A DNA stretch of 64,000 nucleotides, from assembly GCF_900113685.1 (NCBI RefSeq), contig NZ_FOQG01000013.1:1-64000 (forward strand), given 5' to 3'. Shown here piece after piece: positions 1 to 64,000 of the stretch. The translations under genes were made by a program, and so were the position numbers. Below the pieces are notes generated by a model that was not told the DNA's origin, did no database searches, and was given only the letters and a program-made list of their open reading frames with translations. This DNA comes from Nocardioides psychrotolerans. Its GTDB lineage: Bacteria > Actinomycetota > Actinomycetes > Propionibacteriales > Nocardioidaceae. Position 1 is the stretch's first letter, and every line of letters begins with the position of its first letter.

Positions 1-358
1 GGACACGATCGTGCATTCGGACCGGGGCAGTCAGTTCAGGTCTCGGAAGTACGTCCACGCTCTGAAGAACGCTGGCCTGCGCGGCTCGATGGGCAGGGTC
101 GGCGCGTGCGGCGACAACGCCGCGATGGAGTCCTTCTTCGCGCTGTTGCAGAAGAACGTCCTGAACCGGAAACGCTGGGAGACCCGCGAGGAGCTCCGCC
201 TCGCGATCGTGGTCTGGATCGAGAAGACCTACCACCGACGACGACGCCAAGCAGCCCTCGGGCGACTGACCCCGATCGAGTTTGAGACCATCTACTCAGC
301 AGCAGACGCTGCCTGAGAACCACCCACCCCGAGTGTCAACCAGAGCCTGGGCAGTCCC
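1..358 (+). mobile_element. IS3-family insertion sequence, right-hand end only
   Basis: The window opens inside the transposase of an IS3-family element. After the transposase stop there is a short non-coding tail (about 317-358) that reads GTGTCAACC and then GCCTGGGCAGTCC, which I take as the terminal inverted repeat. The exact last base is inferred to lie near 355-360, because the left end is outside the window and the repeat cannot be matched. The element has run into the 3' end of the minus-strand helix-turn-helix gene at 296-814. Confidence 0.6.
2..316 (+). CDS. IS3-family transposase, C-terminal part (5' end outside window)
   Basis: This is the last ~104 residues of an IS3/IS150-type transposase with an rve (DDE) integrase core. 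The second catalytic Asp is in HSDRGSQF at the start, and the catalytic Glu is in NAAMESFF. The tail RRRRQAALGRLTPIEFE is the usual C-terminus of this family (the HSALGYLTPxEFE region). The reading frame is open to the window edge, so the gene continues to the left. The stop is at 314-316. In IS3 elements this part is normally made by a programmed -1 frameshift from OrfA into OrfB; OrfA would lie outside the window. Confidence 0.9.
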   Translation, partial: DTIVHSDRGSQFRSRKYVHALKNAGLRGSMGRVGACGDNAAMESFFALLQKNVLNRKRWETREELRLAIVVWIEKTYHRRRRQAALGRLTPIEFETIYSAADAA

Positions 359-814
359 CTTCATGTTCATAGATTCTTCAGTGTTTACCTTCGTGTTCTG
401 CTTCTGGTGACGTTTCACGGCAGGGGTTGGGTGCCGCGTGACGGTATGGGTCGCCTGCCCCGTAGCGGCAGCGGTCGTGCCGCGTGACAGCACACCTGAG
501 CCGCGGTTGGTGTCGCGCAACAGCTTCTCCAGGGGTCCTCTACGAACCGTGTACGTGGTGGCTCCCCCGGGACTTTCGCTGGCGGCAAGGATGCCGCGCT
601 CCTTAAGGGCACCGCGAACGTCGTAAAAGGACGTTCGGCCAAGCCCAGTCTGTTGTTGCAGCACGCCCGCGCGGGCGTAGGACTTTTGATTCTTGTGACT
701 GACGATGACGAAGAGCAGGGTCTTTTCCTGGGTCGTCAACGGTGCCTCCCGGATCAGAGCGGGCAAGGGGTAATCACTGAACCTGAGCTTCGGCTTGCGC
801 ATTGACGTGGTCAC
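296..814 (-). CDS. Helix-turn-helix protein, C-terminus replaced by IS sequence
   Basis: Residues ~20-85 look like a winged helix-turn-helix (LTTQEKTLLFVIVSH..., then LGRTSFYDVRGALKERGIL), as in plasmid or phage replication-initiation and transcription regulators. I do not recognise a named family. The GTG start overlaps the stop of the upstream excisionase-like gene (GTGA), so translation is probably coupled; an ATG four codons in is the alternative. Roughly the last 20 residues (after about position 358) are encoded by the end of the IS element and include the reverse of its terminal repeat. The natural C-terminus has therefore been lost, and the last ~20 codons overlap the IS tail and transposase stop. 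It may still fold, because the HTH is N-terminal. Confidence 0.65.
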   Translation of the reverse strand: MTTSMRKPKLRFSDYPLPALIREAPLTTQEKTLLFVIVSHKNQKSYARAGVLQQQTGLGRTSFYDVRGALKERGILAASESPGGATTYTVRRGPLEKLLRDTNRGSGVLSRGTTAAATGQATHTVTRHPTPAVKRHQKQNTKVNTEESMNMKGTAQALVDTRGGWFSGSVCC

Positions 815-1095
815 GACGGTCCACTTGCTGACTGCACGTCCCCAGGCCCGTCGGCGATCAGACGTTGCAGTTCGCTGCGAGGAATGAGGGTTCGGCTGCC
901 GATGCGGACGACCCGGATCTCGCCGCGCTTGGCCAGTCGCCAGATGGTGGTGCGGCTGACGTTCAGACGGCGGGCGACTTCCGCCTGATCGAGCAGGTCG
1001 GGTTCCACCGGTGGTCGGGGCAGGCCGGTGGTCATGCCCATCACCAACGGTTGGTGACGGCCGTGGCGCTTGGCGGTGGTGGCGGTTCTTCGCAT
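811..1095 (-). CDS. Excisionase-family helix-turn-helix DNA-binding protein
   Basis: This 94-residue protein has a MerR/Xis-like winged helix: LDQAEVARRLNVSRTTIWRLAKRGEIRVVRIGSRTLIPRSE, read in two pieces, with the recognition helix around VSRTTIWRLA and the wing RVVRIG. Such proteins act as recombination directionality factors for tyrosine integrases or as small repressors. I chose the ATG at 1095 because GAAGGG lies ~8 nt upstream; the frame is open further upstream but without support. It lies 40 bp downstream of the integrase in the same orientation and overlaps the next gene by GTGA. The order int-xis-HTH fits an integrated element. Confidence 0.75.
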   Translation of the reverse strand: MRRTATTAKRHGRHQPLVMGMTTGLPRPPVEPDLLDQAEVARRLNVSRTTIWRLAKRGEIRVVRIGSRTLIPRSELQRLIADGPGDVQSASGPS

Positions 1096-1135
1096 GGTGC
1101 GGGTCCCTTCTTGAATGGCTGCTGGGCGGCTGTGG

Positions 1136-2251
1136 TTACAGGCCCAGGGCTTCTGCGACCGCTGCGGCGGCGGCCTGTGCGGCGGCGTCGGTGACGTGTC
1201 CATAGGTGTCTGCGGTGATCTGTATCGACGCGTGGCCCAGGTTGGAACTGACTACCTTCAGCGGGACGCCGTTCAGCAGGGCGGTGGTCGCATAGGTGTG
1301 GCGTAGGGCGTGCACGGTGACGTCCGGTAGCCCTGCGGCGGTGGCGGCCAACTGGACGGTCCGTAGGACGTTCTGGGGTTCCACAGGCCCGCCGAACGCG
1401 GTGGTGAACACGTACCCAGCCCGTGGGCCGCCGCCGTCGTCGTGCCACAGGTTGCCTGCCACCAGCCGTTCAGCGGCTTGGGCTGTCCGCCATCGCTGCA
1501 GCAGGGCGACCATGGCGGGGCTTAGGGCCACGCTGCGGCGACTGGCGGCGGTCTTGGGGGTGGACACCAGCAGGTGGCCGTTGCGGCGCACCAGGGACCC
1601 GTTGACGCGCGCTGTGCCCTGGTCCAGGTCGATGTGGGCCCAGGTCAGCGCTAGGGCTTCGCCGCGTCGTAGGCCGGTGCCCAGGATGAAGGACAGGATC
1701 GGGCCGTAGCGCAGTGTCGCGGCGGCGGCGATCAGGGCCGGAACTTCGTCGGGTCGTAGGAATCGGGCTTCGTGGCGGGTGACCTTGGGTTGCTTGACCC
1801 GGTGTACCGGGTTGGTGGCCAGCAGCCCGTTGACGACGGCGTCGTCCAGGGCGATGCGCAGGGTGGTGTAGCAGTTGCGGCGGGTGGCATCTGCGCGCCC
1901 GTCGGCTTTCATGGTCAGTATCAGTCGGTTGATGTCGTTGACGTTCAACTGGTCCAGCCGGACGTCGCCCAGGACGGGGATGATCCAGACGCGGGCGTAC
2001 CCGGCGTGCATGGTCTTGGTGGATTCGGCGCGGTCACTGGCCTGCAGGAAGGTGGTCACCCATTCGCTCAGCCATTGGGCAAGGGTTCGCGATGAATCGC
2101 GGACCGGGCCGTCGCGGCGTAGCCGGTCACGGGCAGCATCGGCGTTGGCACGGGCTTCAGCCTGGGTGGACCCGTAGAAGTACAGACGTTTCCCTTCGTG
2201 ACGGAACGTCACCGAATAGCGGCCATCAGTGCGCTTCTTGTTGCGTGGCAC
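1136..2251 (-). CDS. int: Tyrosine recombinase / phage-type integrase
   Basis: This 371-residue integrase has an AP2-like arm-binding N-terminus (~1-50), a SAM-like core-binding domain (~55-145) and a C-terminal catalytic domain. All catalytic residues are visible: R195 (GTGLRRGE), K233 (TPKTAASRR), H314/R317 (HALRHTYA), H340 (NLGHAS) and the nucleophile Y350 (TADTYGHV). The GTG at 2251 is the likely start because a strong GAAGGGGGG precedes it by ~7 nt; the frame stays open to 2332. It probably catalyses insertion and excision of the accessory element that ends at the tRNA-fMet gene 4.7 kb to the right. That link is inferred, since no att duplication was found inside the window. Confidence 0.92.
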   Translation of the reverse strand: MPRNKKRTDGRYSVTFRHEGKRLYFYGSTQAEARANADAARDRLRRDGPVRDSSRTLAQWLSEWVTTFLQASDRAESTKTMHAGYARVWIIPVLGDVRLDQLNVNDINRLILTMKADGRADATRRNCYTTLRIALDDAVVNGLLATNPVHRVKQPKVTRHEARFLRPDEVPALIAAAATLRYGPILSFILGTGLRRGEALALTWAHIDLDQGTARVNGSLVRRNGHLLVSTPKTAASRRSVALSPAMVALLQRWRTAQAAERLVAGNLWHDDGGGPRAGYVFTTAFGGPVEPQNVLRTVQLAATAAGLPDVTVHALRHTYATTALLNGVPLKVVSSNLGHASIQITADTYGHVTDAAAQAAAAAVAEALGL

Positions 2252-2602
2252 CTTGCCACCCCCCTTCGCATCTGATCGACGCTGCAGGGCGACACGATCT
2301 GACACCCCACGCGCCCGACGACCTAGGGGCAACCGGTTGTCAGGTTGGTGGTCTACGCCCGACGACCAGGCAGACGATCACTGCCGGGACCGCGGCTGGC
2401 GGGCCTGTGACCTGGGCTTTCACACGGTGGCAGCCTGGAACGGCAGGGGCGACCTGTGGGGTGCATGCCCACGAACCGATGGTTCACGCTGTTCGTGCTT
2501 GTTGCGGCCATGTGATCCGTACACCGAATCGCGCCCCGCCCCGGGTGCACCCCACCGCGGGGGCCTTGGCCTGCGCTGATTTAGTCGTGTGCCGTTGCGC
2601 CG
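2252..2602. other. Non-coding region upstream of integrase with a 12-bp direct repeat
   Basis: I see no credible gene in these 350 bp. The sequence CGCCCGACGACC occurs twice, at 2312-2323 and 2356-2367. A repeat pair directly upstream of an integrase is a candidate for arm-type binding sites or for the integrase promoter operator. I found no copy of the tRNA-fMet 3' end here, so this is not obviously an attachment site. Confidence 0.35.
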
Positions 2603-3124
2603 TTAGCCGGAGAAAAGGTCCAACTGGGGTTCGTCGGCCTCGTCCGATTCCTCGCCTTCGGGCACCCACACTTCGATGTCTATGGGAAGAGCCGACAGGT
2701 GTCGCTCGATCAATGGCCAGACCTGCGACCAGGCCAGGCCACCGTTGCCGCAGCCGAGGGGTGGCAACGCGAGACTTTTGATGCCCCAGTCGCGATACTC
2801 CGCAGCAAGGACCTGCAGTCCGTTTTCCACCCACTCCAGGCGAGAAGGGTTACGCCAGTGGTCCTTCGTCGGGAAGTTCAGTACGAGTTCGAGGCTCGGC
2901 TTGTTCCGCTTCGGGTCCGCCGCGAAGACGTACGGCACGCCGGGGTGCACTTCATTGCGGCGGCAACGCTGTTCGTAATCCGCGAAGTTCGCCAGGTGGG
3001 CGTTCTTGAACTTAAGCGCTACACCCTTGCCCATGATGCCCACGCAGTTCACTGTGTTCGTGATCGTTTGCATGCGTGACTGCATGATCGTTTCACTACC
3101 GATTCGGCGTCTGCTGAGTGTCAC
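2603..3124 (-). CDS. darG: DarG-type macrodomain antitoxin (ADP-ribosyl-DNA hydrolase) with C-terminal QLDLF
   Basis: This is a single macrodomain of the DarG/TARG1 class, which binds ADP-ribose and removes it from DNA thymidines, reversing DarT. Visible signatures are NTVNCVGIMGKGVALKF (~23-39), NFPTKDHWRNPS with the Lys that corresponds to the DarG/TARG1 catalytic lysine, and PPLGCGNGGL in the phosphate-binding loop. It is short (about 173 residues) and lacks the extra C-terminal domain found in longer DarG proteins. It ends EPQLDLFSG: the pentapeptide QLDLF matches the bacterial sliding-clamp (DnaN) binding consensus. The GTG at 3124 is preferred because AGGGAG lies 8 nt upstream; the GTG at 3130 is too close to it. 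It lies 100 bp downstream of the DarT-like gene on the same strand. Confidence 0.88.
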   Translation of the reverse strand: MTLSRRRIGSETIMQSRMQTITNTVNCVGIMGKGVALKFKNAHLANFADYEQRCRRNEVHPGVPYVFAADPKRNKPSLELVLNFPTKDHWRNPSRLEWVENGLQVLAAEYRDWGIKSLALPPLGCGNGGLAWSQVWPLIERHLSALPIDIEVWVPEGEESDEADEPQLDLFSG

Positions 3125-3224
3125 TCGCACGTCTCCCTGATTGCCGCGCAGCAGCGGGTGGATACCTGGGTTAACCCTATCGACTCCGTCGCACCTGGGA
3201 GTTCGTTACAGGTGGTGGCCGTGG

Positions 3225-4205
3225 TTAGTCTTCGAAAAACAGTGTGCCGTCAACCTCTCCCGGCCACTGCGGTGCTGCTTGCCGCGCCTCGTGGAGGATG
3301 CGCCGTGACGGTGCGCGGACCCCCATCACGCACCGCGGTGGGATCGATCGGGGGACGAGCACTTCTGCCTGCATGATGCGCTTCGCCTCCTCGTGCACGT
3401 CCCCGTTGGGGGTGGTCCAGGACCGGGCGTAGATGCGATCAAGGTCGATGTGGGCCAGCCCTTCGAGCCCGGACCAACGCTGGGATCGGGATGAAGCGGC
3501 GTTCCCGTCCGAGACCAGCACACCTGGCAGGTCCAGCACTGCCGGGGAGACCCGCAGGACGACCAGTTCTCGATGTTCCCACTTGTGCAATCGGATCAGC
3601 ATCGCGTTGCGCGGATTGAAGTACAGACTCGCGAAGCGGTGCAGGTCCTCGCGGTGTTCCTGAACTCCGAGATCAGAGACGTCGTCGTGATCGATTTTCG
3701 CCGCCTCGTCATGGCAGAGAATGCCCCGCGAAACGATGCTCTTCAGATTCTTGATTGACGTAATGTTGTACAGATACCCGATGCGGGCCCTGACCTCGAC
3801 CGCACGCCTACGGTCTCGGTCCTCTTGACGGGCCTGTTCGGCATAACGTTCGCGCTCGGCCTCCTCATGCAGTTGTCGGAGTGCCGCTTCTTTTGCCCGT
3901 CGATCATTTTCCAGGGCCGCCGCCGCCGCTTGCCGAAGGCGCTTGGACTCCACTTCTGCGCGCTGCGCTGCCGCTTGGACGCGCTGCGCTGTCGCTGTGA
4001 CCGCGTTGAGCCACAGGTCTAGAAAGTCTGTCGAGCCCGTGCCGGGATGGTCGCGCCACAGCATCTCGGCTGTCTCTTCGACCAAGTCGTTTGCGTGCGG
4101 GCCCAACAGCGCGACGCGCCGGTCAATGTTGAAGGCCATCTTCAACTGGGCGTTGCTGGCGTCGGTTCCTGAGAGCGAGCACCAGAGGTTCCACTCTCGG
4201 TTCAA
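3225..4205 (-). CDS. darT: DarT-type ssDNA ADP-ribosyltransferase toxin with N-terminal coiled coil
   Basis: Residues ~141-300 form a DarT (DUF4433) domain: YLYNITSIKNLKSIVSRGIL at the NAD-binding start, LYFNPRNAMLIRLH (~194-207), the VVLRVSPAVL strand, and KRIMQAEVLVPRSIP with E281 at the catalytic glutamate position. DarT enzymes use NAD+ to ADP-ribosylate bases in single-stranded DNA, block replication and protect against phage. The N-terminal ~140 residues are unusual: a helical segment and then a charged, Ala/Glu/Arg-rich coiled coil (~71-140) not found in minimal DarT proteins. The start is a TTG with AGGGGG ~10 nt upstream; ATG at 4136 is the alternative. The neighbouring macrodomain gene makes the toxin-antitoxin assignment strong. 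Confidence 0.87.
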   Translation of the reverse strand: MNREWNLWCSLSGTDASNAQLKMAFNIDRRVALLGPHANDLVEETAEMLWRDHPGTGSTDFLDLWLNAVTATAQRVQAAAQRAEVESKRLRQAAAAALENDRRAKEAALRQLHEEAERERYAEQARQEDRDRRRAVEVRARIGYLYNITSIKNLKSIVSRGILCHDEAAKIDHDDVSDLGVQEHREDLHRFASLYFNPRNAMLIRLHKWEHRELVVLRVSPAVLDLPGVLVSDGNAASSRSQRWSGLEGLAHIDLDRIYARSWTTPNGDVHEEAKRIMQAEVLVPRSIPPRCVMGVRAPSRRILHEARQAAPQWPGEVDGTLFFED

Positions 4206-4515
4206 CGACTTGGCCCCCTACGCGCTCTGAGCACGGACTGAAGCCATGTTGCCATCGTGGTGCCGACTCGGAGGGCGAACCGGTTCGACACCATCGGGGA
4301 ACGTCATCCGCCCAGGCCGCGGGCAGCCTGCCGTTCACTACGTGCCAACCGCTGCAGTATCTGCAATCTGGACGGCCCCGCCGCTGAAGGAGGGAGGGCT
4401 GACACTCGAGACCTGGTGCCCCGCGGAGGTCAGAGACCAGACGGTGGCCAGCCTCACGGGTTTGGGCACCTCTGTCGCCTATCGTCAGCCATGCTGACGA
4501 GTCGAAGGAGAAACA
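4206..4515. other. Divergent intergenic region between darT and the protease gene
   Basis: About 310 bp with no gene I can support. It must hold the promoters for darT (leftward) and for the protease pair (rightward). AAGGAG at 4504-4509 is the ribosome-binding site of the protease gene, with good spacing to its GTG. No clear operator or terminator was seen. Confidence 0.4.
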
Positions 4516-5169
4516 GTGAGCGATCTGAGTCAAGCCATATTCGCGCTCGCCCGAATTGGTCCGGGGGGCGCTCAGCCGTTGGGAACCGCGTTCGCATGCG
4601 GACCCCGTCACGTCGTGACCTGCTTGCACGTAACCGGCGGTGACGACCAAAACTTGATCATCATTCCCCCGCGATTGTCATCTCTTTCTGATTACCAGGA
4701 CACGACTGACATGTCACTTCAACCGGCCCAAGTCAAGATTGTCGCAGCCGATCCGATCCATGATTTGTGCGTGCTAGAAGTGCCTCTCGAGGCGGACTGG
4801 TCTTTTTCGTACCAGATAATGTCGGCCGATGCTGTTCAGCCGGGTTCACCAGTCACGACGTTCGGCTTCCCTCATGCCGACTCGGGCCGCGTCGTTCTCA
4901 CACGTCAAGACACGACGGTCGGTGCTCGAATACTGACCGGGAACCCCCAGATCAAGTCGAAGCACCTAATTTTGAATGTTCAGGCACGCCCTGGCCAGTC
5001 GGGTGGGCCCGTCTTCGACGCCGCCTCGGGGAATGTAGTCGCCGTTCTTGCAGGGAGCTATGCAGCCGGAGGCGGAGGCCAGATAAGCCTCGGCGGGGTA
5101 GACCCCGCAACTTTGCATACGACAACGCAGGCCATTTCTGCCGAGTACATAACAGGGATGGTTCCGTGA
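4516..5169 (+). CDS. Trypsin-like serine protease (S1/HtrA fold), cytosolic
   Basis: This 217-residue protein is essentially one trypsin-like peptidase domain. The triad is visible: H38 (VTCLHV), D83 (DPIHDLCVLEV) and S162 (ARPGQSGGPVF). There is no signal peptide or membrane segment and no PDZ domain, so it should act in the cytoplasm, unlike HtrA/DegP proteases. The GTG start has AAGGAG 6 nt upstream. Its stop overlaps the start of the next gene (GTGA), so the two products are probably made in a fixed ratio. Stand-alone cytosolic trypsin-like domains in bacterial accessory regions are often the activating component of defence or conflict systems; that role is an inference here. Confidence 0.85.
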   Translation: MSDLSQAIFALARIGPGGAQPLGTAFACGPRHVVTCLHVTGGDDQNLIIIPPRLSSLSDYQDTTDMSLQPAQVKIVAADPIHDLCVLEVPLEADWSFSYQIMSADAVQPGSPVTTFGFPHADSGRVVLTRQDTTVGARILTGNPQIKSKHLILNVQARPGQSGGPVFDAASGNVVAVLAGSYAAGGGGQISLGGVDPATLHTTTQAISAEYITGMVP

Positions 5170-5627
5170 GCGCGCCAGTCCTTGACTTCCACGGCGACGT
5201 CGCCGAGTGGACGGCTGCGCTTCCCGAATATCAGCAGCACCTAATCGCGGAGATCGTGGCCGCTGACCCAACTCTGGAGTCCGCGATCGAGGTCTGGCTT
5301 TCGGCAGGGATATCAACCGACCTAGCACCCTTCGGCGCAGAAAGGGCTCGGTCGGCGTACTACGAAAAATTTCTGGACGAATTGCACGACGTCTTATGTG
5401 TACCCAACAAGTACGAACATGAGAAGGGTCAGCTGCAAGAGCAGGCCAAGATTGGTCAGGCGGCTGTGGTCTCGCTTCTGACTGCCGTGATTGTGCCAGT
5501 CCTGGGAGCGGCAGCTCCAATTATCGCGCCGGCCATTGCCATCACCATGATTCTAATTTCGCGAATGGGCCTAAATGCGTGGTGCGCCGTACAGACCGAA
5601 CGACGCGAAGACAGGTCTACCAATTAA
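5166..5627 (+). CDS. Unknown small protein with hydrophobic C-terminal hairpin, partner of the protease
   Basis: I do not recognise the family of this 153-residue protein. The N-terminal ~95 residues are acidic and helical, with LDFHGDVAEWTAALPEYQQ and a following ELHDVLCVPNKYEHEK. Residues ~97-140 are strongly hydrophobic with a Pro/Gly break in the middle (VSLLTAVIVPVL, then AAPIIAPAIAITMILI), as expected for a membrane hairpin. The GTG start overlaps the protease stop, so the two form one unit. The layout suggests a soluble regulatory or cleavable region joined to a membrane-inserting tail, with the protease next door as sensor or activator. GC content and codon use are less extreme than in the flanking chromosome, consistent with transfer. 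Confidence 0.7.
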   Translation: MSAPVLDFHGDVAEWTAALPEYQQHLIAEIVAADPTLESAIEVWLSAGISTDLAPFGAERARSAYYEKFLDELHDVLCVPNKYEHEKGQLQEQAKIGQAAVVSLLTAVIVPVLGAAAPIIAPAIAITMILISRMGLNAWCAVQTERREDRSTN

Positions 5628-6129
5628 GTACATCGACCGCGTGCCTTCGATCCCCACCCCGACCTGAGGGGTGCCTCACCGTTCGGCGGGATGCAGGGCG
5701 TTTTTCCATGCGTTACGTCTGGTCGGTCCCACGCATGCGTCGTGAGCACCGCCAAGAGGTCCTTGGAACCTGGCCCATCCGCCACAGATTCGCCCCGTGC
5801 GGACGGCTCACGAACTGTTCAGGTGTTGCGTGCGGCCCTGCTTTGGGCGGGTCCAGACGCAGCGGAAGGCGCTCAGACTTGCTCCGAGCGCACGCCCTCA
5901 GCCTCTCGGGCAGCCAGGGCCAGTAGTGCAGCGAGACGGGCCTCGACACCTACGGCGTGCCGTCACGGTCGAGGGGTCGGCGTGGGAGGTCTGGTCGGCG
6001 GGTCATCTGGATTCCCTTCTCTGCTTCGGCATGGGCGTCTCGCGCCAGCGTCGTTGGCCCGCGGTGCGGCATGTCGGCTTAGGGGCCGGGGTCGCTTCAT
6101 CGGTCATGCGTCGGGAGACCCGGACCGGG
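5628..6129. other. 500-bp gap without a convincing gene
   Basis: No open frame here has a plausible ribosome-binding site together with protein-like composition. A weak hairpin (ACCCC...GGGGT, around 5655-5672) follows the end of the upstream gene, but no T-run follows it. This may be decayed accessory DNA between the protease pair and the convergent gene at 6130-6654. Confidence 0.35.
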
Positions 6130-6654
6130 CTATCCACGAAGTCGCTTCCACTGCTCCGCACGCTCCGGAGTGACGGTGAAGTACATCTCGTTGGAGCGAC
6201 TGGGGTTGAAATGAGCCGTCCCCCAGAGTCCCCAGTACGGGGCACTGCATCCAGGAAAGCGTGCGCCAAGACTTCGACCCATCTGGGTGGGCACGTTCTT
6301 CATCACGGAGTAACTCACGCCCAGCGCGTCGGCCAACTCGCGAGTGCTGAGTGCTGCGTCCTTTCCCGGATTCGCAGAGAGGTGATCGAGCATCTGAATC
6401 ACGGTCTTACTCGATTTTGTGCCCATCTTCAGGAAGTCGATCAGTTTCTCATCAGTCCAGTCGTCCCTTGGGGCATCGGCACTCAAATCAGGAGGCGTCG
6501 GATCGACTGTTCGAACGGAATCAACGGTGGAGGCAGTGGAGCCCTGCGGAGCAAGCCGCTCCGCGATGAACGCGAGAACGGCGGGGACGTGCTCGTTCGG
6601 GACCGGAACGTACTGAAATGGTGAGGCGGAGTTGTTCTGCGGAGTGACCGACAT
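6130..6654 (-). CDS. Hypothetical protein, probable winged-helix (DUF6416-like)
   Basis: This 174-residue protein has three visible parts. The first is an N-terminal FQYVPVPNEHVPAVLAFIAERL motif (~13-34), which I associate tentatively with the actinobacterial DUF6416 family. A disordered Pro/Ser/Asp-rich linker follows (~36-65). The third is a DNA-binding-like region in which STRELADALGVSYSVMKNVP reads as a helix-turn-helix, followed by a basic loop and FNPSRSNEMYFTVTPERAEQW. The ATG at 6654 has GAAGGAA ~7 nt upstream. It sits at the end of the accessory region, transcribed away from the tRNA gene. A regulator of the element is plausible but not shown. Confidence 0.7.
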   Translation of the reverse strand: MSVTPQNNSASPFQYVPVPNEHVPAVLAFIAERLAPQGSTASTVDSVRTVDPTPPDLSADAPRDDWTDEKLIDFLKMGTKSSKTVIQMLDHLSANPGKDAALSTRELADALGVSYSVMKNVPTQMGRSLGARFPGCSAPYWGLWGTAHFNPSRSNEMYFTVTPERAEQWKRLRG

Positions 6655-6905
6655 GGCGTTTCCTTCGGCTGGAGTAGGTGTGTCAAACAGACTACCACTC
6701 TTTGGAGTACATATGGAATGCCTTCTCCATGCGATTTTGCTTCCGTTAGGCGGTAGTAGGCGTTCCCGCTACAAGTTTGGTCTGACCCACCACGAGCACG
6801 TGGCCAGTCCACTTCCGCGCAGCGCGTGCCTCGACCCAAGGGCCCCACCTGGTCGGCCGGGGACGTCGGTAGTCAGATTGGTAGTCAACGCGCCTAAGAC
6901 ATGCA
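6655..6905. other. Upstream region of the winged-helix gene
   Basis: About 250 bp without a gene. It is visibly richer in A+T than the chromosome to the right and contains a short inverted repeat (ATGGA...TCCAT around 6715-6732) near the likely promoter of the leftward gene at 6654. Nothing else can be supported. Confidence 0.3.
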
Positions 6906-6940
6906 GAAAGCCGCCCCCCGGATGTCCGGGGGGCGGCTTC
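6906..6940. terminator. Strong hairpin terminator beyond the tRNA-fMet gene
   Basis: A GC-rich stem, AAGCCGCCCCCCGG paired with CCGGGGGGCGGCTT around a 4-nt loop, begins about 20 nt past the 3' end of the minus-strand tRNA. On the minus strand it is followed by TCTGCATG after a CTTT, a typical tRNA terminator arrangement. Because the hairpin lies on the presumed element side of the tRNA 3' end, it may have been carried or regenerated by the element. Confidence 0.75.
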
Positions 6941-6960
6941 TGACCTGCGGTTTTACCTTG

Positions 6961-7034
6961 TAGCGGGGGCAGGATTTGAACCTGCGACCTCTGGGTTATG
7001 AGCCCAGCGAGCTACCGAACTGCTCCACCCCGCG
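6961..7034 (-). tRNA. Initiator tRNA-fMet (CAT anticodon)
   Basis: The minus strand folds as a full cloverleaf of 74 nt without an encoded CCA. The anticodon loop is CTCATAA, flanked by the three G:C pairs (GGG/CCC) diagnostic of initiator tRNA. The first acceptor pair is a C1/U72 mismatch, also an initiator feature. The T arm is GCAGGTTCAAATCCTGC. tRNA 3' ends are common integration sites for tyrosine recombinases, and accessory genes with an integrase lie exactly on the 3' side of this gene. Confidence 0.95.
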
Positions 7035-7081
7035 TCGCTGAACGCAACGTTAATGCATGCAGGGTGAGGCAACAAATCGGG

Positions 7082-10000
7082 CTACTGGGCGGCGCCCTCC
7101 GTGGCCCCATCGGCCGCGTCGCCGCCGGTCGCGCCGGTCGCGCCGGTCGCACCTGTGGGGCGGGTGCTGGCCAGGGAGACCGCGTCGGAGATCAGCTGAC
7201 GGGCCTCCTGGACCTTCTCGGCGTAGGTGACGGGGTCACCGTCGGTCAGCGCCTGGTCGGCGTCAGCGAAGGCCGCCTCGGCCTGAGCCAGCAGATCCCG
7301 GATCTGCTGGTTGATGGTCTGCGTCGGCTCCGGGTCGCCCGGGTTGTCGGGACCCGGCGGGATCACCGGCTCCGGGTCGGTGACGGTCTCGGGGTCGACG
7401 TTGAGGGCGTCGGCCAGGGCCGCCGTCATGGTGGCGCCGATGCCGACCTCGTCACCGTAGGAGACCAGGACGAAGCGGAGGATCGGATAGCTCGACGTGG
7501 AGCCGGCGCGCACGGCGTAGACGGGCTCGACGTAGATGAGCCCGTCCTGGACCGGCAACGTCAACAGGTTGCCGAAGAGCGGCGGCGACTGGCCCGACTG
7601 GAAGGGCAGCAACGCCTCGCGGACGTTGTCGTCGTTGCTGAACTCGTTGGCGATCAGACCGGGACCCTTGGTGTTCTGGTCGGTCAGCTCGCGCACCGTG
7701 ATCTTGCCGTAGTCGGGCGAGGTGGCATCGGAGTTGACCGACACGAACGACGCCAGGTTGCTGCGGCCGAACGGCACGAACGTGGAGGTCAACGACCAGG
7801 TCTCCTGGGACGTGGCGCCGTCGGCGCCGACGGCCTCGTCGACGAAAAGACGGTAGGGAGGCTGCAGGTCACCCTGGCTGTTGGGGTCCTCGGGGACCTC
7901 CCAGCGGTCGTCACCCTGGTACCACGCGGTCTCGTCGGTGATGTGGTAGCGGGCGTACTGGTAGCGCTGCACCTTGAACAGGTCCTCGGGGTAGCGCAGG
8001 TGCTCCAGCAGCTCGTCGGAGATCTCGGACTTCGCGACCACCGTGTCGGGGAAGGCGCCCATCCACGCCTTCAGGATCGGGTCCTCCTCGTCCCACTCGT
8101 AGAGCGTGACGGTGCCGTCGTAGGCGTCGACCGTGGCCTTGACCGCGTTGCGCATGTAGTTGATCTCGTCGGTCGGCAGCGTTGCCAGTCCGGTCGTGTT
8201 CTGGAGCGAGTCCTGCGTCATGGTCTCGAAGGACTCACGCTCGGCGCTCGCGTAGCGGTCGGTCGTGGTGTAGCCGTCGACGATCCAGACGACCTTGCCG
8301 TCCACGACGGCCGGGTAGACGTCGTCGTCGATGGTCAGCCACGGCGCGACCTTCTCGACCCGCTCGCGCGGGGTGCGGTTGTAGAGCACCTGGCTGTTCT
8401 CGTGGACCCGGCCCGACAGCAGGAAGTTGGGCTCGCCGAACTTCACCGCGTAGAGCAGCTGGCGGAAGGTGGAGCCGATGTCGACGCCACCGTCGCCGTC
8501 GTACGTCGTGGTCTGGTCCTCGTCCTGGTTGGGACCGGCCAGGCTCAGCTCGACGCTGCCGGAATCCTCGGACTGCTCGCCGACCACGGAGTAGTCGGGG
8601 CTGTCCTCACCGAAGTAGATGCGGCTCTCGTAGCCGCCCGTGGCCTGGCTGAGCTCGTCCTGACGCGAGCCGTCCGGGTTGGTCTGGTTGCCCTCGGCCC
8701 ACTGGATGTCGGTGCCGGGGCTGTTGTCGTCGGACCCGCGCTGGTTGGCGTAGGCGGCGATGACGCCGTTGCCGTGGGTGTAGACGGTGTGCAGGTTGGA
8801 CCAGTTCTGGTCTCCGGCGTTGAGACCCGACTGGTCGAGCTCGCGCACGCCGAGGACCAGGGCGCGGTCGACGCCGTTGACCTCGTAGCGGTCGACGTCG
8901 AGGACGTCGGCAACCGAGTAGTAGGCGCGACCCTGCTGGTTCTGCTCGAAGGTCTGGCGCACCAGCTGAGGGTCCACCAGCGGAACGGAGGCCGACTCGG
9001 CGCTGAGGGTGCTGGCGGCGTCGGCGTTGGCCGTGGAGTTGCTGGTGTAGGCCTCGCTGTCGATCGACTCGAGGTCGTAGGCCTCCCGCGTGGCCTCGAT
9101 GTTGGCCGCGATGTAGGGCGCCTCGCGGTCGGCCTCGGAGGGCTTGACCTGGAACTGCTGGACGATGCCGGGCCAGATCATCCCGAGCAGGATCGCCGAC
9201 AGGGCGAGCAGCGCGAGCCCGACCGACGGCAGCATCCAGGTGCGTCGCCAGACGTTGAGGAAGAACAGCACCGCGCAGATCAACGCGATCCCCATCAGGA
9301 TGCTCTTGGCGGGGAGCACGGCGTTCTCGTCGGTGTAGGTGATGCCGGTGATCAGGCGCCCGCCCTGGTTGACCAGGTCGAAGCGGTCGAGGTAGTAGTC
9401 ACCGGCCTTGGCCAGCACGAACAGTCCGAGCAGGACCGAGAGCTGGACCTGGGCGGCACCGGAGAGTCGGTCCCGGCTCGCCTGGAGCCGGACGCCGCCG
9501 TAGAGGTAGTGCGTCACCCCGGCGGCGATGAGCCCGACGACCAGGGCCGCCATCGTGAAGTCGACCATGAAGTGCAGCCACGGCAGGTCGAAGACGTAGA
9601 ACCCGATGTCGCGCTTGAAGTAGGCGTCGGTGGTGCCGAAGTCCTGGGAGTTGCGCCACAGCATCCACGTGCGCCACTGGCCGGCCCCGGAGGTGCCGGC
9701 GAAGATGCCGAGCACCACCACGATGCCGACGACGAGCCAGGTGCGGATCGGGGTGACCGCGTCGCGGTAGCGGTCGAGGTTGGTCTGCTCCGGCGAGGAG
9801 GGACGAAACAGCGGTCGGAAGCGGTAGGCCAGCACGATGTTGACCGCCACCACCACCGCCATCAGGACCCCGAAGCCGAGGAAGAGCCCCGTGCGCGTCC
9901 AGAAGAGCGTGCTGAAGACGCTGCCGTAGCCGGCGGCGGCGAACCAGAGCCGATCGGTGTAGAGGGCCGAGAACGTCGTGAGCCCGAAGAAGGCGACGAT

Positions 10001-10093
10001 GAGGACGACCGCGGTGATCACCAACGCGCGGGAACGCCGGGACGACGACCTCGTGGTCGTGTCGCGGGGGTCGTCGTCGAACAGCTCGCTCAC
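7082..10093 (-). CDS. UPF0182 family large membrane protein
   Basis: This 1003-residue protein has about seven membrane helices in the first ~320 residues and then a large extracytoplasmic region. The family is widespread in actinobacteria and cyanobacteria; its biochemical function is unknown. Recognisable parts include LFLGFGVLMAVVVAVNIVLA, the region PLFRPSSPEQTNLDRYRD and the conserved APWLTIDDDVYPAVVDGKVVW stretch (read in pieces). The C-terminal ~100 residues are low-complexity: a Pro/Asp/Glu-rich linker and then GATGATGATGG repeats. The start overlaps the stop of the PPA1309-type gene (ATGA). Length matches the family. Confidence 0.93.
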   Translation of the reverse strand: MSELFDDDPRDTTTRSSSRRSRALVITAVVLIVAFFGLTTFSALYTDRLWFAAAGYGSVFSTLFWTRTGLFLGFGVLMAVVVAVNIVLAYRFRPLFRPSSPEQTNLDRYRDAVTPIRTWLVVGIVVVLGIFAGTSGAGQWRTWMLWRNSQDFGTTDAYFKRDIGFYVFDLPWLHFMVDFTMAALVVGLIAAGVTHYLYGGVRLQASRDRLSGAAQVQLSVLLGLFVLAKAGDYYLDRFDLVNQGGRLITGITYTDENAVLPAKSILMGIALICAVLFFLNVWRRTWMLPSVGLALLALSAILLGMIWPGIVQQFQVKPSEADREAPYIAANIEATREAYDLESIDSEAYTSNSTANADAASTLSAESASVPLVDPQLVRQTFEQNQQGRAYYSVADVLDVDRYEVNGVDRALVLGVRELDQSGLNAGDQNWSNLHTVYTHGNGVIAAYANQRGSDDNSPGTDIQWAEGNQTNPDGSRQDELSQATGGYESRIYFGEDSPDYSVVGEQSEDSGSVELSLAGPNQDEDQTTTYDGDGGVDIGSTFRQLLYAVKFGEPNFLLSGRVHENSQVLYNRTPRERVEKVAPWLTIDDDVYPAVVDGKVVWIVDGYTTTDRYASAERESFETMTQDSLQNTTGLATLPTDEINYMRNAVKATVDAYDGTVTLYEWDEEDPILKAWMGAFPDTVVAKSEISDELLEHLRYPEDLFKVQRYQYARYHITDETAWYQGDDRWEVPEDPNSQGDLQPPYRLFVDEAVGADGATSQETWSLTSTFVPFGRSNLASFVSVNSDATSPDYGKITVRELTDQNTKGPGLIANEFSNDDNVREALLPFQSGQSPPLFGNLLTLPVQDGLIYVEPVYAVRAGSTSSYPILRFVLVSYGDEVGIGATMTAALADALNVDPETVTDPEPVIPPGPDNPGDPEPTQTINQQIRDLLAQAEAAFADADQALTDGDPVTYAEKVQEARQLISDAVSLASTRPTGATGATGATGGDAADGATEGAAQ

Positions 10094-10659
10094 TCGTTCT
10101 CCTCTTGTTCTGACGGTTCATCCGTCAGTGTCGCGCTCAGCAGTCCCAGCAGACCAGGGACCAGGTCGATGCCCCCGACGACGGATTGGTCGTCGTCGTG
10201 GGCACGCAGCCTCAGTGCACAGTACGTAGAACCGTCCCGAGTAGTTCCCGCGACGATGCGGACCTCTTGTCGGTCCGGGTGCTCACGGGCGAACTCCTGG
10301 GCGGCTGACCCCTCCTCCGGGATGTCGGCATCGACGTCCGGGGGCAGGACGAGCCGCTCCACCACGGCGGCACAGCCGTGGACCCCCGGCGGCCACACGA
10401 TCGACTCCAGGGCCCGCTCCAGCTCGACCGCGGGGTCGAGCTGGTCCTGCTCGATCGCGGTGAGCGAACCCCGCTCGGAGGAGTGGTCCAGCCCCATCAT
10501 CGAGGCCAGCGCGGGCTCGTGCTCGACCAGCTGGACGGTGGGGACGAGGGCGTAGAGCCGGGCCGGCTGGTCCCACCCGCCCTCGGCGATGTGGCTCTCG
10601 ATCTCGAGCACGGCCGAGGCCAGCGCCGGGTCGGTGTCGAGGGGGTCGGTCATGCTCAT
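10090..10659 (-). CDS. PPA1309 family protein
   Basis: This 189-residue acidic protein is of the actinobacteria-specific PPA1309 family, whose function is unknown. Typical features are the N-terminal ALASAVLEIESHIAEGGWDQ, then PARLYALVPT, and PPGVHGCAAVVERLVLPP in the centre. It is commonly found between a YlbL-type PDZ/Lon protease and a UPF0182 membrane protein, as here. Its ATG overlaps the upstream stop (ATGA) and its stop overlaps the UPF0182 start, so the three genes form a translationally coupled operon. No membrane segment or catalytic motif is visible. Confidence 0.88.
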   Translation of the reverse strand: MSMTDPLDTDPALASAVLEIESHIAEGGWDQPARLYALVPTVQLVEHEPALASMMGLDHSSERGSLTAIEQDQLDPAVELERALESIVWPPGVHGCAAVVERLVLPPDVDADIPEEGSAAQEFAREHPDRQEVRIVAGTTRDGSTYCALRLRAHDDDQSVVGGIDLVPGLLGLLSATLTDEPSEQEENE

Positions 10660-11705
10660 GAGGCGTCCTCGCAGGAGGGCAGGTCGACGTCGGGATCCTC
10701 GACCCAGTCCTGGATCGCCTTCAGCGCGATGGGCATCGTGGTCGCCTTCACCAGGCGCATGTCCTCGTTGTTGGCACCGAGGGCTTCCTCGCAGTTGTCC
10801 GAGGGCACCAGGAACAGCTCGGCGCCGTCGTCACGGGCACCGGCGATCTTCTGCTGGATCCCCCCGATCGGGCCGACCGTGCCGTCGCCGGCGATCTCCC
10901 CGGTCCCGGCGACGACCTTGCCGCCGGTGAGAGAACCCGGTGTGAGGGTGTCGTAGATCGCGAGGGAGAACATCAGGCCAGCACTCGGTCCCCCGATGTC
11001 GGGATCGATGTTGACCCGCACGTCGAAGGGGAACAGGTAGCCGATGCCGGGCGTGATGCCGATCCGCAGCTCCCCGTCGACCTTGCGCGGGACGATGGAG
11101 ACGTCGTAGTCGGTGCGCACCCGTCGTACCTTGAAGTCGACGGACTGCCCCGGCTCGGCGCTGTTGATGGCCTCGACCAGCTGCTGGGGGTCCTTCAGGG
11201 GCGCGCCGTCGACCTCGAGGATGATGTCGCGCACGAGGAGCTTGCCCTGCGAGGGAGATCCTGCCTCGACGAAGGCGACCTCGACGGCCGACTCCGGCTC
11301 GTAGCCGAGCTCACGCAGCGCGACGGCTGTCGCGGCGTCCTGGGAGGTCACCATCGACACGGCGCCCTCGCGGTCGTTGGACTCCGGCGTCTCGTCCTCG
11401 CCGTAGACCGCGTCGTAGGGGTAGACCGCGTCGTCGGACTTGGCCCAGACGAACATCAGGTCGAAGAGGTTCTTGCGCAGCTTGGGCACCGACACCAGCA
11501 CCGTGGTCATGCGCAGCTGACCGTCGTCGCGGTAGGTCTTGGCGCCGTCGACCTGGATGATCTCGGCACCGGCGTCCTCCGCGAGCACGTCGACGGTGTA
11601 GCCAGGCGCGTAGGTGACGTAGGGCAGCGGCAGGAACGCGGCCGTGACGAGGAGCGCGAGCACCAGCGGTCCCGCGATCAACGCGGCGATCAGGCGCTGG
11701 CTCAT
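10656..11705 (-). CDS. YlbL-type secreted/membrane PDZ-Lon (S16) protease
   Basis: This 349-residue protein has an N-terminal membrane anchor (~5-27, LIAALIAGPLVLALLVTAAF), a PDZ domain (~140-205, with the DIILEVDGAPLKDPQQL loop) and a C-terminal Lon protease domain. The Lon catalytic dyad is S241 (DIGGPSAGLMF) and K286 (GGIQQKIAGA). There is no AAA domain. In Bacillus the homologue YlbL degrades a cell-division inhibitor after DNA damage; the role in actinobacteria is not settled. The ATG at 11705 is chosen because it puts the membrane anchor at the N-terminus and has GAGAGGG upstream. It is the first gene of the operon with PPA1309 and UPF0182. Confidence 0.92.
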   Translation of the reverse strand: MSQRLIAALIAGPLVLALLVTAAFLPLPYVTYAPGYTVDVLAEDAGAEIIQVDGAKTYRDDGQLRMTTVLVSVPKLRKNLFDLMFVWAKSDDAVYPYDAVYGEDETPESNDREGAVSMVTSQDAATAVALRELGYEPESAVEVAFVEAGSPSQGKLLVRDIILEVDGAPLKDPQQLVEAINSAEPGQSVDFKVRRVRTDYDVSIVPRKVDGELRIGITPGIGYLFPFDVRVNIDPDIGGPSAGLMFSLAIYDTLTPGSLTGGKVVAGTGEIAGDGTVGPIGGIQQKIAGARDDGAELFLVPSDNCEEALGANNEDMRLVKATTMPIALKAIQDWVEDPDVDLPSCEDAS

Positions 11706-11754
11706 GGCGCCCACCCTCTCATCCCCGCCAAGCACGGCAAGGAGCGGATCAGGG

Positions 11755-12099
11755 TCAGGAGACCCGTCGCCGCGACTGCTCGTCCGGCGGCTCGACGGCA
11801 GGCCGATCGGCGGCCACCACCGGCAGGACGGACGGCAGGACGGGACGAGGCGCGCTCGCGCGCGAGGGTCGTACGGCGATCCCCGTGCTGCGATCGGGCT
11901 GACGCGTGGGCGACGGGGTCGTGGCGCCGCGGCCAGAGCGGCCCGGCACAGGGCGACTCCGCTCGAGTGCCTCCCCCAGCCGACGCACGGCGACGTCGCG
12001 ATCGACCTCACCGCGACCCTCACGCCCCAGCCAGCTCACCCACGCCATGGCGACGACCGTCACCACGGCGGGCGGCACGAGCCAGAGCAGGATGTCCAT
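11755..12099 (-). CDS. Small single-pass membrane protein, unknown function
   Basis: This 114-residue protein has one membrane helix at the very N-terminus (MDILLWLVPPAVVTVVAMAW, ~1-22). A charged patch GREGRGEVDRDVAVRRLGEAL and a Pro/Ser/Arg-rich, probably disordered cytosolic tail follow. The ATG at 12099 is supported by a leaderless promoter: TACCCT (minus strand, 12112-12107) ends 7 nt before it. It lies 49 bp upstream of the YlbL-type gene in the same orientation. I do not recognise a named family. Confidence 0.72.
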   Translation of the reverse strand: MDILLWLVPPAVVTVVAMAWVSWLGREGRGEVDRDVAVRRLGEALERSRPVPGRSGRGATTPSPTRQPDRSTGIAVRPSRASAPRPVLPSVLPVVAADRPAVEPPDEQSRRRVS

Positions 12100-12134
12100 G
12101 CTCGTCAGGGTAGATCGCCCCTCGGAAGGATCCG

Positions 12135-12587
12135 CTAGGGCGCGCCGACCCATTCCTCGGTGCCGTCGACGAACGCCTGATGCTTCCAGATCGGCACCTC
12201 GGCCTTGAGGGTGTCGATCAGCGTGCGCGAGGCGTCGAACGCCTGGCCGCGGTGGGAGGCGGCGGTGGCGACGATCACCGCGATGTCGCCGATCTCGAGG
12301 TGACCGACCCGGTGGACCGCCGCGACCCCGTGGACGGGGTGGTCCGCGGCGACCTGCTCGCAGACTCCACGCAGCCGCTCCAGCGCGGTGGGATGGGCGG
12401 AGTAGTCGAGTCCCTGGACACCCCTGCCGCCGTCGTGGTCGCGCACGCGGCCGACGAACACGGTGACCCCGCCGTCAGTGGGGTCGTCCAGCACGGCCAT
12501 GACCTCGTCGATGCTGAGGGCGGTGTCGCGGATCTCCACGAGCCGCACGACTGACGCGCCGACAGGTTCGCTCACGAGATCACTCAC
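12135..12587 (-). CDS. moaE: Molybdopterin synthase catalytic subunit MoaE
   Basis: This 150-residue MoaE transfers sulfur, carried on MoaD, to cyclic pyranopterin monophosphate to make molybdopterin. Family features are GVTVFVGRVRDHDGGRGV (~40-57), LDYSAHPTALERLR, VHRVGHLEIGD, and the C-terminal KAEVPIWKHQ with the active-site lysines. The GTG at 12587 is probably leaderless: TAGGGT on the minus strand (12599-12594) lies 6 nt upstream. The product is needed for the molybdenum hydroxylase encoded at 41.9-45.7 kb, although the two loci are not linked. Confidence 0.93.
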   Translation of the reverse strand: MSDLVSEPVGASVVRLVEIRDTALSIDEVMAVLDDPTDGGVTVFVGRVRDHDGGRGVQGLDYSAHPTALERLRGVCEQVAADHPVHGVAAVHRVGHLEIGDIAVIVATAASHRGQAFDASRTLIDTLKAEVPIWKHQAFVDGTEEWVGAP

Positions 12588-12593
12588 GGGGCG

Positions 12594-12624
12594 ACCCTAC
12601 GGCCTTGCCGGTTCGCAGTACCGT
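12594..12624. promoter_or_regulatory. Divergent leaderless promoters for moaE and the zincin-like gene
   Basis: In a 43-bp gap, a minus-strand -10 hexamer TAGGGT (12599-12594) sits 6 nt before the moaE GTG. A plus-strand TACCGT (12619-12624) sits 6 nt before the ATG at 12631. Neither start has a Shine-Dalgarno sequence, so both mRNAs should begin at or next to the start codon. Confidence 0.6.
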
Positions 12625-12630
12625 GGGCTC

Positions 12631-13962
12631 ATGAGCACAGGATCAGGAAGCGGCTCCGGCGAAGGGCCCGACGACGGCCAGAACCCCTTCAAGGGCACGC
12701 CGTTCGAGCAGTTCTTCTCCGGAGGCATCCCCGGCCTCGGTGGCGCCGGTGGCGCCGGCGGAGCCATGCCCGACCTCAGCGCGCTCTTCGGCCAGATCCA
12801 GGCGATGATGCAGCCCTACGACGGCGCCCTCAACTGGTCCGTCGCGGAGGACATCGCCCGCAAGTCCGTGGCCCAGTCCCCCGACCCGACGCCGTCCCAG
12901 CGCGAGAAGGACGCGGTCGCCGACGCCATCCGCCTGGCCGATCACTGGCTGGACGAGGCGACCGGCTTCCCCTCGGCGGTCACCACTACCGCCGCCTGGA
13001 GCCGCGCCGACTGGATCGTCCAGACCCTGGAGGTGTGGAAGGTCCTCGTCGAGCCCGTCGCCGAGCAGTCCGTCAAGGGCGTCAGCAGCGCCCTGCCGCC
13101 CGAGGCCCAGGCGGCCGCAGGGCCGATCCTCGGCATGCTCGGCAAGGCGATCGGCGCCATGCTCGCCAACCAGGTCGGCTCCGCGCTCGGCGGCCTGGCC
13201 GGCGAGGTCCTCACGGCCTCCGACATCGGACTGCCCCTCAGCGCCCCCGGTCGCGCCGCTCTCGTGCCGGCCAACGTCGCGACCTTCGCCGAAGGCCTCG
13301 ACGTCTCCGAGGACGACGTCGTCCTCTACCTCGCTCTGCGCGAGGCTGCCCACCAGCGCCTCTTCGCCAGCGTCCCGTGGCTGCGCGACCACCTGCTGGG
13401 TGCCGTCAAGGACTACGCCGGCGGGCTCGAGATCAACGCCGAGGGCCTCCAGAGCCGCATCGAGGAGCAGATGCGCGGCATCGACCCGAGCAACCCCGAG
13501 TCCATGCAGAAGCTCATCGAGGGCGGCCTCTTCGACCTGCCCAAGTCGCCCGCCCAGCAGGCGGCGCTGGAGCGCCTCGAGATCGCGCTGGCACTCGTCG
13601 AGGGCTGGGTCGACGAGGTCGTCGGCCAGGCCACGGAGTCCCGCATGCCCGCCGCACTGCGCCTCCAGGAGGCCGTACGACGGCGGCGAGCGGCCGGCGG
13701 TCCCGCTGAGGAGACCTTCGCCGCACTGGTGGGGCTCGAGCTGCGCCCACGCCGGCTGCGCGACGCCTCCACCCTGTGGGGCTCGCTGCGCCAGCGTCAG
13801 GGCACCGAGGCCCGCGACGGCGTCTGGACCCACCCCGACCTGCTGCCGACCTCGGCCGACCTCGACGACCCGCTGGGCTTCCGCGAGGACGCCGCCGCCC
13901 CCGAGCGCCTGACCGAGGACGACTTCGACACCGAGCTGCGCAAGCTGCTCGACGGCGAGTGA
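12631..13962 (+). CDS. Zincin-like metallopeptidase family protein (DUF2342 type)
   Basis: This 443-residue actinobacterial protein belongs to the putative zinc-dependent metalloprotease group often annotated beside coenzyme F420 genes (TIGR03624/DUF2342). It has a Gly/Ser-rich start, a hydrophobic Gly/Ala helix pair (~165-190, AAGPILGMLGKAIGAMLANQ), and a degenerate zincin motif LREAAHQRLF (~236-245). The second half is helical, with ALERLEIALALVEGWVDEVV. The protease activity is predicted by the family and has not been shown. The start at 12631 is supported by the leaderless -10 TACCGT 6 nt upstream. Its stop overlaps the start of the Nudix gene (GTGA). Confidence 0.85.
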   Translation: MSTGSGSGSGEGPDDGQNPFKGTPFEQFFSGGIPGLGGAGGAGGAMPDLSALFGQIQAMMQPYDGALNWSVAEDIARKSVAQSPDPTPSQREKDAVADAIRLADHWLDEATGFPSAVTTTAAWSRADWIVQTLEVWKVLVEPVAEQSVKGVSSALPPEAQAAAGPILGMLGKAIGAMLANQVGSALGGLAGEVLTASDIGLPLSAPGRAALVPANVATFAEGLDVSEDDVVLYLALREAAHQRLFASVPWLRDHLLGAVKDYAGGLEINAEGLQSRIEEQMRGIDPSNPESMQKLIEGGLFDLPKSPAQQAALERLEIALALVEGWVDEVVGQATESRMPAALRLQEAVRRRRAAGGPAEETFAALVGLELRPRRLRDASTLWGSLRQRQGTEARDGVWTHPDLLPTSADLDDPLGFREDAAAPERLTEDDFDTELRKLLDGE

Positions 13963-14507
13963 CGCTCCACGCCGACGCGCTCGACACCCTGCGCGGCTGG
14001 TCGGCGCCGACGGCCGAGCAGGACGAGGTGCGTCGACGCTACGTCGCGCACCTCGAGGCCCGGCCGGACGCGATGACCCGTGTGTGCCGCCCTGACCACC
14101 TGACGGCCAGCACCCTCGTGCTCAGCGCCGACCACACCCACGTGCTGCTCACCCTGCACGCCAAGGCGCGTCGGTGGTTCCAGCTCGGCGGCCACTGCGA
14201 GCCCGACGACACCACCCTGGCCGGTGCGGCCCTGCGTGAGGCGACCGAGGAGTCCGGACTCAGCGACCTGGTGCTCGACCCGGTGCCGGTCCAGCTGAGC
14301 GAGCACGCCGTACCGTTCTGCGGCGAAGGACCTGACGGCCCGGTGCACCACCTCGACGTGCGCTTCGTGACGGTCGCGGCGCCCGACGCCCACCACGAGG
14401 TCAGCGACGAGTCGATCGCCGTGGGCTGGTGGCCCGTCGACGCGCTGCCCGAGCCGGACCCGGACCTCGTCGAGCTGGTCGTCCTCGCGCTGGCTCGGGT
14501 CACGTAG
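13959..14507 (+). CDS. Nudix hydrolase
   Basis: This 182-residue Nudix protein hydrolyses a nucleoside-diphosphate-linked substrate that cannot be named from sequence. The Nudix box is complete at residues ~78-101: GHCEPDDTTLAGAALREATEESGL in two pieces (G...E...REATEESGL). The GTG start overlaps the stop of the upstream zincin-like gene (GTGA), giving coupled translation. The N-terminal ~50 residues (LDTLRGWSAPTAEQDEVRRRYVAHL) are the helical extension common in actinobacterial members. It converges with the YgjP-type gene, whose stop is 7 bp away. Confidence 0.92.
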   Translation: MTLHADALDTLRGWSAPTAEQDEVRRRYVAHLEARPDAMTRVCRPDHLTASTLVLSADHTHVLLTLHAKARRWFQLGGHCEPDDTTLAGAALREATEESGLSDLVLDPVPVQLSEHAVPFCGEGPDGPVHHLDVRFVTVAAPDAHHEVSDESIAVGWWPVDALPEPDPDLVELVVLALARVT

Positions 14508-14513
14508 CGGCGC

Positions 14514-15035
14514 TCAGTCCGATCCCGGCGGCGGCTCCATGCGCACTGCCGCCGACCAGCCCTCGAGGTAGCCCTTGGCCTTCTCGGACTGCGGGTAGCG
14601 GTCGACCCAGCCCCAGAACGCCGCGTCGTGGCCCGCCTCCAGCAGGTGCGCGAGCTCGTGGACCAGCACGTAGTCGATGACCCACGCCGGCATGCCCTGG
14701 AGCCGCACCGAGAGCCGGATCGACCGGTCGGCGGGCGTGCACGAGCCCCAGCGGGTGTTCTGGTTGTCGACCCAGCGCACCGACTCCGGCACCGCCATGC
14801 CGCCAAGGTAGTCGTTGCTCAGCCTCCAGGCCCGCTCGCGCAGGTCGTCGTCGCTGAGCAGTCGGCGCTGCTCGGAGCGCGCGATGCGCTCCACCATCGT
14901 CTCGACCCACTGGGCCTCCTCGCGCCGGGTGAGCGAGGCGGGGATGAGCACCACGATGCGGTCGCCGTCGCGGTAGGCGGAGACCGTACGGCGGCGCCGA
15001 CTGCTGCGGCGTACCTCCACCTCGGGCTGTCCCAT
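14514..15035 (-). CDS. YgjP-type metal-dependent hydrolase (M48-like)
   Basis: This 173-residue protein has the zinc motif HELAHLLEAGHDAAFW (HExxH and a downstream conserved His) and the upstream WGSCTPADRSIRLS signature of the YgjP/DUF45 family. Members are predicted zinc peptidases with unknown substrates. It has no signal peptide, so it is cytosolic. The ATG at 15035 has no Shine-Dalgarno but carries TAGATT (minus, 15047-15042) 6 nt upstream, overlapping the stop of the PHP gene. This suggests a leaderless internal promoter in addition to read-through from the PHP gene. Confidence 0.88.
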   Translation of the reverse strand: MGQPEVEVRRSSRRRRTVSAYRDGDRIVVLIPASLTRREEAQWVETMVERIARSEQRRLLSDDDLRERAWRLSNDYLGGMAVPESVRWVDNQNTRWGSCTPADRSIRLSVRLQGMPAWVIDYVLVHELAHLLEAGHDAAFWGWVDRYPQSEKAKGYLEGWSAAVRMEPPPGSD

Positions 15036-15044
15036 GGAGGGAAT

Positions 15045-16085
15045 CTACTTCCGAGCCCAGCTCAGGAGGCGCTCCTGAGGCCACGTGTTGACGATGCGAT
15101 CGGGCTCGACCCCGGCCGCCTCGGCCCGCGCACAGCCCAGGACCAGGAAGTCCAGCTGGCCCGGTGCGTGGGCGTCGCTGTCGATGGAGAACACGCAGCC
15201 GGCGTCGCGGGCGAGCTCGAGGAGCCGGGTCGGCGGATCGCGCCGCTCAGGCCGGGCGTTGATCTCGACAGCCACGTCGTTCTTCGCACAGGCCTCGAAG
15301 ACCGCGCGGGCATCGAACTGCGACTGGGGCCGCACCCCACGTCCACCCGTCACGAGCCGGCCGGTGCAGTGCCCGAGCACGTTGGTGTGCGGGTTGCGGA
15401 CCGCACGGACCATCCGGCGGGTCATCTCACGCGCGTCCATCGCGAGCTTGGAGTGCACGCTGGCGACGCGGACGTCGAGCCGGTCGAGCATCTCGTCGGT
15501 CTGGTCGAGGGCCCCGTCGTCGAGGATGTCGACCTCGATGCCCTTCAGCAGGGTGAAGCCGCTGCCGGCCAGGTGGGTGTTGACCGCGTCGACCACGTCG
15601 AGCTGGCGGGTGAGCCGCTCGGCGCTGAGGCCGTGGGCGACCCGGAGCCGCGGGGAATGGTCGGTCAGCACCAGGTAGTCGTGGCCGAGCTCGATCGCGG
15701 TGAAGGCCATCTCCTCGATCGGCGAGCCGCCGTCGGACCAGTCGGAGTGGGAGTGCAGGTCACCGCGCAGCCGCGACCGGAGATCGTCGCCGGCCCCGCC
15801 GTCGGTCAGCGGGCCGGCCAGGTCGCGCTCCGCCTTGGCCAGCCGCTCCGGCACCTCCCCGCCCACCGCTGCGGCGACGACCTTCGCCGAGCTGGCCCCG
15901 ATGCCGGGCAGGTCGGTCAGCGTCCCCTCGACGACGTGGCGCTCCAGCTCGTCGGGTGACAGCGGCAGGATCGTGGCGGCGGCCCCGCGGAACGCCTTGA
16001 CCTTGTAGGTGTCCTCGCGGGCCCGCTCCAGCAGGAACGCGATCCGGCGCAGCGCGGCGACCGGCCCGGCGTCGTACGCGTTCAT
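15045..16085 (-). CDS. PHP-domain phosphoesterase with N-terminal helix-hairpin-helix
   Basis: Residues ~1-95 resemble the polymerase X/HhH region (AALRRIAFLLERAREDTYKVKAF, then LTDLPGIGASSAKVV). Residues ~105-346 form a PHP domain with the metal-binding motif DLHSHSDWSDGG, then LTDHSPR, GIEVDIL and the late NARPERRDPP and SIDSDAH motifs. This is the stand-alone version of the domain pair found in bacterial PolX, without a polymerase palm. It is probably a metal-dependent phosphoesterase or nuclease. The ATG at 16085 is chosen because GAGGAGGG precedes it by ~7 nt; an upstream ATG adds 18 unconserved residues. Confidence 0.88.
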   Translation of the reverse strand: MNAYDAGPVAALRRIAFLLERAREDTYKVKAFRGAAATILPLSPDELERHVVEGTLTDLPGIGASSAKVVAAAVGGEVPERLAKAERDLAGPLTDGGAGDDLRSRLRGDLHSHSDWSDGGSPIEEMAFTAIELGHDYLVLTDHSPRLRVAHGLSAERLTRQLDVVDAVNTHLAGSGFTLLKGIEVDILDDGALDQTDEMLDRLDVRVASVHSKLAMDAREMTRRMVRAVRNPHTNVLGHCTGRLVTGGRGVRPQSQFDARAVFEACAKNDVAVEINARPERRDPPTRLLELARDAGCVFSIDSDAHAPGQLDFLVLGCARAEAAGVEPDRIVNTWPQERLLSWARK

Positions 16086-16324
16086 CGGACCCACCCTCCT
16101 CGACGGACTGATTCTCTTCCACAGCCCGTGGAAGACCATTGTGGCTGGTCAGGGCGTCGTACGCCGGCGTCCCGGGCGTGTCCTCCACAGGCTTCTCCCG
16201 CCGATTCGGCCCCTTCTCCACGGGCGATGGCTGTTCTCCACCTAGTTATCCACAGGTCTGTCCACAGGCGCTTCGCCGAAGTCGTTGACCTGGGACGGGT
16301 CGGGTCCTAGCGTTCGGGACAGTT
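16086..16324. promoter_or_regulatory. Intergenic region with a cluster of DnaA-box-like sites
   Basis: No gene is visible. TTATCCACA, a perfect DnaA-box match, is at 16246-16254. Several TCCACA/TCCAC variants surround it (around 16179, 16216, 16236 and 16260). The upstream region of the PHP gene is at the left edge. No dnaA, dnaN or parAB is nearby, so this is not the replication origin. A titration or regulatory cluster is possible, but chance is not excluded in GC-rich DNA. Confidence 0.35.
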
Positions 16325-16394
16325 GAGGCCCCCGGGCCGCAGGTCGACGTTCGCAAGGGGAAGGCGAACGTCGTGCCGGTGGACCGGGGGCCTC
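16325..16394. other. Nested perfect inverted repeats (structured element)
   Basis: An outer 11-bp pair GAGGCCCCCGG / CCGGGGGCCTC (16325-16335 and 16384-16394) encloses an inner 10-bp pair CGACGTTCGC / GCGAACGTCG (16345-16354 and 16364-16373), with a 9-nt purine-rich loop and an internal loop between the two stems. It lies 33 bp beyond the stop of the enoyl-CoA hydratase gene and could end that transcript, but no clear T-run follows on either strand. A small structured RNA is the alternative. Confidence 0.6.
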
Positions 16395-16427
16395 GTCTTC
16401 GTGCTCCTGCTCTGCTCGGTCAGGAGC

Positions 16428-17222
16428 TCAGTTGCCGGTGAAGACCGCCGGACGCTTCTCCTGCGCGGCGCGGATGCCCTCCTGCAGGTCGGCGGTCGCG
16501 AGCGTGATCGGCTGGGCCATCGCCTCCCACTGCAGGCAGGCCTCGACGTCCTGGTGACCACCGTCGGCCAGCGCCAGCTTGGTCAGCCTGCTCGCGATCG
16601 GCGCGGTGGCGGCGATCCCGGCGGCGACCTCGAGCGCGTCGTCGAGGAACGTCTCGCGCTCCATCACCCGCGACACCAGGCCCAGCGCCTGCGCCTCCTG
16701 GCCCTCGACGATGCGACCGGTGAGCAGCAGGTCCTTCGCGACCGCCTCCCCGACGACGTGAGGAAGCAGGTAGGTGCCGGCCATGCCGGGGTGCATGCCG
16801 AGCTTGACGAAGGGCAGCCCCATCTTGGCGCCGCTGGCCGCGAACCGCAGGTCGCAGGCCAGCGCCATGCAGAGCCCGGCCCCGATCGCGGCGCCGTTGA
16901 TCGCCGCGATCGTCGGCACCTCCAGCCGGCGGATCGAGAGCCAGGCCCGGTAGAACGCCAGCATGCGGGTGCGCAGGTGGTCGACCGACGCGTCGGGCTC
17001 CGAGGCGATCCAGCTGGTGTTGCCCCCGGAGCAGAACGCGGCGCCCTCCCCCGTCACGACGACCGCCCGCACCGAGGCGTCGGCGACCAGCTCGTCGATG
17101 GCCTCGACCCACGACGTGGTCATCTCGTCGGACATCGCGTTGCGCATGTCGGGGTTGTCCAGGACCAGCAGGGCGACGCCCTCGGAGGGGCGCTCGAGGC
17201 GCAGGTGGGTGAGCTCAGTCAT
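16428..17222 (-). CDS. Enoyl-CoA hydratase/isomerase family protein
   Basis: This 264-residue crotonase-fold protein likely hydrates an enoyl-CoA in fatty acid or amino acid degradation. The oxyanion-hole segments are visible: EGAAFCSGGNTSWIA (~59-73) and AAINGAAIGAGLCMALACDL, followed by AASGAKMGLPFVKLGMHPGM. The second region has Val and Lys near the usual Glu positions, so the exact reaction is uncertain. TAGGGT on the minus strand (17234-17229) lies 6 nt before the ATG, which marks a leaderless start. The gene is flanked by non-coding DNA on both sides and is probably monocistronic. Confidence 0.9.
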   Translation of the reverse strand: MTELTHLRLERPSEGVALLVLDNPDMRNAMSDEMTTSWVEAIDELVADASVRAVVVTGEGAAFCSGGNTSWIASEPDASVDHLRTRMLAFYRAWLSIRRLEVPTIAAINGAAIGAGLCMALACDLRFAASGAKMGLPFVKLGMHPGMAGTYLLPHVVGEAVAKDLLLTGRIVEGQEAQALGLVSRVMERETFLDDALEVAAGIAATAPIASRLTKLALADGGHQDVEACLQWEAMAQPITLATADLQEGIRAAQEKRPAVFTGN

Positions 17223-17426
17223 GGCCCGACCCTACTGAGCGGGGCCCCTCGGCGCCGTGAGGCGTTTCACGGGTGATCTCAGGCGCGCCGGGCGCCTGCT
17301 GCGCCTGCGCGCCCTCGTGTCGTAGGGTCGCATCGGCTCGAGGGCACCCGTCCACGAGCTTCCGGCGGGCTTCCCCATCCATCCCCGTCGCGACGACCGA
17401 GCGAAAACCTAGTCAAGGAGGCCGTC

Positions 17427-17585
17427 ATGGCGGAGACCTGGAGCGGCGAGTTCTACTGCGTGAAGTGCAAGGAGAAGCGCGAGGCGGAGGGCGAGGTCAA
17501 GGTCAACGACAAGGGCACCCGCATGGCCAAGGCCGTGTGCCCCGTCTGTAGCACCAACCTCAACCGCATTCTCGGCAAGGCGTGA
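17427..17585 (+). CDS. Small zinc-ribbon protein (DUF5679)
   Basis: This 52-residue protein of the DUF5679 family has two CxxC knuckles (FYCVKCKEK and AVCPVCSTNL), as in a zinc ribbon, and a basic C-terminus NRILGKA. The function is unknown; the family is conserved across actinobacteria and is probably nucleic-acid or protein binding. AAGGAG at 17415-17420 lies 6 nt before the ATG. It stands alone between enoyl-CoA hydratase and the cyclodehydratase-like gene. Confidence 0.85.
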   Translation: MAETWSGEFYCVKCKEKREAEGEVKVNDKGTRMAKAVCPVCSTNLNRILGKA

Positions 17586-17727
17586 GCTCTTAGCGACACG
17601 CGCCACACGCTTCGCGGCGGTGCCACCCCTCCCGGGTGGCACCGCCGCTGGCATTGCGGGGAGCCCTGTCGAGGCGACCTGTGGAGGGGCGCCGCCGCTC
17701 GACGACCGGCGGTGCGAGGCTGGCTCG

Positions 17728-18615
17728 ATGGCACTCCTCCCTTCCTTCGCCGGGCTGCCGGAGCAGCCTGCGCTGAGGCCCGGCATCTCCGTGACCCGTC
17801 ACGACGACCACCACCTCCAGGTCGGGGTCGACCCACCCCAGCGGGTCGTCGTACCTGACGTGCCGGCGGTACGCCGCCTGCTCGATGCCCTGGCCGGGGC
17901 CACGGCGCTGCCGGGACCGGACGAGCAGACGTGGCCGGTCCTGCGGCGGTTGTGGGAGGCGGGCCTGCTGGTCGACGCCCGGAGCGTCGCCGCCTCGATC
18001 ACCCACGGCCCCGCCGCCGCGGTGCGGGCGGCCTGGGCGCAGTTCGGGCTCGGGGCGGGCGACCGCCTCGGGGCGCGGGCCGCTGCCCGCGTGCGGGTGG
18101 CAGCCGAGGACGACGCACGTGCCGACGTCTCTCGGCTTCTGCGCGCCTCCGGGGTGCAGGTGGTCGAGGAGGGCGCTGCGGACGTCTGGCTGATAGTCCA
18201 CGACGGCGAGGTCCCCCGCGCCTCGGTGGACGACCTGGTGCGGGAGGGCGTCGCGCACCTGCTCGTCTCCGGCGCTCTCGGCTCGGTCGTGATCGGGCCG
18301 TTCGTCCTGCCGGGGGTGACCGCGTGCCTGCGCTGCGTCGACGCCCACCGGGCGGAGACGGACCCGCGCCGGGCCCTCGTGGTCGAGCAGGTCGTCTCCC
18401 GACCACCTGCTGCTGTCCGCGACCCCGCGCTGCACGCTCTCGCCCTGGCCTGGGCGACACGGGACCTGCTGCGCTTCGTCGAGGGCGACCAGCCCTCGAC
18501 CTGGTCCGCGTCCTTCGACCTGGGGCCTGTGGCCGCACCGGAGCGCCGTGCGTGGACCCGGCACCCGCACTGCGGCTGCTCCTGGGACGAGACGCTGGTC
18601 AGCCAGGCCGGCTGA
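17728..18615 (+). CDS. ThiF-like / TOMM-type leader-binding cyclodehydratase-related protein, orphan
   Basis: This 295-residue protein resembles the leader-peptide-binding partner (ocin-ThiF-like, E1-type) of thiazole/oxazole-modified microcin synthetases. A winged RRE-like N-terminus (~1-95) is followed by a Rossmann-like region with VSGALGSVVIGPFVLPGVTACLRC (read in pieces). Two zinc-ligand pairs sit at C200/C203 (CLRC) and C282/C284 (HCGCSW). No YcaO protein, precursor peptide or transporter is nearby, so the gene is probably a housekeeping actinobacterial derivative and not a bacteriocin gene. It converges with a 53-residue zinc protein. Confidence 0.75.
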   Translation: MALLPSFAGLPEQPALRPGISVTRHDDHHLQVGVDPPQRVVVPDVPAVRRLLDALAGATALPGPDEQTWPVLRRLWEAGLLVDARSVAASITHGPAAAVRAAWAQFGLGAGDRLGARAAARVRVAAEDDARADVSRLLRASGVQVVEEGAADVWLIVHDGEVPRASVDDLVREGVAHLLVSGALGSVVIGPFVLPGVTACLRCVDAHRAETDPRRALVVEQVVSRPPAAVRDPALHALALAWATRDLLRFVEGDQPSTWSASFDLGPVAAPERRAWTRHPHCGCSWDETLVSQAG

Positions 18616-18620
18616 CGCGC

Positions 18621-18782
18621 CTACCAGTGCTCGCGGTCGAGCTGGCCCTCCATCGAGCGCACGTGCTCGCGCGAGCAGGCGGCGCAGTAGGCGACCGGAC
18701 GGCCGCGCTCGACGGCTGTGGTCCAGGTCAGGGCAGCCGCGGCCTCCGCCTCATCGCGACCGCAGAAGTCACAGGTGCGCAT
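18621..18782 (-). CDS. Very small zinc-finger protein
   Basis: This 53-residue protein has two CxxC pairs (MRTCDFCGRDE and AYCAACSREHV) separated by an Ala/Thr-rich stretch and an acidic/basic tail ending in DREHW. The function is unknown. TAGCCT on the minus strand (18794-18789) lies 6 nt before the ATG, which gives a leaderless start and supports the gene. The stop is 5 bp from the stop of the convergent ThiF-like gene. Confidence 0.75.
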   Translation of the reverse strand: MRTCDFCGRDEAEAAAALTWTTAVERGRPVAYCAACSREHVRSMEGQLDREHW

Positions 18783-18830
18783 GGGGTCAGGCTAGGGCGT
18801 TGCCGATCGCTCCTGGCAGGAACACGGTGA

Positions 18831-18866
18831 GAGCCGGGCACGACGAGGGTTCGTCGTGCCCGGCTC
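18831..18866. terminator. Perfect 16-bp hairpin terminator
   Basis: GAGCCGGGCACGACGA and its exact complement surround a GGGT loop. It lies downstream of the small leftward gene at 18919-19086 and upstream of the small zinc-finger gene. No long T-run follows, as is common for actinobacterial terminators. Confidence 0.7.
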
Positions 18867-18891
18867 CCGTGGTCACCCGCGATCAGGGTGA

Positions 18892-18913
18892 GGGTGATCG
18901 GGGTCGATCACCC
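18892..18913. terminator. Second hairpin directly after the small helical gene
   Basis: GGGTGATCG and CGATCACCC pair around a GGGT loop, ending 6 bp beyond the stop of the gene at 18919-19086. Together with the hairpin at 18831-18866 it forms a tandem terminator for that gene. Confidence 0.5.
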
Positions 18914-18918
18914 AGGTC

Positions 18919-19086
18919 CTACAGAGCGCGAGCGAGGGCGAGGCGGGCCTGCTGCGCTGCCCGCTCAGCCTTGCGGCTGAGCCGGACGGCACGGGCAACG
19001 CGGTTGCCCGTGCGCAACTGCTGCGCCTCTCCCAGGCGCGCGCTCATCTGTGCGCGGGCCAGGTCTTCGTGCATCAAGTGAAACAT
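18919..19086 (-). CDS. Small basic helical protein, conserved in actinobacteria
   Basis: This 55-residue protein begins MFHLMHEDLARAQMSARL, and the remainder is almost purely Arg/Ala/Gln helix (QLRTGNRVARAVRLSRKAERAAQQARL). Short proteins with this MxHLMHExLA start and a basic helical body are common in nocardioform and streptomycete genomes; their function is unknown. CCGGAG lies 8 nt before the ATG at 19086. Two hairpins end the transcript downstream. It lies just after whiB7 in the same orientation, 77 bp beyond its stop. Confidence 0.72.
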   Translation of the reverse strand: MFHLMHEDLARAQMSARLGEAQQLRTGNRVARAVRLSRKAERAAQQARLALARAL

Positions 19087-19163
19087 GTCGGTACTCCGGT
19101 TCAGGAAAAGGGGCATGGTGAGGGTGTGCTCCGAGAAGGTGCGCTGGAAGGGATGGCGAGCGC

Positions 19164-19505
19164 TTACGCGGCCGCCTCGTTCTTGCGGGGCCGCCCACGG
19201 GGACGCTTGCGGGGGATCACTACTCCTTGCAGGAACAGCTCACCTCCCCAGACGCCCCAGGGCTCACGCCGTTCGAGGGCTCCGCTGAGGCACAGGGCCT
19301 GGACGGGACAGTCCTGGCAGAGGGCCTTGGCGCACTCCACGTCGCTGGGCGACTCCGCGAACCACAGCTCGGGGTCGTTCACCCGGCAGAGCAGCAGGTC
19401 GTGGTCGACGTGACCGGCCTGGTCGTGCAGCAGACCCAGGGACAGGTCGGGCTGCTCGCTCTTCGAGAGAGCCCCAGCGGTGCGGTCGAGAACGCTGATG
19501 GTCAT
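19164..19505 (-). CDS. whiB7: WhiB7-type iron-sulfur transcription regulator
   Basis: This 113-residue protein has the four-cysteine [4Fe-4S] pattern (C40, C63, C66, C72), the WhiB turn GVWGGE (~84-89) and a C-terminal AT-hook RGRPRK (~103-108), the combination that defines WhiB7. WhiB7 binds sigma A and AT-rich DNA next to the -35 element and switches on intrinsic antibiotic resistance genes. Two ATGs three bases apart (19508, 19505) follow a perfect AGGAGG; 19505 has the better spacing. The ~400-nt leader holds an upstream ORF, a terminator hairpin and an AT-rich promoter, so ribosome-mediated attenuation and autoactivation are expected. Confidence 0.93.
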   Translation of the reverse strand: MTISVLDRTAGALSKSEQPDLSLGLLHDQAGHVDHDLLLCRVNDPELWFAESPSDVECAKALCQDCPVQALCLSGALERREPWGVWGGELFLQGVVIPRKRPRGRPRKNEAAA

Positions 19506-19579
19506 CATTTCACCTCCTTCTCGGTGACCTGATCGCGGTGCGTGGTGCGTGGTGCGGGATCTGGGGCCTGGGTGCGAGA

Positions 19580-19620
19580 AACACAAAGGCCGCGGATCCC
19601 TGGGTGGGATTCCGCGGCCT
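19580..19620 (-). terminator. Attenuator hairpin in the whiB7 leader
   Basis: On the minus strand GGCCGCGGAATCCC pairs with GGGATCCGCGGCC (one bulge, small loop) and is followed by TTTGTGTTTC. It lies between the leader ORF stop (19643) and the whiB7 start (19505), which is where an attenuator must be. Known whiB7 genes are controlled by such attenuation when ribosomes stall on the leader ORF. Confidence 0.72.
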
Positions 19621-19642
19621 GGAGGTGCCGGTCTGATGAGGG

Positions 19643-19870
19643 TCAGACTGGTGGACTCCAGGCGTGGACTCCCGGGACGTAGGCGGCGATGCCCATGTGT
19701 CCCTTGGGTGCGACGGCGCGCAGGCGGGCGATGACCGGGATGCGGAGATCGACAGAGCGCTGGCCCGTCACCCAGGTGGTGCCGAGGACAACGTGGCCGC
19801 ACACGGGCATGCCACAGTCGGACGCGGTCGTCTGGATGGACGGGTTCGTCGTGATGATGTTGGTGATCAT
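19643..19870 (-). CDS. Leader ORF upstream of whiB7
   Basis: This 75-codon frame starts at an ATG with AGGAGG 8 nt upstream, which is as strong as any ribosome-binding site in the window. The peptide starts MITNIITTNPSIQTTASD and ends GVHAWSPPV. It is not a recognised protein family. Its position 5' of an attenuator and whiB7 argues for a regulatory leader peptide whose translation senses antibiotic-stalled ribosomes. It is longer than most described whiB7 leader ORFs, so a functional small protein cannot be excluded. Confidence 0.55.
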   Translation of the reverse strand: MITNIITTNPSIQTTASDCGMPVCGHVVLGTTWVTGQRSVDLRIPVIARLRAVAPKGHMGIAAYVPGVHAWSPPV

Positions 19871-19901
19871 GCGGGCCACCTCCTTCGGATCTTCAGGCGC
19901 C

Positions 19902-19916
19902 GACCTTGTCAAGGTC
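19902..19916. promoter_or_regulatory. Perfect 15-bp palindrome in the whiB7 leader
   Basis: GACCTTG and CAAGGTC flank a single central base. The palindrome lies between the predicted promoter and the ribosome-binding site of the leader ORF, so it is either a DNA operator or, in RNA, a small hairpin at the 5' end of the leader. The minus strand also reads TTGACA within it, a possible alternative -35 element. Confidence 0.4.
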
Positions 19917-19942
19917 GTGCTGCGCGATTGCTTGGTGACGGA

Positions 19943-19982
19943 AAGTTACCCCGCCCCCGATGTCATGAGCAAACGATTTTAT
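19943..19982 (-). promoter_or_regulatory. Predicted whiB7 promoter with WhiB7-type AT-rich element
   Basis: On the minus strand an AT-rich block CATAAAATCG (19983-19974) immediately precedes TTGCTC (19972-19967, -35). An 18-bp spacer and TAACTT (19948-19943, -10) follow. An A/T-rich element just upstream of -35 is the known WhiB7 binding feature, which supports autoregulation. Confidence 0.5.
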
Positions 19983-20055
19983 GACTATTTCCGAGCTTTT
20001 CTTCCGGGGCCGTTCTCGAACGGCCTCTCAGGCGACCCGGCCCGGCCACCGACCC

Positions 20056-22119
20056 TCAGGACGAGGCGTCCATCAGCGCGAGCACGTCGTCGCCGTAGCG
20101 CTCGATCTTGGAGGGACCCACGCCGCTGATGCTGAGCAGGTCGGCCTCCGAGCGCGGCTTGTGCTCCGCGATCAGCTGGAGCGTCGCGTCGGTGAACACG
20201 ACGAACGCCGGCACCTCGTCGTCGCCGGCGCGCTCCTTGCGCCACTCGCGCAGGCGCTCGAAGAGGGCCTCGTCGTAGGACGCGGGACAGCCGCTGCACC
20301 TGCCGCGCTTCTTCTCGGGGCCGGTGCGCAGCGGCTTGCCGCACTCGCGACAGCTGGCGACCTTGCGGTTGACCGGAGCGTGCTCGACCCGGGTGGACGC
20401 CGGCAGCAGCGGGTCGAGGAAGCGGGACGGCTTGCGACGCGCCGCCTGCCCGGGGTTGCGAGCCTGGGCCCAGGAGAGCGCGAGGTCGATGCGGGCGCGC
20501 GTCATGCCGACGTAGAGCAGGCGGCGCTCCTCCTCGATCGCGGCCGGGGTGTCGGCGTAGGTGATCGGCAGCGTGCCGTCCTGGAGCCCGCACAGGAAGA
20601 CCGAGTCCCACTCCAGCCCCTTGGCGGCGTGGAAGGTGGCGAGGGTGACGCCCTCGGCGACCGGAGCGTGCTGCTCGGTCGCGCGGCGGTCGAGGTCGTC
20701 GACGAAGGCGCCCAGCGTGGCACCGTCGGCCCGGGCGAACTCCTCGGCCTGGCTGACCAGTGCTTGCCAGGACTCCCAGCGGTCGCGGGTCTGGCCGCGC
20801 GAGCCCGGCGCCTCGACCGTCCAGCCCATGCCGGCCAGCGTCGCCTTGACGGTGTCGACGAGGCCGTCGTCGCCGGCCTCCCCCGACCGGGCGGTGCCAC
20901 GGATGCGCGTGACGGCTTCGCGGACCTCGGGCCGGTCGAAGAAGCGGGCAGCTCCGCGGATGACGTAAGGAATGCCGAGGTCGGAGAGGGCCTCCTCGTA
21001 GGCCTCGGACTGGGCGTTGATGCGAAAGAGCACCGCAACCTCGGAGAGCGGGCGTCCCTGGTCGCGCAGGGCCTGGATGCGTCCGGCGATCTTCTGCGCC
21101 TCGGCCACCTCGTCGGGGGCGGGGGCATAGGTCACGGCGGGACCCGCCGGTCGCTGGGCACGCAGCTCGACGCCCTTGCTGGTCGAGCGGGCGAGCAGGA
21201 TGTTGGCCGCCGTGACGATCTGGGGGGTGGAGCGGTAGTTGCGGACCAGCTCGATCGAGGTGGCCTGGGGGAACTTGGTGGTGAAGCCGGTGAGGTAGTC
21301 GGCGTTGGCGCCGGCGAAGGAGTAGATCGTCTGCGCCGGGTCACCGACGACGCAGATCTCGTCGCGACCCCCGAGCCAGAGGTCGAGCAGCGCCGACTGG
21401 AGGGGCGAGACGTCTTGGAACTCGTCGACGACGAACCACTTGTACTGGCGACGGACCTGGGCAGCGACCCGCTCGTCCTCGGCGAGGATCCCGGCGGTGA
21501 GGAGCAGCACGTCCTCCATGTCCATCCGGCCCTGGTCACGCTTGACCTCCTCGTAGGCAGCGAACACCCGACCCACCGTGTCGTGGGCCTGGCCCGTCAC
21601 GGAGCGACCACGCTGCTCGGCGATGCGGGCGTAGTCGTCGGGCTGGACGTTGCTCACCTTGGCCCACTCGATCTCCGAGGCGAGGTCGCGCAGCAGCGCC
21701 TGGTCGGTGGAGAGCCGCTGTCGACGCGCAGCCGTGGCCAGCAGGCCGATCTTGGACTCGATGATGCTCGGCAGCTCGGTGCCGTGGACGTGAGGCCAGA
21801 AGTAGCGCAGCTGGCGCAGGGCCGCGGAGTGGAACGTGCGGGCCTGGACTGCCCCCGCGCCGAGCTGGCGCAGACGACCGCGCATCTCCCCCGCCGCCCG
21901 GGTGGTGAACGTCACTGCCAGCACCTCGGAGGGAGCGTAGACACCACTGTGGACGCCGTGGGCGATGCGGTGGGTGATCGCCCGGGTCTTGCCCGTGCCG
22001 GCACCCGCCAGGACCCGCACCGGGCCGCGCAGCGTCTCGGCCACGCGACGCTGCTCGGGGTCGAGCGCGGCGAGCAGGTCGGCTGCTCGGTCGATGCCCC
22101 TCTCGGTGTCCTGCGACAT
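20056..22119 (-). CDS. uvrD2: UvrD2-type DNA helicase with HRDC domain
   Basis: This 687-residue superfamily 1A helicase has Walker A GAGTGKTRAI (~36-45), the Walker B-type motif VVDEFQDVSPLQ, and motif VI LLYVGMTRARIDLALS. A tetracysteine segment CRECGKPL...RCSGC follows near residue 590, and a C-terminal HRDC domain spans ~615-687 (FTDATLQLIAEHKPRSEADLLSI). The tetracysteine plus HRDC tail is the mycobacterial UvrD2 arrangement; that protein is essential in mycobacteria and unwinds 3'-tailed DNA. AGGAG precedes the ATG at 22119. It diverges from mycoredoxin; the gap is 74 bp. Confidence 0.93.
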   Translation of the reverse strand: MSQDTERGIDRAADLLAALDPEQRRVAETLRGPVRVLAGAGTGKTRAITHRIAHGVHSGVYAPSEVLAVTFTTRAAGEMRGRLRQLGAGAVQARTFHSAALRQLRYFWPHVHGTELPSIIESKIGLLATAARRQRLSTDQALLRDLASEIEWAKVSNVQPDDYARIAEQRGRSVTGQAHDTVGRVFAAYEEVKRDQGRMDMEDVLLLTAGILAEDERVAAQVRRQYKWFVVDEFQDVSPLQSALLDLWLGGRDEICVVGDPAQTIYSFAGANADYLTGFTTKFPQATSIELVRNYRSTPQIVTAANILLARSTSKGVELRAQRPAGPAVTYAPAPDEVAEAQKIAGRIQALRDQGRPLSEVAVLFRINAQSEAYEEALSDLGIPYVIRGAARFFDRPEVREAVTRIRGTARSGEAGDDGLVDTVKATLAGMGWTVEAPGSRGQTRDRWESWQALVSQAEEFARADGATLGAFVDDLDRRATEQHAPVAEGVTLATFHAAKGLEWDSVFLCGLQDGTLPITYADTPAAIEEERRLLYVGMTRARIDLALSWAQARNPGQAARRKPSRFLDPLLPASTRVEHAPVNRKVASCRECGKPLRTGPEKKRGRCSGCPASYDEALFERLREWRKERAGDDEVPAFVVFTDATLQLIAEHKPRSEADLLSISGVGPSKIERYGDDVLALMDASS

Positions 22120-22193
22120 GGTGGAACAACTCCTGGTGCGAGGTGGTTGGATCGGGTGAACACGACCCTAGACGGCGGAGGCGACAGTCCCAG

Positions 22194-22436
22194 ATGAGCA
22201 GCTTCACGATGTACACGACCCCCTGGTGCGGTTACTGCCACCGACTCAAGAGCCAGCTCGACCGCGAGGGGATCGCCTTCGACATCGTCGACATCGAGCA
22301 GCAGCCCGAAGCAGCCCTGATCGTAGAGTCGGCCAACAACGGCAACCAGACCGTGCCGACCCTGGTCTACACCGACGGCAGCGCCCAGACCAACCCGTCC
22401 CTGGCCCAGGTCAAGGCGAAGGTCGCTTCCCTGTGA
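22194..22436 (+). CDS. mrx1: Mycoredoxin
   Basis: This 80-residue glutaredoxin-fold protein has the active site WCGYC (C12, C15), the actinobacterial mycoredoxin signature. It reduces mixed disulfides between proteins and mycothiol. The thioredoxin-fold cis-Pro is in QTVPTLVY. The start at 22194 gives the family's usual length. The gene converges with nudC, with a bidirectional hairpin between them. Confidence 0.9.
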   Translation: MSSFTMYTTPWCGYCHRLKSQLDREGIAFDIVDIEQQPEAALIVESANNGNQTVPTLVYTDGSAQTNPSLAQVKAKVASL

Positions 22437-22455
22437 AACGACTTCGTCGTTCCAT

Positions 22456-22484
22456 TGGGAGTACTCGCTGCGCTCGTACTCCCA
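22456..22484. terminator. Bidirectional terminator between mrx1 and nudC
   Basis: TGGGAGTAC and GTACTCCCA form a perfect outer stem; the loop TCGCTGCGCTC can extend the pairing in part. It lies in the 59-bp gap between two convergent genes. Confidence 0.7.
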
Positions 22485-22495
22485 GGCCCAGCTAG

Positions 22496-23407
22496 TCACC
22501 AGCTCCCGGGGAGCGGGCCGCCGTACCAGTGCTCGACCAGTGAGCGGCTGATCGAGACGCCGCCGGGGAGCACGAGGGTGCCGCTCTCGGCCTGCTCGTG
22601 CATCTCGGTGCGAGTGAACCAGGCTGCCTCCTCGATCTCGTCCTGGTCGACCTCGATCACGGTCGACTCGGCGCGACCGATCATCGCGAGCATCAGGCTG
22701 GCCGGGAGCGGCCACGGCTGGTTGCCGAAGTAGGTCACCTCGCCGACCCGGACGCCGACCTCCTCCGCGACCTCACGGCGTACGGCGTCCTCGAGGGTCT
22801 CCCCCGGCTCGCAGAAGCCGGCCAGCGTCGAGAACCGGCCCTCGGGCCAGACCGACTGCCGCCCCAGCAGGCACCGCTCGTCGTCACTGCCGGGCTCCCC
22901 TGCGGTCACGAGCATGATGACCGCGGGGTCGGTGCGCGGGAACTGCGGCTTCCCGCACCGCGTGCAGTGCAGCTCGTGACCGGCAGCGGCTGAGACCAGG
23001 GAACCGCCGCAGCGCGGGCAGAAGCGCGTCGCCCAGTGCCACTCCGCGAGCCCGAGGGCGTGGAAGACCAGCGGGGCCATGTCGGTGGCCTCGCCGCCGA
23101 GCGCCGGCAGGAGCCCTCGCAGCGGGAGCCAAGCCCCCTGCTCGGCCTCGGCCAGCGCGGAGTCGGTGATGACGGCGAACCACGTCTCGTCGTCGCGCTC
23201 CCCCAGCAGCACCCGCACTCCCTCGGGCGCCTCCTCGGGGCGCACCCACGCGATCGCGCCATCGCGCGGGCGCACCCGGGTCCCGGACACCACGAGCACC
23301 CGCGTGCGCACGGCGGACCAGCGCTCGTCCAGCCATGCGTCGTCCTTGCGGCGCAGGCCGGAGCGGTCGTGGGCGGGCGTCGAGAGCAGGAGGTGGGGAT
23401 ACGTCAC
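22496..23407 (-). CDS. nudC: NAD(+) diphosphatase / RNA NAD-decapping Nudix hydrolase NudC
   Basis: This 303-residue NudC-type protein has an N-terminal domain, a zinc ribbon (FCPRCGG and [13 protein letters not shown]), a Nudix box ([22 protein letters not shown] in pieces) and the NudC signature downstream, seen as [16 protein letters not shown]. It splits NAD(H) into NMN(H) and AMP and removes NAD caps from RNA. I place the start at GTG 23407: TAACTT on the minus strand (23420-23415) is 7 nt upstream, so the mRNA is leaderless. The ATG at 23440 would overlap the divergent gene. Confidence 0.92.
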
Positions 23408-23414
23408 GGTGCCG

Positions 23415-23430
23415 AAGTTAGTCCTAGGGT
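23415..23430. promoter_or_regulatory. Interlocked divergent leaderless promoters of nudC and the phosphorylase
   Basis: TAACTT on the minus strand (23420-23415) serves the nudC GTG at 23407, and TAGGGT on the plus strand (23425-23430) serves the ATG at 23439. Both are 7-8 nt from the start codon with no Shine-Dalgarno. The two start codons are only 31 bp apart, so polymerase binding on one strand should exclude the other. Confidence 0.6.
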
Positions 23431-23438
23431 CATCAGGC

Positions 23439-24191
23439 ATGAGCACCCACATCGGCGCCGCGGCAGGCGACATCGCTCCCTTCGTCCTGATGCCCGGCGA
23501 CCCGTTGCGCGCGCAGTGGATCGCCGAGACGTTCCTCGACGACGCCCGCTGCTACACCCAGGTGCGCGGGATGCTCGGCTTCACCGGCACCTGGCAGGGC
23601 CAGCGGGTCTCGGTGCAGGGCAGCGGCATGGGCCAGCCGTCGCTGGCGATCTACGTCAACGAGCTGTTCACCGACTACGCCGTGGAGTCGGTGATCCGGG
23701 TCGGCTCCTGCGGGGCGCTGACCGAGCGACTCGCGGTGCGCGACCTCGTCATCGCCTCCGGTGCGTGCACGGACTCCTCGATGAACCGGATCGCCTTCGA
23801 GGGCCTCGACTACGCACCCGTGGCCGACTTCGGGCTGCTGCGCGACGCGGCGGCCGCCGCCGCGGCCAGGGCCGCGACCAGAGGTCCGGGCGGTCCCGCT
23901 GTGCACGTGGGGCTGATCTTCAGCAGCGACTCGTTCTACGCCGCCCGGCCCGAGCTCGCCGCGCGGATGGTCGACTACGGCGTGCTGGCCGTCGAGATGG
24001 AGGCCGCCGCGCTCTACACGCTGGCCGCCAGGCACGGCCGTCGTGCGCTGGCGATCTGCACGGTCTCCGACCACATCGTCACCGGCGAGGAGACCACGTC
24101 CCACGAGCGCGAGCAGACCTTCGGCGAGATGGTCGAGATCGCGTTGACCGCGGGCCTGGTCTCCGGAGCCCCAGGGACCTCAGGGGCATAG
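23439..24191 (+). CDS. deoD: Purine-nucleoside phosphorylase, DeoD type
   Basis: This 250-residue phosphorylase splits purine (deoxy)ribonucleosides with phosphate to give base and sugar 1-phosphate. Typical features are [16 protein letters not shown] (~18-33), [16 protein letters not shown], the phosphate site [17 protein letters not shown] (substrate Glu/Met) and [12 protein letters not shown] with the catalytic Asp. The start is leaderless (TAGGGT 8 nt upstream). It feeds purine salvage and may be functionally allied to the nucleobase cluster further right, but is 9 kb from it. Confidence 0.92.
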
Positions 24192-24219
24192 TCGACGTTT
24201 CCAGGGTGTTGGGACGTGC

Positions 24220-25281
24220 GTGGAGATCCTCGACGCAGTGGTCATCGGCGCCGGCCAGGCCGGCCTGTCCGCGGCCTTCCACCTGGCCCGTCTCGGGATG
24301 AGCCATGTGGTGCTCGACGCCGACGAGGCACCGGGTGGCGCGTGGCAACACCGCTGGGACTCGCTGACGATGCACGACGTCCACGGGATCGCGGCGCTGC
24401 CCGGGTCGACCGCCCCCGGCGACTCGGGACTGCGCGCCAACACCGTGCTGCCGTCGTACTTCTCCGCCTACGAGCGCGTGCACGCGATCCCCGTCGTCCG
24501 TCCGGTCGCGGTCGACCGGGTCGAGGACCAGGACGGGTTGCTGGTGACACGGGCCGCTGACCGGTCGTGGACCAGCCGGGCGCTGGTCAACGCGACCGGC
24601 ACGTGGAGCCACCCGTTCGTGCCGCACTACCCCGGCATCGCGACGTTCGGTGGGGAGCAGCTGCACGCGGCCGACTACCCCGGCCCGGAGCACTTCCGCG
24701 GTCGGCGCACCCTGGTGGTCGGCGGCGGTGCGTCAGCGGTCCAGCTCCTCGGGGAGATCGCGCCGGTCACCGACACGCTGTGGGTCACCCGCCGGCTGCC
24801 GCTGTGGCGCACCGACGACTTCACCCCCGAGGGCGGACGCGCTGCGGTGGCGCTGGTCGAGGACCGCGTCCGGCGCGGGCTCCCGCCGGCGAGCGTCGTC
24901 AGCGTGACCGGGCTCGCGCTACGCGAGCAGGAGCGAGAGGCCTCACTGCTGGGTGCCTACGAGCGGCGGCCGATGTTCGCCGAGATCCAGCCGGACGGCG
25001 TCCGGTGGGCCGACGGCAGCACCTCACGCGTCGACGTGATCCTCTGGGCGACCGGATTCCGCCCGGCGGTCGGCCACCTCGCTCCCCTGCGCCTGCGCAG
25101 CCCGCACGGCGGCATCCAGCTCGACGGCACCACGGTGGTCGCGAACCCCCGCGTTCAGCTCGTGGGGTACGGCCCGTCGGCGAGCACCATCGGCGCCAAC
25201 CGCGCGGGGCGGCAGGCGGCACGCGGCGTTGCCGGCCGGCTCACCGCGGATCGCGCTGAGCCGGTCAGGGACGCAGGCTGA
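24220..25281 (+). CDS. FAD/NAD(P)-dependent monooxygenase-like oxidoreductase
   Basis: This 353-residue flavoprotein of the CzcO/flavin-containing monooxygenase group has the FAD dinucleotide motif GAGQAG (~10-15) and the conserved GGAWQHRWDSL. VNATGTW comes before a second dinucleotide motif, VVGGGASAVQLL (~168-179), for NADPH, and ILWATGFRP near the C-terminus. The substrate cannot be told from sequence; the protein is shorter than Baeyer-Villiger enzymes. The GTG start has no clear Shine-Dalgarno. Its 3' end overlaps the convergent adnB gene by 17 bp. Confidence 0.88.
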   Translation: MEILDAVVIGAGQAGLSAAFHLARLGMSHVVLDADEAPGGAWQHRWDSLTMHDVHGIAALPGSTAPGDSGLRANTVLPSYFSAYERVHAIPVVRPVAVDRVEDQDGLLVTRAADRSWTSRALVNATGTWSHPFVPHYPGIATFGGEQLHAADYPGPEHFRGRRTLVVGGGASAVQLLGEIAPVTDTLWVTRRLPLWRTDDFTPEGGRAAVALVEDRVRRGLPPASVVSVTGLALREQEREASLLGAYERRPMFAEIQPDGVRWADGSTSRVDVILWATGFRPAVGHLAPLRLRSPHGGIQLDGTTVVANPRVQLVGYGPSASTIGANRAGRQAARGVAGRLTADRAEPVRDAG

Positions 25282-28200
25282 GGATCGCCTCGAGCTCCTC
25301 GCGCCCCGGCAGGTCGGGCGGCAGCACCAGCTCTTCGTTGCGGACGTAGTAGAACGCCGCGGCGACCCGCTCGAGCGGCACGTCGTGGAGCTCGGCCCAG
25401 GCCAGGCGGTAGATCGCGAGCTGCAGCGCATCGGCGGTCTGGGCCCGGTTGGTCTTCCAGTCGACGAGCAGGAACCCCTCGCCGGCTGCCGTCGTCTCGG
25501 CGTAGACGGCGTCGATGCGACCGCGCACCACCTGGCCGCCGAGCACCAGCGAGAAGCCGCTCTCGATGGCGAAGGGGGTGCGGTCGCCGAAGGGGCCCTG
25601 CTCGAAGGCCTCGATCAGCTGGTCGAGGTCGGCCTCGTCGTCGATGCCAAGGTCGCCGCGACCGGGCAGGTCATCGGGGTCGAGCAGCGGCTGCTGGCCG
25701 AACCGCGCCTCGACCCAGGCGTGGAAGAGGGTGCCGAAGCGGGCCGCCGGGGACGGTGGCCGCGGCATCGGTCGGACCAGGTCGCGGGCGAACCCGTCGG
25801 GGTCGTCGCGCAGTCGCGCGAGCGCGGTGGCCGACAGGCTGGAGGGCAGGGGGACGGCCACGTCGGTCGAGCGCTCGCGGCGGGCCTCGGCGACCAGCCG
25901 GTCGAGCTCGTCGTCCCACGTGCCGATCCGGGACAGCGCCACGAGGTCGAGCTCCTCGTCCTCGACTGCCACCTTCTCGGGGTCGGCGAGAGCCTCGGCC
26001 ACGAGCTCGGCCGCCGCGATGCGGCGCAGGGCCTCGGCGGTCCGCTCGGTGACCGGCCAGGGGAACTCCCGCCGGCCGAGGCGCAGGGGGTTGGGGGTGC
26101 CTTTGGGCGGGGTGTCGCGCCACTCCAGCGGTGCGACGCCCCAGGACGCCATGGTCGCGCGGATCGTGAGCTGGTAGGGCGAGGGACCCAGCGGGCTCTT
26201 GCGCTCCTCGTTCCACACGTAGGAGGACACCGCCAGCCGGTGCCGGGCTCGCGTCAGGGCGACGTAGGCGAGCCGGAGCTCCTCGGTGGCCTCGTGCTCC
26301 TTGGTGTCCTGCTGGAGGCGGGTGAGCCCGGCCTTGTCATGGGTGCGGAGCACCGGGAGGTCACGCGCGTCGCCGCGCAACGGGGTCGGGAGCAGCTCGA
26401 GGCGCGTCGGCCACAGGCCGCGGCTTCGGGTGACGGGGAACTTCTCGAGGCAGGCGCCGACGAGGAACACGATGTCCCACTCCAGGCCTTTGGCGCGGTG
26501 CACGGTGAGGAGCTTGACCGAGTCGGCCTCGCTCGGGGTGGCGACGTCCATGCCGTTGCCGAGCTCGTCCTCGGCCTCGAGCCAGGCCAGCAGCGACGGC
26601 AGCGTGACCGTGCCGTCGATGGCCTGGAAGTCGGCGACCGCTTTGACGAAGAGGTCGAGGTTCTCCCGTCGGGCGCGGGCCGCCTCGCTGACCGAGGACG
26701 CCAGCTCCACGTCGATGCCGCAGGTGTCGATGATGCGCCGGACCAGCTCGAGCAGCGGCTCGCCGGCGTGGGCACGCAGCTGGCGCAGCTCGGTCGAGAG
26801 CAGGGCGAAGCGCTCGCGCGCGGACCCGGAGTAGGCGGCCTCGCCGGGGTCGTCGAGGGCGTCGGAGAGGGCAACCACCTCGGTGGGATCGGCACCGGCG
26901 ACGGCCTGGGTCAGCTCGTCGGCCAGGCTCAGCCCGGCACGGGCGGGGCGTCGGGACCCGGCGAGCAGCTGAGCCCGCTTGCCGAGCAGTGCGAGGTCGC
27001 GTGGTCCGATCGCCCAGCGGTGGCCGGTGAGCAGCGTGAGCACCTCCGCGTTGGCGGTGAGGTCGTCGATGAGCGTCAGCGTGGCGAGGACCTCGGAGAC
27101 CTCCGGCAGGCGCAGCAGCCCCTTGAGACCCACGATCTCGACCGGGATCCCTGCCGACGACAGGCTGTCGAACACGTCGGCAGCATGGTTGTTGTCGCGC
27201 ACGAGGACACCGATCTCGCGCCAGTGCGACCCGTCGGCGTCGCCGCGGGAAGCGATCACCTGGTCGGTCAGCCAGGCGAGCTCGTCGGCGTAGGTCTCGT
27301 GGACCAGGGTCTGCACCGCGCCCTCGGCGTCGGTGCCGCTCTCGAGCGGCTCGACCTGGGGGAACTGGCGGTAGAGCGGCTCGGCGATCCGGTTGGCGAC
27401 CTGGAGGATCCGCTGGTCGGAGCGACGGTTGACCGTGAGGTGGAACGTCGTGACGTCTCCCCCGTTCTCGCGGCCGGCAGGCGGGAAGTCCTCGCCGAAG
27501 CGCAAGATGTTGGAGACCGACGCACCCCGCCAGCCGTAGATCGCCTGGTTGGGGTCCCCGACGGCGGTCACAGGATGGCCGTCGGCGAAGAGCCGGCGCA
27601 GCATCAGGGCCTGGGCGACCGAGGTGTCCTGGTATTCGTCGAGCAGGACGATGCGATATTTGCCGCGCTCGACCTCGCCGACGACGGGGTGCTCGTCGGC
27701 CAGCCGCGCCGCCAGGGCGATCTGGTCGGAGAAGTCCATCAACCCCAGGGTCGCCTTGAGCCGGCGGTAGTCGTCGACCAGGAACAGGGCCTCGGCCCGC
27801 CGGGCGACGGCGCTCGCCACCTTGGCGTGGTCACTCTTGTTGCCGGCGAGACCGACGTCGAAGCGCGGCCACTGGTCGGCGTCGAAGGCCCGCAGCCGGT
27901 CGACGTCGACCAGGTGCTCGCTGAGCGCCGACTCCAGGCGCAGGATGTAGTCGATGACGTGCTTGGGGCTGTCGGAGAGCTGCTCGACCGACCCCGTGTG
28001 CCGGTCGATCACGCGAGCCGCCAGCTGGTAGCGGGAGGCGTCGGCCATGACGCGGGTGTCGGGCTCGTGACCGATGCGCAGGCCGTGCTCGGCCAGGAGG
28101 CTGGAGGCGTAGGCGTTGTAGGTCGCCACCATCGGCTCGAGCACCTCCTCGGCGCCGTCCTCGTCGATGGTGACGCCCCGACCGTGCCCGGCGTCGGCGA

Positions 28201-28501
28201 GCGCGGCACGGATGCGGTGGGCCAGCTCGCTGGCGGCCTTGGTCGTGAAGGTGAGGCCCAGGACCTCGTCGGGCCGGACCTGGCCGGTGGCCACGAGGTA
28301 GACCACGCGGGCGGCCATCAAGGACGTCTTGCCGGAGCCGGCACCGGCAATCACGACGGCCGGCTCCAGGGGGGCCGACACGGCCGCCCACTGCTGATCG
28401 CTCACGGCGTAGTCGGTGCCCATCAGCCGCTGCAGGTCGGCCGGGGAGTCGAGGGTGACGGGCTCGACGGCGGGAGCAGTCACGTCGGTCGTCGTCGTCA
28501 C
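25265..28501 (-). CDS. adnB: AdnB-type helicase-nuclease (double-strand break end resection)
   Basis: This 1078-residue UvrD-like helicase has Walker A IAGAGSGKTS (~51-60), LLDEYQDTSVAQ, motif VI-like LAYVALTRARHRLAVS and a C-terminal RecB-type nuclease domain (RGRIDAVYAE, then LLVDWKTNR near ~1005). AdnAB is the actinobacterial counterpart of AddAB/RecBCD, resecting DNA ends for homologous recombination. The GTG at 28501 overlaps the adnA stop (GTGA), so the two subunits are translationally coupled. The frame is open 11 codons further upstream but without support. Length matches mycobacterial AdnB. Confidence 0.92.
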   Translation of the reverse strand: MTTTTDVTAPAVEPVTLDSPADLQRLMGTDYAVSDQQWAAVSAPLEPAVVIAGAGSGKTSLMAARVVYLVATGQVRPDEVLGLTFTTKAASELAHRIRAALADAGHGRGVTIDEDGAEEVLEPMVATYNAYASSLLAEHGLRIGHEPDTRVMADASRYQLAARVIDRHTGSVEQLSDSPKHVIDYILRLESALSEHLVDVDRLRAFDADQWPRFDVGLAGNKSDHAKVASAVARRAEALFLVDDYRRLKATLGLMDFSDQIALAARLADEHPVVGEVERGKYRIVLLDEYQDTSVAQALMLRRLFADGHPVTAVGDPNQAIYGWRGASVSNILRFGEDFPPAGRENGGDVTTFHLTVNRRSDQRILQVANRIAEPLYRQFPQVEPLESGTDAEGAVQTLVHETYADELAWLTDQVIASRGDADGSHWREIGVLVRDNNHAADVFDSLSSAGIPVEIVGLKGLLRLPEVSEVLATLTLIDDLTANAEVLTLLTGHRWAIGPRDLALLGKRAQLLAGSRRPARAGLSLADELTQAVAGADPTEVVALSDALDDPGEAAYSGSARERFALLSTELRQLRAHAGEPLLELVRRIIDTCGIDVELASSVSEAARARRENLDLFVKAVADFQAIDGTVTLPSLLAWLEAEDELGNGMDVATPSEADSVKLLTVHRAKGLEWDIVFLVGACLEKFPVTRSRGLWPTRLELLPTPLRGDARDLPVLRTHDKAGLTRLQQDTKEHEATEELRLAYVALTRARHRLAVSSYVWNEERKSPLGPSPYQLTIRATMASWGVAPLEWRDTPPKGTPNPLRLGRREFPWPVTERTAEALRRIAAAELVAEALADPEKVAVEDEELDLVALSRIGTWDDELDRLVAEARRERSTDVAVPLPSSLSATALARLRDDPDGFARDLVRPMPRPPSPAARFGTLFHAWVEARFGQQPLLDPDDLPGRGDLGIDDEADLDQLIEAFEQGPFGDRTPFAIESGFSLVLGGQVVRGRIDAVYAETTAAGEGFLLVDWKTNRAQTADALQLAIYRLAWAELHDVPLERVAAAFYYVRNEELVLPPDLPGREELEAILSLRP

Positions 28502-31500
28502 GAGAGCACTGTCCCGGAGTGCTTGGACGGGCACAGGCTGTGGAAGTCGCAGTAGTCGCAGTGGCCTCCGGGCCTGGCGGGGAAGGTCTCTGCGCGGATG
28601 GCGTCGACGGCCGCCATCAGCTGGACCTCGATAGGCCGGCGGCCCTCCTCGTCGGGCTCCTGTGGCTCCTGCCGCTGGACCTTGAGCTTCTGGTAGGCCT
28701 CGTGACGCAGCTGCCAGAGCTCGGCACCGCCTGCCTCGGCGGGCGCCGTCACGCCGTCGATCTCGTCGACCGCGCCGTGCTCGACGGCCAGCTGGTAGAG
28801 GCCGAGCTGGGGGTGGACCTTGACGTCGTCGCCGGTCGGGGTCTGCTTGCCGGTCTTGAGGTCGATGACGACCACACGCCCGTCGGCGTCCAGCTCGAGC
28901 CGGTCGGCGTAGCCGTGGAGGCGGACCTCCTCGCCGTTGGGCAGCGGCACGATCGCGCTGAGCTGCTTCTCGGTGTCGAGGACCTGGCGCGCCTCGGGGC
29001 GCTGGTGCCAGGCCAGGAACCGCAGCAACGCCTTGGCGACCTCGACGCGCTCGCGCTGACCCGACCAGGGCGTGCGGAAGGGCACCTGGGCCCAGACCGA
29101 GTCGACGTGGTCCATCAGGCCCTCGACCACCTCGGTGGGCGGGGCACTCGTGTCGATGTCGCCGCGGCTGATCCGGTCGGCGAGGGCGTGCACGACGTTG
29201 CCGAACCCCTGCGCCTGGGTCGAGGCCCGCTCTCCTCCGGCCTCGGCCTCAAGGAACCACTTGGCCGGGCACACCTCGAGACTGGTCAGGGCCGTGGCCG
29301 AGAGGCGCACCGGCTCGTCGACCGGACGCAGCGGCTGGTCGGAGACGCTGGACGCGCGGGTGCCCCACCACGAGGCGGGGTCGGCGGTGGGGATCCATGC
29401 GGCGCCGGCGCGGTGCTCGGTGACCAGGCGCGCGAGGCGGCGGGCGGCGGCCCGTCGCAGCGGCTCGGCGACCGTCTCGTCGGCGGCCGTGCGGCGCAGC
29501 TCGGCGACCAGGCCGGGCAGCGACAACGGCCGGGCGGGACGGCCCTGACGGTGCTCGACGCGGATCCCGAGCTCGTCGAGGAAGCGCGAGGCCTGCTCGC
29601 CGTCGTCGTCGGTGGAGGCGACCGCACTGACGACGAGCCGCTCGCGGGCGCGGGTGCACGCGACGTAGAACAGCCGGCGCTCGTCGGCCAGGAGCTCACG
29701 GGACGTGGTCGGCGGCACCAGCCCGTCGGTGCCGATGCGGTCGGCCTGGAGCAGCGTGGCCCGGCGTCGCAGGTCGGGCCAGCCCTCCTCCTGGACGTGG
29801 GCGACCACGACCAGGCGCCACTCGAGTCCCTTGGAGCGGTGAGCGGTGAGCAGCCGGACCGACTCACCGCGGATGCCCTGCTCGGCCAGGGTGTCGCCCG
29901 GGATCTGCTGGGCGACCAGGGTGCTGAGGAAGGACGCCAGACCGGTGTGGCCCCGCCTCTCCTCGACGCGGGCGGCCTCGTCGAACAGCGCGCACACCGC
30001 GTCGAGGTCGCGGTGGGCACTGCGGGCCTGGGACCCGCCGCGACCGACCTGGGTCTGCAACCGGTCGGGCCAGTCGGTGCCGGACCACAGCAGCCAGAGG
30101 ATCTCCTCGGTCGTCGCGCCGTCCTGGAGCCCGGCGTGGGCGCGGTGCACCAGGGTGGTCAGCGCTCGCGCCTTGCCGACCGCCCGGACGTCACCGGCCG
30201 GGTCGAGCCCCGCCAGCACGCTGGGGACGGCCAGGGCTGCGCGCAGGAGCTCGGGTGAGCTCGTGGGCTGACGCTCCTCCAGGGTGGCCAGCACCCGGTC
30301 GCGGGCCCGCAGCAGGCGGGCCAGCACCCGCACGTCGGCGGCGTCGAGCCCGGCGAGCGGCGACTGGAAGAGCCCCTGGGCACGCTGCGGGTCCACGAAT
30401 CCGTCGGCCTGGGGGTCCGCCACGGCGAGGTGCAGCACGGCGGAGAGCGCGTCGACCAGGACGTGGACGGCCGGCTCCTGCACCAGGGGGGTCTCGTCAC
30501 CGGCCACCTCAACCGGCACCCCGGCCGCGGCGAGCGAACGGCGCAGCGGAGGGATCGACGTGCGGCCGGAGCGGACGAGGACGGCCATCTCCGACCAGCC
30601 GATGCCGTCCTCGAGGTGGGCACGGCGCAGGAGGTCGGCGAGGTGCTCTGCCTCGGCGCGCTCGGTGTCGAAGGTGAGCACGTGGACCCGACCGTCGCCG
30701 TGGTGACCGCTGGCCTGCGGGCTGAGGAACTGCTCGCGGGCCGTGGTGTCGATCGATCCCGGCATCGGGAGGCGGGACGCCACGCGCTGGGAGGCGCGCA
30801 GCAGCGCAGGACCGAAACGACGCGTGGTGCGCAGGACGACCACGTCGGCTCGAGCCCCGTCGGTGCGGGGGAAGGCGGTCGGGAAGTCGAGGATGCCGCG
30901 AATCTCGGCCCCGCGGAAGGAGTAGATCGACTGGTGGGGGTCGCCGACGACCGTGAGGTCCCGACCGTCGCCTGCGAGCGCACGCAGCAGCGCGACCTGG
31001 CCGGGGTCGGTGTCCTGGTATTCGTCCACGAAGACGTGGCGGTAGGTGCGACGCAGCTGACCGCGGTGCTCCTCGGCGACGAGGACCGCGCGGCGGATCA
31101 AGTCGGCGTAGTCGACGGCGCCGCGGGAGTCGAGGACCGTGAGGTATTGCTCGAGGAAGGCCCCGGCTGCGACGTAGGCCGGCAGGTCGTGCTCGCGCCC
31201 GAGCGCGATCAGGTCGTCTCCCTCGAGCCCCTTCTCCCGCGCCCGGGAGAGCACCGCCTGCACCTCGACCGCGAAGCCGCGGGTGCCGACGGCGCGGCGC
31301 AGCGACTCGGGCCAACGCACCGACTCGGGCGCGTCGGTGAGGAGCTCCTGCAGGACGACGTCCTGCTCGGGGGCGGTGAGCAGGCGCAGCGGGCCTTCGT
31401 AGAGCTCGTCGGGCGCGTGCTGACGGATCAGGCCGTAGGCGAAGGAGTGGAACGTCGAGCCGATGCTGGTCGTCATCGTGCGACCCAGGCGGGCCGTGAC

Positions 31501-31746
31501 CCGGTCGCGAAGCTGCTCGGCGGCCTTGCGGGAGAAGGTCAGCGCGAGGATCTCGTCGGGCTGCGCACCGTCCTCGACGCGCCGGGCGATCGCCTCCACC
31601 AACGTCGTGGTCTTGCCCGTGCCCGGCCCGGCCAGGACCAGCAGCGGCCCGCCTGCGTGGTCGACCACCTGCTGCTGGTGCGCGTCGAGGGTGGGCACCG
31701 CTGCACGGGCCTCGGGGCGGACGAGGTGGTAGGTCGGCGAGGGCAC
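28498..31746 (-). CDS. adnA: AdnA-type helicase-nuclease subunit
   Basis: This 1082-residue SF1A helicase has Walker A LAGPGTGKTTT (~36-46), FVDEYQDTDPGQ and motif VI FYVACTRARERLVVS. A C-terminal nuclease domain carries VVIDLKTGK and the late cysteine cluster GGHCDYCDFHSLCP, which together with an upstream Cys (EVCPAKWF) resembles the Fe-S staple of AddB/AdnA-type nucleases. It forms a heterodimer with AdnB. The GTG start at 31746 has GAGGTGA upstream. It is the first gene of the pair and sits 52 bp from the stop of the GNAT-cupin gene. Confidence 0.92.
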   Translation of the reverse strand: MPSPTYHLVRPEARAAVPTLDAHQQQVVDHAGGPLLVLAGPGTGKTTTLVEAIARRVEDGAQPDEILALTFSRKAAEQLRDRVTARLGRTMTTSIGSTFHSFAYGLIRQHAPDELYEGPLRLLTAPEQDVVLQELLTDAPESVRWPESLRRAVGTRGFAVEVQAVLSRAREKGLEGDDLIALGREHDLPAYVAAGAFLEQYLTVLDSRGAVDYADLIRRAVLVAEEHRGQLRRTYRHVFVDEYQDTDPGQVALLRALAGDGRDLTVVGDPHQSIYSFRGAEIRGILDFPTAFPRTDGARADVVVLRTTRRFGPALLRASQRVASRLPMPGSIDTTAREQFLSPQASGHHGDGRVHVLTFDTERAEAEHLADLLRRAHLEDGIGWSEMAVLVRSGRTSIPPLRRSLAAAGVPVEVAGDETPLVQEPAVHVLVDALSAVLHLAVADPQADGFVDPQRAQGLFQSPLAGLDAADVRVLARLLRARDRVLATLEERQPTSSPELLRAALAVPSVLAGLDPAGDVRAVGKARALTTLVHRAHAGLQDGATTEEILWLLWSGTDWPDRLQTQVGRGGSQARSAHRDLDAVCALFDEAARVEERRGHTGLASFLSTLVAQQIPGDTLAEQGIRGESVRLLTAHRSKGLEWRLVVVAHVQEEGWPDLRRRATLLQADRIGTDGLVPPTTSRELLADERRLFYVACTRARERLVVSAVASTDDDGEQASRFLDELGIRVEHRQGRPARPLSLPGLVAELRRTAADETVAEPLRRAAARRLARLVTEHRAGAAWIPTADPASWWGTRASSVSDQPLRPVDEPVRLSATALTSLEVCPAKWFLEAEAGGERASTQAQGFGNVVHALADRISRGDIDTSAPPTEVVEGLMDHVDSVWAQVPFRTPWSGQRERVEVAKALLRFLAWHQRPEARQVLDTEKQLSAIVPLPNGEEVRLHGYADRLELDADGRVVVIDLKTGKQTPTGDDVKVHPQLGLYQLAVEHGAVDEIDGVTAPAEAGGAELWQLRHEAYQKLKVQRQEPQEPDEEGRRPIEVQLMAAVDAIRAETFPARPGGHCDYCDFHSLCPSKHSGTVLS

Positions 31747-31798
31747 GAGGTCACCTCATCACATGGTGCCGACAGTGGGGGGCGGGGTCGGCACCGCG

Positions 31799-32677
31799 TC
31801 ACGCGAGCTCGAAGTCGGCGAAGTCGAAGCCCGGCGAGACCAAGCAGCTCACGAGCGCGTCGTCGGGCGAGAGCACCGTGCGCTGCCAGACGCCGTTCGG
31901 CACGAGCGCCTGCGGTCGGCCCGCATCCACGACCACGCTCGGCCCGGCCACGGGCAACGGGCCGTCACCGCCGAGCTCGATGGTGACGACACCGGTGTGG
32001 ACCAACCAGAGCTCGTCGGAGGCCACCCGGTGCCAGGCCGAGGACTCCCCCGCGGGCAGCAGGAAGTAGATCAGCGTCGCCGTCGGACGGATCCGGCCGT
32101 CGGGGAGGGTGACGGAGACCGGCGAGGCCCAGGTCTGGCGGTACCAACCGCCCTCGGGATGCGGCTGCAGGTCGTGTACGACGGCGAGAGCGGGCCGTCG
32201 TAGGTGCCTGACGTAGCGGTGGTTGGGCACGAGGATCGGGCCATCGGGGCCTTCGGCCGCGTAGTCGACGACCCCCTCGTCGACCCACCCCTCACGTTCG
32301 TAGAAGCGACGGGCTCGGGCGTTGCCGACGGCCGCGACCAGCCAGGCCCGCTCGTGGCCGGTGGCGGCGACCCGACGCAACCCGGCCGCCATCAACGCGG
32401 CGGCCACGCCCGTGCCCCGGTGGCGTCGGTCGACGAAGACCTGCTCGAGCTCGGCGTCGACCACCGTCACGAAGCCGGCCACCGCGCCGTCCACCACGGC
32501 GAGGGTCGTCTGGGCGATCCGGTCGGCGGTGCGAGTGCGGAAGGAGGCCGGCGTGCGCACGGCCGTCAGCTCGTCGGGGACGTGCCCGTCGTGGCCGTCG
32601 TGCCAGCCGGTGTCCCAGATCGATGCCACCGCCTCGACGTCGTCGGGGGTGGCCGGACGCAGCACGAGCTCGCTCAC
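31799..32677 (-). CDS. Fusion of a GNAT acetyltransferase and a DUF985 cupin
   Basis: Residues ~1-155 are a GNAT domain (LRPATPDDVEAVASIW, then the acetyl-CoA loop VDRRHRGTGVAAALM and NARARRFYEREGW). Residues ~165-292 are a DUF985-type cupin (LQPHPEGGWYRQTW, LLPAGESSAWHRVASDELW and the late ALVSCLVSPGFDFADFEL). The GNAT part transfers an acetyl group to an unknown amine; DUF985 cupins may bind sugars or act as epimerase-like proteins. The fusion implies that both act on one substrate. TAGGTT on the minus strand lies 6 nt before the GTG start (leaderless). Confidence 0.88.
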   Translation of the reverse strand: MSELVLRPATPDDVEAVASIWDTGWHDGHDGHVPDELTAVRTPASFRTRTADRIAQTTLAVVDGAVAGFVTVVDAELEQVFVDRRHRGTGVAAALMAAGLRRVAATGHERAWLVAAVGNARARRFYEREGWVDEGVVDYAAEGPDGPILVPNHRYVRHLRRPALAVVHDLQPHPEGGWYRQTWASPVSVTLPDGRIRPTATLIYFLLPAGESSAWHRVASDELWLVHTGVVTIELGGDGPLPVAGPSVVVDAGRPQALVPNGVWQRTVLSPDDALVSCLVSPGFDFADFELA

Positions 32678-32778
32678 CCGTCCAACCTAGGGCGTGCCTG
32701 GTCGGCGGCCCTCGACGCGGGTGGCTCGGAGTCCTCCGAGTCCGACCTCGCCGTGGCAGGGCCGCCAACCTCGCGGCC

Positions 32779-33882
32779 TCAGCCCAGGTCGACGATCGCG
32801 GCGACGGGGCCGCCGCCGTCGGGTCCCTGGTGGGCGGCAGAGACCGAGACGAACACGGCGGGGTCACCGGTGACGGCTGCGGTGACGCCACCGACGGCGG
32901 CCTTGATCTGGCGGTGCCAGTGCACGTCGGAGTCGTCGAGCATCGCGTTGCGACGGCCGCGGACGCTGCCGTCCTGCGAGACCTCGCACTTGAGGAAGAC
33001 GTTGACCAGTCGGCCGTCGAGGTCGGAGGTGTGCGGACGCTCCGGCAGGTTGAGCCCGGCCGAGCGGATCGCGTCCCAGATGCCGTCGGAGTCGAGGGCG
33101 TCCTTCATCACGGAGTGACCGACGCGGTAGCGACCACCGATGCCCTGGGCGTTACCGACCACGACGACCTGCGCCACGTCGAGCTCGACGCCAGAGGAGC
33201 AGGAGGCGACGGCGGAGTAGAGCGAGCGGTCGTGCATGACGTCGGCATCGGTCGGCATCTCGATCTCGCCGAGGGCGACCGCGATCCCGAGGGCGGTGCA
33301 CCCGTTCGAGAGGTCCATCGACTCGTGGGTGTGCTCGGTCCACACGCTCTTGCCGCGCGACTTGGCGTCGCGGATGGTGTGGACGGTCAGCAACGGCGTC
33401 TTGGTCTGGACGTAGTGGACGTCGGCGACGTCGGTGATGCCGGCCTTGGCCATCGCCTCCTTCACCGCGACGGCAACCTTGGAGACCATGGCGACACGAC
33501 CGATGTCCTCGGGGAGCAGCTGCTCGCTCATCGCGAACCCGACCGTGAGACGCGCCTCGTCGCTCTGGACGGCGTCCTCCTTCGGCACGGTCGCGAAGAT
33601 GGTGGCGTGGGGGCTGATCACCCCGTCGGTGCCGCCGGACCACACGATCGGGACCTGCTTGACCTGGTCGGCCGGGGCGCCCTTCTCGATGAGCACCTCA
33701 CGGAAGGCGCGGTCGGAGATGATCCGGGTGTAGTCGTTCACCCCGCCGTTGCCCTCGGTCTTGCCGATGATCGCGATCACGCGGTCGGCGGCCATGACGC
33801 CGTCGTCGATGAGCTTCGCGAGCTCGGAGGCGTCGGAGACGGAGTGGATCGGGACCTTGCGTACTTCGATGGCGTCGGGCAT
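32779..33882 (-). CDS. Ring-opening amidohydrolase, barbiturase / cyanuric acid hydrolase family
   Basis: This 367-residue protein belongs to the small AtzD/barbiturase family, which opens six-membered cyclic amides with a triple-Ser/Lys active site from three repeated domains. Matching signatures are [16 protein letters not shown] (~38-53), [24 protein letters not shown], the domain-2 Ser region [10 protein letters not shown] and [18 protein letters not shown] in the third domain. Barbiturase turns barbiturate into ureidomalonate. The neighbouring uracil-type permease and molybdenum hydroxylase favour barbiturate over cyanuric acid. The start at 33882 lies 23 bp after the carbamate kinase stop, in the same orientation. 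Confidence 0.9.
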
Positions 33883-33904
33883 GTGGCTGCTCTCCTGGTG
33901 GGGG

Positions 33905-34840
33905 CTAGTTGGGTACGACGACGGTGCCGGCGTTGCCGGCCACGGCGTCGACGATGTTGTCGAGGTTGGTGATGACAGCGCGCCGGCCGCCCTGCTCCAC
34001 GAAGCGGCAGACGGCGTCGACCTTGGGGCCCATGGAGCCGCTGGCGAAGTGGCCCTCGGAGCCGTAACCGCGCATCTGGTCCACGGAGACGGTCCCGACC
34101 TGCTCGGCACTGGGCTGGCCGTAGCGCAGCACGGCGTTCGAGACGTCGGTGGCGACCACGAGGACGTCGACCTCGACCGAGCGGGCCAGCAGGGCTGCCC
34201 CGAGGTCCTTGTCGATGACCGCCTCGACGCCGTGCAGGACGCCGTCAGCGTCCCTGACCACGGGGATCCCGCCCCCACCGTTGGCGACGACGACGAAGCC
34301 GGCCTCGACCAGGGCGTGCACGGCCGGGGCGTCGAGGATCTCGAGCGGCTCGGGCGAGGCGACCATCCGGCGCCACCCCTTCTCGCCACGGTCCTCCCAG
34401 ATCTCTCCGTGCTCGCGGAGCACGCGTGCCTCCTCGGCCGGCAGGAACCGGCCGATGGGCTTGGTGGGCCGGGTGAAGCCCGCATCGCCGGCGTCGACGC
34501 GGGCTCGGGTCACGACGGCGGCGGATCGCTTGTCGATCCCGCGCTCGGCGAGCGCGGCGTCGAGGGCGTTCATCAGCACGAAGCCGAGGGTGCCCTGGGT
34601 CTGGGCGCCGCACCAGTCCAGCGGGACCGGGGGTACGACGCTCGCGGCCAGCTCGTTCTTGACCAGGAGGTTGCCGACCTGGGGACCGTTGCCGTGGGTG
34701 ATGACGACGTCGATCCCCTCGGAGACGAGGCCGGCGACGGCCTGCATGGCGACCTGGGCAGCGGCGATCTGGTCCTCGACGCGTGCCCGCCCGTCACGGT
34801 TGGTCATGGCGTTGCCGCCGAGTGCGAGTAGGACCTTCAT
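33905..34840 (-). CDS. arcC: Carbamate kinase
   Basis: This 311-residue carbamate kinase makes ATP from carbamoyl phosphate and ADP, releasing ammonia and CO2. Family motifs are LLALGGNAM (~4-12), [34 protein letters not shown] and [12 protein letters not shown]. The ATG at 34840 is leaderless: TACCGT on the minus strand (34853-34848) ends 7 nt upstream, so this gene and barbiturase have their own promoter within the cluster. No arginine deiminase or ornithine carbamoyltransferase is near; the carbamoyl phosphate source is probably the FdrA/DUF1116/DUF2877 set 14 kb away. Confidence 0.93.
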
Positions 34841-34931
34841 GATCTCGACGGTAGTGACCGCGGGGAGCCCGGACACCAGCAACTACGGCCAACGAAGAGG
34901 CCGACCACTGGCAGGAGTTGCCAAGACCCGG

Positions 34932-35633
34932 TCAGCGGTCGGCCACTCGGTCGCCCTGCAGGAGCCAGGCCAGCACCCGGGTCCCGACGGGCAGCCCGTG
35001 GGCGTCGTAGTAGGAGAACATCGCCTGCAGCCATGCCTCCTCGCGCCCGGCGGGTTCCTTGTTCGGCCGTTCGACGAGCACCTCGACCCCGGCATCTGCG
35101 GCCAGCGCTGCGACGGTCGTCGCAACCGAGGCGAGCTCGTAGGTCGCGCCCTGGTGCCCGTCCTCGAGGAGCACCACGCCCGCCGCCCGGCCGACGTCGT
35201 CGAGGTCGGCGAACCCGAACGGCGCCGATGCGCTGTAGGGCAGGCGCACGGTCGTGCTCAGGTCGAGGTTCTGCAGGTAGGCGCCCGGCTGCAGGATCGT
35301 CCAGGCCGACCCCGAGGACCGCACCAGCTCCTCGGCCCGCGCCTTCGCCAGGTGGTGCGGCATCGCAGAGATGCCGGGTGAGGCGACCGAGTGGTAGACC
35401 ACCCGCTCCACGCCGGCGTACGTCGCCGCGGCCAGCGTCGCGGCGACGTACGCCGGCTCGTCGGGGTGCAGGTTGGGCGCGATGACGTAGGCCGCGTCGC
35501 AGCCTTCCAACGCGCCGGGGAGGTCGGTCCAGGCAGCGCGACCGAGGGGCAGGGCCGGGTGGCCGCGCGCCTCGAGAGCCACGCAGACCGCGCGCCCGGT
35601 CTTGCCGGTGCCACCCACCACTGCGACCCTCAT
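34932..35633 (-). CDS. NmrA/atypical SDR NAD(P)-binding protein
   Basis: This 233-residue Rossmann protein begins MRVAVVGGTGKTGRAVC, and the VYHSVASPG and LQPGAYLQNL segments follow, typical of NmrA-like redox sensors and atypical short-chain dehydrogenases. It lacks the YxxxK catalytic pair, so it may sense NADP or bind it without catalysis. TAGGTT on the minus strand is 7 nt before the ATG (leaderless). It lies between carbamate kinase and HyuB on the same strand; a role in the pathway is not obvious. Confidence 0.82.
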   Translation of the reverse strand: MRVAVVGGTGKTGRAVCVALEARGHPALPLGRAAWTDLPGALEGCDAAYVIAPNLHPDEPAYVAATLAAATYAGVERVVYHSVASPGISAMPHHLAKARAEELVRSSGSAWTILQPGAYLQNLDLSTTVRLPYSASAPFGFADLDDVGRAAGVVLLEDGHQGATYELASVATTVAALAADAGVEVLVERPNKEPAGREEAWLQAMFSYYDAHGLPVGTRVLAWLLQGDRVADR

Positions 35634-35659
35634 GGCGCGCAACCTACGTCGCCGCTGCT

Positions 35660-37642
35660 TCAGACCAGGTCGACGTCGGCGTGCAGCGCGCCGTCGGCCA
35701 GCTGCGCGTAGCCCGGCCCGCGGTCGAAGAACGCCTCGCTGGCCTCGGGACGCGAGGCGCGCTCGGCCGCCGTCGCCTCGGCGTCGAAGCTGAGGGAGTC
35801 GCCGTCGAGCGAGCCGGTGAGCACCACGCCGTAGGACGTCAGGGCCGCTTCGACCGAGACCTTGTGCCAGACCACGTCGCGGACGACGAGGGCCGGGTCG
35901 CGTTCGAGTGCGCTGCCCCAGCCGCCACCACCGGTGGTGCGGATGCGGACCACCTCACCGGCTTCGATGGGCTCGGCGTCGGCAAGAGCGTCGACCTCGC
36001 GCTCGTGCGGGCCGCCCGGGTCGATGACGACCGAGAACGGCTGACCGGCCAGGCCACCCTTGACGCCCCAGCAGGCCAGGATCGACCGGTCGGCGATCGA
36101 CATGAAGTGCGCGTCCTTGAGCATCCGGATGTGCTTCTCGTAGCCGAGCCCGCCGCGGAACTTGCCGGCGCCACCGGAGTCCTTGGCCAGGCCCAGGCTC
36201 TCGACCCGGAACGGGAAGCGCGCCTCGGTGAACTCGCTCGGGAGGTTGCGGGAGTCGGGCACCACGTGGATGGTGTCCTCCCCGTCGGCGTAGTAGCGAC
36301 CTCCGGAGCCACCGCCCAGCACCTCACGCATCAGGTAGGGACGACCCTCGAGGTCGTCGCCGTAGACGCCGGTGTAGCGGATGGTCTCCTGGTCGGCCGG
36401 CATCTTGCCGTCGACGGCCTTGGCCACGACACCGGCGAGCACGCCGAGCAGCCGCAGGATCACGAAGGTGCGGGCGTTGGTGGGCGCCGGGAAGACAGGG
36501 GTGAGCAGGGTCCCCGGCGGCGGGAACCGCATCTCGATGAGCGGCACGATGCCTTCGTTGACGTCGAGCTCGGCCATCCGCTCGGGAGTCTCGGCCAGGT
36601 TGCGCAAGATGGGCGCGAGCCACTTCTTGAGGAAGACGCCGTCGCTGTAGTCGCCGCAGTGGTTGATCGGACCCTTGGCCTGCGGCGAGGTGCCGCCGAA
36701 GTCCAGGATCAGCCGTTCGCCGTCGGGGTCGTCGGCACCGGTGCGGGTCATCGTGATCCGCTGCGTGTGGAGCTGCGGCTCGTCGACCCCGTCGTGCTCG
36801 GCGTAGTCCTCCCACACCCACTCCCCCTCGGGGATCTGGGAGAGGATCTCGCGGCGGTACGTCGTGGTGGTGCGGTCGATGATCGCGTCGAAGCAGGACT
36901 CGACCGTGGCGATGCCGTAGCGGTCGAAGAGCTCACCGAGCCGGCGCGCACCCATCAGGCAGGCGGAGCACTCGGCGTCGAGGTCGGCGGAGAGCGACTC
37001 GGGCATCCGCGAGTTGCGGGTCATGATCGACAGGGCAGCCTTGTTGGGCACCCCGGCATCCCAGAGTCGGATCGGGGGGACCATCAGGCCCTCCTCGAAG
37101 ACGCTGGTGGCGTTGGAGGGCATCGAGCCGGGGACAGCCCCGCCGATGTCGTCGTGGTGACCGAAGGCCTGGACGAAGGCGACGACCGTGCGCTCGCCCG
37201 CGGGGCCGGCGAAGACCGGCACGGTGACGCAGAGGTCTGGCAGGTGCCCGATGCCGCCCTCGGAGCGGTAGACGTCGTTGTGGAAGAAGACGTCGCCCTC
37301 GCGCATCTCCTCGAGCGGGAAGTCCCGCGCGATCGGGTGCACCAGCGCCGAGTAGGAGCGACCCGTGAGCTTGCGCAGCAGGCGGTCGTGGATCCCGGCG
37401 CGGAAGTCGTGGGCGTCGCGGATCATCGGGCTGCGGCTGGTGCGGCCGATCGCGGTCTCGACCTCCATCTCGACCGAGGCCAGGGAGCCCTGGACGATCT
37501 CGACGAGGACCGGGTCGGCGCTGGCGCCCTTGTCGTCGGTCAGGTGGCCGAAGGGGAACTGGGTGGGAGCCCGGCGGCTGGTGGTGTCACCGGGACCGTC
37601 CTGGGGTGCGGTGAGGACGACACCGGCCGAGTTGGTGCACAT
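35660..37642 (-). CDS. hyuB: Hydantoinase B / oxoprolinase-type subunit HyuB
   Basis: This 660-residue protein of the HyuB/5-oxoprolinase beta family has DPVLVEIVQGSLASVEMEVE near the start, EGDVFFHNDVYRSEGGIGHLPD, and NARTFVILRLLGVLAGVVAK. The metal/Gly-rich region EVLGGGSGGRYYADG and the conserved DSGGAGKFRGGLG follow. It acts with HyuA in ATP-dependent opening of a five-membered cyclic amide (hydantoin, N-methylhydantoin or 5-oxoproline) or in related carboxylations. Its ATG overlaps the HyuA stop (TGATG). The frame is open upstream on this strand, but the HyuA gene fills that space. Confidence 0.92.
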   Translation of the reverse strand: MCTNSAGVVLTAPQDGPGDTTSRRAPTQFPFGHLTDDKGASADPVLVEIVQGSLASVEMEVETAIGRTSRSPMIRDAHDFRAGIHDRLLRKLTGRSYSALVHPIARDFPLEEMREGDVFFHNDVYRSEGGIGHLPDLCVTVPVFAGPAGERTVVAFVQAFGHHDDIGGAVPGSMPSNATSVFEEGLMVPPIRLWDAGVPNKAALSIMTRNSRMPESLSADLDAECSACLMGARRLGELFDRYGIATVESCFDAIIDRTTTTYRREILSQIPEGEWVWEDYAEHDGVDEPQLHTQRITMTRTGADDPDGERLILDFGGTSPQAKGPINHCGDYSDGVFLKKWLAPILRNLAETPERMAELDVNEGIVPLIEMRFPPPGTLLTPVFPAPTNARTFVILRLLGVLAGVVAKAVDGKMPADQETIRYTGVYGDDLEGRPYLMREVLGGGSGGRYYADGEDTIHVVPDSRNLPSEFTEARFPFRVESLGLAKDSGGAGKFRGGLGYEKHIRMLKDAHFMSIADRSILACWGVKGGLAGQPFSVVIDPGGPHEREVDALADAEPIEAGEVVRIRTTGGGGWGSALERDPALVVRDVVWHKVSVEAALTSYGVVLTGSLDGDSLSFDAEATAAERASRPEASEAFFDRGPGYAQLADGALHADVDLV

Positions 37643-39768
37643 CAGTTGTTCTCCTCGTTCGTGCCGGGGGTGGTCTCGACGCGGGTGACGATGACGTTGA
37701 GGTACTGGTCGATGCGGGCCGTGAAGCCGGGGTGCAGCGGCACCGTGGAGCCGAACTCCTCGATGATCGCCGGGCCGGTCACGACCATGCCGGGCTGGAG
37801 GTCGTTGCGCCACAGGACCGGGGTGTCGACGTAGCCGTCGGCCGGCTCGAAGCAGACCGGGCGGCGGCCCTTCTCGTCCGGAACTCTGCCGTCGCCCACG
37901 GGTGAGCGGGCGATCTCGGGCCGCTGGATCGGGCCGACGCCGGAGACCCTCAGGTTGACCCACTCGACCTGCTGGGCCGCGTCGCCTGCAAAGTCGTAGC
38001 CGTAGAGCGCCCTGTGCTCGGCGTGGAAGAGGTCGGCTACGGCGTCGAGCGCCGCGGCTTCGATCGCGCCCTCGGGCACCGCGACGCGCACCTCGAAGGC
38101 CTGGCCGAAGTAGCGCAGGTCGGCGGTGCGCACGAAGGAGTGATCGCTCTCTGCGAACCCCTCCTTGGTGAGCGCCTCGCGGGCGTTGCCGGTCAGCGTC
38201 TCGTACATCGCGGTGACGGTGGCCGGGTCCAGGGCATCGGCGAGCGAGACATGGGTCTGCACATAGTCGTTCTTGACGTCGACGGTGAGCAGGCCGAAGG
38301 CCGAGACGTTGCCCGGGTTCGGCGGGACCAGGACGGTGGGTATGCCGAGCACGTCGACCAAGCGGCACAGGAGCAGCGAGCCCGAGCCGCCGAAGGTGGT
38401 GAGGGCGAAGTCGCGGACGTCGAGACCACGCTTGACCGTCACCTGGCGCAGCGCGTTGGCCTGGTTCCACGCCGAGATCTCCAGGACGCCGGTGGCACAG
38501 GCCTCCGGCGTCATGCCGAGCCGGGCGGCGAGCTCGTTGATGCCGACGCGGGCCGCGTCGACGTCGAGCGGGATCTCACCGCCGAGCAGGTGCGGGGGGA
38601 TCCGTCCGAGGAAGACGTGGGCGTCAGTGATGGTGACCTCGGTGCCGCCCTTGCCGTAACAGATCGGACCCGGGTCGGCGCCGGCCGACTGGGGACCGAC
38701 CTTGAGGGTGCCCTCGGGCGAGAGCCAGGCGATCGAGCCGCCGCCGGCACCCACCGTGACGACATCGATCATCGGGATCTTGGACGGGAACGCCCCGACC
38801 GAGCCCTCGGTGGTCAAGGTCGGCTCACCGTCGATGACGACCGACACGTCGGTGGAGGTGCCGCCACCGTCGCTGGTGAGCACGCGGTCGAAGCCGGCGA
38901 CCTTGGCGATCAGCGCCGCGCCGAGCGCACCGGCAGCCGGCCCCGACAGGACGGTGGTGATCGGCTGGTGGACGACCTCGTCGGCGCTGAGCACGCCGCC
39001 GTTGGACTTCATCACGTAGAACGGGACGTCGCGCTCGCCGGCGTACTCGGAGAGACGGGTCTTGATGTTGGTGACGTAAGCCGAGAGGCGCGGCTTGACC
39101 GCGGCGTCGACCAGGGTGGTCATGGCTCGCTCGTACTCGCGGTACTCGCGCAGCACCTGGCTGGAGAGCGAGACGACGGCGTCGGGGTGCTCCTCGAGCA
39201 GCACCTCGCGCATCCGCTCCTCGTGCTCGGCGTTGGCGTAGGAGTGCAGGAAGCAGACACCGAGGGTGTTGATGTCCTGGTCACGGAACCAGCGGGCCGC
39301 CGCGCGCGCGGACTCCTCGTCGAAGGGGCGGACCTCGGCACCGGTGAAGTCGAGGCGACCCCCGACCCCCTTGACCCGGTCGCGGGGGACGATCCGGTCG
39401 GGCTTGACCCAGAAGTAGGAGTTGCCATAGCCGTCGGGGACCGACTGGCGGGCGATCTCGAGCATCGCCTCGTAGCCCTCGGTGGTGATGAAGCCGAGGC
39501 GGTCGACCTTGCCCTCGAGCAGCTGGTTGGTCGCCACCGTGGTGCCGTGGCTGACCGCGGCGATCGCCTCACCGTCACCCTCCGGTAGACCGAGGAGTGC
39601 CAGGACCTTGTCGATGCCGGCCATGAAGCCGTCAGCAGGGTTGCCGGGTGTCGAAGGGGTCTTGGTCGTGACGAGCTCGCCGGACTGCTCGTCGAAGGCG
39701 ACGACGTCGGTGAACGTGCCGCCTGTGTCGATGCCGATCCGGATGCTCCGCGAGCTGGGGGGTGCCAT
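37642..39768 (-). CDS. hyuA: Hydantoinase A / oxoprolinase-type subunit HyuA
   Basis: This 708-residue ATPase of the acetate/sugar kinase-like HyuA family starts with IRIGIDTGGTFTDVVAFD (phosphate-1 loop). GTTVATNQLLEGK, the conserved FYVMKSNGGV, the phosphate-2 region LTSDGGGTSTDVSV and TFGGSGSLLLCRLVDVLGI then follow. It supplies ATP-driven activation of the cyclic amide to HyuB. It is the first gene of the hyuA-hyuB pair and has an 80-bp gap upstream to the amidase. The start ATG has a possible TTGAAT hexamer 7 nt upstream, weaker than other leaderless promoters here. Confidence 0.92.
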   Translation of the reverse strand: MAPPSSRSIRIGIDTGGTFTDVVAFDEQSGELVTTKTPSTPGNPADGFMAGIDKVLALLGLPEGDGEAIAAVSHGTTVATNQLLEGKVDRLGFITTEGYEAMLEIARQSVPDGYGNSYFWVKPDRIVPRDRVKGVGGRLDFTGAEVRPFDEESARAAARWFRDQDINTLGVCFLHSYANAEHEERMREVLLEEHPDAVVSLSSQVLREYREYERAMTTLVDAAVKPRLSAYVTNIKTRLSEYAGERDVPFYVMKSNGGVLSADEVVHQPITTVLSGPAAGALGAALIAKVAGFDRVLTSDGGGTSTDVSVVIDGEPTLTTEGSVGAFPSKIPMIDVVTVGAGGGSIAWLSPEGTLKVGPQSAGADPGPICYGKGGTEVTITDAHVFLGRIPPHLLGGEIPLDVDAARVGINELAARLGMTPEACATGVLEISAWNQANALRQVTVKRGLDVRDFALTTFGGSGSLLLCRLVDVLGIPTVLVPPNPGNVSAFGLLTVDVKNDYVQTHVSLADALDPATVTAMYETLTGNAREALTKEGFAESDHSFVRTADLRYFGQAFEVRVAVPEGAIEAAALDAVADLFHAEHRALYGYDFAGDAAQQVEWVNLRVSGVGPIQRPEIARSPVGDGRVPDEKGRRPVCFEPADGYVDTPVLWRNDLQPGMVVTGPAIIEEFGSTVPLHPGFTARIDQYLNVIVTRVETTPGTNEENN

Positions 39769-39848
39769 GGCACCGATTCAACCCGCACCGCCACCACCGA
39801 GCCACGGCATATCTTGCCGACCAGACGCGCGTTCGTCGGCAACCTCTG

Positions 39849-41246
39849 CTAGACGGGCTGTCCTGTCGCGGCCTCGAAGGCCGCCGCCACCTCGAGCAGT
39901 CGCCGCTCACCGCCGTGCGGCGCCACGATCTGGATGCCCACGGGCAGCCCGTCGGCGGTCAGCCCGGCCGGCACCGAGATGGCCGGGCAGCCGGTGACGG
40001 TGATGAGATATGAAGCACGCATCCAGTCGAGGTAGGTCGCCATGGGACGACCGTTGATCGCCGAGGGGTACTCCTGATCGGCCGGGAACGGCGGCACCTG
40101 GGAGGTCGGCAGCACCAGCACGTCATAGGAGGTGAAGAAGTGCCGCATCTGCTCCGAGAGCGCCGTGCGCTGGGTGTAGGCGCGTGCGACATCAGCGCCA
40201 CTGAGCGTCTCCCCCAGCCTGATGTTGTCGGCGAGCGACTGCTTGAAGGAGCCGGGATGCTCCGCCAGGAGCCGGCCGAACTTCGCCTGCAGGTGCCAGG
40301 CGCGCAGCGTGCGGAACGTGTCGTCAGCCTCGACCAGGTCGGGGTGCGCGGCGCTCACCGAGGATCCGCCCGCGGTGAAGGCGGCACCCGACCCCTCGAC
40401 GACGGCTGCGACCTCGTGGTCGACCTCGAAGGCGCCCCCCAGGTCGGTGGAGAGCGCCACACGGAGCCCGACCAGGGAGCCGGCCAGCGGCTCGGCGAAC
40501 GCGGCTGCCGGGTCCCGCAGTGCCTGCGGCGTGCGTGGGTCGGGACCGGCCATCACCGAGAGCAGGAGCGCCAGGTCGCCGACGTTGCGGGCCATCGGGC
40601 CGCCGACCGAGGTCGACTCCCACTGGTTGTAGAGCGGCCACTCGGGGACGCGACCGAGCGAGGGGCGTAGCCCCACGACCCCGCAGAACGACGCAGGGTT
40701 GCGCAGCGAGCCGCCCATGTCGGAGCCGTCGGCCAGCGGCACCATGCCCGAGGCGAGAGCGCAGGCGGCACCGCCGGACGAGCCGCCGGCGGACCGGCTC
40801 GGGTCGACCGGGTTGCGGGTGAGCCCGAAGACGGTGTTGAAGGTGTGCGACCCGGCCGCGAACTCGGGCACGTTGGTCTTGCCCACCACGACGACGCCGG
40901 CACGGCGTACGCGCTCGACGAGCAGCTCGTCGGCCTCGGGGACGTGGTCGACGAAGAGCGGGGAGCCGTAGGTCGTGGGCCAACCGCCGACCGCGTGGGT
41001 GTCCTTGAAGGCGAACGGGAGCCCGTGCAACGGACCGACCGCCTCGCCGGAGGCCAGCGCCTCGTCGGCGGCCGCGGCGCCGGCGCGGGCCCGCTCCTCG
41101 TCGAGCGAAACGATCGCGTTGAGCTCGGGGTTGCGCTCGGCGATCCGGGCCAGGTGCAGGTCGAGCAGCTCCCGGGCCGAGATGGCGCGACCACGGACGG
41201 CGGCCACGAGCTCGCGTGCAGTCGAGTCGACGCTCAGGGCGCTCAT
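39849..41246 (-). CDS. Amidase-signature hydrolase (cluster copy)
   Basis: This 465-residue amidase has the complete Ser-cisSer-Lys triad: K81 (PFAFKDTHA), S156 (SAGGSSGG) and S180 (GSDMGGSLRNPASF). It hydrolyses a linear amide to acid and ammonia. In this cluster the natural candidates are ureidomalonate (as ureidomalonase, also an amidase-type reaction) or malonamate; the sequence alone cannot decide. A paralogue with the same length and near-identical core lies at 57867-59264. It is 49 bp downstream of the CoxG-like gene on the same strand and probably cotranscribed with the permease and hydroxylase genes. Confidence 0.9.
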   Translation of the reverse strand: MSALSVDSTARELVAAVRGRAISARELLDLHLARIAERNPELNAIVSLDEERARAGAAAADEALASGEAVGPLHGLPFAFKDTHAVGGWPTTYGSPLFVDHVPEADELLVERVRRAGVVVVGKTNVPEFAAGSHTFNTVFGLTRNPVDPSRSAGGSSGGAACALASGMVPLADGSDMGGSLRNPASFCGVVGLRPSLGRVPEWPLYNQWESTSVGGPMARNVGDLALLLSVMAGPDPRTPQALRDPAAAFAEPLAGSLVGLRVALSTDLGGAFEVDHEVAAVVEGSGAAFTAGGSSVSAAHPDLVEADDTFRTLRAWHLQAKFGRLLAEHPGSFKQSLADNIRLGETLSGADVARAYTQRTALSEQMRHFFTSYDVLVLPTSQVPPFPADQEYPSAINGRPMATYLDWMRASYLITVTGCPAISVPAGLTADGLPVGIQIVAPHGGERRLLEVAAAFEAATGQPV

Positions 41247-41294
41247 GTCGCCGTCACTCGCTGACGTTCACGGACAGGCCGTGCGTGTCGGCCC

Positions 41295-41942
41295 TCATCG
41301 CCGACGGCCGAGGAGCGAGCCGGCGAGGACGCCGAGCAGCACCAGGCCGGCGCCCACGGCGATCCCCTTGAGGAGATCCTCCTGGGAGCTGACCCCGCTC
41401 TTCCTCGCGGGCGCGGTGAACACCGCGGCACCCGAAGGCGTCTCCGACAGGGTGACGGGAGCCCCGACGGCGACAACACCGGGAGCAGCGACTGTCGCGG
41501 CGATGCCGGTGAGCACCGCGTCGAGGTTTGCGAAGAATTCGCCGGCCATGCGACGCGAGACGCTGCTGAGCATCCGTTGGCCCACGCCTCCGACCATGCC
41601 GCCGACGACCGCGTCGGCGTCGTAGGTGATCGTCGTGGTGCCATCACCACCATCGACGAAGCCCACGACCACGTCGGCCCCGATCGTCCCGGGCGCACCT
41701 GCTCCCTGGAGCTTCATCATCAGGGAGCTGTGCTCGTCCAGGTCGGACAGCGCACACGAGCCCGAGTAGGTGCCCTTGATCGCGGCGACCCCGGCGGTGA
41801 CGGTCATGGCATAGGCGTTCTCGCCGGTCGCCTCCAACCGCTCGCAGCCGGGGATGGTCCGCACGAGCACGGTCGGGTCGAGGATCGCGGACCAGACCCG
41901 GTCGACCGGGGCGTGCAGGACGGCGTCGCCGGTGAACTTCAT
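41295..41942 (-). CDS. CoxG-like SRPBCC protein with membrane anchor
   Basis: Residues ~1-145 are an SRPBCC/CoxG domain (MKFTGDAVLHAPVDRVWSAI, then the conserved IPGCERLEATGENAY and YDADAVVGGMVGGVGQRML). A linker is followed by one C-terminal membrane helix (~188-208, GIAVGAGLVLLGVLAGSLL) and RRR. CoxG proteins anchor molybdenum hydroxylases of the CO dehydrogenase family to the membrane or carry quinone to them. The ATG overlaps the stop of the large subunit gene (ATGA), so it is coupled to it. Confidence 0.9.
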   Translation of the reverse strand: MKFTGDAVLHAPVDRVWSAILDPTVLVRTIPGCERLEATGENAYAMTVTAGVAAIKGTYSGSCALSDLDEHSSLMMKLQGAGAPGTIGADVVVGFVDGGDGTTTITYDADAVVGGMVGGVGQRMLSSVSRRMAGEFFANLDAVLTGIAATVAAPGVVAVGAPVTLSETPSGAAVFTAPARKSGVSSQEDLLKGIAVGAGLVLLGVLAGSLLGRRR

Positions 41943-44329
41943 GACTTCTCCTCGGCACGCTGCTGGCGCAGCGCGAACAGCTCGGACGGCGAGATCGGCA
42001 TCGCCGTGATGGGAAATCCTTCGGCATCCTCGATCGCGGACGCGAAGACGGCCGCTGACGGGATCACGCCGGCCTCACCCGCGCCCTTGATGCCGAGGGG
42101 GTTGAGCGGGGACGGGGTCTCCAAGTGGTCGATGTCGATACCGTCCGGGACCTCGGTGACGTAGGGCATCAGGAAGTCCATGAACGAGGCATTGAGCAGC
42201 TGGCCCGACTCGTCGTAGGCCATCCGCTCGTAGAGCGCGCCCCCGATTCCCTGTGCGACGCCGCCGTGGATCTGGCCCTCGACGATCATCGGGTTGATCA
42301 GGTGGCCGCAGTCGTGGACGACGGCGTACTTGAGGATGGTGATCTCTGCGGTCAGTGGGTCCGTCTCGACGATCACGGCGTGCATGCCGGAGGCGAAGGT
42401 GGCCCGCTCGGGGGAGTAGAAGTCCTTGCCCTCCAGGCCCGGCTCCTCGTCCTCAGGCACTGGCGCCTTGCCGGGGTCACCCACGGAAAACTGGGTCGCG
42501 GCCTGGGAGGCCTCGTCGAAGGCGTAGCGCAGCGGGTTCGACAGCACCGCGACGGTGCCCAGGTCGATCGAGGACCCCGGCGAACCCTTGACCGAGACGA
42601 CGCCCGCGATGATCTCGAGGTCGGACTCATCCGCCTCCAGGGCATCGGCGGCGATCCTGAGCACCTTCTCCTTGGCCCGCTTGGCGGCCAGGTGGATCGC
42701 GGATCCGCTCATTACCGCGGCGCGTGAGGCGAAGGTGCCGACGGCGTAAGGCATCCGGCGGGTGTCACCGGTGACCACCTCGATGTCCTCGAAGCGGCAG
42801 CCGAGCTCGTCGGCGACCAGCTGGGCGAAGACCGTGGCGTGCCCCTGGCCCTGCGTGGTCAGCCCGGTGGCGACCTTGACCTTGCCGGACGTCTCGATGT
42901 GGACGTGCGCGCCCTCGTAGGGACCGACGCCGGTGCCCTCGACGTAGCAGGCGAGGCCGATGCCGACCTTCCGACCGACGGCGGCCATCTCGGCCTGGTA
43001 GGCCGGGAACTCGTCCCAGCCGACCAGCGCCTTGATCTTCTCCAGCGATGCCGGGTAGTCACCGGAGTCGTACTCCAGCTCGCGGCCGTCCTGGAAGATC
43101 AGCCCCTGGTCGAACGGGAACTCGTCGGGCTGGATGAAGTTGACCGCACGCACCTCGGCGCGGTCCTTGCCGAGGTAGGCGGCGATGGCGTCCATCGTGC
43201 GCTCCATGGTGTAGCAGCCCTGGGGCCGCCCGGCGCCCCGGTAGGGCGTCACCATCACGGTGTTGGTGTAGAGCGACTCGAAAACGACGCGGTAGTTGTT
43301 CGGCTTGTAGGGCCCGAGAAGCTGGGTCGAGGTGATGATCGGGACGATCAGTCCGTAGGGCGAGTAGGCGCCGTGGTCGTGCCAGAATTCCACGTCGAGC
43401 CCGCACAGCCGACCATCGTCGTCGAAGCCGACCTCGACGTGGTGCACCTGCCCCCGCTCGTGCGCGGAGGAGATGAAGTGCTCGCGCCGGTCCTCGGTGA
43501 ACTTCACCGTGCGACCCAGGGCGCGGGCCGCGAGCGGCACCAGCAGCTCCTCGGGCCAGGGGTGGACGATCTTGACGCCGAAGCCACCACCGACGTCGGG
43601 GGTGATCACGTCGACCTGACCGAGGTCGAGACCGAGCTTGACCGCGACAGCAGCGCGGACGCCGGTCGAGGTCTGGGTGGAGGTCCACACCTGGAGCCGG
43701 TTGATGTCGGCATCCCAGCGCGCGACGGTCCCCCGGCCCTCCATCGGCATGCAGGCGCTGCGCTCGACGGTCAGGTCGAGCTCAAGGCGGTGCGGCGCCG
43801 CGGCGATCGCGGTCGGCGCGTCGCCGACGTTCTGCTCGAGGCGGGCGCCGATGTTGCCGGGCACGTCCTCGTGGACGAGGTGCTGGGCGGCGCGGGCGTT
43901 GTCGATGCCCACGACCGGCTTGAGGAACTCGTAGGAGACCTTGATCAGGCCCACGGCGTCCTCGGCGACGTAGCGGTCGTCGGCCACGACGAAGGCGATC
44001 GCCTCGCCGACGTAGTTCACCTCGTCGCGGGCCAGGGCGTACTGGGTGCGGCCGTGGGTCAGCGCCGGGTGCGGGATGAGCAGCGGCAGCGGCTCGGCCA
44101 TCGGGCCGGTGAGGTCGTCGTAGGTCCACACCGCGTGCACGCCGTCGAGGTCGAGGACCTCATCGACATCGATGTCGATGATCCGCGCATGGGCGTGCGG
44201 CGAGCGGAGCACCGCAGCGTGCAGGGTGCGGCCGTCGACGGCGATGTCGTCGACGTAGCGGCCCTCGCCGCGCAGGAAGCGCTGGTCCTCGACACGTTGG
44301 ACCGCAGTGCCCATCAGCTTGGTGGTCAC
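41939..44329 (-). CDS. Molybdenum hydroxylase large subunit (CoxL/XdhB-like), probable uracil dehydrogenase
   Basis: This 796-residue Mo-cofactor subunit has the N-terminal VEDQRFLRGEGRYVDDI, GGGFGVKIVHPWPEELL near ~247, a Mo-site loop PYRGAGRPQ (~362-370), GQGHATVFAQL and the catalytic Glu in KGAGEAGVIP near the end. It lacks the AYxCSFR loop that marks true form I CO dehydrogenases, so an organic ring is the expected substrate. With the uracil-type permease and barbiturase in the cluster, oxidation of uracil/thymine to (methyl)barbiturate is the best guess. The GTG start overlaps the 2Fe-2S subunit stop (GTGA). Confidence 0.9.
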   Translation of the reverse strand: MTTKLMGTAVQRVEDQRFLRGEGRYVDDIAVDGRTLHAAVLRSPHAHARIIDIDVDEVLDLDGVHAVWTYDDLTGPMAEPLPLLIPHPALTHGRTQYALARDEVNYVGEAIAFVVADDRYVAEDAVGLIKVSYEFLKPVVGIDNARAAQHLVHEDVPGNIGARLEQNVGDAPTAIAAAPHRLELDLTVERSACMPMEGRGTVARWDADINRLQVWTSTQTSTGVRAAVAVKLGLDLGQVDVITPDVGGGFGVKIVHPWPEELLVPLAARALGRTVKFTEDRREHFISSAHERGQVHHVEVGFDDDGRLCGLDVEFWHDHGAYSPYGLIVPIITSTQLLGPYKPNNYRVVFESLYTNTVMVTPYRGAGRPQGCYTMERTMDAIAAYLGKDRAEVRAVNFIQPDEFPFDQGLIFQDGRELEYDSGDYPASLEKIKALVGWDEFPAYQAEMAAVGRKVGIGLACYVEGTGVGPYEGAHVHIETSGKVKVATGLTTQGQGHATVFAQLVADELGCRFEDIEVVTGDTRRMPYAVGTFASRAAVMSGSAIHLAAKRAKEKVLRIAADALEADESDLEIIAGVVSVKGSPGSSIDLGTVAVLSNPLRYAFDEASQAATQFSVGDPGKAPVPEDEEPGLEGKDFYSPERATFASGMHAVIVETDPLTAEITILKYAVVHDCGHLINPMIVEGQIHGGVAQGIGGALYERMAYDESGQLLNASFMDFLMPYVTEVPDGIDIDHLETPSPLNPLGIKGAGEAGVIPSAAVFASAIEDAEGFPITAMPISPSELFALRQQRAEEKS

Positions 44330-44817
44330 GAGGTGCGCTCCTCGATCAGGACGGCGGCGCGCTCCACGGCCTTGACGATGTTCTGGTAGCCGGTGCAACG
44401 ACACAGGTTGCCGGCGATCATGTCGCGCGCCTCGTCGTGGGTGGGGCACGGGTTCTCCGCGAGCCCGGCCGTGATCGTGGTGAGGAACCCGGGGGTGCAG
44501 AAGCCGCACTGGAGGCCGTGACACTCCGCGAACGCCTGCTGGACCGGACCGAGTGAGCCATCGGGCTCGGTGAGCCCCTCGACGGTGGTGATCTCGGTGT
44601 CGATCGCGGAGACCGCGAAGATCAGGCAGGAGCGCATCGGCTTGCCGTCGACGAGAACCGTGCAGGCGCCGCAGACGCCGTGCTCGCAACCGACGTGGGT
44701 CCCGGTGAGCGCCAGGTCGTGGCGCAGCGCGTCGGACAGCAACCGTCGTGCGGGCACCTGGGTGTGGTGGGTCGTGCCGTTGACGACGAGTCGTACGTCG
44801 TGCAGCTCTTCGCTCAT
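44326..44817 (-). CDS. Molybdenum hydroxylase 2Fe-2S subunit (CoxS-like)
   Basis: This 163-residue protein carries both [2Fe-2S] sites. The plant-ferredoxin type is CEHGVCGACTVLVDGKPMRSC and the second type is CGFCTPGF...CRCTGYQNI, with the usual HAARRLLSDALR-type start (here VPARRLLSDALRHDL). It relays electrons from the Mo site to FAD. It is shorter than the fused XDH chain and fits the three-subunit CoxMSL design. Its start overlaps the FAD subunit stop (ATGA). Confidence 0.95.
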   Translation of the reverse strand: MSEELHDVRLVVNGTTHHTQVPARRLLSDALRHDLALTGTHVGCEHGVCGACTVLVDGKPMRSCLIFAVSAIDTEITTVEGLTEPDGSLGPVQQAFAECHGLQCGFCTPGFLTTITAGLAENPCPTHDEARDMIAGNLCRCTGYQNIVKAVERAAVLIEERTS

Positions 44818-45683
44818 CGGGCGTTCCTCTCGCAGGCGTCCTCGTAGGCCGCGCGCAGGACGCGGCTCGTCAGGACCCGCACCAGCTGGGCGCGGTATTC
44901 GGGGGTGGCGTGGATGTCACCGTCGGGCTCGAGCTGGGCCACGGCAGTCTCGGCGCTCGCGGCCAGGGATGCCTCGTCGACCACGCCGGCCAGGTCGGCC
45001 GTGAGGTCGAGGACGGTCGGGAGCTCGTTGACCGACACGTAACCGGCTCTGGCCTCCACGACCCGGTCGCCCTCGAGCCGGACCAGCGCCGCCACCCCGC
45101 ACAGGGCGTAGTCGCCGTGACGTCGGGCGATCTCGTCGAAGGCAACCCCCGCGCCCTCCGGGAGAGCCGGGAAGTAGGCCGACAGCGCGATCTCGTCGGG
45201 ACGGAGCGAGGACTCGAGGGGGCCCAGGAAGAGCTCCTCCGCCGGGATCGTCCGTGGACCGGCGGTGGACTCGACGTCGACCGAGCCGCCCAGCAGGGTC
45301 AGGACGACCGGCATCTCGGCCGCGGCGTCCGCGTGGACGATCGAGCCTACGGTCGTACCGCGATTGCGGATCGTCGCGTGGGCGACGTGCTGCAGCGCCA
45401 TCGCCAGCAGTGGCTGGACCCGCCGCGCCTCGGAGCTGGACAGGACGTCGGCGTGACGGGCGAGCGCACCCACCCGGACGCCGGCGTCCGTGACCACGAT
45501 CTCGGCCAGGCCCGGGAGCCCGTTGATGTCGACCAGCAGGGCTGGTGCGGCGAGCCGCATCGACAACAGCGGGACCAGGCTCTGGCCACCTGCGAGCACC
45601 TTGGCGTCCGGTTCTCCGGCGAGGTCTGCCAGTGCTTGCTGCAGGGTGTCCGGCCGGCGGTACGCGAAGGGTGCTGGCTTCAT
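44814..45683 (-). CDS. Molybdenum hydroxylase FAD subunit (CoxM-like)
   Basis: This 289-residue FAD-binding subunit of the CO dehydrogenase M type has FAYRRPDTLQQALADLAG at the start and the FAD pyrophosphate loop KVLAGGQSLVPLLSMRL (~30-46). The second FAD motif ATIRNRGTTVGSIVHADAAAE (~104-124) and the conserved AFDEIARRHGDYALCGVA follow. It passes electrons from the 2Fe-2S subunit to the terminal acceptor. Its ATG overlaps the permease stop (ATGA), so permease and enzyme are made together. Confidence 0.94.
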   Translation of the reverse strand: MKPAPFAYRRPDTLQQALADLAGEPDAKVLAGGQSLVPLLSMRLAAPALLVDINGLPGLAEIVVTDAGVRVGALARHADVLSSSEARRVQPLLAMALQHVAHATIRNRGTTVGSIVHADAAAEMPVVLTLLGGSVDVESTAGPRTIPAEELFLGPLESSLRPDEIALSAYFPALPEGAGVAFDEIARRHGDYALCGVAALVRLEGDRVVEARAGYVSVNELPTVLDLTADLAGVVDEASLAASAETAVAQLEPDGDIHATPEYRAQLVRVLTSRVLRAAYEDACERNAR

Positions 45684-47050
45684 AGTGCTTCGGTCACCTC
45701 ATCTGCGCCACGGTTGGAGGCGCTCTCGTGTCCGCGGTTGATCATGTGGAAGAAGACGATGACCAGGATCGTGCCGAGGGCGATGCCGCTGAGCTCGAAG
45801 TTGTCACTGAACTTCATCGTGACGCCGCCGATGCCAGCGATGAGGCCCGCCGAGAGCCCCACCAGGTTCACCGGGTTGCCGAAGTCGACGCGGTTCTCGA
45901 CCCAGATCTTGGCGCCGACGAGACCGATCATGCCGTAGAGGACGACCGTGATCCCGCCGAGGACGCCGCCGGGGGTCGCGCTGACGACGGCACCGAACTT
46001 GGGGCACAGACCGAGCAGGATCGCGACCGCGGCGGCGACGTAGTAGGCCGCTGTCGAGTAGACCTTGGTGGCACCCATGACACCGATGTTCTCGGCGTAC
46101 GTCGTGGTGGGCGAGCCACCGAACGCGCTGGCGATGGCGGTGGCGAAGCCGTCGGCTCCGATGGCCCGACCCATGTAGGGGTCGAGGTCCTCGCCGGTCA
46201 TCTCCGCGACGGCCTTGACGTGACCGGTGTTCTCGGCGATCAGTGCGATCACGCCGGGCAGCACGAGCAGGATGAACGTGAGTGAGAAGCTCGGGCCGTG
46301 CACGACCGAGACACCGTCAGCGAGGTTCCCCGACGGCAGGCCGACCCAGTCGGCGGCCTGAACGCCGGTCCAGCTCACGCGGTCGTGAGCCACGGCTTCC
46401 GTAGCCCCGCCCGGCACCGAGGTGATCTGGCCGAAGACGCCGTCGAAGACCCAGGAGAGCAGGTAACCGAAGATCAGGGCGAGGAAGACCGCGATGCGGC
46501 TCCAGAAGCCCGGGAAGAGCACCGCAGCGCACACCATGAAGGTGGCGGTCAGCAGAGCGACCCACTGGTCCTGGGGCCAGTAGATGCCGGCCACCACGGG
46601 AGCCAGGTTGAAGCCGATGAGCATGACGACCGCGCCGGTGACGGCCGGCGGCAGGATCTTGTGGATCAGGTGTGCGCCAGCGAAGTGCACGAGCACGCCC
46701 ACGAGCAGCAGCACGACACCGGCGACCATGATCGCGCCGGTCACGTCGGCAGAGTCGCCGCCCAGTCCGCGGATGGCGGCCACGCTGGCCACGAAGGAGG
46801 CGCTGGTGCCCAGGTAGCTCGGCACCTTGTTGTTGCAGATGAGCAGGAACAAGATGGTGCAGATGCCCGAGAACAGGATCGCCAGGTTGGGGTCGAGCCC
46901 CATGACCAGCGGGAAGACGAAGGTGGCACCGAACATGGCGACCACGTGCTGGGCGCCGAGTCCGGCGGTCTTGCCCCAGGCGAGGCGCTGGTGGGGCATC
47001 ACGGCCTCACCGGGTTTCGGATCTACGAGATCCCACTTGAACATCGACAT
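45680..47050 (-). CDS. uraA: Uracil/xanthine permease family transporter, uracil-like
   Basis: This 456-residue NCS2-family symporter has about 14 membrane segments. The substrate-binding signature is GGSPTTTYAENIGVMGATKVY, with the ENIGV form of uracil permeases (UraA/PyrP/RutG) instead of the QNxGxxxxT form of xanthine/uric acid carriers. The N-terminal QHVVAMFGATFVFP and the FNLAPVV region agree. It should import uracil or a close pyrimidine with protons. It is the first gene of the minus-strand operon, with the Mo hydroxylase genes overlapping one after another behind it. Confidence 0.92.
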   Translation of the reverse strand: MSMFKWDLVDPKPGEAVMPHQRLAWGKTAGLGAQHVVAMFGATFVFPLVMGLDPNLAILFSGICTILFLLICNNKVPSYLGTSASFVASVAAIRGLGGDSADVTGAIMVAGVVLLLVGVLVHFAGAHLIHKILPPAVTGAVVMLIGFNLAPVVAGIYWPQDQWVALLTATFMVCAAVLFPGFWSRIAVFLALIFGYLLSWVFDGVFGQITSVPGGATEAVAHDRVSWTGVQAADWVGLPSGNLADGVSVVHGPSFSLTFILLVLPGVIALIAENTGHVKAVAEMTGEDLDPYMGRAIGADGFATAIASAFGGSPTTTYAENIGVMGATKVYSTAAYYVAAAVAILLGLCPKFGAVVSATPGGVLGGITVVLYGMIGLVGAKIWVENRVDFGNPVNLVGLSAGLIAGIGGVTMKFSDNFELSGIALGTILVIVFFHMINRGHESASNRGADEVTEAL

Positions 47051-47197
47051 TGACGGTCCCTCCCTGGCGCTCTGATTGGCCCCGAGACCTCACAAACTAG
47101 TGATCTTCATGACACACCGACGACAGCGACAACTGCCGAAGGAACGCCGGATCGACTGGCACTAGTTGCACGCACGCCGCCCCGCGTCGTGTCAGCA
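47051..47197. promoter_or_regulatory. Promoter region of the permease-hydroxylase operon with inverted repeat
   Basis: This 147-bp gap separates the pucR stop from the permease start. AACTAGTG (47095-47102) and its exact complement CACTAGTT (47160-47167) lie 57 bp apart. A CACTAG-like core (CCACTAGCG) also occurs in the pucR/DUF2877 divergent region near 48519. These are candidate PucR operator half-sites, proposed from repetition only. GGAGGGA lies just upstream of the permease ATG. Confidence 0.4.
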
Positions 47198-48460
47198 TCA
47201 GCCCGCGATCTCGAGCACCCGGAGCGCGACCGCGACGTCGAGACGCAGGTGCGGATCGTTGGACAGGGGACCGAGCAGCCGCTCGAGCTTGCCGACGCGG
47301 TAGCGCATCGTGTTGTAGTGGAAGAACTGCAGGCGTGCGGCCTCGGCCACGTTGAAGTTGGTGTCCAGCAACACCTGGAGCGTCTCGCGCAGGTCGACGG
47401 CCTCCTCGGTGGGCTCGGCCAGCGGCCCGAGGACGTCGCGCACGAAGGAGCGCAGCTCCCCGGCATCGGGGATCAGCGCGATCAGCCGGTGCAGCCCGAG
47501 CTGGTCGAAGAAGGTGATCGAGCCTCCGCCGTTGACCCGACGCCCGACCTCCACGGCACGGCGTGCCTGGACATAGGCCTCGGGCAGCTCGTCGAGCGAG
47601 TGCGCCACCCGGCTGACCCCGACGGAGAAGGGTCGGCGCCCACCACCGCGGTCCCCCGACACCGCCGTCACCGTGCGGCGAACGACGCGGTCCCCGGCGA
47701 CCGGGTCGTCGTCCCCGTCAGCGAGTGGCAGCAGCGTGACCACCTCCGAGGAGAAGTCGGCGCTGGGGATCCCGGAGTCCAGGTTGCCGCTGACCTGCTG
47801 CCAGGCGGCGGCGAACCGCTCCTGCCACTGGCGTCGCTGGGCGCGGGACGGATCCTCGTCGGCGCCGGGCGGGTCGATCTCGGCGGCCACCACGACCACC
47901 GGACGCCGCAGGTCCCAGCCGAAGGTATCGGCATGCTCCGCGACGTACTCCTCGTGGCCGGCACGGCGCAGGAAGAGGTCGCGCAGGAAATCGCCCCGGT
48001 ACTTGTTCTCGACCGCGATGACGGCTTCCTCGCGGGTGATCAGCAGGGCTGCCACGGCCGCAGCCCGCTCGAGGGCGTGCACGTCGTCGGAGGAGATCGC
48101 GGCAGCCGAGCGGACGCAGACCAGTCGCGCCAGGTCGACGCCGCCGGCCGCCACCCGCAGGCAGCGCACCTCCCCCGGCCCCACCGAGACGGCGTCGTTG
48201 CCGATGCGCTCGACCCGTAACCGCCCCGTGGGGTCGAGCAGGTCGTCGCTCATCAGCTGGGTGCGCAGCTCAGGAGTGAGCGCCGCCGCCCGCTCCCGTC
48301 CGTCGGTGGAGGTGAAGAGCACGCCCACCTCCAGGACGCGGGCCACCTCGGCAGCGATGCCGTCCAGGTTCCCGCCCTCGAGCACGATGGTGGTCAATCC
48401 CGTGTGCAGGGCGTCTACGCGCGCCAGAGCAGCACTGGCATCGTCAGCGACTATCAACAC
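47198..48460 (-). CDS. PucR-family transcription regulator
   Basis: This 420-residue regulator has an N-terminal sensory region (~1-150), a central GGDEF-like/CdaR domain (~160-310, with FAAAWQQVSG and FSVGVSRVAHSLDELPEAYVQARRAV) and the C-terminal PucR HTH (LRETLQVLLDTNFNVAEAARLQFFHYNTMRYRVGKLERLLG in pieces). Family members regulate purine, allantoin and related nitrogen-compound catabolism in response to a pathway intermediate. Its place between the permease operon and the divergent DUF2877-FdrA-DUF1116 operon makes it the likely regulator of both. The GTG start has AGGAGG 7 nt upstream. Confidence 0.92.
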   Translation of the reverse strand: MLIVADDASAALARVDALHTGLTTIVLEGGNLDGIAAEVARVLEVGVLFTSTDGRERAAALTPELRTQLMSDDLLDPTGRLRVERIGNDAVSVGPGEVRCLRVAAGGVDLARLVCVRSAAAISSDDVHALERAAAVAALLITREEAVIAVENKYRGDFLRDLFLRRAGHEEYVAEHADTFGWDLRRPVVVVAAEIDPPGADEDPSRAQRRQWQERFAAAWQQVSGNLDSGIPSADFSSEVVTLLPLADGDDDPVAGDRVVRRTVTAVSGDRGGGRRPFSVGVSRVAHSLDELPEAYVQARRAVEVGRRVNGGGSITFFDQLGLHRLIALIPDAGELRSFVRDVLGPLAEPTEEAVDLRETLQVLLDTNFNVAEAARLQFFHYNTMRYRVGKLERLLGPLSNDPHLRLDVAVALRVLEIAG

Positions 48461-48534
48461 TTGCGCTCCTCCTGAGAGATCGTTGGCACAACCTCACATC
48501 GGCAACCGTAATCCAGCCCACTAGCGTCGGTGTG
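48461..48534. promoter_or_regulatory. Divergent promoter region between pucR and the carbamoyltransferase operon
   Basis: TAGCGT (48522-48527) on the plus strand lies 7 nt before the GTG at 48535 and marks a leaderless promoter for the rightward operon. On the minus strand the pucR start uses a normal AGGAGG. The 74-bp gap also contains the CCACTAGCG core related to the inverted repeat upstream of the permease gene. Confidence 0.5.
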
Positions 48535-49326
48535 GTGACCCCAGCCCGCGCGATCCCCGTGAGTGCGTCACCACGCGTCCGGGACCGCCTCGCGGTGGCA
48601 GCGGACGGTCCGGTACGGGTCCTCCACCGCGGGAGGCACGCGATCTACCTCGATCTCGAGGGGTGGTGTGTCGGGGTCGTCGGCAGCGCCGCGGTCGCCG
48701 TGCCGTGCGCTCTCAGGCTCGGAGCATCCGACCTGTCATGGCTGGTCTCGGTCTCGGTCTCGGCCCCGGTGCAGGTGCAGGTGCGCGACGGGATCCTCCA
48801 CCTCGACGATGCGCCCCTCACGATCGGACGCCTGGTCGAGGTCAGGGCCCCCGCACTACGCCTCGCGCAGCTCCACCGGAGCCTGGCTGCCTCGGCCCGA
48901 CGACACAGGTCTCTCCGGCCCGAGGTGGCCGAGCTCGTCGCCGACGTCGGCGGCCGGCCGCTGGAGCCAGCCGCTGTCGGTCGGCTCGTGGGCCGCGGTG
49001 ACGGTCTCACCCCCCTCGGCGACGACCTGCTCTGTGGCTGGCTGGCCCTGCACCGCGCCGCCGGCATGACCACCCCCGCGATCGATGCGGCCGTCCTCGC
49101 GCTGCTCCACCGCACCACACTGTTGTCGGCCACCCTGCTCGACTGCGCCCTGCACGGCGAGGTGCTGCCGCAGTTCGCGGCGTACGTCGCGGCGCTGGGC
49201 ACCCCCCACGAACCCACCGCCGCCGCGGCACTCGCCGCGGTGGGACACACGTCCGGCGCCGGTCTCCTGCACGGCGCCCACCTGGCGCTGACAGAGCTCG
49301 GCGCCTCGATCGGAGCTGCTGCATGA
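48535..49326 (+). CDS. DUF2877 protein, AllH/YlbF-like subunit of carbamoyltransferase
   Basis: This 263-residue DUF2877 protein has the family signature GRGDGLTPLGDDLLCGWLA (~150-168) and a C-terminal HTSGAGLLHGAHLAL. In E. coli allantoin degradation the homologue is one of three proteins (AllF/FdrA, AllG/YlbE, AllH/YlbF) needed for oxamate carbamoyltransferase activity. GTG 48535 is preferred over GTG 48532 because the leaderless -10 TAGCGT ends 7 nt before it. The stop overlaps the FdrA start (ATGA). Confidence 0.88.
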   Translation: MTPARAIPVSASPRVRDRLAVAADGPVRVLHRGRHAIYLDLEGWCVGVVGSAAVAVPCALRLGASDLSWLVSVSVSAPVQVQVRDGILHLDDAPLTIGRLVEVRAPALRLAQLHRSLAASARRHRSLRPEVAELVADVGGRPLEPAAVGRLVGRGDGLTPLGDDLLCGWLALHRAAGMTTPAIDAAVLALLHRTTLLSATLLDCALHGEVLPQFAAYVAALGTPHEPTAAAALAAVGHTSGAGLLHGAHLALTELGASIGAAA

Positions 49327-50783
49327 ACACCCTCAGTCACGTCGAGCTGCGCCCCGGCGCCTATGCCGACTCGGTGACCCTGCTCCAGGTGAGCCGCGCG
49401 GTCCAAGGCCTGAACGGCGTCCTCGCCGCCCAGGTCGCCATGGCGACCGGTCTCAACGTCGAGGTCCTCACCGAGATGGGCTTCGAGGTGCCGCCCGACG
49501 CCACCACCAACGACCTCGTGGTCGCGCTCCGGCTGGCCGACGCGAGCGCGCTCGAGGCGGCCCTCGCCGGCGTCGAACGCGCACTGAAGGACGCCAACCG
49601 CCGCGAGTCGGGCCCCAGCGAGCTGGCCGCGCCGCGCACCACGGCGAGCGCCCTGCGCCGGGCCCCCGAGGGCCTGGCGCTGATCTCGGTGCCGGGCGCG
49701 AGCGCCCTCGTCGAGGCGATGGATGCCCTCGACGCGGGCCACGACGTGATGATCTTCAGCGACAACGTGCCCCTCGACCAGGAGCTCACGCTCAAGCGGA
49801 CGGCGACGGAGCGCGGACTGCTGGTCATGGGCCCCGACTGCGGCACCGCGGTGGTCGGCGGCCTGGGCCTCGGCTTCGCCAACACCGTGGAGCCCGGCCC
49901 GGTCGGCATCGTCGCTGCCTCCGGCACCGGCTGCCAGCAGCTGCTGGCGCTGCTCGACCACGCCGGCGTCGGGGTCACCTCCGCCCTAGGTGTCGGTGGG
50001 CGCGACCTGTCGGCCGAGGTGCGGGGCCTGTCGACCCGCGAGGCACTTCGCCGTCTCGACGCCGACCCGGCCGTCGAGCTGATCGTGGTCGTCTCCAAGC
50101 CTCCGGCCAAGGAGGTGGCCACCGAGCTGCGCGCTTACTCCGACGGCCTGGACACGCCGGTCGAGCTCGCCCTGCTGGGCGCCGGCCGGCCCGACCTGAC
50201 CGCGGCCACCGAGAGGGTGCTGACCCGCCTCGGGCGCGAGGTACCGACCTGGCCCGTGACCGGGAAGGCGACGGCCGCGACCTCCGGGCAGTTCCTGCGC
50301 GGCCTCTTCGTCGGCGGCACCCTCTGCGACGAGGCGATGCTGATCGCGAGCTCCGTCCTGGGCCCGGTGCGCAGCAACATCCCCCTCTCCCCCGAGCTGG
50401 CCCTGGGCGCCGACCTGACCGCGGCCGACCACACGATGGTCGATTTCGGTGACGATGCCCTGACCGCGGGTCGGGCGCACCCGATGATCGACGCCACGCT
50501 GCGACTGGACCACCTGGCTCGGGCTGCCGCGGACGAGACCACGGCCGTCATCCTGCTCGACGTGGTCCTCGGCCACGGCTCCGAGCCAGATCCCGCCGCC
50601 CTGCTCGGTCCTGCCATCGCCGCGGTGCGCCAGCCCGTGGTCGTGGCCCTCGTCGGCACCGACGCCGACCCCCAGGGTCTCGAGGGTCAGGTGCGCGCAC
50701 TCGTCGCCGCCGGCGCCGAGGTTCACCTGTCCAACGCCGGGGCCACCCGACGCGCGATCGAGCTCATGAAGGGCCAGTCATGA
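49323..50783 (+). CDS. fdrA: FdrA-like protein, AllF subunit of carbamoyltransferase
   Basis: This 486-residue FdrA protein is of the acyl-CoA synthetase-like (CoA-binding, ligase) fold. Features are MATGLNVEVLTEMGFEVPP near the start, LISVPGASALVEAMDAL, the CoA-binding-like GLLVMGPDCGTAVVGGLGLG and VGIVAASGTGCQQLLALLDHAG with a phosphohistidine-like loop position. In E. coli FdrA acts with YlbE and YlbF as the oxamate carbamoyltransferase, which phosphorolyses oxalurate to oxamate and carbamoyl phosphate. Both flanking genes overlap it by ATGA. Confidence 0.92.
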   Translation: MNTLSHVELRPGAYADSVTLLQVSRAVQGLNGVLAAQVAMATGLNVEVLTEMGFEVPPDATTNDLVVALRLADASALEAALAGVERALKDANRRESGPSELAAPRTTASALRRAPEGLALISVPGASALVEAMDALDAGHDVMIFSDNVPLDQELTLKRTATERGLLVMGPDCGTAVVGGLGLGFANTVEPGPVGIVAASGTGCQQLLALLDHAGVGVTSALGVGGRDLSAEVRGLSTREALRRLDADPAVELIVVVSKPPAKEVATELRAYSDGLDTPVELALLGAGRPDLTAATERVLTRLGREVPTWPVTGKATAATSGQFLRGLFVGGTLCDEAMLIASSVLGPVRSNIPLSPELALGADLTAADHTMVDFGDDALTAGRAHPMIDATLRLDHLARAAADETTAVILLDVVLGHGSEPDPAALLGPAIAAVRQPVVVALVGTDADPQGLEGQVRALVAAGAEVHLSNAGATRRAIELMKGQS

Positions 50784-52189
50784 CGACCCCCACCCACGTC
50801 GTGTCCGCCGGTGTGGACCTCTTCGCTGACGCTGTGGCTGCCCAGGCCGTCGACGTCACCCGTGTCGACTGGCGCCCGCCGCTGCCCGGGACCGAGGCCG
50901 ACCTCGCCGCCGTCGTCGGGGACCCCCGACGACACGCCGCGAACGAGCGGGCCGTCGCGGCGATGCTCGGTGTGACCGCTCGTCTGGTGGACGTGGCCCC
51001 GGCCAGCGAGGTGCTCGGCCTGCAGCGCGGGCAGTTCCTGCACGCGGGCCCCCCGATCACGTGGGACCGCGCCTCCGGACCGATGCGTGGCGCTCTCATG
51101 GGTGGCGCAGCGCTCGAGGGCCTGGTCACCGACCCCGAGGACGCAGTCGCGCTCTTCGAGTCCGGCAGCGGGGTCGAGCTCGAGCCGTGCCACCACCGCC
51201 GGACCGTCGGCCCGATGGCCGGGGTGGTCACCCCGAGCATGTGGATGTTCGTCCTCGAGGACACCACAACCGGCGCACGCACCCACTGCTCCCTCAACGA
51301 GGGGCTCGGCAAGGTGTTGCGCTACGGCGCCTATGGCCCCGACGTCCTGACCCGGCTGGGTTGGATGCGCGACGTGCTCGGCCCGCTGCTGCAGAGTGCC
51401 GTGCGTAGCGTCCGGGACAGCACCGGCCCGGTCGACGTGACCGGCATCCTCACCCAGATGCTCCAGATGGGCGACGAGGCCCACAACCGCAACCGGGCCG
51501 GCACCCTGATGATGCTGCGCGACCTCGCCCCGGCCATGGTCGCCAGTGGCCGCGACAGCACCGACGTAGCCGAGGCGCTGCGCTTCATCGGCAGCAACGA
51601 CCACTTCTTCCTCAACCTCGCCATGCCTGCCTGCAAGCTCGCGCTCGACGCCGCACGCGACATCGACGGCTCGACCATGGTGGTGGCGATGGCGCGCAAC
51701 GGCACCGACTTCGGGATCCAGGTCTCGGGAACCGGCAACGAGTGGTTCACCGGCCCGGCACAGGTCGCCGACGGCCTCTACCTCGGCGACTTCGGCCCCG
51801 AGGACGCCAACCCCGACATCGGCGACTCGGCCATCACCGAGACGGCCGGGATCGGCGGCTTCGCGATGGCCACCGCACCAGCCATCGTCCGTCTCGTCGG
51901 CGGCAGCGTCCCCGACGCACTCGCGACGACTCGTCGCATGCACGAGATCACCCTCGAGGAGAACCCCCGCTGGACGGTCCCGGTCCTGGAGTTCCAGGGC
52001 GTCCCGACCGGTATCGACGTCACCCTCGTCTGCCGGACCGGGATCCTGCCGCAGATCAACACCGGCATGGCCGGAGCCAAGGCAGGGGTCGGACAGGTCG
52101 GCGCCGGCCTGGTCAACCCTCCTCTGGAGATCTTCCCGAAGGCCCTGACCCGGCTCGCCGAGCGCGCCCGCGTCGCTCGGGTCGACTGA
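50780..52189 (+). CDS. DUF1116 protein, AllG/YlbE-like subunit of carbamoyltransferase
   Basis: This 469-residue DUF1116 protein has WRPPLPGTEADLAAVVGDP, the conserved LHAGPPITWDRASGPMRGAL (~91-110), HHRRTVGPMAGVVTPSMWM and the DEAHNRNRAGT segment. TDFGIQVSGTGNEWFTGPAQ and TGILPQINTGMAGAKAGVGQ then follow. It is the third part of the FdrA/DUF1116/DUF2877 set. Its start overlaps the FdrA stop, so all three are coupled. The operon ends here, with a hairpin 25 bp downstream. Confidence 0.92.
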   Translation: MTTPTHVVSAGVDLFADAVAAQAVDVTRVDWRPPLPGTEADLAAVVGDPRRHAANERAVAAMLGVTARLVDVAPASEVLGLQRGQFLHAGPPITWDRASGPMRGALMGGAALEGLVTDPEDAVALFESGSGVELEPCHHRRTVGPMAGVVTPSMWMFVLEDTTTGARTHCSLNEGLGKVLRYGAYGPDVLTRLGWMRDVLGPLLQSAVRSVRDSTGPVDVTGILTQMLQMGDEAHNRNRAGTLMMLRDLAPAMVASGRDSTDVAEALRFIGSNDHFFLNLAMPACKLALDAARDIDGSTMVVAMARNGTDFGIQVSGTGNEWFTGPAQVADGLYLGDFGPEDANPDIGDSAITETAGIGGFAMATAPAIVRLVGGSVPDALATTRRMHEITLEENPRWTVPVLEFQGVPTGIDVTLVCRTGILPQINTGMAGAKAGVGQVGAGLVNPPLEIFPKALTRLAERARVARVD

Positions 52190-52213
52190 TCGAGGGCACC
52201 TGCGCCGGGTCGA

Positions 52214-52259
52214 GTCGTGTGTCGGCGGCAGCGCCGCAGCCTGCTGTGCGGCACACGAC
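52214..52259. terminator. Hairpin between the DUF1116 and acyltransferase genes
   Basis: GTCGTGTG (52214-52221) pairs with CACACGAC (52252-52259); the GC-rich interior can fold further. It lies in the gap between two convergent genes and probably ends both transcripts, without a T-run. Confidence 0.45.
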
Positions 52260-52285
52260 CCGAGGTCAGAGGCAGGCCCCGCCGT

Positions 52286-52954
52286 TCAGGCCTCAGCCGG
52301 CCGCTCGTTGTAGACGCCGGCCGGCTGCTGGCCCGAGAGCTCACCGATGGCGGCCATGATCTCGTCGGTGACCTCGCGGCGCGCACGCCCGGAGGGCACG
52401 CCCTCGAAGCGTCCGGCCACGTGGATCGGCGCGCCGAAGGACACCGTGACCCGCGCCATCGTGGGGAACCTTGCCCCCACCGGCTGCAGGTGCTCGGTGC
52501 CGACCAGCCCGACGGGCACGACGGGCACGCCCGCAGTCAGCGCAAGGTGCGCGACGCCGGTGCGGCCGCGATAGAGCCGGCCGTCGCGCGAGCGGGTGCC
52601 CTCGGGGTAGATGCCGAACGCCCCGCCGCGACCCAGCACCTCCAACGCCGTTTCCAGGCTGGCGATCGCGGCCCTCGAGTCGTCACGGTCGACGGGCAGC
52701 ATGCCGAGCCCCTCGAACCAGCCGCGCTGCAGCACGCCCCGCACCCCGGTGCCGGTGAAGTAGTCGGACTTGGCGAGGAACACCACGGGACGGGGAGCCA
52801 CGATCGGGATGATCATCGAGTCGGCGAAGCTGAGGTGGTTGCTGGCGAGGATCACGCCGCCGCTGCTCGGGACGTGCTCGAGGCCGTGGACCGTCGGTCG
52901 CCACACGGCCTTCGCCAGCGGCGGGACGACGGCGTGCAGCACGTGATACATCAC
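52286..52954 (-). CDS. 1-acyl-sn-glycerol-3-phosphate acyltransferase (PlsC-like)
   Basis: This 222-residue PlsC-type acyltransferase transfers a fatty acyl group to lysophosphatidate or a similar acceptor in phospholipid synthesis. The catalytic NHLSFAD (H40, D45) and the substrate motif YPEGTRSRDGRLYRG (~113-127) are complete. A hydrophobic VPVVPVGLVG motif follows. No clear membrane helix is present, so it is peripheral. The first codon is GTG at 52954, with an ATG immediately following. It stands alone. Confidence 0.92.
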   Translation of the reverse strand: MMYHVLHAVVPPLAKAVWRPTVHGLEHVPSSGGVILASNHLSFADSMIIPIVAPRPVVFLAKSDYFTGTGVRGVLQRGWFEGLGMLPVDRDDSRAAIASLETALEVLGRGGAFGIYPEGTRSRDGRLYRGRTGVAHLALTAGVPVVPVGLVGTEHLQPVGARFPTMARVTVSFGAPIHVAGRFEGVPSGRARREVTDEIMAAIGELSGQQPAGVYNERPAEA

Positions 52955-53020
52955 GCCGCCCAGTGTGCTGGTTACCCGCCGGTCCGCCGATTCGCCCTGC
53001 AGGTGGGCCCTATCGGCGGC

Positions 53021-53815
53021 TCAGGGGCCGTGCCACACGTAGGGCGTGGACGTGGTGACCCGGCGCAGGCCGGACCGCTCGAGGATCGGGCGCGACATCT
53101 CGGTGCAGTCGCTGTGCAGGTAGCGCACACCCCGCGCCATCGCCGACTCGGCCCGCGCCCCGGTCAGCGCCCGATAGATCCCCAGGCCGCGCCAGCCGGG
53201 AAGGGTCGCACCGCCCCACAGCCCCGCACACTGGGTCCCGGGCACCATCTCGAGCCGCCCCGCGCTGACCACCACACCGTCGGCGGACTCGGCCACCCAG
53301 ACCTCGGTCAGTCCCTCGCTGCGCTCGACCCGCGCCAGGAGGTCGGCCCCGCTGCCCCCGCGCCCGAACACGCTGACCTGCATGTCGGCAGCCGCCTCGA
53401 GCAGCGCGACCCGGTCAGCGAGCCGGTCCACCCGTCGTACGACGATCCCCGCGGGCGGCTCCACGGCCGCGGCGAGGAGCGCCTCAGCCTCACCGAGCAT
53501 GATCGTCTCCTGCTCCTCCGGCTCGAAGCCGGCGCGGAGCAACCGACCGTGGAGGTCGTCGGTGACGTCGTGATCCCGGGTCTTCCACTCCACCGAGTCC
53601 ACCGCCGGGTCTGCGGAGAAGTGCTCCACGCTGCGTCGGATCAGCCCGTCCAGCTCGGCGCCCGCGACGTGCGTCAGCGACCGGTAGCTGACCAGGCCTC
53701 CGAAGCCGTAGGTGGCCCGCCACACCGGCCCGTCCTGGTCCCAGGCAGTGCTGCCGATCACCTCGGACTCCCCGCGCAACTGGTGGTCGTAGATCTCGAG
53801 CAGGTCGTCGGTCAT
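53021..53815 (-). CDS. GNAT-family N-acetyltransferase
   Basis: This 264-residue protein has an N-terminal extension (~1-125) and a C-terminal GNAT domain: VVSAGRLEMVPGTQCAGLWGG, the acetyl-CoA loop LPGWRGLGIYRALT and the late HSDCTEMSRPILERSGLRRV. The acceptor is unknown. The N-terminal part, with the conserved DQDGPVWRATYGFGG, is common in actinobacterial stand-alone GNATs. It lies 66 bp from the plsC start and 36 bp from the receiver protein stop, all on one strand, so some read-through from the signalling operon is possible. Confidence 0.87.
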   Translation of the reverse strand: MTDDLLEIYDHQLRGESEVIGSTAWDQDGPVWRATYGFGGLVSYRSLTHVAGAELDGLIRRSVEHFSADPAVDSVEWKTRDHDVTDDLHGRLLRAGFEPEEQETIMLGEAEALLAAAVEPPAGIVVRRVDRLADRVALLEAAADMQVSVFGRGGSGADLLARVERSEGLTEVWVAESADGVVVSAGRLEMVPGTQCAGLWGGATLPGWRGLGIYRALTGARAESAMARGVRYLHSDCTEMSRPILERSGLRRVTTSTPYVWHGP

Positions 53816-53851
53816 GTGCCCATCATCACCCCGGCGCCGAAGAGGCGGCGC

Positions 53852-54232
53852 TCACCAGTCGAGCAGCGCCGACACCTGCTGCGCCAGGGTCATGGGGTCG
53901 AACGGCTTCGGGATCACCCCGGCGATCGGCAGCCCGTCCCACACCTGGTGCTCGTCAGCCTGCCGCTTGGCGGTGACCAGGATGACGGGGATGTGCTGCG
54001 TGCGCTCGTCGGCCCGCAGCCGGTGGAAGGTCTCGATGCCGTCCATGACGGGCATCATCACGTCCAGCAGGATCGCATGAGGACGATGCTCAGCGGCCTG
54101 CTCCAAGGCGGACGCTCCGCCCCCGGCGGCGAGCACCTGCCACCCGCCCACGAGCTCGAGCGAGAGCTGGGCGATCTCACGGATCGAGTCGTCGTCGTCG
54201 ACGACCAGCACGAGAGGCATCGGCGCCGTCAC
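53852..54232 (-). CDS. Single-domain response regulator
   Basis: This 126-residue receiver domain has no output domain. It has the acidic cluster VVDDDDS, the phosphorylation site in ILLDVMMPVMDG, the switch residue in PVILVTAK and the Lys in IPKPFDP. It is likely phosphorylated by the hybrid-free histidine kinase three genes upstream. Its ATG overlaps the GNAT stop (ATGA), so it is the last gene of the four-gene signalling operon. With no DNA-binding part it must act by protein contact or as a phosphate sink. Confidence 0.92.
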   Translation of the reverse strand: MTAPMPLVLVVDDDDSIREIAQLSLELVGGWQVLAAGGGASALEQAAEHRPHAILLDVMMPVMDGIETFHRLRADERTQHIPVILVTAKRQADEHQVWDGLPIAGVIPKPFDPMTLAQQVSALLDW

Positions 54233-54804
54233 CCGGCCCTGACTGGTCCTGCGAAGGTGCCGGCGTAGTAGGTCTGGCGGTCGATCTTCTCGACCGTCAC
54301 CTCTGCCTGACCGTGCAGGAAGTGCTCGATGGCGGCACCGAAGCCGAGGGAGTCGTCGTTGAACGCACAGATGTCCCAGGCGCAGACGGCGCGCTCCGCG
54401 ACCAGGACCTCGACGACCCGCTCGATCATGGCCTGGAAGACCCGTGAGCGCCGGTGCTCGGCACGCACGAGGGTGAAGCCGAGGTAGAAGACCGCCCGAC
54501 GGGCGGTGTGCTCGGGGAAGTGGTGCGCGAAGTAGTCAGGGCTGATCCAGGGCACCGTCTCGAGGTCGGCGGTCAGCGTCGAGATGCCCACGATCTGCTC
54601 CCCGACGCGAGCGACGTACTTGTGCACCCGCGGGTCCCGCATCTCCTCCATGAACTCCGACTCGTGCAGGACCTGGCGGGCCACGGCCCGGGTCGCCAGC
54701 TCCCCGAAGGTCTGGCGGTAAAGACCGAAGTAGTCCTGGGCGGTCTGATCGTCGACGGACTCCTCGATCGTGACGGTGGGGCGGTGCCTGGTCTCAGCGC
54801 GCAT
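54229..54804 (-). CDS. GNAT-like acetyltransferase linked to arginine decarboxylase
   Basis: This 191-residue GNAT-fold protein has DQTAQDYFGLYRQTFGELA at the start, the central EQIVGISTLTADLETVPWISPDYF and a degenerate acetyl-CoA region VRAEHRRSRVFQAMIERVVEVL. It ends with the sequence KIDRQTYYAGTFAGPV. The start ATG at 54804 lies inside the end of the arginine decarboxylase gene (11-bp overlap), so coupling is tight. A natural guess is acetylation of agmatine or a derived polyamine, but no substrate motif can be read. Confidence 0.75.
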   Translation of the reverse strand: MRAETRHRPTVTIEESVDDQTAQDYFGLYRQTFGELATRAVARQVLHESEFMEEMRDPRVHKYVARVGEQIVGISTLTADLETVPWISPDYFAHHFPEHTARRAVFYLGFTLVRAEHRRSRVFQAMIERVVEVLVAERAVCAWDICAFNDDSLGFGAAIEHFLHGQAEVTVEKIDRQTYYAGTFAGPVRAG

Positions 54805-55312
54805 CGGCGCCCCAGGAGACGACGGAGTAGGCGGCCAGGACGAGGGCACAGACAGGTCGGTCCACGCAGTGCGCCGACGCCACCAGGGTCTCCACCCCGC
54901 CGAAGCCGCCACCCCTGCTCTCGACCATGTCGCCCAGGGTGAGCGCGATCATCTCGCCCAGGGACTCCTCGCTGCCGGCGTGGTGCTCCACGAAGAGCCC
55001 GGCACCCGTGTCCGGGTCCGTGACCCAGCCCAGCCCCGCCCAGACGATCTCCCCCGGCTGCTCGGCGTGGGCTGCGGACAGCACGCAGTAGAGCCGGTCC
55101 CCGTGGATCCCGCCGAGATCGTCCTGGACCAGCCGGACGGCACTGCCCGGGGGGATCACGGACGACAACGTGATGAGGTTGAAGTTGGACACCCCGGCGT
55201 CGAGCAGCGCCCGGTCGAAGGCGGCCAGGGCTGTCCGCCCGACCCCGCTCCCGCTGCGGACGGTGATGTCCGGCGCGGAGCCGTCTGAGATCGTGGAGGG
55301 GACGTGGTTCAC
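54794..55312 (-). CDS. Pyruvoyl-dependent arginine decarboxylase
   Basis: This 172-residue PvlArgDC-type proenzyme cleaves itself to make a pyruvoyl cofactor and converts arginine into agmatine. The cleavage region is NFNLITLSSVIPPGSAV, with processing expected between S50 and S51 (LSS motif). GIHGDRLYCVLSAAHAEQPGE and VEHHAGSEESLGEMIALTLGDM also match the family. Its ATG overlaps the histidine kinase stop (ATGA) and its 3' end overlaps the GNAT gene. An amino acid decarboxylase embedded in a two-component operon is unusual. Confidence 0.9.
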   Translation of the reverse strand: MNHVPSTISDGSAPDITVRSGSGVGRTALAAFDRALLDAGVSNFNLITLSSVIPPGSAVRLVQDDLGGIHGDRLYCVLSAAHAEQPGEIVWAGLGWVTDPDTGAGLFVEHHAGSEESLGEMIALTLGDMVESRGGGFGGVETLVASAHCVDRPVCALVLAAYSVVSWGADAR

Positions 55313-57435
55313 GCAGATGACTCCTTCTGGGGGGACTCAACCCGAGGCAGGCTGAAGTACAGGGTCGTGCCGTGTCCGAGCGAGCTCTCGGCCCAGATCC
55401 GGCCACCGTGACGTTCGACGATGGAGCGGCTGATCGCCAGCCCGAGGCCGGTGCCGCCCTTGACGCGGGCATCGGAGGAGTCGACCTGCTCGAAGCGCTC
55501 GAAGACCGCCTCCAACTTGTCGGCGGGGATCCCCCGCCCCTCGTCGCGGACCCGGAAGACTACAGCGCCAGGGACGGCGTCCGGGCCGGTGGCAGGGGCG
55601 GTGTCGGCGAGCACCTGGCCTCCCTCGTCGGAGAACTTGATGGCATTGCCGAGCAGGTTGGTCAGGGTCTGGATGATCTGGTCCTCGTCGGCGCGGACCA
55701 CCCCGATGCAGGAGCCGATCTCGACCTCGATGCGCATCGAGCGCGCCAGCCCGTCGATCTGCGCGACCGCTGCGGACACGAGATCTCCCGCATCGATCGA
55801 GGCAACCTCGATGGCCCGGGTCCCCGACTCGATGCGCTCCAGGTCGAGGACGTCGTCGATCAGACGGGTCAGCCGCTCGCTGCTCTGCACCGCGATGGTG
55901 AGCACCGAGCTCGCGCTGGGGGTGAGCTCACCGAGGACCCCGCCGGCCAGTAACCCCAACGAGCCCCGGATCGACGTGAGCGGGGTGCGCAGCTCGTGGC
56001 TCACCACGGAGAGGAACTCGTTCTTCATCCGGTCGACCTCGCGGCGCTGCGTCACGTCACGGAACACCACGACGGCTCCCTGGACGAGCCCCTCGTCGAC
56101 GACCGGGCTCGCGGTGATCTCGACGGGGAACCTCGTCCCGTCCGCGCGGACGTAGCTGTCCTCCTCAGCGTTCGTCACGATGCCGGTGATGGCCTCGGTG
56201 ACGTAGCAGCCGCTCCACGGGTAGGGCAGCCCCTGCAGGTCCGGGGCGTGGAAGTGGTCGTGGGCGTGGCGACCCAGGAGGGCGTCGGCGCGGTGTCCCA
56301 GGGCGGCCGCTCCCGAGGGGTTGATGAAGGTGACCCGACCGTCGACGTCGACGCCGTAGATGCCGTCGCCGACCGAGGTCAGGAGCACCTCGGTCTGGCG
56401 GGCGAGGCGCCGAAGGTCGGTCGTCTGCTCCGCCACCCGGCGCTCCAGGCCCCGCCGCAGCTGGGCGTTGTCGCGGGCGAGCAGCGCCTGCCGAGCCCCC
56501 GCGGCAACGATGAGCACCAGCCACAGGACCGCCTGCGGGCGCTCGAGGCGGCCGTCCCCGGCCGCCACCTGGACCGCGCCGGCGACGAGGAAGGACGCGA
56601 CGACCAGGGTCGTGCCCCAGGCCTCGGTCGTGTCGGCGTCGTGGGTGCTCTCTGGCGCGTCCTGCACGATGCTGGGGAAGCATGCGGCGAGCCCGATGAG
56701 GACGTAGCCGGTGATCCAACCGAGGTCGAGCACCGTGCCGAACTCGAAGGTCTCCTGGGCAGCGCGCACCGCGAAGGTAAGGTCGCCGACGGCGTACATG
56801 ATGAAGCCGCTGGCGATCAGGGTCAGGGGCAGCCGGTCGGCTCCGCTGCCGCGCAGCACCAGCAGCACGGCGACCGTCGCCAACACCACGTCGAGCACCG
56901 GGAAGACCAGGTCGACGGCCCAGGCCGACAGGCTGCCGGAGGCCGAGCCGATGAGCTCCTCGTAGACCAGCACGGAGGACATCACGAGCACGGCCGCTGC
57001 AGCCACGAAGCCGTCCAGCGACATCAGCACCAGGTCGACCCCGCGGCGTCGGGTCGTAGGGAAGGTCAGGACGCCGACGATCGAGAGCAGCAGTGCCACC
57101 GCGATCGTGGTCTCGCCCACGACGCTCGGGGCGGCGACGGGGTCGGCACCGACTGCGGTCGACCACACGTTGCCCGCCACGGCGACGACGGCGGCACTGG
57201 TCAGCAGCAACCAGGAGCGCCGCCGGCGCCCCGCCGTACGTCGGGCACGCGCGGCGCAGGCGACGAGCGTGAAGAGGCCGGCGACGAGCAGGCCGACACC
57301 ACTCACCCCCGCACTCAGGTCCGTCGGGTCGCGCACCTCGAGGAGCAGGCCGAAGCCGACGACCGCCGCCGCAGCTGCGGGCACCAGGAACCGAAATGCG
57401 CGTTGCTGCGCGACAAGGTCCCGAGCCTTCTCCAT
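55309..57435 (-). CDS. Membrane PAS sensor histidine kinase
   Basis: This 708-residue kinase starts with about nine membrane helices (residues ~15-320), resembling the MASE-like sensor regions of actinobacterial kinases. A coiled linker, a PAS domain (~345-455; SVGDGIYGVDVDGRVTFIN) and HisKA with phospho-acceptor H480 (FLSVVSHELRTPL) follow. The HATPase_c domain has NLLGNAIKF, VRDEGRGIP and KGGTGLGLAISR. The signal is unknown. TACCTT on the minus strand (57448-57443) is 7 nt before the ATG (leaderless). It heads an operon with the arginine decarboxylase, a GNAT and a receiver protein. Confidence 0.92.
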   Translation of the reverse strand: MEKARDLVAQQRAFRFLVPAAAAAVVGFGLLLEVRDPTDLSAGVSGVGLLVAGLFTLVACAARARRTAGRRRRSWLLLTSAAVVAVAGNVWSTAVGADPVAAPSVVGETTIAVALLLSIVGVLTFPTTRRRGVDLVLMSLDGFVAAAAVLVMSSVLVYEELIGSASGSLSAWAVDLVFPVLDVVLATVAVLLVLRGSGADRLPLTLIASGFIMYAVGDLTFAVRAAQETFEFGTVLDLGWITGYVLIGLAACFPSIVQDAPESTHDADTTEAWGTTLVVASFLVAGAVQVAAGDGRLERPQAVLWLVLIVAAGARQALLARDNAQLRRGLERRVAEQTTDLRRLARQTEVLLTSVGDGIYGVDVDGRVTFINPSGAAALGHRADALLGRHAHDHFHAPDLQGLPYPWSGCYVTEAITGIVTNAEEDSYVRADGTRFPVEITASPVVDEGLVQGAVVVFRDVTQRREVDRMKNEFLSVVSHELRTPLTSIRGSLGLLAGGVLGELTPSASSVLTIAVQSSERLTRLIDDVLDLERIESGTRAIEVASIDAGDLVSAAVAQIDGLARSMRIEVEIGSCIGVVRADEDQIIQTLTNLLGNAIKFSDEGGQVLADTAPATGPDAVPGAVVFRVRDEGRGIPADKLEAVFERFEQVDSSDARVKGGTGLGLAISRSIVERHGGRIWAESSLGHGTTLYFSLPRVESPQKESSA

Positions 57436-57866
57436 GCCCGCGAAGGTATCGCAGAGCAGGCCGTCCGGCCCCGGGGACGCACGGGCGCGGACCCGGAGAT
57501 AGGCGAAGGGCCCTCGTGAGTATGAGTCACAAGGGCCCTTCTGGGTGATCGGTCACGGTGATGCTTCCGATCGACTGCTCTTCACATCCGGCCCCGGCAG
57601 CCTCATCACCCGGCTGCCGCGACAGGTCCCCGGGCGAACCGGATCTCCGTCGTCTGGACCCTCGTCTCCGAGCCGTCCCGCTCTCCCCGGGGGGAGTGCG
57701 TGAGGAAGTTCTACCCCTGATGTGACGTCCGGCACAAGAGGCCGGCGAGACATTCTCCTGGTTCCACCGGAAGTGGCCTGGTCATCCACAGACGAGGCCC
57801 TGTTCATGCACAGATCAGGCCCGGTTCTCCACAGCTCCAGACAGCTCCAGCGACCGTGGCGCGCCG
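57436..57866. other. Gap between the kinase and the second amidase with hairpins and DnaA-like sites
   Basis: No gene is supported in these 430 bp. A hairpin CGGCAGCC/GGCTGCCG is at 57595-57619. Between 57784 and 57836 lie ATCCACAG, ATGCACAG and CTCCACAG, which resemble DnaA-box cores, as in the gap at 16.2 kb. The leaderless promoter of the kinase is at the left edge. Confidence 0.4.
57506..57540. terminator. Hairpin terminator between kinase promoter and amidase
   Basis: AAGGGCCCTCGTGA pairs with TCACAAGGGCCCTT (one G-T pair) around GTATGAG. It probably ends the leftward amidase transcript before the kinase promoter. Confidence 0.65.
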
Positions 57867-59264
57867 TCAGCGGGCGAAGGCGCGAGCCTGCTCGAACGCA
57901 GCCGCCACCTCGAGCAGCCGGCGGTCCGCGCCGTGCGGCGCCACGATCTGCACCCCCACGGGCAACCCGTTCGGGGTCGTGCCCGCAGGCACCGAGATGG
58001 CCGGGCACCCGGTCATGGTCACCAGGTAGGCCGAGCGCATCCAGTCGAGGTAGGAGGTCGACGCCACGCCGTTGATCTCGGTGGGGAACTCCTGGTCGGC
58101 CGGGAAGGGCGGCACCTGGGAGACCGGCAGCACCAGCACGTCGTAGCGCTGGAAGAACACCCGCATCCGCTCCGTCAGCGTCGAGCGCTGGGCGTAGGCC
58201 CGGGCGACGTCGCTGCCGGTGAGCGACTCCCCCGCCCGGATGTTGTCGGCGAGCGAGGCCTTGAACGCGTCGGGCTCCCGCGCCAGGAGCGGCCCCAGCT
58301 TGGCCTGGAAGAGCCACGCGCGCAGGGTCCGGAAGGCCTCCTCGGCGCCCCCCATGTCGGGGTGGTCGCCGAAGACCCGCGCGCCGGAGCGGGACATCAG
58401 TCGCCCCGCCTCCTCCACCACGGCCGCGACCTCGCGGTCGACGGCGAAGGCCCCACCGAGGTCGCGGGACCAGGCGACACGCAGCCCGTGCAGGGAGCCC
58501 GTCACCGGTGGGGCGAAGGTGGAGCCCGCGTCACCCAGCGCCATCGGAGCCCGGGGGTCCGGGCCGGCGATGACCGACAGCAACAGCGCCACGTCGCCGA
58601 CGTTGCGCGCCATCGGGCCGCCGGTCGCGGTCGACTCCCACTGGTTGTCGCGCGGCCACTCCGGCACCCGCCCCAGGGACGGACGCAGCCCGACGACCCC
58701 GCAGAACGAAGCGGGGTTGCGCAGCGAGCCACCCATGTCGGAGCCCTCGGCGAGCGGCACCATGCCCGAGGCCAGGGCCGAGGCCGCTCCCCCGCTCGAC
58801 CCGCCGGCCGACCGCGTCGGGTCGACCGGGTTGAGGGTGGTGCCGAAGACCGAGTTGTAGGTGTGGGAGCCGGCTGCGAACTCCGGCACGTTCGTCTTGC
58901 CGATCAGTACGACGCCCGCTCGCCGCAGGCGCTCGACGATCAGCTCGTCGGAGTCCGGGACGTTGTCCGCGTAGATCGTGGATCCGTAGGTGGTCCGCCA
59001 ACCGGCGGTGGCGTGGGTGTCCTTGACCGCGAAGGGCAGCCCGTGCAGCGGCCCGGTCGCCGCTCCGGACGCCAGGTGCTGGTCGGCGGCCGCCGCCCCG
59101 GCGCGGGCGCGCTCCTCGTCGAGGGACACGATCGCGTTGAGCTCGCCGTTGCGCTGACCGATCCGCTCGAGGTGCAGGTCGAGCAGCTCGCGCGCCGAGA
59201 TCCTGCGCTCGCGGACCGCTGCGACCATGTCGCGGGCGGTGGACTCGACCGACAGCTCACTCAT
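57867..59264 (-). CDS. Amidase-signature hydrolase (second copy)
   Basis: This 465-residue amidase has the same length as the cluster amidase at 39849-41246 and the same core: FAVKDTHA (Lys), SAGGSSGG (cis-Ser) and GSDMGGSLRNPASFCGVVG (nucleophile Ser). The two are clear paralogues with differences mostly in the loop after residue ~85 and in the segment ~255-310. The ATG at 59264 aligns with the start of the paralogue; the frame is open far upstream, but that is antisense to the next gene. It stands outside the cluster by 5.7 kb. Substrate unknown, probably a close relative of the cluster substrate. Confidence 0.92.
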   Translation of the reverse strand: MSELSVESTARDMVAAVRERRISARELLDLHLERIGQRNGELNAIVSLDEERARAGAAAADQHLASGAATGPLHGLPFAVKDTHATAGWRTTYGSTIYADNVPDSDELIVERLRRAGVVLIGKTNVPEFAAGSHTYNSVFGTTLNPVDPTRSAGGSSGGAASALASGMVPLAEGSDMGGSLRNPASFCGVVGLRPSLGRVPEWPRDNQWESTATGGPMARNVGDVALLLSVIAGPDPRAPMALGDAGSTFAPPVTGSLHGLRVAWSRDLGGAFAVDREVAAVVEEAGRLMSRSGARVFGDHPDMGGAEEAFRTLRAWLFQAKLGPLLAREPDAFKASLADNIRAGESLTGSDVARAYAQRSTLTERMRVFFQRYDVLVLPVSQVPPFPADQEFPTEINGVASTSYLDWMRSAYLVTMTGCPAISVPAGTTPNGLPVGVQIVAPHGADRRLLEVAAAFEQARAFAR

Positions 59265-59366
59265 GGGCTCATGATCGCCCATGGCCGAGATCTTCCCCCA
59301 GGCGCTCGCCCGACGGCCGCCCTGAGTACGAAGGACCAGCAGGCCTGAGCCGAAGGACCATGGCGC

Positions 59367-61811
59367 ATGGTGCCCGACGGGCGTGTGATGGGCACCATGA
59401 CGCGCTACGCCGATCCCTTCGTCTGCCCCGACTGCCACACCCCGATCCCCCCCGGCGCCGACACCTGCCGCTCCTGTGCCCTCCCGTTGACCCACCCGCT
59501 CGCCGGAGAGCTGTTGAGCACCCTCACGCACGCCGACGACCTGCTGCTCCAGCTGCGCGCCGCGGCGACCCGCCCCGGAGCCGTGAGCACCGGCGCCTCG
59601 ATGATCCCCGCGGTCGCGCCGATGCCGGCCGCGGCGCCCTCGCCCCGGCGTACGGGCGTGCGGACGGCGTCGGTCCCCCAGATCCTGCTCGGCCTCGGCG
59701 CCACCTGCCTCCTGGTCGCCGCCGTCATCTTCCTCGCCGTCGCCTGGTCCTGGCTCGGCATCGAGGGCCGTACGACGGTGCTGGTCGCGCTCACCGCGGT
59801 CAGCGGCGGCACGGGGGCCTGGCTCGCCGGGCGCGGGCTCCGCGTGGCCGGCGAGGCGTTGACCGTGGTCGCGCTGGGCCTGCTGGCCCTCGACGTGGTC
59901 GGGGCCGACGACGCGGGCTGGCTCGGCGACCTGTCGCTCGCCGGTCTCGTCGCCGTGGCCGGCGCCGTGCTGGGCACGGTCTCGCTGGGGCTGGCCCTCA
60001 CCCCGACCCGCCTGGTCACCCCGCAGCTCGCCGCCGCCCTCGGCCTCGGCCTCGCCTGGGCCGGCACCGACAGCGCAGTCACGGGGCAGGACCTCCTGAT
60101 CCCGACGCTCGCCGTGCTCGCCTTCGCCGCCCTCGCCCTCCTCGGCCGCACGACCCGCCGTGCCGTGCTCCCCTGGGCCGCCCTGGTCGGCGCCGGCTTC
60201 GCCTGGCTCGACCTGCTCGTCTCCTCCCTCGACGGTCTCGAGGTCGGCGGCACCCTCACCTTCGCCGGGGTGTGGGGCGGCACCGGTGGGGGCGTGCTCG
60301 TGGCTGCGGTCCTGCTGCTGGTGCCACTCGCCGTCGACCGTCGCCACGAGCTGACGCAGACCTGCCTCACCGCCGCCGCGGTCCTCACGACCGGCGTCCT
60401 GGTCGTCCCCGCCCTCGACGAGCCCCTCACGACCGCGATCGCGGTGGCCCTCGGCGTGCTCGTCGCCGGGACCGCTGCCGCCGCCGTGCTGCCCCGCGCG
60501 TGGTCGGCCGTCGCCCTCGTCCCGGCGGTGCTCGCAGCGCTGCCGGTCTCCATCGTCGCCGCAGCCCTCGTCGTCGACGCCGGCGTCCGGGTGCTCCTGG
60601 TCGACGGCCAGGACCTCCGCCTGGCCGAGGAGGACGCCCTGGTGCACCCGAGCCTGCTGGTGCCCGCCACGGTGGCCCTGCTCCTGCTGCTCGCCGTCAC
60701 CCTCCCGGGCCTGCAGCGGCTCCTCTCGCACACCGTCGCGCCGCTCGCGCTCGTCGTCACCGCCGTCGCCACCCTCGCTCTCTTCGGGGTCCCGCTGTGG
60801 ACCGTGGTCGTCGCGACCGCCGTGGTCGGTGTCGCCCTGGTCGCCGACGGCCTGCGCAACGACCCCGTCGCGGGAACCGTGCGCGCGATCCTGGCTGTTG
60901 TCGTCCTCCTCGCCGTCGTCGTCGCCGCCCTGCCGTCGCCGGTCCTCCTCACGGGCACCCTGGCCCTGCTGACCCTGGCCGCCGCCGCGATCCTGCTCCG
61001 CGGCCGCTTCCCCCAGGCCGACCTGCTCGGCGGCGCCACGCTCCCGGTCGCCCTCGCCGCCACGATGTGGTCCGCCGCCGACCTCGCCGACATCGACGCG
61101 GTCCTGCGCGCGGTGCCGGTCCTGGTCGTGGTCGGGTTGCTGGCGATCGTCCGTCCCCGCGCCGAGGTCGAGGCCGCTGCCGCGGTCGCCGGGGCCACCG
61201 CCGCCGTGCTGGCCGTCGCCGCTGCGGTCGACGGGCCCACGGTGCTCGCGATCCACCTCACGGTGGCCGGTGCGTTGGTGACCGCCACGAGCCTGGTCCA
61301 CACCTCGCGCCGTCAGCTGGGCTGGGCCGGAGGCCTGCTGCTCGCCGCTGCGACCTGGGTCCGGCTCGCCGACCTGGGGGTCGACGCACCCGAGGCCTAC
61401 ACGCTGCCGAACGCTGCCGCCCTGGTGCTGCTCGGCCTGCACCGCCTGCGCACCCTCCCGGAGGCCTCCAGCGCGACCGCCCTCAGCCCCGGGTTGGTGC
61501 TCGCCACCGTGCCGTCGCTGCTCTGGGTCCTGGCCGGCGACCCGATCTCGCTGCGCGCCGCGCTGCTCGGCGCCGCGTGCCTCGCGCTGGCCCTGCTCGG
61601 CGCCCGGCTCCGTTGGAGCGCGCCGCTGGTCGTCGGCGCCGTGGTCGGCGGCCTGCTCGTGCTGCGCGAGCTTGTGCCCTATGCCGGGCAGACACCGCAG
61701 TGGGTCGTCATCGGCCTGGCCGGCACCGTCCTGACCGTGGTGGGGGTGACCTGGGAGCGCCGCCTCGTCGAGCTCCACCAGGCAGCGACCTACCTCGAGC
61801 GCCTGCGCTGA
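59367..61811 (+). CDS. SCO7613-type polytopic membrane protein with N-terminal zinc ribbon
   Basis: This protein of about 814 residues starts with a zinc ribbon (CPDCHTPI...TCRSC), a helical segment and a Pro/Ala linker. A long hydrophobic region with some twenty membrane helices follows (from ~105 to ~795, for example ILLGLGATCLLVAAVIFLAV). It matches the SCO7613 C-terminal-domain membrane proteins of actinobacteria, whose function is unknown. The ATG at 59367 has AAGGA 9 nt upstream; ATGs at 59388 and 59397 are possible. The 3' end overlaps the convergent alkyltransferase-like gene by 22 bp. Confidence 0.85.
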   Translation: MVPDGRVMGTMTRYADPFVCPDCHTPIPPGADTCRSCALPLTHPLAGELLSTLTHADDLLLQLRAAATRPGAVSTGASMIPAVAPMPAAAPSPRRTGVRTASVPQILLGLGATCLLVAAVIFLAVAWSWLGIEGRTTVLVALTAVSGGTGAWLAGRGLRVAGEALTVVALGLLALDVVGADDAGWLGDLSLAGLVAVAGAVLGTVSLGLALTPTRLVTPQLAAALGLGLAWAGTDSAVTGQDLLIPTLAVLAFAALALLGRTTRRAVLPWAALVGAGFAWLDLLVSSLDGLEVGGTLTFAGVWGGTGGGVLVAAVLLLVPLAVDRRHELTQTCLTAAAVLTTGVLVVPALDEPLTTAIAVALGVLVAGTAAAAVLPRAWSAVALVPAVLAALPVSIVAAALVVDAGVRVLLVDGQDLRLAEEDALVHPSLLVPATVALLLLLAVTLPGLQRLLSHTVAPLALVVTAVATLALFGVPLWTVVVATAVVGVALVADGLRNDPVAGTVRAILAVVVLLAVVVAALPSPVLLTGTLALLTLAAAAILLRGRFPQADLLGGATLPVALAATMWSAADLADIDAVLRAVPVLVVVGLLAIVRPRAEVEAAAAVAGATAAVLAVAAAVDGPTVLAIHLTVAGALVTATSLVHTSRRQLGWAGGLLLAAATWVRLADLGVDAPEAYTLPNAAALVLLGLHRLRTLPEASSATALSPGLVLATVPSLLWVLAGDPISLRAALLGAACLALALLGARLRWSAPLVVGAVVGGLLVLRELVPYAGQTPQWVVIGLAGTVLTVVGVTWERRLVELHQAATYLERLR

Positions 61812-62107
61812 CCCGACTCCTGGGGCGACCAGAAGGCCGCCACGATGTCGACGCTGCCGGAACGGCGCAGCGGCGTGCCCTCCTCGACGTAGGCCTGGCC
61901 GGCCTCGTCGTGGTGGCTCGGTGGCAGGGACCCGTCGCTGCGCACCACCCGCCACCACGGCACGGGTCCGCCGTGGCGGGACAGGCAGGCACCGACCTGC
62001 CGCGGCCCGCCTCCCACCACGTCGGCGATCGCGCCGTAGGTCGTGACCCGGCCGCGCGGGATCCGCTCGACGACCGACAGCACCTGCTCGACGTAGTCCT
62101 CGGTCAT
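61790..62107 (-). CDS. Alkyltransferase-like protein (MGMT family without the active Cys)
   Basis: This 105-residue MGMT-fold protein has IPRGRVTTYGAIADVVGGGPRQVG in pieces, ACLSRHGGPVPWWRVVRSDGSLP. In place of the alkyl-accepting PCHRV of MGMT it has PWWRV, so it cannot transfer the alkyl group. Such ATL proteins bind O6-alkylguanine, flip it out and flag it for nucleotide excision repair. The ATG overlaps the stop of the upstream membrane protein gene (ATGA), making it the last gene of the moxR-DUF58 chain. Confidence 0.92.
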   Translation of the reverse strand: MTEDYVEQVLSVVERIPRGRVTTYGAIADVVGGGPRQVGACLSRHGGPVPWWRVVRSDGSLPPSHHDEAGQAYVEEGTPLRRSGSVDIVAAFWSPQESGQRRRSR

Positions 62108-62640
62108 GCCCTGCTCCTCGGCCCCAGGGCCGTGGTCGCGACCACGGCGGCCACGGCCAGCGCGGCGACCGCCGTCACCCAGAGCCCGGCCGGCTCGGGC
62201 TGGCCCTCCAGGGCCCTGGCCAGCAGCCACACCACCGGCGCGACGAGGAACAATGCGGCGCCGCGCACCAGCCAGGTCAGCGTCAGGCGGCGGTCCAGCG
62301 GCAGGTCGGCGGGGCCGTAGGAGGCCAGCAGCGCCGCCACGTGAGCCGCGACCAACGCCCCAGCCGCGAGCACCACCCCCGGCGGTGTCGACGGGGACGA
62401 GCCGAGCCCCCACGTGAGCAGCACCGTCGCGAAGGCGACCGTTCCGGCCGGAGACTCCGGGAACAGCGCGAAGCCGAGGCTCGCCGCCACGACGACTCCC
62501 AGTCCCAGCCGACCGGGCGGGTCGCCGGTGAGACCGGCTGCCACCGTCGCCAGCACCGGTCCGGCCAGGACCACCAGCCGCAGGGCCCACTGTCCGCGGG
62601 TCCACGGAGGCATCACCTGGCCGATCACCTGGCCGGTCAC
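62104..62640 (-). CDS. Small polytopic membrane protein of the moxR-DUF58 chain
   Basis: This 178-residue protein has about five membrane segments (for example LRLVVLAGPVLATVAAGL, LGLGVVVAASLGFALFP, VVLAAGALVAAHVAALLASY and a final AAVVATTALGPRSRA). No family is recognised. The GTG at 62640 overlaps the DUF58 stop (GTGA), and the stop overlaps the alkyltransferase-like start. It is probably part of the membrane complex expected for MoxR-DUF58 systems. Confidence 0.78.
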   Translation of the reverse strand: MTGQVIGQVMPPWTRGQWALRLVVLAGPVLATVAAGLTGDPPGRLGLGVVVAASLGFALFPESPAGTVAFATVLLTWGLGSSPSTPPGVVLAAGALVAAHVAALLASYGPADLPLDRRLTLTWLVRGAALFLVAPVVWLLARALEGQPEPAGLWVTAVAALAVAAVVATTALGPRSRA

Positions 62641-63935
62641 CGCATCCCCAGGTGGGGCTGACGCGCGCGACGGGCCAGGCGGTGCGTGACCTCGTCGATG
62701 GTGCCAGGGCCGCGCCACGGCACCACCGGGCAGCCGAGCGTGGCCAGGCTCGCGAGCACCTGCTCACGCTCCAGGCGCCGCATCCGCCACGCCAGGTCGG
62801 CCAGCAGCGGATCGGCCGCTGGGTCGAGGCCCGCCTCGGCGTCCTCCGGCATGGTGTCGACCACCAGCGTCGGCAGGCCACGGCGTACGGCGGTCGCGGT
62901 CAGCGTCGCCACCACCTCGGTCAGCATCGGCGACAGCACCACCACCATCGTGCCCTCGGTGGCGCGCAGCTGCAGCCGCTCGAGCTCGCCGTCGTGGGCG
63001 GAGCCCGGCTGGATCGAGGCCAGCGTGCCGAGCACGCGGCGCAGGTGTCGCTGCCCGGAGCCGTAACCCACCTGGGACAGGGAGCGGCCCAGCACCCGCA
63101 GCGAGACCCGGTCGCCCTGACGCGTGGCGTGCTCGGCGACCGCCGCGGCGGCGCGGACCGTCAGGTCCAGGCTGCTCTCCGCACCGTCCACCCCGCCGGA
63201 GCGACCGTGGTCGGCGATCGCGTCGACCACCAGCAGCACGCCGGCGTCCTCCTCGGCGCGGGTCGTGGTGACGTGCAGCTGGTCGGTGCGGGCCGAGACG
63301 CGCCAGTTGATGCGGCGCAGCCGGTCGCCGGGCACGAAGGCCCGGATGCCGGCGAACTCCGTGCCGCTTCCCGGACGGGACGAGCGGTGGGCCCCGACGA
63401 GTCCCCGCGGCTGGGGCGACTCGGCGTGCGAGGCGTAGTGGAGGCCGATCGGCAGCACCCGCACCTGGTCGCCGATGATCGTGGTCGGGCCCCAGCGGAA
63501 ACCGGCCCAGGGCGAGGTCAGCGCGACCGCCTCCTCACCGACGACCCGGCGACCCCACCGCTGGGGGCTGAACTCGAGGTCCACGGGACCGGCGGCGAGC
63601 AGCCCGGTGACCCGACCGCCGGCGGGGCGGACCGCCAGGAACGGCTCGGGAGACGCGACCCGGGTGACCTGCTCGACGTCCTCGGCGTCGGCGAGCACCA
63701 GTCGCGACGTGGTGCCCTGTCCCTCGTGGAGCGCGTGGTGGTCGAAGTCCGTGCCCACCGACGGGGTCCGGCGAGGCCGACCCGCCAGGGCGAGCGCCGC
63801 GGCCACGAGCAGCGGGGCCACGAGCACCAGCAGCGTGGGCCTCCCGGCGAGCACGGCCGCGACCGTGCCCGTCGTGGCGATCACGGCGGCACGGCTGGTG
63901 GCAGCGGTCGGCCGCCACTGCTGGGGCCTGGTCAC
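62637..63935 (-). CDS. DUF58 domain protein (MoxR partner)
   Basis: This 432-residue protein has two N-terminal membrane helices (~15-50), a beta-rich extracytoplasmic-like segment and the DUF58 motif FVPGDRLRRINWRVSARTDQLHV. A vWA-like region follows (LLVVDAIADHG, then the conserved LGRSLSQVGYGSGQ). DUF58 proteins work with a MoxR AAA ATPase, probably in assembling or maturing complexes. The GTG start lies 12 bp after the end of the MoxR-like gene. Confidence 0.88.
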   Translation of the reverse strand: MTRPQQWRPTAATSRAAVIATTGTVAAVLAGRPTLLVLVAPLLVAAALALAGRPRRTPSVGTDFDHHALHEGQGTTSRLVLADAEDVEQVTRVASPEPFLAVRPAGGRVTGLLAAGPVDLEFSPQRWGRRVVGEEAVALTSPWAGFRWGPTTIIGDQVRVLPIGLHYASHAESPQPRGLVGAHRSSRPGSGTEFAGIRAFVPGDRLRRINWRVSARTDQLHVTTTRAEEDAGVLLVVDAIADHGRSGGVDGAESSLDLTVRAAAAVAEHATRQGDRVSLRVLGRSLSQVGYGSGQRHLRRVLGTLASIQPGSAHDGELERLQLRATEGTMVVVLSPMLTEVVATLTATAVRRGLPTLVVDTMPEDAEAGLDPAADPLLADLAWRMRRLEREQVLASLATLGCPVVPWRGPGTIDEVTHRLARRARQPHLGMR

Positions 63936-63947
63936 GTCGACACCGGC

Positions 63948-64000
63948 TCAGCGCTCGAGCGCGGACGGTGTCGCCACCCGGTCGAGGACGTCGCCAACGA
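63948..64000 (-). CDS. Probable MoxR-family ATPase, C-terminal end only
   Basis: Only the last 17 codons are in the window, in the frame VGDVLDRVATPSALER followed by a stop at 63948-63950. The sequence fits the C-terminus of MoxR AAA ATPases and the position directly before DUF58 is the standard one, but the identification rests mainly on context. Confidence 0.5.
   Translation of the reverse strand, partial: VGDVLDRVATPSALER

Follow-up and report, generated by a model that had tools for sequence, protein, structure and literature searches.

A Nocardioides DarG antitoxin lacking the C-terminal domain ends in a candidate sliding-clamp-binding motif

The DarG antitoxin encoded near the start of contig NZ_FOQG01000013.1 of Nocardioides psychrotolerans represents a variant of the known DarTG toxin-antitoxin system, in which the macrodomain is followed not by the usual C-terminal domain but by a short tail with a clamp-like ending, QLDLF. 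The best explanation of this architecture, which we hold to be probable though by no means certain, is that DarG would be tethered to the sliding clamp DnaN through the C-terminal QLDLF carried on a flexible acidic tether. Published work is cited below from excerpts of the respective papers.

Within the window (the whole stretch of 64,000 nucleotides that was analysed), darG occupies positions 2603..3130 of the minus strand and encodes a protein of 175 aa from a GTG start. The macrodomain region spans residues 1-157 (2660..3130, minus strand), of which residues 25-138 are matched by the Pfam macrodomain family (PF01661, 5.6e-14); the PADLOC DarG model scores 205.6 bits against the protein, and the closest solved chain is 5m31 (8.7e-37). 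The NFPTKDHW segment aligns with NFPTKKHW of Thermus aquaticus DarG, with NFPTK unchanged. Its first lysine, Lys89 (codon 2864..2866, minus strand), is taken as the equivalent of K80, because K80, H82, and W83 are the residues named for the Thermus protein (PMC5179494). The window DarG is thus a putative DNA ADP-ribose hydrolase. The first-pass annotation held that the additional C-terminal domain is missing, and this is confirmed: the NCBIfam DarG model covers the protein only at profile positions 8-155 of 338, with 204 bits against a cut-off of 250, a value cleared by the full-length DarGs L073 (272 bits) and L042 (304 bits). Across the initial 12 kb of the window, no significant hit to either of two DarG C-terminal domains was obtained, the positive controls being recovered at 9.8e-63 and 5.8e-108. 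The third-position GC of darG in its open frame is 0.74, below that of most other frames compared, as for a recently acquired gene.

The toxin gene lies directly upstream. On the minus strand, darT (4205-3225) precedes darG (3130-2603) by 94 bases; it encodes 326 aa from a TTG start (3225..4205), a choice supported by the homologue from Nocardioides lacusdianchii. The catalytic domain (residues 146-310; 3276..3770, minus strand) matches PF14487 at 7.4e-35, which establishes the presence of an adjacent darT, and the product is predicted to be an active DarT enzyme. The system therefore resembles those of T. aquaticus and enteropathogenic Escherichia coli (EPEC) in combining a PF14487 DarT with a DarG macrodomain carrying the K80-type lysine in NFPTK and in placing the toxin gene first and the antitoxin gene second, but differs from them both in the missing C-terminal domain and clamp-like ending of DarG and in an additional N-terminal stretch of DarT (roughly residues 1-140; 3786..4205, minus strand). 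This extension matches no Pfam family and, at E 0.01, has no relative among 72,556 plasmid records; its only other bearer found is the DarT of N. lacusdianchii. Both Nocardioides systems that include a DarT pair the toxin extended by ~140 aa with a DarG devoid of the C-terminal domain.

The tail of DarG was described in the first-pass annotation as an acidic linker followed by QLDLF, a match to the clamp consensus, at a flexible C-terminus, and all three elements hold, the last of them as a structural prediction. The window reads D-E-P-Q-L-D-L-F-S-G-stop from 2635 to 2603 of the minus strand, the C-terminal end of the protein being VPEGEESDEADEPQLDLFSG, with QLDLFSG as its closing residues, and the candidate clamp-binding tail peptide being EADEPQLDLFSG. 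QLDLF itself (2612-2626), part of the QLDLFS stretch that is invariant in three homologues (2609..2626, minus strand), is an exact fit to QL(S/D)LF, the consensus reported at the C-termini of bacterial clamp ligands (PMC9690074); the clamp motif is given as QLxLF in PMC4549789. The linker EGEESDEADEP (residues 158-168; 2627..2659, minus strand) ends within a stretch of low predicted order. In the AlphaFold2 model of the window DarG, the macrodomain is confident (mean pLDDT 85.2) and residues 165-174 fall below 50, whereas in the full-length DarG of S. calvus (mean pLDDT 91.5) the sole internal stretch below 50, residues 159-167, contains its QLDLW (160-164). These low values in tail and linker, which may also stem from poor alignment there, would agree better with a short, exposed motif than with a packed part of the structure.

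An ending of this kind is rarely expected by chance. With residue frequencies taken from the C-termini of 551 gene models (864 kb of the genome) and an assumed proteome of 4,300 proteins, QL[SD]LF is expected within the last 8 residues 0.010 times per 4,300 proteins, and QLxLF 0.088 times; the models required 120 aa and third-position GC >0.8, so that darG itself (0.74) is excluded and low-GC genes are missing from this sample. None of the 551 models has QLxLF within the last 10 residues, and QxxLF occurs there in one, an O6-methylguanine-DNA methyltransferase ending in QDALF. At the codon level, the Q[L/F]x[L/F]F pattern is present at 20 genome sites, of which just two lie no more than 10 residues from an ORF end, that in darG and one in an 11-aa open frame with the ending QLALF (L220), judged to be noise. 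The methyltransferase (L319, G000:C38:200001-220000), an enzyme that also reverses a DNA base lesion, is itself a candidate for clamp tethering. The same genome contains a DDE transposase fragment (PF13701; L205 1123-1809) with an internal QLSLF; clamp binding is common among transposases (PMC4549789).

To delineate the distribution of the short form, 215 genomes of the genus were searched with a two-row profile at E 1e-20. The seven matches comprise short DarGs in the window, in N. lacusdianchii (G495), and in genome G541, as well as four full-length DarGs of another lineage. The three tails, EGEESDE---ADEPQLDLFSG, DGEEVDEPKVAEEAQLDLFSE, and DEEDADDPPTSDELQLDLFSE, all end in QLDLFS[GE] (3/3), the final residue being either G or E, and are separated from the macrodomain by a linker that varies in sequence and length. 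The proposal that the terminal QLxLF should be more conserved than the linker in close homologues withstood this comparison: all six columns of QLDLFS are invariant vs 3 of 11 in the linker (Fisher p 0.009, for three sequences of one genus with columns counted by eye). Between the homologues, the motif codons differ by synonymous changes only, one or two per pair. The darG copy of G541 (L234 7596-8122) carries a frameshift within the macrodomain, and its 13.4-kb contig contains no DarT relative, for which reasons this gene looks like an orphan in decay; it adjoins a Schlafen/AlbA_2 gene and, by eye, an integrase-like ORF.

In the wider DarG family, the clamp-like ending is confined. Our set comprised 185 dereplicated rows, in 60 of which the macrodomain is followed by fewer than 35 residues, although some of these are not truly short (L019, L100, and L110 reach an edge, and in L044 another frame yields the full length); among the 60, QLxLF is found only in the three Nocardioides rows. 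Another short DarG, of gammaproteobacterial origin and accompanied by its own DarT (L065:2498-3052), has a basic tail ending in QTTLL. On the basis of linker and C-terminal domain, two lineages can be distinguished among the full-length DarGs, which we term A and B for convenience. The usual lineage-A linker has the form P[YF]GTPxxQLTxEFL or a close variant. In the related lineage-A DarGs of the class Actinomycetes, however, a clamp-like motif is present in the linkers of 6/6 proteins found, in the forms QLDLW, QLELW, QLNLW, QLALM (two), and QLSFL. The respective linkers are GGEQQLSFLGDDE (L003), DVEQLALMPAE (L042), DFEQLALMPAA (L049), GPEQLDLWQVP (L073), DRAQLELWDSP (L274), and AGGQLNLWDDE (L350); L349, identical to L073 over the macrodomain, was left out of the count. 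The linker expressions were written after L003, L042, L049, L073, and L274 had been viewed, which renders the shuffle counts partly circular, and L350, the only Actinomycetes linker obtained after the expressions were set, fits them. Two plasmid-encoded DarGs of Actinomycetes considered as exceptions to the 6/6 proved to belong to lineage B and have no such motif.

Among 51 lineage-A linkers from outside Actinomycetes (L070, L076, and L101, in which the macrodomain end was not recognised, being left out of this count), QLxL[FWLMY] occurs in one and QxxL[FW] in five, four of the latter forming a single gammaproteobacterial and viral clade with QSRLF, QHRLF, or QQRLF. The linker PSQxRLF of these gammaproteobacterial and viral-contig DarGs (L077, L080, L129, L134, and also L135) constitutes a second clamp-like kind. 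The clamp-like motif is absent from five lineage-A DarGs of other classes of the same phylum (L081, L101, L294-L296), and QxxL[FWLM] is found in none of the 22 lineage-B linker regions within Actinomycetes. As judged from these sequences, the clamp-like motif is not a general feature of DarG, most other DarGs being without it, and the QLxL-type motifs in the linkers of full-length Actinomycetes DarGs, to which a clamp-binding role would be assigned by resemblance, are a new observation of this work. In many linkers from other phyla, QL at the same place is also part of the non-clamp-like QLTxxFL, and because of this recurrence part of the likeness to QLDLF may be ancestral. 

Whether the motif arose once or twice was addressed with two trees, both built without L055, L096, and G541, and the second also without L065, L085, and the lineage-B rows. 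The six full-length QLxL sequences of Actinomycetes form one clade with bootstrap values of 99 and 100% in the two trees, the value of the first being unsettled. The short Nocardioides lineage falls outside this clade, on a long branch. Because a single group uniting the short and the Actinomycetes QLxL sequences is not rejected (AU p 0.21), we do not claim an independent origin of the motif.

The prospective partner is present in the host. One DnaN was found in the genome, and it is related to solved actinobacterial clamps. The host polymerases carry QDSLF (DnaE1), QDDLF (a Y-family enzyme), QLSLDL (DnaE2-like), and, by eye, QLVLGE (a second Y-family enzyme), where DnaE1 and DnaE2 are our own labels and each motif was chosen among several loose ones. 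DnaE1 has four loose matches (QEHLL, QADIL, QDSLF, and QLRLL), from which QDSLF was singled out by what we take to be the position of the motif in E. coli. QLDLF is in keeping with these polymerase motifs, which is weak evidence for a clamp-binding role. Mycobacterial ImuB binds the clamp via QLPLWG (PMC10421592), the form that most resembles the candidate clamp-binding QLxLW linkers.

How would a clamp tether serve this antitoxin? DarT attaches ADP-ribose to single-stranded DNA. The macrodomain of T. aquaticus DarG is by itself enough to rescue cells exposed to DarT, provided that K80 is retained (PMC5179494), and in EPEC DarG the macrodomain, by hydrolysis, and the C-terminal domain, by sequestration, are each sufficient (PMC7003065). 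As the DarT-sequestering domain is missing from the window DarG, the protein would have to protect the cell by erasing the ADP-ribose marks. The most likely role of the tail, as proposed in the first-pass annotation and supported here in part, would be to attach DarG to DnaN at the replication fork, which would put the eraser where single-stranded DNA appears, a placement from which a DarG relying on hydrolysis only would gain. More speculatively, one Actinomycetes DarG lineage and the gammaproteobacterial QxRLF clade might be clamp-tethered as a whole, with the Nocardioides tether having replaced sequestration to yield purely fork-coupled repair; we regard this broader scenario as possible but doubtful.

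The main rival, which we consider unlikely yet worth serious attention, casts the tail as an element binding DarT itself: the acidic linker would imitate single-stranded DNA while QLDLF anchors on the toxin, together making a minimal substitute for the C-terminal domain. That domain does sequester DarT (PMC7003065), and sequestration has been described as mimicry of negatively charged single-stranded DNA (PMC11481870, citing Deep et al. 2023); moreover, the ~140-aa extension of DarT in both systems that include the toxin could offer a new partner surface. Conservation, however, falls on the QLDLFS end and not on the acidic residues, QLxL[WML] is also found in full-length DarGs that still have the C-terminal domain, and the orphan of G541 keeps the tail with no DarT on its contig, although it is itself decaying.

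Far less probable, in our view, is a functionless tail, either retained from the linker of a full-length ancestor or matching the clamp motif by chance. The occurrence of QL at this place in many full-length DarGs (QLTxEFL) and the reliance of the conservation on three sequences speak for such an origin, but the amino acids of the motif are held through synonymous codon substitutions beside a linker that varies in both sequence and length, the chance expectation for such an ending is the 0.010 per 4,300 proteins calculated above, and no trace of the C-terminal domain was recovered from the 12 kb searched. Equally improbable is recognition of the tail as a short motif by a different partner, for instance a protease setting antitoxin turnover. 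Antitoxins are often unstable, and degradation signals are frequent in C-terminal tails; yet the exact sequence is that of the clamp consensus, and the last residue differs between homologues. Tethering to DnaN thus remains the reading we prefer.

If the motif does bind the clamp, it would physically connect the antitoxin with the replication fork, and the clamp ligands would come to include an antitoxin; in the excerpts cited here, the members of toxin-antitoxin pairs with a link to the clamp are the toxins SocB and RipA. The SocAB and RipAB systems (PMC9690074, PMC12795458) share with the present proposal an encounter between one member of the pair and the sliding clamp, but in those systems the clamp is acted on by the toxin, whereas in the present case it would carry the antitoxin. 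A QLxLF/W-type motif is likewise shared with ImuB (PMC10421592) and with transposases bearing a C-terminal QLxLF (PMC4549789), neither of which are antitoxins or DNA de-ADP-ribosylases. With respect to the enzyme, the nearest comparison is SCO6735 of Streptomyces coelicolor, a macrodomain hydrolase of the same TARG1/DarG-type subgroup able to remove ADP-ribose linked to thymidine on DNA (PMC9411070), an activity that by analogy is only expected of the window DarG; SCO6735 lacks the catalytic lysine and has an amino acid permease gene upstream (PMC9411070), whereas the window DarG has the lysine and follows darT. The titles and abstracts found on DarG with the sliding clamp or DnaN, and on antitoxins with a clamp-binding motif, contained no report of a clamp-bound DarG, most subscription papers lying outside this scope; PMC9967889 mentions 'sliding clamp' once.

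Mobile elements were surveyed for relatives of the short form. DarG matches are present in 76 of 72,556 plasmid records and 242 of 50,697 phage records, all at <60% identity, and no short DarG with this tail is among the 60 matches listed for each. Nor was one found in viral contigs by protein, alignment, and DNA pattern searches; the 38 viral-contig stretches retrieved by the DNA pattern were dismissed, their best macrodomain match having an E of 0.35. Directly downstream of darG, a phage-type integrase (PF00589) and an HTH_17 gene occupy positions 811-2332 of the window, which suggests a mobile element, although its ends were not found; the search for a tRNA-derived repeat that would mark an integrated element gave 12 bases at best. 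A transposase-like fragment is discernible by eye at the contig start (11-316), and a gene for a trypsin-like peptidase (PF13365; 4516-5169) lies upstream of darT on the opposite strand.
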